34,121 nucleotides of DNA from positions 1-34,121 of IMG/VR virus record IMGVR_UViG_3300044644_002649. The stretch is one strand, 5' to 3'. This DNA comes from a virus. A model generated the notes under the pieces. The model saw only the letters and a program-made list of their open reading frames with translations. It was not told where the DNA came from and did not search any database. Below are positions 1 through 34,121 of this stretch, piece by piece. Made by a program: the position numbers and the translations under genes. How positions within the stretch are numbered: position 1 is the stretch's first letter; each line of letters opens with the position of its first letter.

Positions 1-103
1 GGTGCTGCTCGCCTGCGGGTCCATGTGACGTGCGCGGATAAGATCCCGCTTTAAGACACACGATGGTTTTCTGACATGCAATAAATGTCGTCTTTGTTGA
101 GCA

Positions 104-916
104 GTGGTGAATTTCTTCCTTCCCATCGAAGCGGTGATTGATGATGCTCTAGAGGTGATTTGTCCACGGTCGCCCAGCCGCTTTCGTACGCGCCGCCGTC
201 CAAAAACCCAGCAATCACCGGGTTTGAGGCCGCGTGTGGCGTACTACGGGTACAGATACTATGACCCTCAAACCGGCAGATGGCCTAGCAGAGATCCGAT
301 TGAGGAAAAAGGTGGGGTGAACTTGTATGGGATGGTTCGGAACAATCCGATTCGCTACGTTGATCGTCTCGGTTTGGAGAAGTGGTTGTGCATCATGTCG
401 AATGTCTGCGAGAAAAATGGAGCTGGTGACACAGATGGACACGCTGCACTGGTCTTAGTCGATACAGACACCGGCAAGACTACAACTTACAGCCTATGGC
501 CTGACAGCCACCCCAATATACAAAGGGGCGGACTCGATAATGGCAAAGGCTCGGATGTCAGGGAGAACTTTCCGGGTGATGCTCCTGCGGGTTATAAATA
601 CAAACATTGCAAGAAACTTACTGACGATCAGGCAAAGAAGCTCGTTGAGAATGCCAAAGAGCATCGCGAGTGGTGTTACACAGATAACTGTTCATCCTTT
701 GCGTCGGATACTTTTGGCGACGTTACTGGAACGGATGTTGATGCAGACGACTGGGCAGGGTTTGAATCGCCGGGAGAACTTGGCGATAGTATAAACTCAG
801 CAAACGGAGGATCTAACAGCAACGAAGGATCAATCCCAGGCGGCACACCAACGAACCCAAGCGGTGGGGCTACCAATCCAGGGCCAGCTGGTCCTCCGGG
901 ATCGAGCAGAAAATGA
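104..916 (+). CDS. Orphan RHS core / C-terminal cassette with putative papain-like toxin tail
   Basis: RHS proteins carry a conserved core that ends in a hypervariable C-terminal toxin. This 270-residue product is only the last part. Residues 43-90 hold the RHS-associated core end ([24 protein letters not shown]). From about residue 91 the sequence is cassette-specific. The tail has GHAALVLVD (His113) and DNCSSFASD (Cys196), an order that fits a permuted papain-like or NlpC/LRAT-type fold; that fold is inferred. The end is rich in Gly, Ser, Pro and Asn. The start is a GTG just after an in-frame TGA, with no ribosome site, so the cassette may be silent until recombined onto a full RHS gene. 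The next gene overlaps by 4 nt. Confidence 0.75.
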
Positions 917-1248
917 TTACAACCATGAACAGTTTATCTGTAGCCATTCTATCATCCATCTGCCTTGTTGGTTGCAGTCCAGTTCCCAAGTCTGAAACCT
1001 TGGAAGTGCGTGATTTCAAAGCCTTAGTCGAGGGACCACAAGGCGCGGCAAGCACTACCTTTTTGGGTCTCTTTTATTGCGGTGATCACTCTGGGTTTTC
1101 TTACTTCGTATTACGAAGAAGACTGGCTAGTGACCGATGGCTCAAGATTGCTGCGTCTACGTGGCCAGCCGACAAGCGAATGAACTTCGTCCGCGATGAG
1201 AAACAGTGGGTAGAGAGCAACAAGGCTGTTGCGGCACTCACCCCATGA
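913..1248 (+). CDS. Small lipoprotein, candidate immunity protein for the first RHS tail
   Basis: This 111-residue protein has a lipoprotein signal: a hydrophobic stretch at residues 7-20 ending in the lipobox LVGC, with Cys21 as the lipidation site. The mature part has no motif I recognise. Its ATG overlaps the stop of the RHS cassette (ATGA), so the two are translationally coupled. That position, directly after an RHS C-terminal domain, is where immunity genes normally sit. Export to the envelope would imply that the toxin acts there. Immunity function is an inference from position only. Confidence 0.6.
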
Positions 1249-1302
1249 ACTTTCATTTCAATTCATATTTTCAAGGGGGCTATTTCAAGGAGACTAAAGT
1301 GT

Positions 1303-1412
1303 GAGGTGATCCCGCAAAACGGAGCCAGAGTTTTGTTAAAACTTTAGCTGCTCTGCGTTGCGTAATTCACCATCCAAATCAGACCAACGAAACGAAAGAG
1401 AAGACTTCTGAA
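1303..1412 (+). repeat. Repeat copy 1, IS3-like terminus
   Basis: This copy begins TGAGGTGATCCCGCAAAACG and ends near a stretch reading CAAATCAGACCAACGAAACG. The same two blocks recur at 2671-2780. The TGA...CCC.CAAAA pattern resembles the terminal inverted repeat of IS3-family elements, but no transposase is present, so it would be a relic. It fills most of the gap between the first immunity-like gene and the second RHS cassette. Confidence 0.55.
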
Positions 1413-1433
1413 AGCTGAGGCCTGCCCCCCTAG

Positions 1434-2234
1434 TTGCAGCTTTGGTTTTCAAGGGCGAGAAGAGCGGCTTGGCGCTTTCCCTCGGAATGTAGCAAACAAC
1501 ATGAATGGGGGAATTTCTTCCTTCCCATCCCGGCGTTGATTAGCGATGCTCTAGGGGTGATTTGTCCACGGTCGCCCAGCCGCTTTCGTTCGCGCCCCCG
1601 TCCAAAATCCCAGCACTCACGGGGTTTGAGGCCGCGTGTGGCGTACTACGGGTACAGATACTATGACCCTCAAACCGGCAAATGGCCTAGCAGGGATCCG
1701 ATTGGGGAAGAGGGTGGTTTGAATCTGTATGGGTTTGTTGGGAATGATGGGCTGAATGAGTCAGATGTGTTAGGCTTAAAAGAAGATTGCTGCAATGGAC
1801 AAAAAGGAGTCAACGAAGTTATTGATGACGCAGGGCGTAAATGCTGTGAAGATGAAATTAAAACCGTGGAAATTAGGGTGAGAGCAAGAAAAGCATACAA
1901 TGATACTGGACATGCTTACATTCACACACCAAATCATAACCGTGGACTTTATGCTGGAAGTTCAATTTGGGGCGGTAATGGCAAGGTGTACACCGAAGCC
2001 GACAACGCCGAGTACAATCCAGAGAATAGCTATTCCTATAGAGCGTGTCCTGAGTCAGTCCAGAAACTTGACAATGAAATAACTGGACCAGACGACACAG
2101 AATACAATTTCACAAATATAGGCGGCAGGAATTGTGCTGGATGGGCATGTCAGAAAATCAAGAATGCTGGATTTACTCCTCCTTACAATCCATCATTACC
2201 AACCCTTCGGCCGGCAGCATGGGGTAATAAATAA
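1434..2234 (+). CDS. Second orphan RHS core / C-terminal cassette
   Basis: This is a second RHS end fragment. Residues 27-113 are closely related in protein and DNA to the first cassette ([47 protein letters not shown]), and the sequences then diverge completely. The specific tail has paired cysteines (DCC, KCC), GHAYIHTP with His160, and GGRNCAGWAC with Cys234. That is again a His-then-Cys order suggesting a papain-like fold, although the two tails are not otherwise alike. No ATG is in frame before the conserved part. The only start is a TTG, so the gene is probably a silent or displaced cassette. The tail is more AT-rich than the core. Confidence 0.7.
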   Translation: MQLWFSRARRAAWRFPSECSKQHEWGNFFLPIPALISDALGVICPRSPSRFRSRPRPKSQHSRGLRPRVAYYGYRYYDPQTGKWPSRDPIGEEGGLNLYGFVGNDGLNESDVLGLKEDCCNGQKGVNEVIDDAGRKCCEDEIKTVEIRVRARKAYNDTGHAYIHTPNHNRGLYAGSSIWGGNGKVYTEADNAEYNPENSYSYRACPESVQKLDNEITGPDDTEYNFTNIGGRNCAGWACQKIKNAGFTPPYNPSLPTLRPAAWGNK

Positions 2235-2246
2235 AGGCCCGCCTGT

Positions 2247-2600
2247 ATGAAAAGTGCGTTCAAGAAAATATTGGCAATTGCTTTTATACTTGTAGCTTCT
2301 TTTGCATTTCTTACACATTGGCTAGAAAGCAATTTGATGGCGCCAGAAGGAGTTGTGATCTTGAATAAAGTCGAACGTGCATTTGAAAATGATCCTGTGA
2401 TTACGGATTGGAAAATAAAAGAAAATAAATATTCAGGCGTAAAGTGGATGTTATACACGAGTGAAATACATGGTATTTTGCTATTTAAGAAAGAAACAAA
2501 AATACCTGATAATGTTTGCAAAAAACTTTTCAGTATATCTAAGAAAAACAGTAATAATAACTTTACTATTAAATTTGATAAAAAGGTAATAGGCGACTGA
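2247..2600 (+). CDS. Small membrane-anchored protein, candidate immunity protein for the second RHS tail
   Basis: This 117-residue protein has a basic N-terminus (MKSAFKK) followed by a hydrophobic segment at about residues 8-23, which is a signal anchor or uncleaved signal. The rest is Lys-rich and soluble-looking, and I do not recognise the domain. It starts 12 nt after the RHS cassette stop, in the immunity position. The gene is strikingly AT-rich compared with the phage genes, which suggests acquisition together with its toxin tail. Immunity function is inferred from location and from the parallel with the lipoprotein gene at 913-1248. Confidence 0.6.
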   Translation: MKSAFKKILAIAFILVASFAFLTHWLESNLMAPEGVVILNKVERAFENDPVITDWKIKENKYSGVKWMLYTSEIHGILLFKKETKIPDNVCKKLFSISKKNSNNNFTIKFDKKVIGD

Positions 2601-2670
2601 ATCAATGATGGGTGTGGAAAAGTTTTACGACTTACCGCGACAGAAATGCGCTAGGCGGCCACAAACAAGG

Positions 2671-2780
2671 TCTGAAGTGGTCCCGCAAAACGGAGCCAGA
2701 GGTTTGTTGAAACTTAAGCTGGTTTGAGAGGGCCAAATAACAAACGCAAATCAGACCAACGAAACGAGAGAGAAGCCACC
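2671..2780 (+). repeat. Repeat copy 2, IS3-like terminus at the prophage edge
   Basis: This copy begins TGAAGTGGTCCCGCAAAACG and carries the same downstream block (AATCAGACCAACGAAACG, GAGAGAAG) as 1303-1412. It ends exactly where the endolysin gene of the late phage operon ends (stop at 2781-2783). It therefore marks the border between the RHS region and the phage DNA. Confidence 0.55.
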
Positions 2781-3344
2781 TCACCGCGTCGGCTGGAAGT
2801 GCATCGAATCGCGGCTGATCTGCCAGCCGAGGCCGATCCAGCCTTCGCGGGCAAATTCCTCCATCACCTCGATCGGCATGGTGGCAGCGACCGGCCATGA
2901 AGTCTTGAGGCCGTTGTGGTTGGGGTCTAGGTCGATGGCGGCTCCCCACGAATGCTTTGATGGGCGGTTGCCGCCTCGCATAGGGCGTGGGTTGTAGCAA
3001 CCGGCGTATTTCGCCAAAATTCCCCGATGGGGGCCAACTGAGATCCGGCGCAGAATCCGGCCTAGGGAGTCTGCTACTAGCTCATGGCATCGGATAGATC
3101 GCACGGCCTGCCCGTCATACTTCACGCCGAGTCCAGTGACATCGAGGCCGATCAGCCTGCTCTCATCTCCTGGTTGGCCAAAGAAACGGACCATGGCTCC
3201 GTCTGCTGGAGAAGGCCAGGCACACCCGATTGGCATCATGGCTTTGAGGTGACGTTGGCAGGCAGCGATCGACTTCGGGCCCCAGAATCCGTCTTGGGTA
3301 GTGCCTATGCGCCGCTGGAGCTCAATGATCTGAGATTGGTTCAT
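2781..3344 (-). CDS. Endolysin, M15-type peptidase
   Basis: The protein is predicted to cleave peptidoglycan cross-links and lyse the host at the end of infection. The 187-residue product has a short N-terminal region resembling a peptidoglycan-binding repeat (residues 1-35, LQRRIGTTQDGFWGPKSIAACQ) and a C-terminal zinc-peptidase domain. That domain has SKHSWGAAIDLD, the family's SxHxxGxAxD zinc motif, and the final SMHFQ, which supplies the last His ligand. It is the last gene of the leftward late operon, after two holin-like genes, which is the usual place for lysis genes. Confidence 0.85.
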   Translation of the reverse strand: MNQSQIIELQRRIGTTQDGFWGPKSIAACQRHLKAMMPIGCAWPSPADGAMVRFFGQPGDESRLIGLDVTGLGVKYDGQAVRSIRCHELVADSLGRILRRISVGPHRGILAKYAGCYNPRPMRGGNRPSKHSWGAAIDLDPNHNGLKTSWPVAATMPIEVMEEFAREGWIGLGWQISRDSMHFQPTR

Positions 3345-3403
3345 GGTGCTGATTTATGGGGAGTTTTGCTTGCGCGTGGGGCGCGGAGGTTCAAGTTTGG
3401 GGC

Positions 3404-3628
3404 ATGAGTGACGACAGAATGACACCCACACCCGTGAGGTTTCCTGAAGAGTTGACTGCCCGTGTGGATGCCATTTCCAAATCCATGGCCCTCTCGCATG
3501 CGTCGGTGCTACGTTTGGCAATTAACCAATGGTTTGAGGCTGGGGGCGATAAGACCGGACCTTTCGCACTCGCTAAAAAGAGTGCCAAGAAAGACGCTCC
3601 AAAAGGTCGCGGCAAAAAGAGCAAGTAA
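3404..3628 (+). CDS. Ribbon-helix-helix (CopG-like) small DNA-binding protein
   Basis: This 74-residue protein has the ribbon-helix-helix pattern: a strand TPVRFPEEL followed by two helices (TARVDAISKSM and SHASVLRLAINQWFE). The C-terminal 20 residues are very rich in Lys, which suggests extra nucleic-acid contact. The start at 3404 leaves the conserved strand near the N-terminus. The gene lies on the plus strand within the minus-strand lysis cluster, between the endolysin and a holin-like gene. It could be a local repressor or a solitary antitoxin-type regulator; no toxin gene is next to it. Confidence 0.7.
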   Translation: MSDDRMTPTPVRFPEELTARVDAISKSMALSHASVLRLAINQWFEAGGDKTGPFALAKKSAKKDAPKGRGKKSK

Positions 3629-3631
3629 GCA

Positions 3632-3823
3632 TCATCCGTTGAAGCTCTGATTGGCTTTTCCGTCATCGACGATGTCACCAATCCTGTTGGTGGTGTCTTT
3701 GATTATTGAAGCGGCGGCAAAGATCACAATGCCGAGCTTTGGATCAATAAACGGAATGGAACCAAGGGCGGTGATAAAGCCGCTAACCTTGCCGATGTAG
3801 CTGAGGATTCTGAGTGCTTTCAT
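3632..3823 (-). CDS. Small membrane protein, holin-like
   Basis: This 63-residue protein has a hydrophobic run at about residues 7-40 (two short membrane segments separated by a Pro/Asp turn) and a charged C-terminus. Its size, position directly before the endolysin end of the operon and neighbour at 3842 suggest a role in the lysis cassette. No specific holin family is recognised. A TTGACA box lies 22 nt upstream of the ATG. The 3' end is only 3 nt from the end of the convergent plus-strand regulator gene. Confidence 0.55.
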   Translation of the reverse strand: MKALRILSYIGKVSGFITALGSIPFIDPKLGIVIFAAASIIKDTTNRIGDIVDDGKANQSFNG

Positions 3824-3841
3824 GACGCCTAGGTATTGTTG

Positions 3842-4030
3842 TCAACGCTTGCGCCACTTTCGCACCATGGCGACGAGCGACATAATGCCAACGGCAAGGC
3901 CAACGATCAGCGAGGCAATTCGCAGGTGCCATTCGACCTGCTCTTGAAGCGACGTGATGACGCCGACCATCGGCGAAATGATGCCGACAATGGCTTTGGA
4001 TGCGTAGTCGATGTCGATGGCTGTGCGCAT
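3842..4030 (-). CDS. Putative holin
   Basis: The predicted 62-residue protein has a hydrophobic segment at about residues 12-28 (IVGIISPMVGVI), a stronger one at about 40-55 (IASLIVGLAVGIMSLVAMV) and a strongly basic tail (RKWRKR). That layout is typical of two-segment phage holins. The ATG at 4030 is chosen; a TTG at 4054, directly after the stop of the tail-fibre gene, would add eight residues and is possible. The gene lies between the tail fibre and a second small membrane protein, followed by the endolysin. Confidence 0.6.
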   Translation of the reverse strand: MRTAIDIDYASKAIVGIISPMVGVITSLQEQVEWHLRIASLIVGLAVGIMSLVAMVRKWRKR

Positions 4031-4057
4031 GGAGGTGATTAGGAACTGGCGCAAAAA

Positions 4058-5404
4058 TTATCCGATTTTACGGGCAATGATGTAGGCCCGCTTCCTGCAA
4101 TAAGATGGGTTGATCGGATTGTGATCTTTTTGGTTGAACGACAACGACAAGGTTGTGTTGAGGTTAAACACCTCCACGATTCCCGTTAGGCTGCGACGAA
4201 ACTCCGTTGCCGTTCCGGTGCTGGATCGCGAGGTCGATTCAATGTTGTCCCCAGAAACCACCGTGCTTGTGACCGACGATCCTCCGTAAAACTCGGATAG
4301 ACCGCACTTGATTGGGAGATTGGCCGATAATGTTACGGTGCAGTTTGCTGGGCTATTTTCGGCATATTCAGCGAGGAATGCGTCAAATTGGTAGGTGCCG
4401 ATGGGCAAGGATACCGAAGCGACAACTATTGGCGTGGTGTCGAATGATTGCAGCAGTGAGGTGGATAAGCTTTTGAAGATCTGTCCGTATCTGGCATCAG
4501 CAAGATGGAGATTCATCACGCTCGCACCATTTTCGGCCTTTTGATTCATCAATTCCATCTGGCCGGTGAAGGTCTTCTTGCCGGCGATGGTCTGGTCATC
4601 GGATGTTTTCACCACGGAATTTCCGATGGTCGTATCCAACAAAAATGTCCCAGATGCGTTTGGCAGAGTGTACGAGCGACTCTGTGACATCATGTCAGGG
4701 TTGGCATTTATTTGGCCGTAAAAGACAGTACCATTCGTTAAACGCAGCATGGTTGCGGAAATCCTTCCGTCATCGTCCCTGCGAACCACGGTTGCCCCTT
4801 CGTATGGAGAGGCAGATATTTTGTAAGAATTGACCCAAGTTTGCGTCCAATCCTGGTAGCTCAAGATCGATTCATTATCGAGCGTCTCAGGGTCTATGGA
4901 AACATCGTCCAACTTCATCAACTCCGTCTCGCCCTTGGCCCCTGTCAGTGAGGCTAGCCATTGGATCTCGTTGCCTACAAAGCCGTTATCGACAGCGATC
5001 TCATAGGCGCTTTTGCCCGCAGCAGGAGCCCCGGGTTGATTGGTGTAAATAGGCAATGAAGTCGTCGTTTTTCGCGTCACATCGCGAACGAGCTTGAGTC
5101 CGCCGAATGCCACGGTTCGCACCTCGCCTGTCGTTAAGTTCTGAGCTTGGAGATCCCATACAAGCTGGACTGCGGGGAGAGGAAGCGTGTCATTGGGAAC
5201 GACCTCGATGATGGCGGTGCTGCCACTAACCGCGATGCCGGCCCCACTGATTTTTTGAATCACTGCCGAGCTATCATCTTCACTGGCCGAGCGCTTTACG
5301 GTCCATATCAGCGACCACTGTGCTGCCGGCTCAAACGGCCCACCGTTCCACGCCATTGGCAGAGGAAAAGAATTGGAATCCCCGATGAATTGACTGAGCT
5401 GCAT
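4058..5404 (-). CDS. Tail fibre / baseplate-type protein
   Basis: This 448-residue protein is the last structural gene before the lysis genes, the usual place for a tail fibre. The first 130 residues form a beta-rich domain ending in the motif RDVTRKTTTSLPIYTNQPGAP, like N-terminal domains that attach fibres to the tail tip. The region SAYEIAVDNGFVGNEIQWLASLTGAKGETEL resembles the short collagen-like links common in phage fibres. The middle has a motif like SRSYTLPNASGTFLLDT, common in fibre shafts, and the C-terminal 130 residues are beta-rich and likely bind the receptor. A TTGACA box lies 22 nt before the ATG. Confidence 0.7.
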   Translation of the reverse strand: MQLSQFIGDSNSFPLPMAWNGGPFEPAAQWSLIWTVKRSASEDDSSAVIQKISGAGIAVSGSTAIIEVVPNDTLPLPAVQLVWDLQAQNLTTGEVRTVAFGGLKLVRDVTRKTTTSLPIYTNQPGAPAAGKSAYEIAVDNGFVGNEIQWLASLTGAKGETELMKLDDVSIDPETLDNESILSYQDWTQTWVNSYKISASPYEGATVVRRDDDGRISATMLRLTNGTVFYGQINANPDMMSQSRSYTLPNASGTFLLDTTIGNSVVKTSDDQTIAGKKTFTGQMELMNQKAENGASVMNLHLADARYGQIFKSLSTSLLQSFDTTPIVVASVSLPIGTYQFDAFLAEYAENSPANCTVTLSANLPIKCGLSEFYGGSSVTSTVVSGDNIESTSRSSTGTATEFRRSLTGIVEVFNLNTTLSLSFNQKDHNPINPSYCRKRAYIIARKIG

Positions 5405-5432
5405 TCTTACCCAGCTTGCGTGTCAACGCGGC

Positions 5433-5645
5433 TCACTTCCACTTACCCAGCGGGCATTTCGCAGTCGATAGGCGCGCCTTTACTTGCATCGCGCACCCGC
5501 ATTGCAGGCATCGCCCGTCGTTGTATTGCGGGCAGGCATGGCAAATTTCAAGCCTCTCAGCGGATTGGTCGGATAGCTTGAACCCATCGGCTCCCCATTT
5601 TGCGAGCTCTGCCCCAAGTCTGTATGCGGCGGCGAGCGGGTTCAT
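5433..5645 (-). CDS. Small Cys-rich protein, zinc-binding type
   Basis: This 70-residue protein carries CHACPQYNDGRCLQCGC and a last KCPLGKW, giving at least six cysteines spaced as in small zinc-binding proteins seen in phage tail modules. Its ATG overlaps the stop of the gene upstream (ATGA), so it belongs to the tail operon. The Cys pattern is reminiscent of small phage proteins next to tail fibre genes, but I cannot assign a role. Confidence 0.65.
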   Translation of the reverse strand: MNPLAAAYRLGAELAKWGADGFKLSDQSAERLEICHACPQYNDGRCLQCGCAMQVKARLSTAKCPLGKWK

Positions 5646-6559
5646 GAGATGATGTAGGCCAGGGAGTCATCAACCCGAATTCCGGCAAGGCCGTTGTAAA
5701 TGCCGGGGAAATTGACGAGCCCGGTTCCCACTACGACATCAACGGGTACTGTCCATGTGTTGGTTATCTTGAATGGCGATCCGTCGATGCTGACTCCATC
5801 GAATGGGTATGGAGACACTGGCGCTCCATTCGATTGCAGGGTGAGAGGGATAGTGGCAAGAATCTGCCCAGCGCTGGTGATATTGAGTTCTGCCCCCGGT
5901 GCGGTGTAGGCAATCCCTCGTGCGTTGTAATTGATGAGGGTAAGGAAGAGCGATTTGCCCACTGGGATGGTGGCGAGCTTGTAGCCGGCCGGAACAAAGT
6001 TGATGCCTGGTCCGGCATTGGCAATGGCTTCAGTCCATCCGCCGCTGCAGGTTGGATTTCCGATGAAACAAACCTTGCGCGTTTTGGCGTAGAATCCTAC
6101 CGGGGAAGTGTTTGTCGAGGTGGTAAACGCGCCGATTGGAATCTGGAAAGTGTTGCACCTTGTGTAGGACGAACCACAGGTGTTTCCGAGGTCGTTGACT
6201 CCACCGGTGTTGTCGAGATATGCCGTGCCTACGACCAGTTGCTCATTGCCTGCGTATCCCCAGTCGAATGTTGCCCGATTGCAGGTATGGCTACCCCAAG
6301 CGGCATCGCCGGGCTTGTAAGTCACATCCATGGTCGCTCCGAGCGAATTTACCTTCGAGGTGTCGAAATCGATGTAGATGTACTTTGAGGTCGAAACGGT
6401 GGGATCGCCGTCATAAACGACCGTGCCATCTGCTGCTGTGACCACCACATGGCCAACGCCGCCATGGCAGGCAGCGTACCTGCACTTGAACCAAATGGCT
6501 TTGCCATTGGGCGTAGGGCAGTTCACCTCGCTGAGAAGATTGATGCAGCAGGAGTTCAT
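5642..6559 (-). CDS. Predicted tail-tip / receptor-binding-type protein
   Basis: The start at 6559 (MNSCCINLL) is chosen because it overlaps the upstream stop as ATGA; an upstream start at 6628 would overlap that gene by 73 nt. The 305-residue product is beta-rich, has many cysteines in its first half (CCINLLSEVNC, FKCRYAACHGG, SHTCNRA, NTCGSSYTRCNT) and ends in repeated short strands. No known family is recognised. Its position among the tail genes makes a virion surface role likely. Confidence 0.55.
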   Translation of the reverse strand: MNSCCINLLSEVNCPTPNGKAIWFKCRYAACHGGVGHVVVTAADGTVVYDGDPTVSTSKYIYIDFDTSKVNSLGATMDVTYKPGDAAWGSHTCNRATFDWGYAGNEQLVVGTAYLDNTGGVNDLGNTCGSSYTRCNTFQIPIGAFTTSTNTSPVGFYAKTRKVCFIGNPTCSGGWTEAIANAGPGINFVPAGYKLATIPVGKSLFLTLINYNARGIAYTAPGAELNITSAGQILATIPLTLQSNGAPVSPYPFDGVSIDGSPFKITNTWTVPVDVVVGTGLVNFPGIYNGLAGIRVDDSLAYIIS

Positions 6560-8028
6560 GATTCGGGGCTCTTTGCGAAAATCGTTAGATGCGCCATCGA
6601 ATTGCTTCCTTCTGGCAAGGATCTGCACAGGAGGTTGTACACCCCGTACCTTCCTTCAATGTTGCTCAGGGTGGTTTTCAGAACACCCCCTCCCATCGAT
6701 TCCCTGGAAAAGGACAAATCATAGGGTGGGGGAGTTAATGCGCTCGCGGCTCTATAATTCGCGAACCCTTGTTCCATGATTCCGAAAAACATTTTCAGTC
6801 CGAACAGGGCCAGCGGAACCGTGGAGAACTTGCCCTCGGACGATGTCCAGAACATCACCTCAAGTTCGCCTTTGAAATCATCCTCTAGGATGAACTCACC
6901 GAAGAACCTCCCGTTCGTCGACAATGGGATGTCGGCATTGACGATGGTTTTCCATTTTTTGCCGTCGATGGCAGTGCCGTTAAAAGTGGCGTACTGGCTG
7001 GATGTTTCCGGCACCACGTACTGCCTTTGAGCTGAGACGGTATCTAGGATCGCTTCTCTTGGATAAAGTAGGTTTGCATCGGTGACCTGCCAATCGGCTC
7101 CTACGATGTCACTCTCCGTAAGCTGATTGTTTTTGAGCGGGTAGGCGGTAGCTCCCTGGGCATCCAGTGCGTTGAGGGGAGAATCATAGTGCCATACGAT
7201 GTGGCTTCCATCTGCGGGCAAGGTCAAATCGTGGGCGTCCGCCGATGAGGTGATGGCTTTGGTGGGCGGGCGAATGCCAATGCAACGTTTGCTGCTTCCC
7301 CATCCGCCACGTCTTGCCAACTTGCCGCGTAGGACCGCGCTGAATGCCTCACCGTAGGTTCTGAACCCAAAGAATTGCACCCCGTCGATGGTGACGTTGG
7401 GCGAACTCAGCTCCGTGACAATAAATTCAATCTGGAACCTTTGAACCTCGGTTGAGCCCACCACACCGACGGCGATCGGGTAGCTGTTGGAGCAGTCACG
7501 GGGATCTCCGTTAGAGCCGCCAATCGTATGCGGGCTGGTGAAATTTGGTGGGTACGGCCCATCGAAATCCGCAATGAAGGTACCCGCCTCACTTGGTGTG
7601 CCCCAGAACCTCAGCCCCTGACTCGTTCCTTCCCAATTAAGGCCCGCCGGGATGCGCCCGGTCTTTCTCCATCTTGCGTAACGATGGTAGCCGCCCGACA
7701 GGGTCACATCATTGTAAGGGGTGCTTGTTGAAAATTGGTCCTTTCGCAAGCGAACTACGCTGACCGGATTGGGCCACTCGATGAGGAACAAAATGATCTC
7801 CGAATCGGTGCCGTCCGCTTTGGTGGCGGTGAGCGTGGCTTGCAGGTTGTTGGTGGCGGCAAGCGGAGTCCCTGAAATCACCCCGGTGCTGGGGGCGATG
7901 CTTATTCCGGCAGGCAGACCGGATGCGCTCCAGGTTACTGGTCCGCCTGTCACCTGCGCGGTTTGAGACAGCGAGGTGCCAGCAACGCCATAGACCTTTT
8001 GATTGGGGCTGATGATGGGGGCAGGCAT
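6556..8028 (-). CDS. Tail protein with N-terminal Ig-like (He_PIG-type) domain
   Basis: Residues 1-85 of this 490-residue protein form a putative Ig-like domain of the He_PIG type (SGLPAGISIAPSTGVISGTP, then LTATKADGT), a fold often used for carbohydrate or surface contact. The remaining 400 residues are beta-rich and not recognised. The N-terminus (MPAPII) and the Ig domain are paralogous to those of the next upstream gene (8030-8818). The two are only 1 nt apart, which suggests duplication of the attachment domain with different distal parts. Confidence 0.65.
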   Translation of the reverse strand: MPAPIISPNQKVYGVAGTSLSQTAQVTGGPVTWSASGLPAGISIAPSTGVISGTPLAATNNLQATLTATKADGTDSEIILFLIEWPNPVSVVRLRKDQFSTSTPYNDVTLSGGYHRYARWRKTGRIPAGLNWEGTSQGLRFWGTPSEAGTFIADFDGPYPPNFTSPHTIGGSNGDPRDCSNSYPIAVGVVGSTEVQRFQIEFIVTELSSPNVTIDGVQFFGFRTYGEAFSAVLRGKLARRGGWGSSKRCIGIRPPTKAITSSADAHDLTLPADGSHIVWHYDSPLNALDAQGATAYPLKNNQLTESDIVGADWQVTDANLLYPREAILDTVSAQRQYVVPETSSQYATFNGTAIDGKKWKTIVNADIPLSTNGRFFGEFILEDDFKGELEVMFWTSSEGKFSTVPLALFGLKMFFGIMEQGFANYRAASALTPPPYDLSFSRESMGGGVLKTTLSNIEGRYGVYNLLCRSLPEGSNSMAHLTIFAKSPES

Positions 8029-8029
8029 T

Positions 8030-8818
8030 TTATCTTACGGTGTCGCGCCGGATGCGCATGAGAAATGGAACGGTGGTGATTTTTTGAAGCACTGGTCCTG
8101 TTGCCGTACTTGGTCGTTCAAAGACCATTTCAACCTCGCAAATCACATTCGCCTCGGTGGTGGCGTCATATTCGTTTTCTGAGAGGAAATTGCTCAGCGC
8201 CGGATCTTCCAATGAGACGTAGAGCCAGTAGTTGGTCACAAAGAGGCCGGACTCGATGGCCATGGTGCGACGAAAAGCAGTTTCGCCGGTGGTGAAGAAC
8301 GGTGGTTCGGTATCTAGCCCGCGCATCGAAAATCTCGCACTCTTCAATGGCAATGCAGCCACCGCCGTGCCCGAAAGCAGTTGGATTTTGAAAAGGACAT
8401 CATCGCCGTACCGGGCTTGTCCTGTTGCCGCTTCGAGAGCTGGGAGAACACTGCCGGTGACGACGGTCCTTGCGGCTGCCGGATCAGGAAGAGTCACTGT
8501 CCATGTCGAGGTTTGAATGTTCATTTGTTTGAACACTCGATCATGGGCAGTTTCAAACACGCCGATGGTAAAGACTTCCGGTGTGCTCGTGCCCGAGGCG
8601 TTGGTTGCAGTGAGTGTCAGCAGCCAGATGCCTGGCGTTTGACCTGATCCGGTAAGGACTCCGCTAGTGGGATTGAAAACGAATCCTGGCGGGACGACCT
8701 CATTGGTACCGATTGCCCAGCCAGTTGGAGAATTGCTCGCCACAAATTGAAAACTGAATGGTTGATTCAGTCCGAGGGTGAGGCTGCTCTGGGTCTTGTT
8801 GATGACTGGTGCTGGCAT
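8030..8818 (-). CDS. Tail protein with N-terminal Ig-like domain (paralogue of 6556-8028)
   Basis: This 262-residue protein starts with MPAPVINKTQ and an Ig-like domain (VPPGFVFNPTSGVLTGSG, then LTLTATNASGTSTPEVF), the same arrangement as the downstream neighbour. From about residue 90 it has a separate beta-rich domain (STWTVTLPDPAAARTV, YWLYVSLEDPALSNFL) without a recognised family. It is probably a virion surface or baseplate component, inferred from the operon position between other tail genes. Confidence 0.6.
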   Translation of the reverse strand: MPAPVINKTQSSLTLGLNQPFSFQFVASNSPTGWAIGTNEVVPPGFVFNPTSGVLTGSGQTPGIWLLTLTATNASGTSTPEVFTIGVFETAHDRVFKQMNIQTSTWTVTLPDPAAARTVVTGSVLPALEAATGQARYGDDVLFKIQLLSGTAVAALPLKSARFSMRGLDTEPPFFTTGETAFRRTMAIESGLFVTNYWLYVSLEDPALSNFLSENEYDATTEANVICEVEMVFERPSTATGPVLQKITTVPFLMRIRRDTVR

Positions 8819-8824
8819 GATGGT

Positions 8825-11185
8825 TTAGATTTTTGCTGTTCCGAATGTGTTGTCTCCTGATGCGCCACCAGCCTCGTCGCCGAGAGTTGCGTCCATGCCG
8901 TTGAATGCGACGAGCCCCCTGGGGTCGGACGAGTTGTCGTCGGTGTCGAACCTTGCCAAGCGCCCGCGCACGATGAAGTTGGCCGTGGTCAGTGCGGTGT
9001 CGCTCGCCTCAATCGCGCCATAAAGCACGCGGTCGACCCTGTAGACCGGCAGCAGGTTTTCGAGCTTGCTTGTGACGCGCAGGCCAAACGAGTGAGCTGA
9101 TGGCACGCTGGTGAGCATGAACGAGTGATCCAACGACGGCGGCAGAAAGTTGACCGTGGAGATGTTGCTGGGTGTCGTCGGCGATCCCTGTGGAATTCCA
9201 ATGTCAATGATCACGCCCCAATGCACTGAGGTGTTGGAGTTGAAGACGGCGGCGACGAACGAAAAGTCCAGTGAGAACGTTTTCCCGAAGCGGAGCTGCT
9301 TCTCGTTCACATGGATGCGGAAGAGTTCACGGCTGAAATCCATCGGGTAGTAGACCGTTTCCGAGTCGACGATCTTTTCCACCTGGTAAAACCCTCGGCC
9401 GTCCCATGCGTAGAATGCGGGGGCTGCGATGGTTTTCCCTTTCCGCCCTAGGTAGCCTGGAATGGCCAAGCCTTTGGTGGTGTCGGTGTAATGGTAGACC
9501 GTGCTTTGGCTCGGGGCCGTGGGGATCGTGTTCGCCACAGTCGGTGAACCGTTGAGGTATTTGGCAGGTAGCAGGCCTCCGTTCCTCGGCAGCTTGTCCA
9601 ATTCGATCGAAACCACATCCTCCGCGTCCACTGCCACACGGGTTGGAAACACCTCAAAGATTTTTGGCAGCTCCCATGAGGCCACCGTTGCGTTGCTGGT
9701 CGTCTGCTTCGATATGCCCGAGATTGGGATAAAAGTTTCCAGTGTTTCGACGCGGCTGCCGAGGTCGTCGAGGATGAGTTGGAGGCCGTTGATCTGCTCA
9801 ATGGTGTGACTGTGCGTTTGGAACGCTGAGATAGGCCCAGCGGTGGTGATGGTGACCACATAGGCATTTGCGGTCGGGGCGCTTGGAAAAGTGATTGTCA
9901 GGTCATCCTCGCTGTTGAGCGTGACCGATGACGGCTCAATGATGGCGAGGTCATCTCCATTTTTTCGCACGGTCACATGGAGGTCGCGAGTACCGAGGTT
10001 GTGAGCGAGCGTGTACTCCATGCTGGTGCCGTCGCCGATCGGCGTCACATAATGTTGGCTGCCGGTGATGATTTGATCCTCGGTGAAGGGGACATAGGTG
10101 CGGCCATGCGGTGGGCGAAGCCAGTCGATGTTGGCGGCGGTCTCTAAGCCCTCCCAGTTGAGTTCGCGGATGATGCGAACCGGCACGCGAATTGGCGTGA
10201 TGGTGTAGAGGGTGTCGGGATCGTTCTCGTCCTCGATGGTCATCTCCACCTCAAGCACCGCCGTGGTGATGGTGTCGGTGGCACGCAGCGCATCGGCCAA
10301 CTCGGCGGTATTGAGGTTCAAGACAAAGGTCGGGTCGCCGGGCGGCGCGGAAAACACCTCCACCTCCAAGAGTTCCTGTGGCAGACCGCCCATCGAACCT
10401 CCGAAGGTGATGTGTGCCGTGTTGTTGGCGGGGTTGGTGACCGTAAAGGTGCCTTCCTCATCGGCCAGATTTGCTAGCGCCTCTTGGATTTCCTCCGAGC
10501 CATCTTCGATTGAAAGCTCACCCGAGCGTTTGTAGCCACGGCGAATTTGATAGGTGCCTCGGAAATACGGATTAACTTTCAGGGCTTGGATCTCGTCCCA
10601 TGTCGTCGTGTTGTCGTTGCCGCCCTCCTGAACCCGAATAACCTCAGGTTGGGCCGGCAGGATGCTGGCAAAGGTCGAGGTCGCGGCGAATGGTGAACGG
10701 ATCAGGCGGATCTCGTGACGCTTCTTGTTGCCTACTAGGTAGGAACGCACCCGCACATGGCAGCTTGGCTCAAGGTTCACCGAGGTGCCGGTGATGGGCA
10801 AGTCGGCTTCCGTCGCGTTGGCGACATCCACCAACCAAGATCCATCTTTGGCGGTGACGGTGACGGCTGAGGTGTAGGCGGCATCCAGAGCGGTTTGGAC
10901 TTGGGCGGCGGTTGCATCGAAGGGCAGTGGCGATCCTGCGGTGGTGCCATTGACTGACATCTGGAAAGTCCCGCCGCTCGGCCTCGCATCGACCAGGCCA
11001 ATGCTGGCGCGTAGCGAATGCAGGGTGCGCTGCACCTCGGTGGTCGTGCCTTCGATCTGCTCGGTAAAGCGCAGGCCGAGGCGGATTTCATCGCCCTGCA
11101 CCAATTCCGGCAGGGTCAGCGTGCTGCCACCGGCGGTGCTGTTGAGTCTGCGGTTGGTGAGATCGACGAAGGCGAGGACTTGCAT
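8825..11185 (-). CDS. Large tail-tip / host-recognition-type protein
   Basis: At 786 residues this is the largest phage protein in the window. It is beta-rich throughout. The first 130 residues include FQMSVNGTTAGSPLPFDATAAQVQTALDA, a module that reads like the repeats of extracellular or phage tail proteins. Near residues 390-480 lies HYVTPIGDGTSMEYTLAHNLGTRDLHVTVRKNG followed by HSHTIEQINGLQLILDDLGSRVETLE, a short helical segment of the kind found in fibre stalks. It probably forms part of the tail tip or fibre. A TTGACG box lies 23 nt before the ATG. No enzymatic motif was found. Confidence 0.6.
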   Translation of the reverse strand: MQVLAFVDLTNRRLNSTAGGSTLTLPELVQGDEIRLGLRFTEQIEGTTTEVQRTLHSLRASIGLVDARPSGGTFQMSVNGTTAGSPLPFDATAAQVQTALDAAYTSAVTVTAKDGSWLVDVANATEADLPITGTSVNLEPSCHVRVRSYLVGNKKRHEIRLIRSPFAATSTFASILPAQPEVIRVQEGGNDNTTTWDEIQALKVNPYFRGTYQIRRGYKRSGELSIEDGSEEIQEALANLADEEGTFTVTNPANNTAHITFGGSMGGLPQELLEVEVFSAPPGDPTFVLNLNTAELADALRATDTITTAVLEVEMTIEDENDPDTLYTITPIRVPVRIIRELNWEGLETAANIDWLRPPHGRTYVPFTEDQIITGSQHYVTPIGDGTSMEYTLAHNLGTRDLHVTVRKNGDDLAIIEPSSVTLNSEDDLTITFPSAPTANAYVVTITTAGPISAFQTHSHTIEQINGLQLILDDLGSRVETLETFIPISGISKQTTSNATVASWELPKIFEVFPTRVAVDAEDVVSIELDKLPRNGGLLPAKYLNGSPTVANTIPTAPSQSTVYHYTDTTKGLAIPGYLGRKGKTIAAPAFYAWDGRGFYQVEKIVDSETVYYPMDFSRELFRIHVNEKQLRFGKTFSLDFSFVAAVFNSNTSVHWGVIIDIGIPQGSPTTPSNISTVNFLPPSLDHSFMLTSVPSAHSFGLRVTSKLENLLPVYRVDRVLYGAIEASDTALTTANFIVRGRLARFDTDDNSSDPRGLVAFNGMDATLGDEAGGASGDNTFGTAKI

Positions 11186-11204
11186 CTTTTCACCCGCGCT
11201 CGCG

Positions 11205-11381
11205 TCAACTTGTCGGCTTGCTTTCCTCCGTGGCGGTCAAACTCTCCACCCCAAAGAAGTCGTAGGGGAAGATTGCCATCTTGTAGGGGAACGATGGATT
11301 GATCTTTTCCCGCTCTACCGCCTTCGCTTCCTCCTCGTCGTTGCGTTTTTTGGCAAGGCGCTCCTGTTTGTTTAAGCTCAT
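11205..11381 (-). CDS. Small charged phage protein, unknown
   Basis: This 58-residue protein has a helical, highly charged N-terminal half (KQERLAKKRNDEEEAKAVEREK) and a C-terminal half with FPYKMAIFPYDFFGVES. The start at 11381 is chosen because its ATG overlaps the stop of the upstream gene (ATGA), which indicates coupling; a longer reading from 11573 would run antiparallel to good coding sequence. No family is recognised. Confidence 0.6.
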   Translation of the reverse strand: MSLNKQERLAKKRNDEEEAKAVEREKINPSFPYKMAIFPYDFFGVESLTATEESKPTS

Positions 11382-12457
11382 AGCGACCAGAAGGCTCCTC
11401 TCAGGTTGCGGCTTTTGAGGGTTTGAATCGCTTGGTTCAACTGGCTGTTGAGTGGTGCCAGCAATGTGGCGATGGTGAAGTTGGCAATTCCTCCTAGCAG
11501 TGGCGTGATGAGGCGGATTGGGTCGATCGGTGTGGAGTCGGGGATGCTCTGTGGTGAATGCGCGAGGTTCCAAAAGTGACTGTACTCAACATACGGCGTC
11601 CATGTGCCGTCGAGCGGTGCGGCTGGATCGACTCCCTCCGGGCTCACAAAATAGATGGTCGCCAGCTTGAGCACATCGAACTCTGGGTCGGTGATGCCTT
11701 CGAGCAGGGCCATCTCGGATTCTGGTTGAATCGGGGGCACAAACTTTTCGCTGACCCGCAGGTAGGGGTTCTTCTTCATGCCGCCCGAGTGATTGTAAGT
11801 GATGTAGATCGAACCGACGGTGCCGTCCAAAATGCTGCCTTCGTAGACCTCGAATTTGGCCGATGGTCGGTCCTTCCAAAGTGACACATCGCAGGCCCGC
11901 AGCCGTCGAGCGGTCTTGGTGTCCTCAATCCCATCCTTGAAGGTAGCACCACTGGAGATGTTGCCTTCAAACTCGATGTGAGCCTCCGTCACACCAAGGT
12001 TTAAGAAGAACTTCGGCACCGGCTCGTAGACCAGTTTGATCTTGGTCAGTGCGCTGCCAGCAAAACCAGTGGGTGGCGCCCCCGTTCCGATCGCCCGCGT
12101 TGATCCAACCTCCACGCTTGGCCATTCGGTGAGGAAGGCATCCACGGTCTGCTCCTTGTTGGCGATGTCCTCATTGGCATCCTCCAGCCGCTTGGTTGTT
12201 CTCTCGCCCGCATGCTTCACGTGAGTGGGCACCGTCACCTCCACGCCATTGACGAAGCCCGGCTTAATCTTGAAGAGCCATTGACCCTTTCCTTGATCCT
12301 CACCGTCGTCTGCTTGCCAGAAGGCGGAAATCTTCCACGGATGGCTGAACCTCCTTGGCTTTGGCACGGGGTCAAAGCGCAGCGGTCTCCTCCGGCTGAT
12401 GTCGCGCACCAGCGTGTTCCATGTTTCATGACGGATGAGTGGGATGTTTGCTTTCAC
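11378..12457 (-). CDS. Phage tail-region structural protein, unknown
   Basis: This 359-residue protein starts with GTG and overlaps the upstream stop (GTGA). It has a central section with YNHSGGMKKNPYLRVSEKFVPP and a hydrophobic C-terminal section (LITPLLGGIANFTIATLLAPLNSQLNQAIQTLKSRNL). I do not recognise it. Its place between the tape measure block and the large tail-tip protein suggests a tail-tip or baseplate component. Confidence 0.5.
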   Translation of the reverse strand: MKANIPLIRHETWNTLVRDISRRRPLRFDPVPKPRRFSHPWKISAFWQADDGEDQGKGQWLFKIKPGFVNGVEVTVPTHVKHAGERTTKRLEDANEDIANKEQTVDAFLTEWPSVEVGSTRAIGTGAPPTGFAGSALTKIKLVYEPVPKFFLNLGVTEAHIEFEGNISSGATFKDGIEDTKTARRLRACDVSLWKDRPSAKFEVYEGSILDGTVGSIYITYNHSGGMKKNPYLRVSEKFVPPIQPESEMALLEGITDPEFDVLKLATIYFVSPEGVDPAAPLDGTWTPYVEYSHFWNLAHSPQSIPDSTPIDPIRLITPLLGGIANFTIATLLAPLNSQLNQAIQTLKSRNLRGAFWSL

Positions 12458-13095
12458 ACCGGAAAGAAGAGGTGACGGTTGCCAGTGGTCTCGCCTTCGG
12501 TCGATTTGCGCGCCTGGTACAAGTAGCGCATGTTGTGATGGACGATCTGGAATGACTCCTCGACGGCAGTGGCAGCGGCGTTGAGGTAAAAAAGCGCGAG
12601 CGGGTAATAACCAGCACCGTCCTTGTCGCCGTCGGCCGTCTTGGTTTGAACGATCCTCAAATCATCCTTCGGCTTTTTGATTGTTCCGGCATCATTGGGC
12701 TTCACGCGCAGCGAGAGGTAGAACTTGCCACCTTCGTGCTTTTTGAGATCCAGCTTCATGCTGGGCGTCGGTTTCTCATCCTTGAACTTGTTGCCCTCGT
12801 CGTCGCGGTTGTCGATGCGCCGCCAATCTTTGCTGTCGATATCGAGGATGTAGGGCGTCTGGCCGTTGACCGTGCCAGCTCTGACCGAGGCGACCTCTTC
12901 GCTCGCACCGACCTTGAACGGATGGTTGTACGGCTCGCGGTTTTGGATGAACGAAACAATCGTGCCCTTCGGCGTTTCGCGCACCTTGATGCCCTCGCCT
13001 TGTGTGACCTTGAGTGTGTCTGCCCACCTCACTAGGCGTGCCCACGCGGTCTGGATCTTTTCGCCCTTCTGAACTCTGATTTCTTTGATGTCCAT
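12454..13095 (-). CDS. Phage tail-region protein, unknown
   Basis: This 213-residue protein has an N-terminal part with IRVQKGEKIQTAWARLVRWADTLKVTQGEGIKV and a C-terminal part with YYPLALFYLNAAATAVEESFQIVHHNMRYLYQ. The layout (tail operon, overlapping its downstream neighbour by 4 nt) suggests a structural role. The first 70 residues read like short segments found in other phage tail-tip genes, but no family can be named with confidence. Confidence 0.5.
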   Translation of the reverse strand: MDIKEIRVQKGEKIQTAWARLVRWADTLKVTQGEGIKVRETPKGTIVSFIQNREPYNHPFKVGASEEVASVRAGTVNGQTPYILDIDSKDWRRIDNRDDEGNKFKDEKPTPSMKLDLKKHEGGKFYLSLRVKPNDAGTIKKPKDDLRIVQTKTADGDKDGAGYYPLALFYLNAAATAVEESFQIVHHNMRYLYQARKSTEGETTGNRHLFFPV

Positions 13096-13099
13096 TGGT

Positions 13100-13849
13100 T
13101 CATTTTATTCCATTGGGATAAACCTCCTTTGGCCATTTGTAGTATTCCGAGAGCCTCCATGATTCGCTAATCTGCCAGACAGAGCCACGCTTTGAGATTT
13201 GCGGTGGCATCTTCATCCAGTTCCGATCTGCGGTATCCAAATCATTGAACTGTTGCGGTGCGCCTGGGATCTTTTGGTACGAGTAGCCAATCGCTCCAAT
13301 CACTGCTGCCGGTAGCGTTTTTTTGGTGTAGCTGACGGATGCGGTGCAATTCATCACAATGTAAGTTTTCACTCCAAACATCGGGCTTTGTGGTTTGCCT
13401 CCATTTTTGGAGCTACTCAGGCCCGATTTGGCGCTGGAGCCTTCGGGGAGCTCTTTGGGAAACACCCAGCCTTGTTGGTTTTCGTGGTCCTCCCATTTGC
13501 CGCCGTATTGTTTTTTGATCTCGTCAAAATTCCAATGTGCCTCGATCGGCTCTTCAGCCAATTCAAAATCAAGACTCCAAACTTGGCTGTCAGTATCGCC
13601 GTAGGTTGCCGAATTGTCCGACTCGCTGCTTCCGCCCTCGTAGGTCACGGTCACAATGTAGGATGGCGTCGATCCGTCGTGGTTGCAGGTCCATGATCTC
13701 GAAACTTCGGTGCAGTTTTCGTAGGGAGTCTTGCCAACCGTTTGGACCTGCGAGACATCCGGCACATAGTATGGAATCACCCACTGGATGACGCCCTCCT
13801 TGCTCTTGGAGCCAGTGGCCCCCTCTACTTTGATGCCTGTATTGCTCAT
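13100..13849 (-). CDS. Phage tail-region protein downstream of the tape measure, unknown
   Basis: This 249-residue, Trp- and Tyr-rich, beta-type protein (VIQWVIPYYVPDVSQVQ, SWTCNHDGSTPSYIVTVTYEGG, VWQISESWRLSEYYKWPKEVYP) is the first gene after the tape measure. Its ATG overlaps the tape measure stop (ATGA). In siphoviruses the gene after the tape measure is commonly a distal tail or baseplate protein, and that position is the only basis for a role here. Confidence 0.5.
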   Translation of the reverse strand: MSNTGIKVEGATGSKSKEGVIQWVIPYYVPDVSQVQTVGKTPYENCTEVSRSWTCNHDGSTPSYIVTVTYEGGSSESDNSATYGDTDSQVWSLDFELAEEPIEAHWNFDEIKKQYGGKWEDHENQQGWVFPKELPEGSSAKSGLSSSKNGGKPQSPMFGVKTYIVMNCTASVSYTKKTLPAAVIGAIGYSYQKIPGAPQQFNDLDTADRNWMKMPPQISKRGSVWQISESWRLSEYYKWPKEVYPNGIK

Positions 13850-15582
13850 GCGAAGACGAAGTTGGGGATTGTTGGTGTTTCAGTTGTCTTTTGGGTATTC
13901 TTCTCAATCGTCCGCAGCAGAGCGGTTTGGCGGCGGTTCTCTTCAAGGATTCCCGAATTTGCCGTGCGCCCCATCATCACATTGGTCGCTTTGGCCACGC
14001 CGCCGAGCTGGGTGATAGATCCGTCAGTGATCGCCGCTGGCTTCTTGCGTTTTTCCTCGGCCTCATCGGCGGCCTTTCGTGCGTCCACCATTTTGGCGGC
14101 GGTGTTCCTAGCGTTTTGGCCGGTCATGCCCAAACCTTCGAGTCGGGTGATTTCCTCGCGGATTGCCTGCTCTCGTTCGAGCGAGTCGATGCGCTGTTGT
14201 TCGCCAGCGATCCTTGCCCGCACCATTTCAGCCTCGAGTCGATACTGCTCTTGCGCCAACTTCAAATCTTCAGCCTTCTTTTGCTCCTTGGCGGATGGAC
14301 CTGTCGGTGTGTCTGGCTGGGTTGGAAGGATCGTCTTTCTGTTTTGTATTGCCTGACGCTTTTCATTCCATTCGGACCTCGTTTGCTTTTGCGGCGTACT
14401 AGCGACTGAGATTTCTTTGAAGAGGCTTTGGATGCGAGCGATGCCGTCTTCGATCTGACCTTCAGTGACGCGGCTTTTGCCACCACCGACTTCCTCGCTG
14501 ATTTTGCCGCTTTCAATCCCAGCGGCTTCCATGAGCTTGCGAACTGGGTTGTAGTCCTCAATCAGCTTAAATGCCGACTCCGTGGCCTCCAAGAAGCCGC
14601 GCGTGATCGCAGTCTTAAAGCCGAGGGTAAATGCTTCCGCGACCAGCTCACCAATCTTTACCAGCCGACTCGTGTCTCCTTGAAGCGCCTCGACAAGTGC
14701 GGCGGTAATGGTGCCACCAACCTCGCGGATCTTCGGAGCTACGCTGCTGAATGCCTCTACAATCTGCGGCGTCATCATTGCCACATCGCCAGCGAATTTG
14801 GAAAAGACCTCCGACATCGGCTTGCCGATCTCTTCGAGCATCTGGCCAATCGAGACTTTGATCTTATCCATGCCTCCTGCTGTGGCTGAGGCTGCGCCAC
14901 TCACCTGTGTTTCAATGGCCTTGAGAACTTGGTCGAAGGTCCTGGCGCGGTTGCCGGTCTGGGCGAACTCAGCCGAGATTTCCTTGATCTGCGAAGAGGT
15001 CAAAGCGCCGGTGCGCTTGAGTGCGGCCAGTCCTTTCTCCGGGTCCTCGAGCGCCTTGCCGAGTTGCACGGCGTACGTTGAAGCATCGCCGCCAAAGACA
15101 GCCGCCATATCGACGGATGCCTGGGTGGCACGATCAAATGCTCCGCCGGTGATGCCAGCGGTTTTAGCGAGCTCCTTGAAGGTGGCCAGCTTCGCCTGCG
15201 CCGCCATGATGAGGTCGCCATCCACGCCTGTTGCTAGCTCTGTGGCATCGGCGACTTTGATGAGTCGGTCGGCCACCTCGTTGGACTGATCGCCGAAGAG
15301 CCCCATGGTCTTGACGACATTCTTGATGCGATTTTCCGCCTGAATGCCCTGCTCGGCCATACTGATGAGCTTGTAGGCAATGCCACCGATGGCTGCAGCT
15401 GCGCCCGTAGCCGCCAAGCCGATTGCCCCCACACTTTTGGCCACTCCTGAAAACGCGGAGCCTATGCCTGACCCAAGCGATGACATCGTCGACTTCAACG
15501 AGGACGCCGACTTCTTCGACCGATCAATGCCCGAAACAAAGTTTGCGGTGTTGAGAGTCAGCTTGGTGGTGATCGCGGCCAT
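13846..15582 (-). CDS. Tail tape measure protein
   Basis: Tape measure proteins set tail length and help DNA exit. This 578-residue product starts with the typical TTKLTLNTANFVSGIDRSKKSA, has a Gly/Ala-rich hydrophobic stretch at about residues 35-72 (SAFSGVAKSVGAIGLAATGAAAAIGG), then the conserved tape-measure core (AQAKLATFKELAKTAGITGGAFDRATQAS, QLGKALEDPEKGLAALKRTGALTSSQI, ASATAGGMDKIKVSIGQMLEEIG). A long charged coiled coil (about residues 420-520) follows. The length is at the short end for siphoviruses. A TTGACA box lies 23 nt before the ATG. Confidence 0.9.
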   Translation of the reverse strand: MAAITTKLTLNTANFVSGIDRSKKSASSLKSTMSSLGSGIGSAFSGVAKSVGAIGLAATGAAAAIGGIAYKLISMAEQGIQAENRIKNVVKTMGLFGDQSNEVADRLIKVADATELATGVDGDLIMAAQAKLATFKELAKTAGITGGAFDRATQASVDMAAVFGGDASTYAVQLGKALEDPEKGLAALKRTGALTSSQIKEISAEFAQTGNRARTFDQVLKAIETQVSGAASATAGGMDKIKVSIGQMLEEIGKPMSEVFSKFAGDVAMMTPQIVEAFSSVAPKIREVGGTITAALVEALQGDTSRLVKIGELVAEAFTLGFKTAITRGFLEATESAFKLIEDYNPVRKLMEAAGIESGKISEEVGGGKSRVTEGQIEDGIARIQSLFKEISVASTPQKQTRSEWNEKRQAIQNRKTILPTQPDTPTGPSAKEQKKAEDLKLAQEQYRLEAEMVRARIAGEQQRIDSLEREQAIREEITRLEGLGMTGQNARNTAAKMVDARKAADEAEEKRKKPAAITDGSITQLGGVAKATNVMMGRTANSGILEENRRQTALLRTIEKNTQKTTETPTIPNFVFA

Positions 15583-15608
15583 TGCTGCTATCGGGCGGGT
15601 GTCAATTC

Positions 15609-16274
15609 TTACCGATTGGTCACCTTGATGGCCTTTTGCACGAAGTGATCGACGCGGCGGCGCATCTTGCTGGTCTGCATCCTCACAGCGTAGGCCATGC
15701 GGCGCTCGATACCGTGAACCTCGCTACCCCACGAAACCAAGTTGCTGATGGTGGCAGTGATGGAGGTGGTAACTACCTTGAAGTCCGTGTCACCAGGCGC
15801 ATCATGCCGACCGATCCAGTTCGGGACGCGGATCTTGCCGAGCTTGCGGGCGGCGGAGGCCCATCCGGACGCGAGGTAGCCGACACCTTTCTGTTTTACT
15901 TTGATGAAGTTGGTGATCATCGAGCGAGACGCACGAGTTTGCTTTACCGCCCGTTTGATGCGGATGTTTCCGCCACGGCGCTTGGTGTGCATGATGTTGG
16001 CCATTTCGGCCATGCTGCTGACCTCTGCTTTCTTGGGAGTTGAGCCAATGAAAACATTGCGGACATCGCTTGCGATTGCTGCCTCGCCGCGCTTCTTGGC
16101 GGCCACACCACGCGTCTTGCCGTTGCTCGGTGGCGTGATGAGCATCAGGTTGTTGATGACCCCGCGTGCCTGCTCTTCCATGAGTGTGCGACCATCGCGC
16201 TTGGAAAAACTTCCGAGCTTCTCGGCCATCGCTTGGAACTCGCGAATGTCGGTCTCGATCGTCGTCTTGGCCAT
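15609..16274 (-). CDS. Minor tail / gp10-like protein
   Basis: This 221-residue basic protein lies between the tail chaperone pair and the tape measure. Its N-terminus (ETDIREFQAMAEKLGSFSKRDGRTLMEEQARGVINNLMLITPP) resembles the start of gp10-type or minor tail proteins, with an N-terminal helix and the phrase LITPP after it. The C-terminus (SWGSEVHGIERRMAYAVRMQTSKMRRRVDHF) is helical and basic. Family membership is inferred from pattern and place only. Confidence 0.45.
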   Translation of the reverse strand: MAKTTIETDIREFQAMAEKLGSFSKRDGRTLMEEQARGVINNLMLITPPSNGKTRGVAAKKRGEAAIASDVRNVFIGSTPKKAEVSSMAEMANIMHTKRRGGNIRIKRAVKQTRASRSMITNFIKVKQKGVGYLASGWASAARKLGKIRVPNWIGRHDAPGDTDFKVVTTSITATISNLVSWGSEVHGIERRMAYAVRMQTSKMRRRVDHFVQKAIKVTNR

Positions 16275-16915
16275 TTATTCAGCGGATGAGTCAACCAGCC
16301 CCTCGATGTAGTTGAGCAGGGAGCTGGGGATGATTTCCTCAATCTTCACAGCGGTGATCGGCTCAAGCGTCCAAAGATCGGCGGCTTGCAAAGCGCAGTG
16401 GTAGTACTGAAGCGCGCGGGCCAGTGGTAGATGCCAGAGAATGTATTCCTCGCTCCATCCGGTGTCCTTGGCGATCGCATAGACCACGCTGGCACACCAA
16501 CCTGGGTTCAGGACTTTCCCGGCGGCTCGTCTTCGCAGGTCAATTTGTGCTTTGACTCGACCCTTACCTCATTGGCGGCGACCTGCTTACCAATGCGCTC
16601 AATCTCCGCGATGATGTCGGGCAGATGAGCAAGCTCGATTCCGAGTGAGTAAATGAGGGCTGCTTTTCCAGCGCTGTTGTTGGCGACTGCTTCTGCCACA
16701 TCATTGAGCGGCGCGGACTGCATCCACACGAAGGTGTTGATCTGGCGTTGTAGCTCGATCTCGCTGGTTGCTTCGCCGCCTGAAAAAATTGTGAGGTTGA
16801 GCAGATCGGCAACTTGCTTGGAACCAATCGAAAACGGCCTCATCTTGATGCCGCCGATTGTCTTGCTGTTGGCCTCGATCATGCCTTGGCCGATAAGTTG
16901 ATCTCGTGTTTCCAT
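16275..16915 (-). CDS. GT-type tail assembly chaperone made by -1 frameshift
   Basis: A -1 slip at the GGGAAAG heptamer (16514-16520) would join the first 134 residues of the upstream frame to 79 residues of the -1 frame, giving 213 residues ending at the TAA at 16275-16277. The extension reads VLNPGWCASVVYAIAKDTGW, followed by SEEYILWHLPLARALQYYH, like the T part of lambda-type GT chaperones. The -1 frame has no good independent start (a GTG at 16487 only), yet it stays open across the stop of the first frame. Location just before the tape measure genes fits. The fusion is inferred from sequence, not demonstrated. Confidence 0.75.
16508..16915 (-). CDS. G-type tail assembly chaperone
   Basis: This is the 135-residue unshifted product. 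In lambda, gpG and the frameshifted gpGT act as chaperones for tape measure and tail assembly. The sequence is helical and moderately acidic. It ends ESKHKLTCEDEPPGKS, with the slippery GGA AAG codons four nt before its TGA. The stop position directly after the slip site is the strongest support for the G assignment; sequence similarity to lambda G is not visible by eye. Confidence 0.7.
   Translation of the reverse strand: METRDQLIGQGMIEANSKTIGGIKMRPFSIGSKQVADLLNLTIFSGGEATSEIELQRQINTFVWMQSAPLNDVAEAVANNSAGKAALIYSLGIELAHLPDIIAEIERIGKQVAANEVRVESKHKLTCEDEPPGKS
16514..16520 (-). other. Slippery heptamer GGGAAAG for -1 frameshifting
   Basis: On the minus strand the codons are CCG GGA AAG TCC TGA, so the heptamer has the canonical X XXY YYZ form in the zero frame. 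It is the same heptamer that lambda uses between G and T. The zero-frame stop follows after one codon and the -1 frame is open for 79 more residues. Confidence 0.8.
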
Positions 16916-16918
16916 GAT

Positions 16919-17386
16919 TTAGAAGATTGAGAGGATCTTTTCGCGCAGGGTCTTACTCGCCTCGTCGCTGCCGGATGGGACGATTGCGGTGCGCTTACCT
17001 TTCCGAAGCAAAAGCATCGGCATCATGGTCTTGAGCTTCTCGATGAGGCCGCCCCTGTTTTCGATAATTCCACGCATGTAGGAAATCGGGTGATCGGGGT
17101 TTTCCTCACACCACTCCTGCGATGAGAAACGCCGCTTGAATTCGGAAAACGTGATTTCTTCCTCCATGGGGATTGGAACAAAACGAACAGTCTTTGCTCC
17201 ATCCATCAGCCAGGTGACAGTGCGTTTCGTGGCACCTCCCACATCCTCAACCGTGTCGGAAAATGCTCGTTGCGTCGCGAATTCGAACCCGGAAGTAAGC
17301 GCACCGGCAATCATTGAGGTGTTGCGGCTTTTCATCGGTGGCGTGTCGTGGTCGCGTACGATGGTGACGGTGCTTCCTTGTTTCAT
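16919..17386 (-). CDS. Phage protein upstream of the G/GT genes, unknown
   Basis: This 155-residue protein starts MKQGSTVTIVRDHDTPP and has a charged, helical C-terminal half (SYMRGIIENRGGLIEKLKTMMPMLLLRKGKRTAIVPSG). It lies between the tail-tube-like genes and the G/GT pair, 3 nt before the latter, so a tail-assembly role is plausible. No family is recognised. Confidence 0.5.
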   Translation of the reverse strand: MKQGSTVTIVRDHDTPPMKSRNTSMIAGALTSGFEFATQRAFSDTVEDVGGATKRTVTWLMDGAKTVRFVPIPMEEEITFSEFKRRFSSQEWCEENPDHPISYMRGIIENRGGLIEKLKTMMPMLLLRKGKRTAIVPSGSDEASKTLREKILSIF

Positions 17387-17419
17387 GGGGTGATCTTGAT
17401 GGGGGAGATGGTTTGCTCG

Positions 17420-17755
17420 TTAATTACCGAGAGCTTGTGCCTGCGGGTAATTCACGCCGCTAATTTCGAACTCGTTGAAGTCGTCATTTTTCTCGCTCAC
17501 CTTCACTGAGGTGATGACGGTGATGCCCCCGGTGATTCCTTCCGGAATCATTGTCGCGGTTCCGCCTGCATCGATTGTCGTGGTACCGCGACCTTTGATC
17601 GTGAACTCAAACTTCGGGTCAAAGCCCTTGCCTGCGCCAAAGCCGCCTTCACTCGACATGATCATCTTGGTGTCGAGCGACTTGGTGGTTTCGACGCTTT
17701 CGATGAGTTCGGCGCTGACCGACTGGACTCCGATTTTGTTGAAAGTGACTGGCAT
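17420..17755 (-). CDS. Tail-tube-like protein, copy 2
   Basis: This 111-residue beta-rich protein is a paralogue of the upstream gene at 17768-18082. The shared parts are the start MPVTF and the C-terminal motif ITSVKxSExNDDFxxFExxGVxY. Size, fold impression and the location between head-tail connectors and tail chaperones fit a small tail-tube or tube-like protein. Which of the two copies builds the tube cannot be told from sequence. Confidence 0.5.
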   Translation of the reverse strand: MPVTFNKIGVQSVSAELIESVETTKSLDTKMIMSSEGGFGAGKGFDPKFEFTIKGRGTTTIDAGGTATMIPEGITGGITVITSVKVSEKNDDFNEFEISGVNYPQAQALGN

Positions 17756-17767
17756 GGTGATGGTGGG

Positions 17768-18082
17768 TTAGGCGTCTTCGTAAATGACCCCTTCGACTTC
17801 GAAGTCGGGGAAGTCGTCGTTGCTCTCGCTGCGTTTGACCGAGGTAATGAAGACCTGCTGCGCTGTGATGCTGCCGACGGCCACATCGGAAAAATTGGGA
17901 AGCCCTTTGCCGGAAATGGTCACATTGCGCGTGATGAGCGGCTTGGGACCGGCGTATTTGGTCAGCCCCATCTCGTCACGGATGGTGGCGACCTCAACCG
18001 ATGAATCCATGCTGGACTCGCTCACATGCCCGCTTTGGGGCTCAAGGTCGTGCGTGTTGATGACTCCAAAAGTTGCTGGCAT
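17768..18082 (-). CDS. Tail-tube-like protein, copy 1
   Basis: The start at 18082 (MPATFGVINTHD) aligns with the start of its paralogue (MPVTFNKIG) and has a TTGACA box 21 nt upstream; a TTG at 18103 would add seven residues. The 104-residue product shares ITSVKxSExNDDFxxFExxGVxY with the gene at 17420-17755, and each has a short Gly-containing strand segment (TISGKGLPNF here, TIKGRGTTTI there). It is likely a tail tube or a tube-associated protein, inferred from position and pairing. Confidence 0.55.
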   Translation of the reverse strand: MPATFGVINTHDLEPQSGHVSESSMDSSVEVATIRDEMGLTKYAGPKPLITRNVTISGKGLPNFSDVAVGSITAQQVFITSVKRSESNDDFPDFEVEGVIYEDA

Positions 18083-18099
18083 CGCAACCTGGTCGCATG

Positions 18100-18489
18100 T
18101 CAACCGTCATCCCAAACCACACCAAGAACTCCCTCGACCGAGGATAGCCATCGCCCGTCACCTGAAACGCTGGTGGTGTAGCTGGTTTGCTTGAAGCCGG
18201 CTGAGCTGAAGCTGGACGCGGATGGGCATGGGGCACTCATGAGTGTCTTGATCGCGTTGGTGATGGCTGAATGCTCACTGCGATTGTCGGCTGGCGATGA
18301 AATCATGACCTTGATGGTCGCGCGGTACAACGGGCCCACCACGTGGTCGATGTTGTCCGCCAACACCAGGGCGGCATGGGATTCAGGCTCGCGTACTTCG
18401 TTGGAGGTGCCTGTCAGGATTTCAGGTTTGGGATCGATATCCGCCCCATCAATCCACGCGGCCAAGTAATCTTCGATGATCTGGTTCAT
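18100..18489 (-). CDS. Tail-terminator / minor-tail-like protein
   Basis: This 129-residue protein begins MNQIIEDYLAAWI and has an alpha/beta pattern with IKVMISSPADNRSEHSAITNAIKTLM, similar in style to lambda gpU or gpZ-type small proteins that cap the tail. It has one of the few good ribosome sites in the window, AGGAGGT about 8 nt before the ATG, formed by the last codons of the upstream gene. The role is inferred from position between the connector and the tube. Confidence 0.5.
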   Translation of the reverse strand: MNQIIEDYLAAWIDGADIDPKPEILTGTSNEVREPESHAALVLADNIDHVVGPLYRATIKVMISSPADNRSEHSAITNAIKTLMSAPCPSASSFSSAGFKQTSYTTSVSGDGRWLSSVEGVLGVVWDDG

Positions 18490-18494
18490 GGTTC

Positions 18495-18809
18495 CTACCT
18501 CCTGTTGACCAGATATTTGATGATGCCTGAACCGGGTTTGCGCGTGATCTCCTCAATTTTATAACGCGTTTCGCCAATCATGATGATGTCGTTGAACTTG
18601 GGCAGGGGATTGCTGAGTTGGCTTACCAGCATCTTCACCACCATTGAGCCATCCTGACGGTATCCGCCTTCTTCGAGTTCGATCTGAATTGGGTTGGTCG
18701 ATACGGCTGCAAGATATGTCGCTCCGTTGATGACCACCGGCACGCCCGACTCCTGTAGGATTTCTTGGAATGCTTCGGCCGTCGCGGCTTGGATCGGGTT
18801 CACGCCCAT
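18495..18809 (-). CDS. Head-tail connector-like protein
   Basis: This 104-residue protein lies directly after the capsid terminator and before the tail genes. It has a beta-rich core (VVINGATYLAAVSTNPIQIELEEGGY, FNDIIMIGETRYKIEEITRKPGSGIIKYLV) that resembles the small barrel of gpFII-type joining proteins. Its first six residues (MGVNPI) and about 30 nt around the start are nearly the same as those of the protease gene at 19792-21072. A TTGACA box lies 13 nt before the ATG. Confidence 0.55.
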   Translation of the reverse strand: MGVNPIQAATAEAFQEILQESGVPVVINGATYLAAVSTNPIQIELEEGGYRQDGSMVVKMLVSQLSNPLPKFNDIIMIGETRYKIEEITRKPGSGIIKYLVNRR

Positions 18810-18830
18810 GTTGCGGTGTCAATTGCCCGG

Positions 18831-18868
18831 AAATAAAAACACCCCCTCCAGTTGCCCGGAGAGGGTGT
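18831..18868 (-). terminator. Intrinsic terminator after the major capsid gene
   Basis: On the minus strand an 11-bp stem (ACACCCTCTCC pairs with GGAGGGGGTGT, one mismatch, 8-nt loop) is followed by TTTTATTT. It lies 23 nt after the capsid stop and before the next gene. It could reduce expression of the tail genes relative to the capsid. Confidence 0.85.
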
Positions 18869-18890
18869 CTATCCCACACATCAAAATGAC

Positions 18891-19787
18891 CTATGGTTTT
18901 ACGATGCGCTTGAGGGCATCGGTCTTTGCGGCGGAGAAGCCATAGAGGCATTCGAGCGTGACAAATACCTTGTTGGAACGGGTGTCAGTGAATCGGAGGT
19001 ATCCGAAGGTCATGCCCGTGGTTGGGTCTGTCACGGCTCCAGCCTGTTGGTAATCGGCCACCGGTTGGAGGTAGCGCATGGCCACCGCAATGGCACTGGA
19101 GTGAGCGGCGAAACCAACGAGTTTTTCCGCGTTGTCCGACGGAATCAGCGTAGTTTCATGGAGGTTGAATCCAGCGATACGCTTGACCATGCCCTCGGTG
19201 ACGGCAGGTGCGTTGAGGTTCAGGTTGAAGCTCTTGGCGACCACGTCGTCGGCAAGCATGTTGGTGTAGTAGCCGGAATCAAGGACCAGCGAGCGGGGGT
19301 TGGGCGGCATTTTGGCATTGCCGCAGGCCTCGCGCAGGCTGAGCACCTTTTTGTAATCGAAGCCGGTGGCAGCCAGTGCCGGAATTCCCGGCGCACCGAA
19401 GTTTGCCAAGGTGATGCAGCTGAAGATATCGACCAGCACATCCTGGGCGAGTTGTTGGGCAGCGGCTTCCACTAGGGTTTCCAGCACATTGAGCGCGGTT
19501 TCCGATGACTCCTTGGCGGTTACATGGACGGTCTTGTACTTGTGACGGTTGAGGGTGACCGGCACCACAGTGACCGTGGAGTCCGCGTTTGCGGAGTAAT
19601 CGCCCGAGAAGTCACTCGATGTGCTGGGGGCACCAACCAATGGCACTCGCACCGTGTCGAGCTTGTCGGCAGGCAGCGGGCTGAAGTCGGTTGAAAATGC
19701 GGTGACGGGCAGAAGGTTCGACATGAAGGGCATGAGCGCCCGCTGTGCGACCTTGATGTCTTTGACGTTGGTAAGTGTGTTGGCCAT
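18891..19787 (-). CDS. Major capsid protein
   Basis: This 298-residue protein lies after the protease/scaffold gene, the standard place for the coat protein. It has features of HK97-fold or P22-type coat proteins: an N-terminal helical arm (ANTLTNVKDIKVAQRALMPFMSNLLPVTAFSTDFS), the phrase TVPVTLNRHKYKTVHVTAKESSETALN in the E-loop/beta region, a long helix (LETLVEAAAQQLAQDVLVDIF) and a C-terminal section with RYLQPV, TDPTTGMTFGYLRFTD and FVTLECLYGFSA. The next gene downstream follows a terminator. Confidence 0.85.
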   Translation of the reverse strand: MANTLTNVKDIKVAQRALMPFMSNLLPVTAFSTDFSPLPADKLDTVRVPLVGAPSTSSDFSGDYSANADSTVTVVPVTLNRHKYKTVHVTAKESSETALNVLETLVEAAAQQLAQDVLVDIFSCITLANFGAPGIPALAATGFDYKKVLSLREACGNAKMPPNPRSLVLDSGYYTNMLADDVVAKSFNLNLNAPAVTEGMVKRIAGFNLHETTLIPSDNAEKLVGFAAHSSAIAVAMRYLQPVADYQQAGAVTDPTTGMTFGYLRFTDTRSNKVFVTLECLYGFSAAKTDALKRIVKP

Positions 19788-19791
19788 TGGA

Positions 19792-20244
19792 TTATGCGTT
19801 GTGTTTGAGGATCAGGGCTTGTTGTTCTGGGGTGAGTTTGCGCCAGAAGGCGGTTTGTTCGGTCGGGTCGTTGATGGCTTTGAATTGGGCTTGCAGCTCT
19901 TCCGATTTTTGTTGGTCGCCAGCAGGTGTGACGTTGGCCGGAATGGTGGTTCCGGTTGAGGCCACGACGCGTGCCACTTCGACTTGAACGCGTTTTTCAA
20001 AATCGTCTTTGGACGCTTGCAACTCGGCAATTCGTGCCTGCATCGCCGTGGTTTGATCGATCGATCCGTCGCGCTCCGCTTTGAGTGTTTCAATCTCGGC
20101 GGTTAGTAGCTCCACTTCGCCGCGCAGCGAATCGAGTGAAGCTGAGGTCTCATTCATGAGTTCGATCTGGGCCTGATAGTCGCGGGTGATGGTTTCCACC
20201 TGGGTGCGCGCTTCAGCGAGTTGGTCTTCGAGTGTTGCGGTCAT
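19792..20244 (-). CDS. Candidate nested scaffold protein with internal start
   Basis: The last 150 codons of the protease gene can be read from an internal in-frame ATG at 20244. The product starts MTATLEDQLAEARTQVETIT and is a long coiled coil (to about residue 85), followed by a linker and a helical end (FKAINDPTEQTAFWRKLTPEQQALILKHNA). A TTGACA box lies 20 nt upstream, as before many other starts here. Lambda makes its scaffold Nu3 in exactly this way from within gene C. The separate product is inferred. Confidence 0.6.
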   Translation of the reverse strand: MTATLEDQLAEARTQVETITRDYQAQIELMNETSASLDSLRGEVELLTAEIETLKAERDGSIDQTTAMQARIAELQASKDDFEKRVQVEVARVVASTGTTIPANVTPAGDQQKSEELQAQFKAINDPTEQTAFWRKLTPEQQALILKHNA

Positions 20245-21072
20245 CGCCCTGGATTCCGTGTCAACCGACGAGTGATAAACTCTCAGCCTTCTCATGGCCT
20301 CGGCGCGGTCTGAAACCATGCCGGCGAGGTTGTAGCGTTGGGCCTGACGACCACTGAATGTTTGGCCTTCCATGGCTTCGGCTGGAATTGATCGGCCGCG
20401 TGCCAAGACGGCGGTATGAAATTCTTCGGCGATTTCAGCGAGGTTGGATTGAATGAGGTCGCGTTGATCGTCGGTGAGGCTGGTTCCCGGTGCGCCCATG
20501 GCCTTGTACTTGCCGACCGAGAATACCTCGACCTTGATGCCATCCCGATCGAGCGCACCGGAATCGTCGACCACCGCCTGCACCACACCAATGGATCCGA
20601 CTTGGGCTGATGGTGTGGCGTAGATTGCGCGGGCTTGGCTCGCGATCCAGTAGGCGGCAGAGGCCATGAGCCCCGATGAAAAGGCATAGACCGGCTTGCG
20701 CTCGTTGAGTGAGGCCACTGCGGCAGCAAGTTCTGGTGTGCCCGCCACTGTTCCTCCAGGAGAGTCGATATCGAGGAACACCGCCTTGATGTCGTCACGC
20801 TCGGAAGCTTCACGAATCGCGTCACCGATCTCAAGAGCGTCAGTCGCCCCCATGAGGACTCGGGCAAAGATATCCGGCTTGCGAACAATCGGGCCCTCAA
20901 TGGCAATCACGCCGACGCCCTTGTCGATGGTGAGCAGGGGACTGTTGGATTTGTTGGCGGCAAGATTGATGGTTCCGCTGTCGAAGCTTCGGGCCGCGAT
21001 GGCCATTGAACGAAGCGCTTCGGGCTGAATCAACCATTCACGGCTTTGGGAGAGGATGGGGTTCACTCCCAT
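19792..21072 (-). CDS. Prohead protease, S49 (SppA-like), with C-terminal scaffold domain
   Basis: This 426-residue protein corresponds to lambda gpC. Residues 50-240 form the S49 peptidase: DSPGG at 103-107, the catalytic Ser in GLMASAAYW (Ser138), and Lys188/190 in GKYKAMGAPG as candidate catalytic lysines, followed by EFHTAVLARGRSIP. From residue 276 on the chain is a coiled coil typical of scaffold proteins. It cleaves capsid or scaffold components during head maturation. A TTGACA box lies 13 nt before its ATG. Its stop is 4 nt before the capsid start. Confidence 0.9.
   Translation of the reverse strand: MGVNPILSQSREWLIQPEALRSMAIAARSFDSGTINLAANKSNSPLLTIDKGVGVIAIEGPIVRKPDIFARVLMGATDALEIGDAIREASERDDIKAVFLDIDSPGGTVAGTPELAAAVASLNERKPVYAFSSGLMASAAYWIASQARAIYATPSAQVGSIGVVQAVVDDSGALDRDGIKVEVFSVGKYKAMGAPGTSLTDDQRDLIQSNLAEIAEEFHTAVLARGRSIPAEAMEGQTFSGRQAQRYNLAGMVSDRAEAMRRLRVYHSSVDTESRAMTATLEDQLAEARTQVETITRDYQAQIELMNETSASLDSLRGEVELLTAEIETLKAERDGSIDQTTAMQARIAELQASKDDFEKRVQVEVARVVASTGTTIPANVTPAGDQQKSEELQAQFKAINDPTEQTAFWRKLTPEQQALILKHNA
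20259..20264 (-). promoter_or_regulatory. TTGACA box before the internal scaffold start
   Basis: The minus-strand TTGACAC inside the protease coding region lies 14 nt (box end to ATG) before the in-frame ATG at 20244. The same box at the same distance precedes several phage gene starts, which is why this internal start is called. Confidence 0.5.
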
Positions 21073-21191
21073 GCGTTGGTGTCAACGCAAGCAAACTGCA
21101 AAAGGCTGACCCGAAAGCCCTCAAGTAGCCTTCCTAGTTATTTCCCCAGAGCTGGCAGGGTGCGCTTCATTGTAAATACGCTATTATTCTT

Positions 21192-21230
21192 GGATACACT
21201 ATGAAGGTGTAGGTTTTATTCTGAGTGTAT
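21192..21230. promoter_or_regulatory. Inverted repeat between portal and protease genes
   Basis: GATACACT and AGTGTATC form a perfect 8-bp inverted repeat separated by 23 nt. It lies in a 281-nt gap (21073-21353) that is more AT-rich than the coding DNA and has no gene I support. It could be an operator or an RNA hairpin upstream of the protease/capsid genes; nothing beyond symmetry supports either reading. Confidence 0.35.
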
Positions 21231-21353
21231 CATCGCATTGCACCAAACAGAATGAGACCGGCGGAGTGACGGTATGGGAGTCGTAATCTAGTTGTCATTT
21301 TCGTCTTCGACATGGACGCGCGTAGTTTTTCGTTACGAGGGTTTCCAGTCTTC

Positions 21354-22772
21354 TTAACCAGTTGCGGCTTGGTGCACCTCTCCAGCGACCTTCCACAGCA
21401 TGCCCACCGGCACATCGTATTTCGTGGCTGTTTCCAGGATGAGCTTGGCATCCGCAGCCCTGCGTTCGATTTCCTCGCCGAAGTCGGCGCCCAACTCTGC
21501 GAAGTGGTCGGACAAGGTTTTGAGCCCCATTTCCACATCGGCGCGGTTTTGTTGGGCCTCACGCCCGGCGTCCACGGTGACACGTTTTGGCGGGACAGTG
21601 GAAATCTTCCACCAGCCCTCTGCCGGAGGGAGCAGTCCGCGGTTGATGGCATCGCCGATCACATAGGACCAAACGGGTCTGATCAGGCGGCGCTCGAGAA
21701 TCATCTGCCTGAATGAAAAGCGGCGGTCTGCTTTTGCCACCACGAGTCTCACGCCAGCGCCACCGATCTTGCTTGAGTCAGCCGCGAACTCAAACGGGAT
21801 AACGCCCAGTGCTGAATCCCTTCTGAGGTGTTCCAAAAATCCCGTGAATGTGGGGGACGGGCGGTTGGACTGAAAGCTTTCGATCGATTCATCCGGTTTG
21901 AGCGCCACGAGCTTCCCACCCACGATTCGCTGCAGTGACAATGGGTCGCTTTGCTCATTGCCGGTCACGCCATCGCCGACGACGAAGTCACCCGTATCAT
22001 CCAGTTCGCCGCGTGCCGTTTTAAGCACCCTGGCCACATCGGCATTGTCTTTGACCGCGTGTTTTTCAAGGGCGAGCAATTCGATTTCATCGAGCACGTG
22101 ATTGATGGAATGCTGGATGGTTGGATGGCACCTCACTCCGCCGGCCCATTCGGGTTCGTGAATGTGCAGCACCGCTTCGGATGGAAGGTCCCTGAAGTCA
22201 CCATTGTCTTCGATGGCGCGGTAAAATACCGGTGCACCCCAGCCATCGAGGCCAACGCCATCCACGGTTTGGGTGGATCCGAGGCGGTCGCCGATTCGGT
22301 GTGACTCGATCAATTGGATGCGTGGCTCGCCTTGTGCGTTGCGTGTCTTATGGACGAAGTACTCGCCGTCGATGTCCATGCCACGGCAAACAAGCGCTTG
22401 GCATTCCTCAAATGAGAACCGCCGGGTGACTTCACAACGAGCGGACCACAGGGAGAAGTATTCCTCGGCTGCGCGGTTCCAACCCGAATCTGGCGACTGG
22501 GCTTGGGTCCTGATGCCATCGCCAGTTGAATAGATCGCCATGTTGGCCACCAATTCCCGAGCGAATCCGCTGTTTTTGTGGAGGTACCTGGATTTGCGCA
22601 CCAACTCGGTACGAACGCCCGGTGTTAGTTCATTGCGAGCGTCGGTGGGCATTGCGCCCGGCACAAATCCACGGCGTGGCGACCAATTGGCAGCCTCGTA
22701 CGGCGATCCCCATGCCTTGGGTTGTAAAACCGGCGGGATGACGAGTTTGGCGATGGATCTGATGCGGCTCAT
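21354..22772 (-). CDS. Portal protein (lambda gpB type)
   Basis: The portal forms the DNA channel at the head vertex. The 472-residue protein has the family's N-terminal pattern (ANWSPRRGFVPGAMPTDARNELTPGVRTELVRKSRYLHKNSGFARELVANMAIYSTGDGI is the conserved stretch at residues 28-87), then RGMDIDGEYFVHK and IQLIESHRIGD, and a later FEFAADSSKIGGAGVRLVVAKADRRFSFRQ. It overlaps the upstream gpW-like gene by 4 nt (ATGA). It is somewhat shorter than lambda gpB. Confidence 0.9.
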   Translation of the reverse strand: MSRIRSIAKLVIPPVLQPKAWGSPYEAANWSPRRGFVPGAMPTDARNELTPGVRTELVRKSRYLHKNSGFARELVANMAIYSTGDGIRTQAQSPDSGWNRAAEEYFSLWSARCEVTRRFSFEECQALVCRGMDIDGEYFVHKTRNAQGEPRIQLIESHRIGDRLGSTQTVDGVGLDGWGAPVFYRAIEDNGDFRDLPSEAVLHIHEPEWAGGVRCHPTIQHSINHVLDEIELLALEKHAVKDNADVARVLKTARGELDDTGDFVVGDGVTGNEQSDPLSLQRIVGGKLVALKPDESIESFQSNRPSPTFTGFLEHLRRDSALGVIPFEFAADSSKIGGAGVRLVVAKADRRFSFRQMILERRLIRPVWSYVIGDAINRGLLPPAEGWWKISTVPPKRVTVDAGREAQQNRADVEMGLKTLSDHFAELGADFGEEIERRAADAKLILETATKYDVPVGMLWKVAGEVHQAATG

Positions 22773-23029
22773 TTGGCGAGGTATCCGGATACGCTGGATG
22801 CGGCCACACGCTGGGATTTGCCATATGCGAATGGATCAAGGATTCGCAGGGCATGGGCACATTCCTCCAGCACTTGGTCCACGGGCATGGTGAATTGCTT
22901 GGTCACATTGGTGTCCGAATCGTTCCAACTCATGATCGTCTTGCCATCCAGCAGGAGCGATTTGGCACGGCTCTGTATGGCGAGCACCTCCGCTACGGTG
23001 AAACCTGTGACGAATAATCCTCGCGCCAT
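22769..23029 (-). CDS. gpW-like head-tail joining protein
   Basis: This 86-residue protein lies between the large terminase and the portal, exactly where lambda has gene W. It has a helix-strand-strand-helix pattern (FTVAEVLAIQSRAKSLLLDG, TIMSWNDSDTNVTKQFTM, PVDQVLEECAHALRILD) that fits gpW, although the sequence is diverged. gpW seals the portal for tail joining. A TTGACA box lies 20 nt before the ATG. Assignment relies on position and secondary-structure pattern. Confidence 0.65.
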   Translation of the reverse strand: MARGLFVTGFTVAEVLAIQSRAKSLLLDGKTIMSWNDSDTNVTKQFTMPVDQVLEECAHALRILDPFAYGKSQRVAASSVSGYLAK

Positions 23030-23095
23030 GCAATGGCCAGCTGTGTCAACGGAGGACGACGATCAGGCATGATCGATCGAAGCCAATCGGTGGCG

Positions 23096-24919
23096 CTATG
23101 CGTCGTCTTCGGGTGGGTCGGGTTGAACGGATGATTGTGACTCTCTTCCAACGATCTTGAGCATGGTGGCCGCTGCTACCTGCATGGCCTCGCAGTCAAA
23201 CAGGTGATTGGGTCTTGATCCGATCCTCTCCCACATCCATTTGCCGCTTTTTTTGATGCGGTGTTCGCTTTCCATTTGGGCGAGGTAGTCTTCATCGATG
23301 TCGTCTGGCACCTCCCACACCGGGCCATTGTCCGGGTTTTGATTGCGGCGAAGTCGGGCAAGCGTGTCCTTGATGTTGAGGTTGCTCCAATAAAACACCG
23401 AGCAACTCTGCCCGCGGCCGAGGACCACTTTGCGGCGAGGAGAATAAAACCGTTCGATCGACTTGCGGCCTTTCACCTTGTGCGTGAATGTCGCGCGCTT
23501 GTCGCCCATGAGTGCTGTCCATCCATGTGAGGCACATTCGCGGTAGACATCGTAGGTGGCATATCCGGCATCAATGAAAACCAAGTTGGGATGAACGCCG
23601 AACCGCTCCTGGATGCTGGCGACATCGGTGTAGGTAAGCACGCGCTCGTCCCAAATCAGGCGGCTTGATCCATCTTCGGCCCATGCCCGAACCACGAGAA
23701 ACATGTGATCCATCTGGCAGTCTACCGTGAGGATGCGCAATGGGCAGGCGGATGTTTGTCCTGACGGCACCAAGCGCCCCTGAGCATCCACGCCGGCCTC
23801 GCCATCCCATGACTCACCTTTGAGGTAGCCGCCCGGCACGATGTCGAGCTTGTAGTCCTCGAGGTATTCCCGCCATGCGAGGGCAAGGCGCTTTTGATAG
23901 AACTGCTGGATGAGACTCACATCACCCCGTCTGGCAGCAGCTTTGGCCCTGAGATAAAGTTCGGCCAATCGGCCCCAGCTCATGGCGCATAGGGCATTCC
24001 AATGGAACCCGGCATTTTCTTTCGGGGCGTTTGGGTTTGTCGCCACATACTTCCCGGTGAGGTTGAGTTCCCGACGCGTCCTGTCGCTATCCTCGAAGTA
24101 GTGGTTGCACGACTCGCATCGCATCGATGTGGTTTCGCGCACTTTTTGGAAATCCCACTCGCCGGTTTCGTCGCGCGCGTCCTTGCTCCATTCGATTTGC
24201 TCCCATTTCCATGGCTGACGGTGATGGCATTGCGGGCAAGCGAATGTCCACTCGCGCATGTCGGTGGTTTCAAACTTGCGGTGGGTGTCGTCGTCTTCCT
24301 CTCCGCCTTGACTCATGAACAGGCACTTGCCAAGCCAGCCAAATGCGGTGACGCGGGCTTCGGCCTCAGTCATGTGCCCTTGCGGGTAGCGCCATGTTTC
24401 ATCGCAGATAAGCCAACGGATCGAGCGGCGCTGGAGGTTGGTCTTGTTGTGCGCCCCCAACACCCAGAGCGTCATGCCGTTGTTGAAGTGGATGGTGGAA
24501 AGCCTCCTTTTGTGGCGGTTGGCCGGATAGAGGGATTTCACCGGCTGGCATTCGTCAAAGAGCTTCTGGAGCCTACTTTCACTCTGGTCCTTGGCATCGT
24601 CATCCGTCTGATCGAGCCATAGGGTCGGTCCCGGATGGTTGGCGATGATGTGGGCAAGGCCGAATTCTCCAACGCTTGTTTTGCCGCTCTGAATGGCGGC
24701 GATGATGCTCACGATTCGGATTTTTGGATCCACCAGCGCCTCCATCGGCTCACGCATCCATGGTGAGTTGGCCGATCGGAAACGACCGGGAATCGGCGAA
24801 TAGGGGATGGAGGAAATGTGGTCCTCACACCACGCCCATGGGGGACGGCGATCTGGTGGGCGCCATGCATCACGCCAGATCCCTCGCAACTTCGAGTGTG
24901 CTGCTTCGAGCGTTTTCAT
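23096..24919 (-). CDS. Large terminase subunit (GpA family)
   Basis: This subunit cuts and packages phage DNA. The 607-residue protein has the ATPase domain with AAIQSGKTS (Walker A, residues 74-82) and WLICDE (Walker B, residues 169-174). Two Cys pairs follow (FACPQCHHRQPW and MRCESCNHYFED), common in GpA proteins. The C-terminal nuclease domain has RILTVDCQMDHMFLVVRAW and VFIDAGYATYDVYRECASHGW, with acidic residues of the RNase-H-like fold. The gene overlaps the small terminase gene by 4 nt (ATGA). Confidence 0.93.
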   Translation of the reverse strand: MKTLEAAHSKLRGIWRDAWRPPDRRPPWAWCEDHISSIPYSPIPGRFRSANSPWMREPMEALVDPKIRIVSIIAAIQSGKTSVGEFGLAHIIANHPGPTLWLDQTDDDAKDQSESRLQKLFDECQPVKSLYPANRHKRRLSTIHFNNGMTLWVLGAHNKTNLQRRSIRWLICDETWRYPQGHMTEAEARVTAFGWLGKCLFMSQGGEEDDDTHRKFETTDMREWTFACPQCHHRQPWKWEQIEWSKDARDETGEWDFQKVRETTSMRCESCNHYFEDSDRTRRELNLTGKYVATNPNAPKENAGFHWNALCAMSWGRLAELYLRAKAAARRGDVSLIQQFYQKRLALAWREYLEDYKLDIVPGGYLKGESWDGEAGVDAQGRLVPSGQTSACPLRILTVDCQMDHMFLVVRAWAEDGSSRLIWDERVLTYTDVASIQERFGVHPNLVFIDAGYATYDVYRECASHGWTALMGDKRATFTHKVKGRKSIERFYSPRRKVVLGRGQSCSVFYWSNLNIKDTLARLRRNQNPDNGPVWEVPDDIDEDYLAQMESEHRIKKSGKWMWERIGSRPNHLFDCEAMQVAAATMLKIVGRESQSSVQPDPPEDDA

Positions 24920-25521
24920 TCGCCATGGTGCAGGATGGATAAAACTTCATCGATGGCCCGCCGTGATTCCTCCTGGATACCGGTCGCGTCGAGGCCCGAT
25001 AGGATCGGCGGAAGTTCCTGCTCAAATTTCTTGCGAAGCATGGCTTTTGCCTGCGCAACGAATTCCGTCCATGTCTGGCGGACTTCTTCCACCGCCACAT
25101 AGTCACCGCGTTTGATTCCCACTCGCAATTCCCGCTCTTCCACCTCAGCGAGGAGCTTCCTTGCCTTGAGTGATGTTTCGATGTCGGCACCATCTTGAGT
25201 GAGCGGCTCGCCACCCTTGAGTTCGTTTCGACGCATGAACTCCTTCCACTCCGACACATCGTGCATGCCGTTGGATGCAGGCTTTGGTGAGTCCTTGCGT
25301 TTTTTCCATGTATTGATCGACTGGCGCGTCACGCCCAGCACGGCAGCAAGCTCGACATAGCTGGATGCGGAGCTTGGGGATGAGCCACTACCGGTGGCCA
25401 TGGATTGCAGCATGGCTCGTTCGGTACGAGTCAGCTTGCCGCCTTTCTGGACCCGGCCAATCAGGTTGGCGAAGTCGCGCGAAAGGAGCTTTTTGGCAAT
25501 GTCAGGAGAAACGGCATCCAT
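24916..25521 (-). CDS. Small terminase subunit (Nu1-like)
   Basis: This 201-residue DNA-recognition subunit has a helix-turn-helix YVELAAVLGVTRQSINTWKK at about residues 56-75, followed by a winged part (DSPKPASNGMHDVSEWKEFMRR) and a helical middle (ETSLKARKLLAEVEERELRVGIKRGDYVAVEEVRQTWTEF) typical of Nu1/terminase small subunits. It recognises the packaging site and hands DNA to the large subunit, whose gene it overlaps. A TTGACG box lies 22 nt before the ATG. Confidence 0.85.
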   Translation of the reverse strand: MDAVSPDIAKKLLSRDFANLIGRVQKGGKLTRTERAMLQSMATGSGSSPSSASSYVELAAVLGVTRQSINTWKKRKDSPKPASNGMHDVSEWKEFMRRNELKGGEPLTQDGADIETSLKARKLLAEVEERELRVGIKRGDYVAVEEVRQTWTEFVAQAKAMLRKKFEQELPPILSGLDATGIQEESRRAIDEVLSILHHGE

Positions 25522-25550
25522 CCGCCGCTTGTCGACTCGTCAACTCGACA

Positions 25551-25847
25551 TCAATAAGCCACGCTCAGATATGGCTCGGCACAGCCCTGGCAAATCTTTG
25601 AATCGTGCATCCAGCCGTCTGGGTTGAGCGTTTGGCACTTTTGGCATCGGCTGAAATATCGTGTGTCCGCCAATGCTTTGTTCATCGCCGCATCGACATC
25701 GGCCGGGCTCGCATCTTCAGAAACTGAATCGTAATTGATCCATGCGTCCGTGGGGACATGACCATCCCATGAAATCGTTTTGATCTGCAATCGGCTGCCG
25801 TCTGAAGAGGAACGAATGAATTCCAGTTTGATTTCGTCGTCGGTCAT
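25551..25847 (-). CDS. Zinc-ribbon protein at the start of the late operon
   Basis: This 98-residue protein ends in RYFSRCQKCQTLNPDGWMHD followed by SKICQGCAE, two CxxC pairs 18 residues apart that form a zinc ribbon. The N-terminal part is beta-rich and acidic. It is the first gene read leftward from the divergent control region. Similar ribbon-ended proteins are common in bacterial genomes, and no role is known to me. A DNA- or RNA-binding regulatory function is possible but unproven. Confidence 0.7.
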   Translation of the reverse strand: MTDDEIKLEFIRSSSDGSRLQIKTISWDGHVPTDAWINYDSVSEDASPADVDAAMNKALADTRYFSRCQKCQTLNPDGWMHDSKICQGCAEPYLSVAY

Positions 25848-25978
25848 ATTTGTTCCAGCTCGCTATGGTGAACATACGACTTGAATTCAAGTTGTCCAAT
25901 TTGCGGCCCCGACTAGGTAGGAACGCCTGTGCAGTGTCAAGGGTTCGGGGGGCTGTAGTTGACGGCGGGGCAGGGGGC
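25848..25978. promoter_or_regulatory. Divergent control region between late (minus) and accessory (plus) operons
   Basis: This gap separates two opposite transcription units. It contains the perfect 14-bp palindrome ACTTGAATTCAAGT (25879-25892), a minus-strand TTGACA at about 25935-25940 that could be a -35 element for the late genes (with TACCTA 15 nt downstream as a poor -10), and a plus-strand TTGACG box (25959-25964) near the ParB-like start. The palindrome is the best operator candidate. Confidence 0.55.
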
Positions 25979-26758
25979 ATGAGCATTCCCGTGCATTGCG
26001 CCCACACCCGCCTCCTTGATCCCAACACGCTGAAACCCAATCCGGTTAATCCGAACCGCCACAGCGCCCACCAAATCCAACTTCTCGCGTCGATCATCCA
26101 GGAGCAGGGTTGGCGCAATCCAGTCACCGTATCCAAGCGCTCCGGTCTGATCGTTCGCGGGCATGGCCGCTTGGAGGCCGCACTTTTGATTGGTTGCGAA
26201 ACAATCCCAGTCGACGAGCAGGACTATGCAAGTGAGGCGGAGGAGCTTGCTGATCTGCTCGCCGACAACCGCCTCTCGGAATTGGCCGAACTCGACGAGG
26301 ACGAATTGCGGCGAGTTCTCAAATCGATTGGTGAATCGGATCCGAACTTCGACCTCGAGCTCACGGGGTTCATGGACGATGAGATCCGCAAGCTCATGGA
26401 TGAGGCAGCCAATCCGGAGGATGAACTCGAAACGATTCCACGCATGGAATGCCAAGCGTTCGAACACCACGACTACCTTGTCTTCATGTTCCACGACCTG
26501 CGCGACTGGATGCAGGCACTCCAACTGATGGGGGTTGGCGAGGTTGACTACTCCATCACCCGCAGAACCAAAAAAATCGGCCTCGGCCGCGTCATCCATG
26601 GAAAACGACTCCTCGAACTCTGCCGCCGAGCCAGCATGGCCGGAATTGCGCCCCCTGAAACTCAGGCTCTTGATTCTAAGCCGAAGCCGGAGCCGCTCGA
26701 TCACGAGCCACAAGTTGTTTCCCACGGCAACGCTGCTGGTTCCCGCAAGCGAAGCTGA
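25979..26758 (+). CDS. ParB-fold protein (ParB/Srx nuclease-like domain)
   Basis: The 259-residue product has an N-terminal ParB-type domain: LKPNPVNPNRHSAHQIQLLASIIQEQGWRNPVTVSKRSGLIVRGHGRLEAALLIGCETIPV is the conserved region, with GHGRLEA as box II. A variable acidic part and a C-terminal region (about residues 160-259) follow. The start at 25979 is chosen because a TTGACG box lies 20 nt before it and the ParB region begins soon after. ParB-fold proteins in phages can act as nucleases or adaptors next to DNA-modifying enzymes; the next gene fits that. The last 54 codons overlap the next gene in another frame. Confidence 0.8.
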   Translation: MSIPVHCAHTRLLDPNTLKPNPVNPNRHSAHQIQLLASIIQEQGWRNPVTVSKRSGLIVRGHGRLEAALLIGCETIPVDEQDYASEAEELADLLADNRLSELAELDEDELRRVLKSIGESDPNFDLELTGFMDDEIRKLMDEAANPEDELETIPRMECQAFEHHDYLVFMFHDLRDWMQALQLMGVGEVDYSITRRTKKIGLGRVIHGKRLLELCRRASMAGIAPPETQALDSKPKPEPLDHEPQVVSHGNAAGSRKRS

Positions 26759-27389
26759 ACATTACGCCCACACCGGGTTGGAAATTGAAACCATCCCCGA
26801 TGAGATCGCCGGCATCAGCGCGGTGAGGAACTGGGTTTTGAAGCACTTCACCGATGATGCGATCGTCATGCTCGACGATGATATTTCCGCCTGTGTCTGC
26901 ATGGTCAGCCTGAGGTGTAGAAAACTTTCGATCGAGGAAACCCAAGCAATGATCGAAAACTCGGCATGGTCCGCGCGTGGGGCAGGGGCCCGTTTGTTTG
27001 GCTGGCACCAGAGAAGCGATCCAAGGCTCCTTCAACGCAACGATCCATTTGGTGTGAATCACTGGGTCGGCGGGGCGGTTGGGGTGGTTCGCGATGATAG
27101 AGGTGGGGTGCCCAAGTGGGACGAACTACTCAAGTGCAAGTGCGACATTGATGCCACGCTCCAGGAGTTGATGGACAACCGCCTGGTATGGAACGAAGCG
27201 AGGTTCTGTTTCGTGCAAGAGCGCGACAAGAACCTTGGCGGCAACAGCCTGTTTCGCAGCGAGGAACGCATCGCCACCGAGAAGCGCTACCTCAAGCGCA
27301 AGTGGAAGGCCCACATCCGCCTCGAAAACTACAAGAGCCAAGACCGCGTTTCGATGGACGCGCCACGCCGCCAATCCGTGAAGGTCTGA
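26598..27389 (+). CDS. TET-associated-glycosyltransferase-like protein (GT-A fold)
   Basis: This 263-residue protein has the motifs of TET-associated glycosyltransferases (TAGT): an N-terminal strand LRLLILSRSRSRS then SHKLFPTATLLVPASEAEHY, an ETIPDEIAGISAVRNW motif, DDAIVMLDDDIS (the DDD metal-binding triad) and HWVGGAVGVVRDDRGGVP. Family members transfer sugars to modified bases in phage DNA. The exact start is unclear: ATG at 26598 is used, 26535 is possible, and any start overlaps the ParB gene by about 95 nt or more because the first conserved strand lies inside it. The repeated Ser-Arg run results from this double coding. Confidence 0.6.
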   Translation: MENDSSNSAAEPAWPELRPLKLRLLILSRSRSRSITSHKLFPTATLLVPASEAEHYAHTGLEIETIPDEIAGISAVRNWVLKHFTDDAIVMLDDDISACVCMVSLRCRKLSIEETQAMIENSAWSARGAGARLFGWHQRSDPRLLQRNDPFGVNHWVGGAVGVVRDDRGGVPKWDELLKCKCDIDATLQELMDNRLVWNEARFCFVQERDKNLGGNSLFRSEERIATEKRYLKRKWKAHIRLENYKSQDRVSMDAPRRQSVKV

Positions 27390-27446
27390 AAAATGGTGAT
27401 CAATACTGCTTTCCCCAAATGTTTCACTGCGAGACCATGGTAGACC

Positions 27447-28004
27447 ATGAGTTATCACCTCAACACGATACGCGGATATTCATTCCCAGCGGTTTCCAGC
27501 GCCATGCAGAAAGCCATTCGGCGCGGCGATGCCAAACTTGCCGGCTACTGGGCACTTGAACTTTGGGCCAGTGGATTTGGTCAGTATGTCTGGCGGCGCT
27601 TGCTCACCGTGAGCGCGGAGGACTGCTGGGGAATCCTCACGGCGGAAATAAAAGCCCTGCACGACAGCTACACCGAGATCAATCAGCATGTGCCCAAAGG
27701 AAAACCCAAGGGGCGCATCTTCATATCCAAAGCGGTCATCCTTCTCTGCATGGCCAAGAAGAGCCGCGATGCCGACCACCTTCAAAACTTTGTCTATGAC
27801 CAGCAGGCCGGGCTTGATGCTGCCACGCTGACCGACGAACTCGAACAGGCAGGTCAATACATCCCCATACCCGACTACGCCTATGACTGCCACACGCCGC
27901 AGGGCCGACGGATGGGCAAAACCAAAGCCGAGTTTTTCCGCCAGGAGCAAGACGCCCTAGCGCCCTTCATTCCCGGCCTGTTCGACAACCTCATTGATTC
28001 CTAA
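27447..28004 (+). CDS. Stand-alone MgsA/RarA C-terminal-like protein
   Basis: The N-terminal half of this 185-residue protein (SSAMQKAIRRGDAKLAGYWALELWASGFGQYVWRRLL at about 15-52) matches the pattern of the C-terminal domain of RarA/MgsA-type clamp-loader-like ATPases, which mediates oligomerisation. No AAA+ ATPase part is present, so this is a domain-only protein. The last third includes YDCHTPQGRRMGKTKAEFF. Such proteins occur in phages and plasmids, and a role in replication or recombination is likely but unproven. Confidence 0.55.
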   Translation: MSYHLNTIRGYSFPAVSSAMQKAIRRGDAKLAGYWALELWASGFGQYVWRRLLTVSAEDCWGILTAEIKALHDSYTEINQHVPKGKPKGRIFISKAVILLCMAKKSRDADHLQNFVYDQQAGLDAATLTDELEQAGQYIPIPDYAYDCHTPQGRRMGKTKAEFFRQEQDALAPFIPGLFDNLIDS

Positions 28005-28025
28005 CCACCAACCACTGAAATCCCC

Positions 28026-28307
28026 ATGGGCATACACCTGATGCAACCCCGCTTCCCGCTGGGCAAAATATTCGCCACCCCCGGTGCCATCGCGCTCGAT
28101 GTCGACCTGACCCAATACCTGCGACGTCACCACTGCGGTGATTGGGGCGAAGCACTCTGCGACGAGGATCGCAGAACAAACGATGAAGCGCTCGACGATG
28201 GGTTCCGGCTATTGAGTTGCTACCGCACACCCGCTGGCGACCGCCTCTACATCATCACCGAACACGATAGGTCGACGACGACGATCTTGCTGCCGAGTGA
28301 GTATTGA
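28026..28307 (+). CDS. Small conserved plasmid/phage-type protein
   Basis: This 93-residue protein has the signature RFPLGKIFATPGA, then CGDWGEALCDEDRRTNDEAL and RLLSCYRTPAGDRLYIITEHDRSTTTILLPSEY. This matches a widespread small family I know from plasmids and phages, without a known function. A start at the second Met (28041) is also possible. It lies 21 nt after the RarA-like gene, in the same direction. Confidence 0.7.
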   Translation: MGIHLMQPRFPLGKIFATPGAIALDVDLTQYLRRHHCGDWGEALCDEDRRTNDEALDDGFRLLSCYRTPAGDRLYIITEHDRSTTTILLPSEY

Positions 28308-28319
28308 TGAAGTGCCGTC

Positions 28320-28338
28320 CAATCCGCATGCCAACGGG
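28320..28338. repeat. 19-bp direct repeat, left copy
   Basis: CAATCCGCATGCCAACGGG occurs here and identically at 29512-29530. The two copies bracket the DUF6448-like gene and the next plus-strand gene. A related GCGGATGG follows each copy within about 50 nt. Confidence 0.7.
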
Positions 28339-28460
28339 CTTAAAACCAGCCCAACATACGCGGATGGTGGATGTGAGGGTCGACCATATTGCCATACCTT
28401 GAGCTGGTGCTGTGTGCTCCTACGCTTGATTACGCGGCATCATGGTGGCTGCCGGGAACA

Positions 28461-29087
28461 TCAATGGCAGCATCTCTCCTTTGCCTTAGGTCCGGCGTGA
28501 TCTGGTTGCTGACCAGCAATCGCGGCGTGGACGTTCTCCACATAATGCATGTAGTCCACATACGCTGCGACGAATTCCCTCCCAGCCTCGAGATTGTCGT
28601 CTTTATGTTTTGCGGCTTCGACTGCACGATCCAATTTTTGCCTAATGACTTTACCCATCTGGTCATTAATTTCCCGGATCATCTCGTCCGCCGATCGTCC
28701 TTGCAGCGCCATGTCGGCCATGGCAATCACAGGATCGACCGGTTCGTCCTTTACGCCGCTGTATGGAGCCCCTTCGCCCGCTCTGTGCAGGCGCACCAGT
28801 GTTTCAATGAATTGACGATCGGCGAGTTCCTTTGCTTCAGGCCCTTTGGCGCGTACTGTTTGAGTCCTTGCAAACGCGGCCCTGATTTCAGCCTCGCGAT
28901 CCTTTTTGATCCACTTCAGCACGGGAGTGACATCGCCCTTTTCTAAGGCCGCTCTCGCTTCCTGTATCACAGGCCCCTTTTCCGTGTCGCAGTGTGCTAC
29001 GGCTGTTTTGCTGATCGTGAGCCAACATATGCTGATCAATGACGCGCAGCCCGTTCCTATAATTCTGGAAAATTGCTTGGTTCTCAT
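28461..29087 (-). CDS. DUF6448-like exported protein (cargo)
   Basis: This 208-residue protein starts at 29087 with a signal sequence (MRTKQFSRIIGTGCASLISI then CWLTISKTAVAHC) and the mature start AHCDTEKGPVIQEARAALEKGDVTPVLKWIKKDREAEIRAAFARTQ is characteristic of a family found in many bacteria (DUF6448-type). FIETLVRLHRAGEGAPYSGVK continues the pattern. Its role is unknown. It runs against the surrounding plus-strand genes and sits between two 19-bp direct repeats, which suggests cargo inserted into the phage. Confidence 0.7.
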   Translation of the reverse strand: MRTKQFSRIIGTGCASLISICWLTISKTAVAHCDTEKGPVIQEARAALEKGDVTPVLKWIKKDREAEIRAAFARTQTVRAKGPEAKELADRQFIETLVRLHRAGEGAPYSGVKDEPVDPVIAMADMALQGRSADEMIREINDQMGKVIRQKLDRAVEAAKHKDDNLEAGREFVAAYVDYMHYVENVHAAIAGQQPDHAGPKAKERCCH

Positions 29088-29132
29088 AGTGATTTTTTTG
29101 GTTTTAGTTGTGATTTTGATGCATTCAACCCG

Positions 29133-29183
29133 ATGGCCCGCGAGTTGATCGAAGTCAACCTGCCCGATGGCGTGGACGGCTAA
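29133..29183 (+). pseudogene. Short coding remnant
   Basis: A 16-codon reading, MARELIEVNLPDGVDG, ends in TAA 3 nt before the next gene and looks like the tail of a longer protein whose front is missing. It lies next to the start of the oppositely oriented DUF6448-like gene, consistent with truncation by that insertion. It could also be chance. Confidence 0.25.
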
Positions 29184-29186
29184 CTC

Positions 29187-29501
29187 ATGCCGCGCGAGAG
29201 CACGTTTTTGAAGACCGCCAACGTGATAGGTCGTCGTGATGGCACGCCGGACTTCGTCTTCCATATTTCTGACTACGTGTTCGAGGGGGCGAACTTGGTG
29301 CGTCATCTCTCAGCCGGCGTCGAAATCCGCTTGGGCTACAACCATGTCATCGGCGGGATCGACCGTATCACGCCTTGGATGCACAAGGATTCCCTGATTG
29401 GCCGCGTGGTGAAGTTCAGCCACCAACCCAGCGGCGCCAAAGAAGCGCCCCGGTTTCCGAAGTTCATCGGCTTCCGCGAAACTTGGGACATGAGTGCCTA
29501 A
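29187..29501 (+). CDS. Small protein with possible ligase OB-domain-like end
   Basis: The C-terminus of this 104-residue protein (LIGRVVKFSHQPSGAKEAPR, then FPKFIGFRETWDM) reads like the last strand pair of ATP-dependent DNA ligase OB domains, with the PRFPxFxGFR phrase. The rest (FEGANLVRHLSAGVEIRLGYNHVIGGIDRIT) is not recognised and there is no nucleotidyltransferase domain or KxDG motif. It may be a truncated ligase or a separate small family. Confidence 0.5.
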   Translation: MPRESTFLKTANVIGRRDGTPDFVFHISDYVFEGANLVRHLSAGVEIRLGYNHVIGGIDRITPWMHKDSLIGRVVKFSHQPSGAKEAPRFPKFIGFRETWDMSA

Positions 29502-29572
29502 TGCGCTTGTTCAATCCGCATGCCAACGGGGATACGCCGCGAAAAATGGCCGACCAATATGGTGCGAACTGA
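29501..29572 (+). CDS. Possible small ORF coupled to the previous gene
   Basis: The stop and start overlap as TAATG. The 23-residue product MRLFNPHANGDTPRKMADQY ends in GAN. Its phrase NPHANG is encoded by the 19-bp direct repeat. It may be coupled to the preceding gene or be a by-product of the repeat. Confidence 0.25.
   Translation: MRLFNPHANGDTPRKMADQYGAN
29512..29530. repeat. 19-bp direct repeat, right copy
   Basis: It is identical to 28320-28338 (CAATCCGCATGCCAACGGG). The distance between copies is 1192 bp, which would be the size of the inserted unit. Confidence 0.7.
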
Positions 29573-29583
29573 CGTGCGGATGG

Positions 29584-29643
29584 CGCGCGACAAAACGCGC
29601 GGATGGCTGGCAGGAGGAAGGATGTCGGAACGCACATCCCTCC
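29584..29643 (+). other. Two hairpins before the amidoligase gene
   Basis: CGCGCG pairs with CGCGCG over a 6-nt loop ACAAAA (29584-29601). GGATGT pairs with ACATCC over an 8-nt loop (29620-29639). No T-run follows either one, so they are not clear terminators. They occupy the gap before the amidoligase start and may be mRNA structures. Confidence 0.35.
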
Positions 29644-29658
29644 GGCACCAGATCCTAA

Positions 29659-30603
29659 ATGAAACCATCAGATAAGAAGGCCGAAGCCATTACCTTCGGA
29701 GTTGAACTCGAAACCACCATTCCCGTGCTCTCCGGCGTGGTGGTTGGAAATTACCACAACGGCATCAGTGTAAGAGCTGGTGTTGCCACCGGATCCAGCA
29801 CCCCGCTGAACGCACCCACATTCAATGGCGAGTGTTGGCGGGCCGAACGCGACGGTTCCATTCGTGCCCGCGCCGACCGTACGGCATGCGAATTTGTTTC
29901 GCCCATCCTCAGTGGCAGCGATGGGGTGCAACACCTCATTGAATTCGTCGAATGGGCCAACGCGATTGGTGCCAACGTCAACGCAAGCTGCGGCTGTCAC
30001 ATCACCGTGGGCATCGCATCCATCATTGGCACCGAAGACCTGCAAGCGATGAGCGACTTTGCCCGCAAGCTGGCTCACATCACCCGCTGGCATGCCATGA
30101 GCCTCTATGGCCAAACGGGCACTGGCCGCCATCTCAACCGCTATAGCCACATGCTCGGAGATGATGTGGGGAAATTGGTTCGCCAGATGCATCGGGGCAA
30201 GGACCCCAAGCGCAAGTTGAGCGCTGCACGTGAGTGTGGCAGGGGAATGATCAACTTCCAAAAACTCTTCACCCACGGAGTGATCGAATTCCGGGTCTTT
30301 GCCGGCACACTCAACCGCCAAAAACTTCTTCACCACCTTGCCACGGTGTTGGGGCTTTGCCGCCGGGCCGCCGAGGTGGATTGCCTCGGGTCATTCAAGA
30401 AGAACAAGACCCAAGCGAAACGCACAGCCACCGCCAAAGACGCGCTGATGTTCCTGTGGGATTACCTTGGATGGACCGGCAGCAAGCGACCTGTGGCACT
30501 TGGTCTCATCGGCCCACTCCATTCGGAATTCGATGCCTACCGCAAGATCGCCGAGCGGCTCTGCCGCCGCTTCGATTCCCGCTTTCCCTTCGCCAACCTC
30601 TGA
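29659..30603 (+). CDS. Amidoligase (COOH-NH2 ligase, Amidoligase_2-type)
   Basis: Enzymes of this glutamine-synthetase-related fold join carboxyl and amino groups using ATP. The 314-residue protein has the N-terminal TFGVELET (residues 12-19), WRAERDGSI (60-68), EFVSPIL (78-84), CGCHITVG (111-118) and VIEFRVFAGTLN (about 207-218), the series of acidic motifs that bind metal and nucleotide in this family. The substrate is unknown. The next gene encodes a class II glutamine amidotransferase, a pairing described for phage and bacterial amidoligase cassettes. Confidence 0.8.
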   Translation: MKPSDKKAEAITFGVELETTIPVLSGVVVGNYHNGISVRAGVATGSSTPLNAPTFNGECWRAERDGSIRARADRTACEFVSPILSGSDGVQHLIEFVEWANAIGANVNASCGCHITVGIASIIGTEDLQAMSDFARKLAHITRWHAMSLYGQTGTGRHLNRYSHMLGDDVGKLVRQMHRGKDPKRKLSAARECGRGMINFQKLFTHGVIEFRVFAGTLNRQKLLHHLATVLGLCRRAAEVDCLGSFKKNKTQAKRTATAKDALMFLWDYLGWTGSKRPVALGLIGPLHSEFDAYRKIAERLCRRFDSRFPFANL

Positions 30604-30617
30604 TCCCTCCGACTGCC

Positions 30618-31259
30618 ATGTGTGTGATCCTTGTATGCCCGGAGAACGTGCGCCCAGACCGCGCAACCATCGATGCCTGCCACGCCGCCAACCCCCACGG
30701 TGCCGGTGTGGCGTGGCGGGAAAATGGCGAGGTGCGATGGAGCAAAGGCCTCGATCCGGATGAAGTCGAACGCCTGATTGGTGAACTGCCCGGTGAAATC
30801 ATTATCCACTTTCGATGGGCCAGCGTGGGGGAGGTGACTCCCAAACTCTGCCATCCATTCCCGATATCGGCCCGCGTGTCCACCCGCCTCACCGGCCATG
30901 CCCGCGCGGTGCTCTTCCACAATGGCACTTGGTGCCAATGGCGCGACACCCTACGCCGCATGCCCAAGCACCGGATGCCCGACGGGCTGCTTTCCGACAC
31001 TCGTGTGGCTGCCTCGCTGGTCGATCTCTGCGGCATGGAATTCCTCCACAAACTGCCAGGCCGCTATGTGTTCTTCGATCGCGACTTCACCGAACTCTTC
31101 GGCGATTGGCGGCACTTCCGCGGGATGATGGCGAGCAATCTCCACTTCATGCCCGTGCGCGATACGCGACCCGAATTCCTTCGCCCCAAACCCACGCTAA
31201 TACGCCACGAGGAAGCCTATTTTGCCGACCTCGATGACGATGAACTCCCCAACTTCTGA
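30618..31259 (+). CDS. Class II glutamine amidotransferase-like protein
   Basis: This 213-residue protein starts MCVILVCPENVRP with Cys2, the N-terminal nucleophile of Ntn-type class II amidotransferases once Met is removed. GAGVAWRENGEVRWSKG, IIIHFRWASVGEV and LFHNGTW follow in the usual order of the GATase II fold (the HNG is typical). It starts 15 nt after the amidoligase gene. It may release ammonia from glutamine or act as an amidohydrolase for the ligase product; which is unknown. Confidence 0.75.
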   Translation: MCVILVCPENVRPDRATIDACHAANPHGAGVAWRENGEVRWSKGLDPDEVERLIGELPGEIIIHFRWASVGEVTPKLCHPFPISARVSTRLTGHARAVLFHNGTWCQWRDTLRRMPKHRMPDGLLSDTRVAASLVDLCGMEFLHKLPGRYVFFDRDFTELFGDWRHFRGMMASNLHFMPVRDTRPEFLRPKPTLIRHEEAYFADLDDDELPNF

Positions 31260-31310
31260 TCGATGCCAAGTGGTCATCAAACGCGAAATCCATCACCCCC
31301 AAACAAACAT

Positions 31311-31733
31311 ATGAAGAAGAAAACAAGATACCTAGTGACTATTGGAAACCCGACCATCCAGACCATCGGCCTGTGCCGAAAATTGGATGTTCATGCCCTG
31401 CTGTGGGCCTGTGCGAAATCCAATCCATTCAAACCTGCAGTGGCCAATGTCGGCGCACAAGTGCTCACCAATGACCATTTGCGCGACCGGCGACTGCCAA
31501 GCACCCAATCATTCCCAGCACTGCGCGAACGCATCGGCTATTGGGAAACCGCACTCGAACACGATGATCCCCACATCCTCTTGGAGGCAGCCGTGGTGTC
31601 AGCACTCAATAGCTACCTCGACCTGATGGGGGAGAATGCCCTCGCAGGAGATCAGGAGAATTTCATCACCGCCGTCACACAGGCCGCACACCAGTGGGCG
31701 CAGGAATGCTTCAACTTCACCAACGACCATTGA
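31311..31733 (+). CDS. Accessory-region protein, unknown
   Basis: This 140-residue protein starts at MKKKTRYLVTIGNP; an earlier in-frame start at 31263 gives a low-complexity leader and is rejected. It is predicted helical in the second half (LEAAVVSALNSYLDLMGENALAGDQENFITAVTQAAHQWAQECF). No family is recognised. It lies 51 nt after the amidotransferase gene and 4 nt before the excisionase-like gene, on the same strand. Confidence 0.5.
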   Translation: MKKKTRYLVTIGNPTIQTIGLCRKLDVHALLWACAKSNPFKPAVANVGAQVLTNDHLRDRRLPSTQSFPALRERIGYWETALEHDDPHILLEAAVVSALNSYLDLMGENALAGDQENFITAVTQAAHQWAQECFNFTNDH

Positions 31734-31737
31734 AGCC

Positions 31738-31992
31738 ATGAAACAACCATTCACCGTCCAGATTTTTAGCCACGAACCCATGACGCTTGATTCAAGCACG
31801 TCGCTCTCGAAGACAACGAATTACCAGCTGATGACCGACAAGGAGGTCAGTACCTACCTCAACGTGTGCAGACGCAGTCTCTATAACTGGCGCAAAGCCG
31901 GACTGATTCCCTACATCAAATTGGGCAAGTCCGTAAGGTTCCGAGTCAATGAAGTGGAGGCCGCACTCAAACGCATGAGCCGCGAATCATGA
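31738..31992 (+). CDS. Excisionase-like (MerR-type HTH) protein
   Basis: The conserved core of this 84-residue protein is LMTDKEVSTYLNVCRRSLYNWRKAGLIPYIKLGKSVRFRVNEVEAALKRM, the winged-helix pattern of HTH_17/excisionase proteins (helix-turn-helix then a wing with KLGKSVRF). In phages such proteins direct excision or regulate promoters. An ATG at 31780 would give a shorter form with the same core. The gene overlaps the next small gene by 4 nt (ATGA). An integrase would be expected nearby but is not in the window. Confidence 0.75.
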   Translation: MKQPFTVQIFSHEPMTLDSSTSLSKTTNYQLMTDKEVSTYLNVCRRSLYNWRKAGLIPYIKLGKSVRFRVNEVEAALKRMSRES

Positions 31993-32144
31993 ATACGAAA
32001 GCACCCGACATCATCGTCACCCGATACTTCGCCAAGGGTGGGTATGCCACTAGGTTCTGGGCGATCTATCTGAATGGCGAACTACTCGCCGTCACGGTCT
32101 ATCGCAAGGGCGCAATCGCCATCGCACAGAAGCTGGCAGGTTGA
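31989..32144 (+). CDS. Small conserved phage protein
   Basis: This 51-residue protein reads MNTKAPDIIVTRYFAKGGYA and then RFWAIYLNGELLAVTVYRKGA. The phrase GELLAVTVYRKGA resembles a short family often found in phage and plasmid accessory regions. It overlaps the excisionase-like gene by 4 nt. Its 3' end is part of the direct repeat that recurs after hipB at 33808. Confidence 0.6.
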   Translation: MNTKAPDIIVTRYFAKGGYATRFWAIYLNGELLAVTVYRKGAIAIAQKLAG

Positions 32145-32176
32145 ACGGATGCAGGATGGGTTTTGCGGGCGTGAGG
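32127..32176. repeat. Direct repeat left of hipBA
   Basis: CAGAAGCTGGCAGGTTGA (32127-32144) recurs exactly at 33808-33825. ATGGGTTTTG and TGAGG follow in both copies with small differences between them. The two copies bracket hipBA. Confidence 0.7.
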
Positions 32177-32187
32177 TTGCTAGCAAA

Positions 32188-33444
32188 TCAGCCGGTAAAC
32201 CTCTCCAACAAGCTCAGCATGCGATCGCTTCGTTGTGCGACGATGTCGATGGCCGCTTGATTTCGCAATGTTGGTAGGCCTTCGCTGTCATGAATGGCTT
32301 CGATGGTCTTGCGACAAAGCTCGCCGATTCTTTCTCGAACCATCGGCCAACCGAGTTTTGCCTGGCCGCAGAGTTGTTTGAAATGCTCTGGTGAAACCTC
32401 TGCTAGCGACGAGGCGCTGCCGATCTTCATCGAAAGTGCGCTTGAAAGCTCTGGCCATGCCATCGTGCACACTTGATCGTAGAGCGGTGCCATCCTGCGG
32501 GTTTTTTTCGCATAGAGAAACGAGTGGTTTTTTGCGTGTGCATCCGCATTGCCCGTCACCACCGCGAAGATCACCGCATCCAGCATGTTCCGAATGTCCA
32601 GCACCGGCGTGGTGGACCAATCGCGGATCAGTTGAAAGCACTCCCGCAATGAGGGGCCGCCCTCCTGCTGATATTTGCGCGACGATGGATAGCCCAAAGC
32701 CTGGCAAAAATCTTCCTGATGCAGACGTTTGGTGACTGTGCCTGACTCCTTGACACGATCATATCGTTTCGCGATCAGGCATGGCACGCTTCCGATGTTC
32801 TCTTCCCATACCTCGGCGGCATCCAATCCGATGCGGCGGGCAAGTGCCATGCACCAAGCTTCATTTTCGCTGAGCCCCGGAAAACGTATGGGCTCGGGCT
32901 TGATGATGTGCGTGCTTGGGGTGTCACCCAGTGGTAAGCCAAATTGTTGAGTGCCATCCGGTTTGGTATCGATCACCACTGGCAGCTTGACCTGAGCCCC
33001 GGCGAGCGAGAGCCGCAATCCTTTCTCACCAGCTAGCAGCGGCCGTTGCGGTAAGAGCGTCATGATTTCCGCTGCATCCGCTTCGTTCAGCCAGCGCACT
33101 TCGTCATTCGATCGAGTTTTATTCATCGCCTCCTCCGGCACGAGTGAAATGGCTCCGGCACATTCGCCACCGATTCGCTCTAGCATCGCATAGTCGTTGT
33201 TCACGCTGATGCCCAGATTCCTAGCCACCTGATCCCGCGCTTCGGCCTCCGGCAACAAGCCACCGAAGAAGAGGCCCGCCCGCTGGCCATCGAATGGCTC
33301 GGGTTGCAGCGGCAACTGCCTCGACAGAGCGTATGCATCCTCTTGGGCCAACCAGTCTGCGTCATAGCGGAAGACCAGTTGTCCGGCGTTATCTTCAAGC
33401 ACGCCGACCCGCTTGCCATGCATGTGAACGATCAAGGATTTCAT
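32188..33444 (-). CDS. hipA: HipA-type serine/threonine kinase toxin
   Basis: HipA kinases arrest growth by phosphorylating targets such as glutamyl-tRNA synthetase, and are neutralised by HipB. The start at 33444 is chosen because it overlaps the hipB stop as ATGA; an upstream start would add three residues. The 418-residue protein has the N-terminal GQLVFRYDADWLA and LFFGGLLPE, the kinase-like loop AGAQVKLPVV and STHIIKPEP, LIAKRYDRV, and the catalytic GNADAHAKNHS (about 298-308) followed by PLYDQV, as in active family members. It appears intact. Confidence 0.92.
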   Translation of the reverse strand: MKSLIVHMHGKRVGVLEDNAGQLVFRYDADWLAQEDAYALSRQLPLQPEPFDGQRAGLFFGGLLPEAEARDQVARNLGISVNNDYAMLERIGGECAGAISLVPEEAMNKTRSNDEVRWLNEADAAEIMTLLPQRPLLAGEKGLRLSLAGAQVKLPVVIDTKPDGTQQFGLPLGDTPSTHIIKPEPIRFPGLSENEAWCMALARRIGLDAAEVWEENIGSVPCLIAKRYDRVKESGTVTKRLHQEDFCQALGYPSSRKYQQEGGPSLRECFQLIRDWSTTPVLDIRNMLDAVIFAVVTGNADAHAKNHSFLYAKKTRRMAPLYDQVCTMAWPELSSALSMKIGSASSLAEVSPEHFKQLCGQAKLGWPMVRERIGELCRKTIEAIHDSEGLPTLRNQAAIDIVAQRSDRMLSLLERFTG

Positions 33445-33650
33445 GGCTCGCAAATCTCCAAGTTCAATCCCAAGGCCCTAGCGATCTCCAGTGCCTTGCC
33501 CAACTGGCAGCTTGGCTTGCCCTTTTCCAAATCAATGATGAAGCGCAACCCCGTGCCCGAGGTCATGGCCAAATCCTTCTGGGTCACTTTCAAACGGCGT
33601 CTCTGCTCGCGTATCGCCTGACCGAGGCTTTTTGCATCGATGATTTTCAT
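33441..33650 (-). CDS. hipB: HipB-type antitoxin and autorepressor
   Basis: This 69-residue protein has an XRE-type HTH (LGQAIREQRRRLKVTQKDLAMTSGTGLRFIIDLEKGKPSCQLGKALEIARALGLNLEI) and almost nothing else, as is usual for HipB. It binds HipA and represses the operon. It lies upstream of hipA and overlaps it by 4 nt. Candidate operators are at 33652-33667 and 33701-33765. Confidence 0.9.
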   Translation of the reverse strand: MKIIDAKSLGQAIREQRRRLKVTQKDLAMTSGTGLRFIIDLEKGKPSCQLGKALEIARALGLNLEICEP

Positions 33651-33651
33651 T

Positions 33652-33667
33652 GTTCCTGAACGGGAAT
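33652..33667. promoter_or_regulatory. Operator-like site next to the hipB start
   Basis: GTTCCTGAACGGGAAT is a near-palindrome (GTTCC...GGAAT arms, 6-nt centre) directly upstream of the hipB ATG. It shares its GTTCC arms with the larger inverted repeat at 33701-33765. Confidence 0.5.
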
Positions 33668-33700
33668 ATTCAATGATTTCGTGTGTCGATCAAGATAAAA

Positions 33701-33765
33701 GTTCCCGATATAGCATATTTAATCGATTTTTGGATCAATGGCCCAAATAATGCGTGATCGGGAAC
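33701..33765. promoter_or_regulatory. Inverted GTTCCCGAT boxes flanking the hipBA promoter
   Basis: GTTCCCGATATAGCAT (33701-33716) and the inverse of GTTCCCGATCACGCAT (33750-33765) share 13 of 16 bases. A minus-strand TTGATC with TGCTAT 17 nt on, inside this interval, is a plausible promoter, so HipB binding at both boxes would cover it. Confidence 0.6.
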
Positions 33766-34121
33766 ATTTGGAGAGCTGAGAGCATCACCCCTCAGCATTC
33801 ATTCAGGCAGAAGCTGGCAGGTTGAGCGCGAAATGGGTTTTGGGTACATGAGGCCGCTCTCCAATTAGTAACAAAACTGTTAGTAATTGGCGGGCGCCTT
33901 GACCCTCAGCGATGGCTGAAAATTCAACATTCACGGCTCTTTCCCCACTAGATTCTCGTGCTAATTGGTGACAAACGCTCAGTTGATAAAGTCATAACTC
34001 ATTGAAAATGAATAGGAAATCTATTTAAGTTGGTGACAAAGTCCATGGTTCCCAAGACCCTCACTCAAATTCTGTGAAAATAGCTTTCGACGCTTTACAC
34101 TTTTTTGCCTGAAGAAACCGG
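33766..34121. other. Non-coding AT-richer stretch with short repeats
   Basis: I see no gene here. It contains the second copy of the 18-bp direct repeat (33808-33825), the inverted pair CCAATTA/TAATTGG (33861-33890), and the related repeats AATTAGTAACAAA (33863-33875), AATTGGTGACAAA (33963-33975) and AGTTGGTGACAAA (about 34028-34040). The pattern suggests binding sites, possibly recombinase arm sites, but no integrase is in view. Confidence 0.4.
33808..33853. repeat. Direct repeat right of hipBA
   Basis: This is the second copy of the repeat at 32127-32176. The first 18 bp are identical and the rest is partly conserved. It encodes the last residues of the small phage gene at 31989 without that gene's start. 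Confidence 0.7.

Follow-up and report, generated by a model that had tools for sequence, protein, structure and literature searches.

The DNA analyzed here (the window) is an IMG/VR virus record of 34,121 bases, and the interval under study carries two genes on its plus strand. The record is from a virus of Verrucomicrobiota bacteria, and the two genes, which adjoin and are both intact, encode an amidoligase and a glutamine amidotransferase (GAT). The initial annotation had described this combination at this place, and open reading frames, profile matches, and predicted folds all bore it out. The two proteins probably act as one joint machine that transfers ammonia taken from glutamine to an acid group. 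The features of the interval and of the region immediately before it are as follows.

29560-29637, plus strand: conserved leader of ca. 78 nt before the amidoligase start (nhmmer, alignment)
29659-30603, plus strand: amidoligase of 314 aa with a glutamine-synthetase-like ATP-dependent ligase fold (PF12224; Pfam, PHROG, residues, AlphaFold)
30618-31259, plus strand: stand-alone class II GAT (Ntn glutaminase) of 213 aa with Cys2 (GATase_6, motifs, AlphaFold)

Both proteins retain the residues and predicted folds of their families

The product of the first gene matched PF12224 (Amidoligase_2) at 40.4 bits, against a cutoff of 22, and PHROG 2443 ("amidoligase enzyme") with an E value of 1.2e-18. 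In an alignment of 37 amidoligases, the other members of which are 19 to 79% identical to the window protein, C111, G112, H114, N199, E210, and R212 were invariant and E16, E18, and E78 were nearly so; each of E16, E18, E78, H114, N199, E210, and R212 is either invariant or at least 90% conserved. Sequence profiles of PDB entries matched neither the amidoligase nor the GAT, and folds therefore were compared instead, using structure models made of the single chains. The AlphaFold model of the amidoligase (pLDDT, 92.8) has the fold of glutamine synthetase (GS), YbdK, and PafA. VIA-align gave a Z score of 12.4 against YbdK and 11.8 against glutamine synthetases, Foldseek also returned members of this superfamily, and Pup ligase/Dop also matched. 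Further matches were viral models with an amidoligase annotation, among them models from Arthrobacter phage Salgado and Pseudomonas phage tf.

The reading frame of the second gene is open from 30234, and the start that is common to its relatives is the ATG at 30618, which gives a protein beginning M-C-V-I-L. The window GAT scored 26.8 bits against PF13522 (GATase_6), just under the cutoff of 27, and 29 of 41 aligned members matched this family (E values up to 0.01), with 8 matching GATase_4. Further inspection of the protein revealed Cys2 and the motifs HFR, HNG, and SD. C2, H64, R66, N102, G103, S126, and D127 were invariant in the alignment of the 41 GATs, and these correspond to the Cys, Arg, Asn-Gly, and Asp residues of class II glutaminases (as in GlmS). 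The acidic motifs and Cys2 that had been reported for the pair are thus present and invariant or nearly so in relatives. The AlphaFold model of the GAT (pLDDT, 90.3) matched the glutaminases of GlmS, GFAT-1, PurF, and AsnB in Foldseek with a probability of 1.00.

In comparisons with relatives, dN/dS was 0.07 to 0.18 for the amidoligase and 0.11 to 0.18 for the GAT. These values indicate purifying selection on the two genes alike, and both look functional. A prophage copy in Chthoniobacter flavus Ellin428 (L120:6004-6963) is probably decaying, since an in-frame stop breaks its amidoligase gene, next to a GAT frame that is open; the gene for the MgsA_C protein (described below) matches in two pieces in this prophage.

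The two genes travel together

Searches with the GAT profile yielded 62 viral loci together with 35 from bacterial genomes, two lists that overlap in part and that count loci rather than independent phages. The bacterial loci were all from Verrucomicrobiota (Akkermansiaceae, Prosthecobacter, Chthoniobacter flavus, and others). An amidoligase gene lay directly upstream of the GAT gene, mostly with a gap of 12 to 80 nt, in 84 of the 89 loci that have at least 900 bases upstream. This adjacency persists down to about 20 to 37% identity. In one phage (L083/L130), which accounts for one of the five remaining GAT loci, the two genes adjoin but in reversed order. The reverse test, made on amidoligase loci with enough downstream sequence, found a GAT at 49 of 67; the 18 loci lacking one all belong to a distant group of about 30 to 34% identity (below about 35%). 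Loss of key residues or of the linkage, either of which had been named as grounds for rejecting the pair, was confined to a few exceptions. A tblastn search for direct relatives of the pair in annotated phages found none.

Distance matrices were uninformative as to coevolution of the two proteins; their correlation (0.954) is hardly above that with neighboring genes (0.90 to 0.95).

Record G022 (L130:6436-9393) contains two amidoligase genes, one following a kinase-like and a thymidylate-synthase-like gene and the other directly behind a GAT gene. The first of these sets looks like a base-modification cassette.

The pair is part of a core early block

The genes upstream of the pair are listed below.

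25850-26758, plus strand: ParB-like domain protein, first gene of the block, likely start at about 25980 (PHROG 498/620, conserved in relatives)
26598-27389, plus strand: GT-A glycosyltransferase of the TAGT family with a DDD motif, overlapping the ParB-like gene (PF20691, phrog_842, alignment)
27447-28004, plus strand: MgsA/RarA C-terminal-domain (MgsA_C) protein (PF12002, phrog_16866)
28026-28307, plus strand: conserved 93-aa protein, without an assigned function (conserved in relatives)
29187-29501, plus strand: remnant (C-terminal OB part) of an ATP-dependent DNA ligase (PF14743, phrog_114)

The glycosyltransferase was assigned from its sequence: the window protein scored 28.4 bits against PF20691, above the cutoff, and phrog_842 was matched by 14 of 14 members. 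Relatives may encode the AAA part of MgsA/RarA separately; in one of them, an AAA protein is encoded downstream of the MgsA/RarA C-domain gene. The DNA ligase is full length in several relatives (e.g., the homologue at L028:5141-6076).

The pair had been placed in a prophage's accessory operon by the initial annotation. We surveyed relatives using the large terminase, not the pair, as the seed and counted only loci whose sequence extended far enough past the terminase. Presence in these loci was 35/35 for both the ParB-like protein and the glycosyltransferase, 27/27 for the MgsA_C protein, 15/16 for the amidoligase, and 13/13 for the GAT. Because practically all relatives identified by way of the terminase have the block, the accessory description is wrong, and accessory prophage cargo is rejected. 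The pair instead belongs to a core early block comprised of the genes for the ParB-like protein, the TAGT-like glycosyltransferase, the MgsA/RarA C-domain protein, often a DNA ligase, the amidoligase, and the GAT.

Five of 13 records contained an integrase gene, in many cases close to one of the ends, and this is consistent with a temperate lineage. In the window, an excisionase-like HTH gene was seen but no integrase. HipA-like and HipB-like genes lie at its right end (32188-33650). This pair seems to be phage cargo, because L011 and L096 carry it on that side of the block as well (HipA, 73% identity). In larger relatives the far arm carries a conserved gene for an NAD-dependent sugar epimerase (L025:17023-17895, L027:12379-13245, and L031:3155-4087), a possible source of sugar for the glycosyltransferase of the block.

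A repeated leader precedes the amidoligase gene

Hairpins also had been noted ahead of the pair. What stands at this position is a strongly conserved, repeated leader (29560-29637), which in the window ends about 20 nt before the amidoligase start; a conserved secondary structure was unsupported, with no compensatory pairs. In Akkermansiaceae phages, the leader also precedes the DNA ligase gene and others lying in the stretch from ORF 28026 to the amidoligase gene, and some of these phages have two or three copies of it. Copies in relatives include L002:4650-4727, L005:4626-4703, L021:3363-3440, and two in L103 (4670-4746 and 5267-5328). The leader was not found in the Prosthecobacter or Chthoniobacter relatives tested. 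It is nearly unchanged between phages, and the silent sites of the gene that follows it (dS near 1) are conserved far less.

A structured RNA or riboswitch was rejected. Rfam gave no match for the leader, its alignment contained no compensatory base pairs or covariation, and folding compared with shuffled sequences was mildly better in the window (z score, -2.56) but not in three relatives (-1.41, 0.71, and -0.70). The leader also can be read as an ORF (MVRDKRRGWLAGRRMSER). A conserved leader peptide is disfavored, and constraint on the nucleotides appears more likely, because the frame relative to the amidoligase shifts between phages and silent positions hardly vary. We prefer to read the element as a common expression signal that would have been spread by duplication.

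A DUF6448 gene (28461-29306, minus strand) lies beside the truncated DNA ligase gene (29187-29501), and the two are flanked by a 22-base direct repeat (95%; 28317-28338 and 29509-29530). The repeat resembles the leader's upstream edge, and this suggests that cargo is swapped through recombination between leader copies.

A candidate two-protein amide synthetase

The enzyme families, residues, folds, and linkage of the pair are established; the coupling of the two proteins, the formation of a complex, its activity, and its substrate are what we infer. We consider it reasonably likely that the amidoligase and the GAT make up a single glutamine-dependent amide synthetase. Class II GATs as a rule supply ammonia to a partner synthase domain, as in GlmS, AsnB, and PurF. 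Here, the GAT would hydrolyze glutamine with its N-terminal Cys and pass the ammonia to the amidoligase. The latter would activate a carboxylate with ATP and Mg2+ via an acyl phosphate, as glutamine synthetase and YbdK do, and then form the amide. The reaction would be expected to take place in the cytoplasm, early in infection, because no added export domain was present in the models and alignments of the amidoligase and the GAT. Our leading guess for the substrate, drawn by analogy and held with moderate confidence, is a carboxylate on a peptide-like molecule of the host or phage, for example a protein or a peptidoglycan precursor. Arguing against the coupling, some amidoligases of the same superfamily have no GAT and could therefore use some amine besides ammonia; the broken amidoligase gene beside an open GAT frame in C. 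flavus likewise counts against it.

One alternative is a special case of the two-protein synthetase in which the substrate is fixed: the pair would amidate peptidoglycan or lipid II stem peptides, in the manner of MurT/GatD or AsnB, altering sensitivity to other phages or lysins and thereby causing superinfection exclusion. The initial annotation had raised superinfection exclusion, along with self-modification, as a possible role. The exclusion idea reportedly originated with Iyer et al. in 2009, as a published prediction for phiEco32. GAT-coupled amidation of cell-wall precursors in the cytosol is established chemistry, which speaks for this possibility, as does the partly temperate character of these phages, seen in the integrase genes described above and in loci that lie inside large Verrucomicrobiota contigs. 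The block, however, is DNA related (ParB, ligase, and MgsA/RarA, with the terminase nearby) and has no cell-wall genes as neighbors, and the pair is core in its lineage, whereas exclusion genes often are variable. Envelope exclusion is cited as a prediction for phage amidoligase and GATase genes in PMC10580990 and PMC11318856, but the passages concerned report no experiment on these genes. Overall, we regard exclusion through the envelope as possible but unlikely.

A second alternative is that the pair acts with the ParB-like and TAGT-like proteins to place an amide, or the amide of an amino acid, on a modified base, which would shield the phage DNA from restriction. The company that the pair keeps and the published CmoY system make such a role plausible in kind, if quite unlikely in our estimate. 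ParB-like and TAGT-like genes were in the same block as the pair in all 35 terminase-linked loci, and they also stand beside amidoligases of only 40 to 46% identity (L189 and L190). The PHROG of the glycosyltransferase family is annotated as a DNA-base glucosyltransferase. The phage protein CmoY, an amide ligase, attaches glycine to DNA at 5-carboxymethylcytosine; many phages with CmoY have ParBc proteins, and one cluster of these ligases has a glutaminase domain (PMC12783734). Additionally, one of the two amidoligases of the distant phage G022 adjoins thymidylate-synthase-like and kinase-like genes. On the other hand, amidoligase-GAT pairs also occur in phages without TAGT, and several Verrucomicrobiota loci with 5 to 7 kb of upstream sequence have neither ParB nor a glycosyltransferase.

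The searches of these phages turned up no enzymes that would make known base handles of the hydroxylated, carboxymethylated, or methylated kind. The window and the Verrucomicrobiota relatives, whose records may be fragments, gave no match to PF12851 (Tet/JBP) or TIGR00740 (CmoA) and had no thymidylate-synthase-like gene. PF00145 (C5-methyltransferase) had no match in the window, and the only match in relatives was a 28-position fragment in G010. This is weak negative evidence against a DNA substrate, because the Tet/JBP search had no positive control (the control gave no match either) and the records may be incomplete. A stronger form of the proposal, which we hold to be very unlikely, is that the ParB-like/TAGT/amidoligase/GAT block makes up a DNA-modification pathway of Verrucomicrobiota phages that has yet to be described. 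In such a pathway, a ligase of the GS fold and a separate glutaminase would place an amide on a base or its sugar, with the handle coming from an unrecognized enzyme.

Least probable is that the pair consists of auxiliary metabolic genes that recycle ammonia or fix it into metabolites for the infected host: a nitrogen or amino-acid role is proposed for planctomycete Phage-ZRK32, which carries amidoligase and glutamine amidotransferase genes, but in the relevant passages of PMC10945688 it is based on growth effects of the whole phage and not of these genes, and in the present phages the GAT would use up glutamine, the reverse of nitrogen assimilation, and the block has no other nitrogen gene.

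Relationship to known systems

Phage amidoligase-GAT pairs already are known in LUZ24-like phages, OM43 phages, and others, and the pair described here is therefore an added example of a described class of phage enzymes. In the LUZ24-like phages (Pseudomonas phages tf, LUZ24, and UFV-P2), a PF12224 amidoligase and a GATase_6 protein are encoded in one early cluster, according to passages of PMC3890496. The two families are the same as in the window, and the phage tf amidoligase is a structural match to that of the window, but the sequences are too dissimilar to be matched by tblastn. UFV-P2, as described there, has an HNH gene between the amidoligase and GAT genes, as well as COOH-NH2 ligase and ATP-grasp genes; neither of the latter was found among the window genes scanned, a scan that did not cover every small ORF. 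MEP401/MEP402, marine OM43 phages, have the same two Pfam families in the portion of PMC10580990 that describes them, a relationship seen at the family level only.

CmoY of Synechococcus phage S-B43 likewise is a phage ATP-dependent amide ligase, with ParBc neighbors in many phages and a glutaminase domain in one cluster (PMC12783734). It is asparagine-synthetase-like (AMP forming), whereas the window amidoligase is GS-like, and neither CmoA nor an intact CmoX-type methyltransferase of the 5cxmC system was found in the window or the relatives searched. YbdK, glutamine synthetase, and PafA resemble the window amidoligase in fold but are only about 9 to 16% identical to it. The glutaminase domains of GlmS, PurF, and AsnB share the class II Ntn fold and the Cys, Arg, Asn-Gly, and Asp motifs with the window GAT. 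Unlike these enzymes, the GAT is a stand-alone protein with no fused synthase domain.

Amidoligase-GAT pairs are annotated in many phages, and for their function the passages of the literature cited here offer only predictions. The present group is set apart by the distinct and constant gene neighborhood of the pair, and the ParB, TAGT, and MgsA neighbors are what mark it off from the LUZ24-like cassettes. The result is a sharply bounded case, in which the pair is core to a lineage of Verrucomicrobiota phages and its partners are few and constant, and the question of the substrate therefore is testable.
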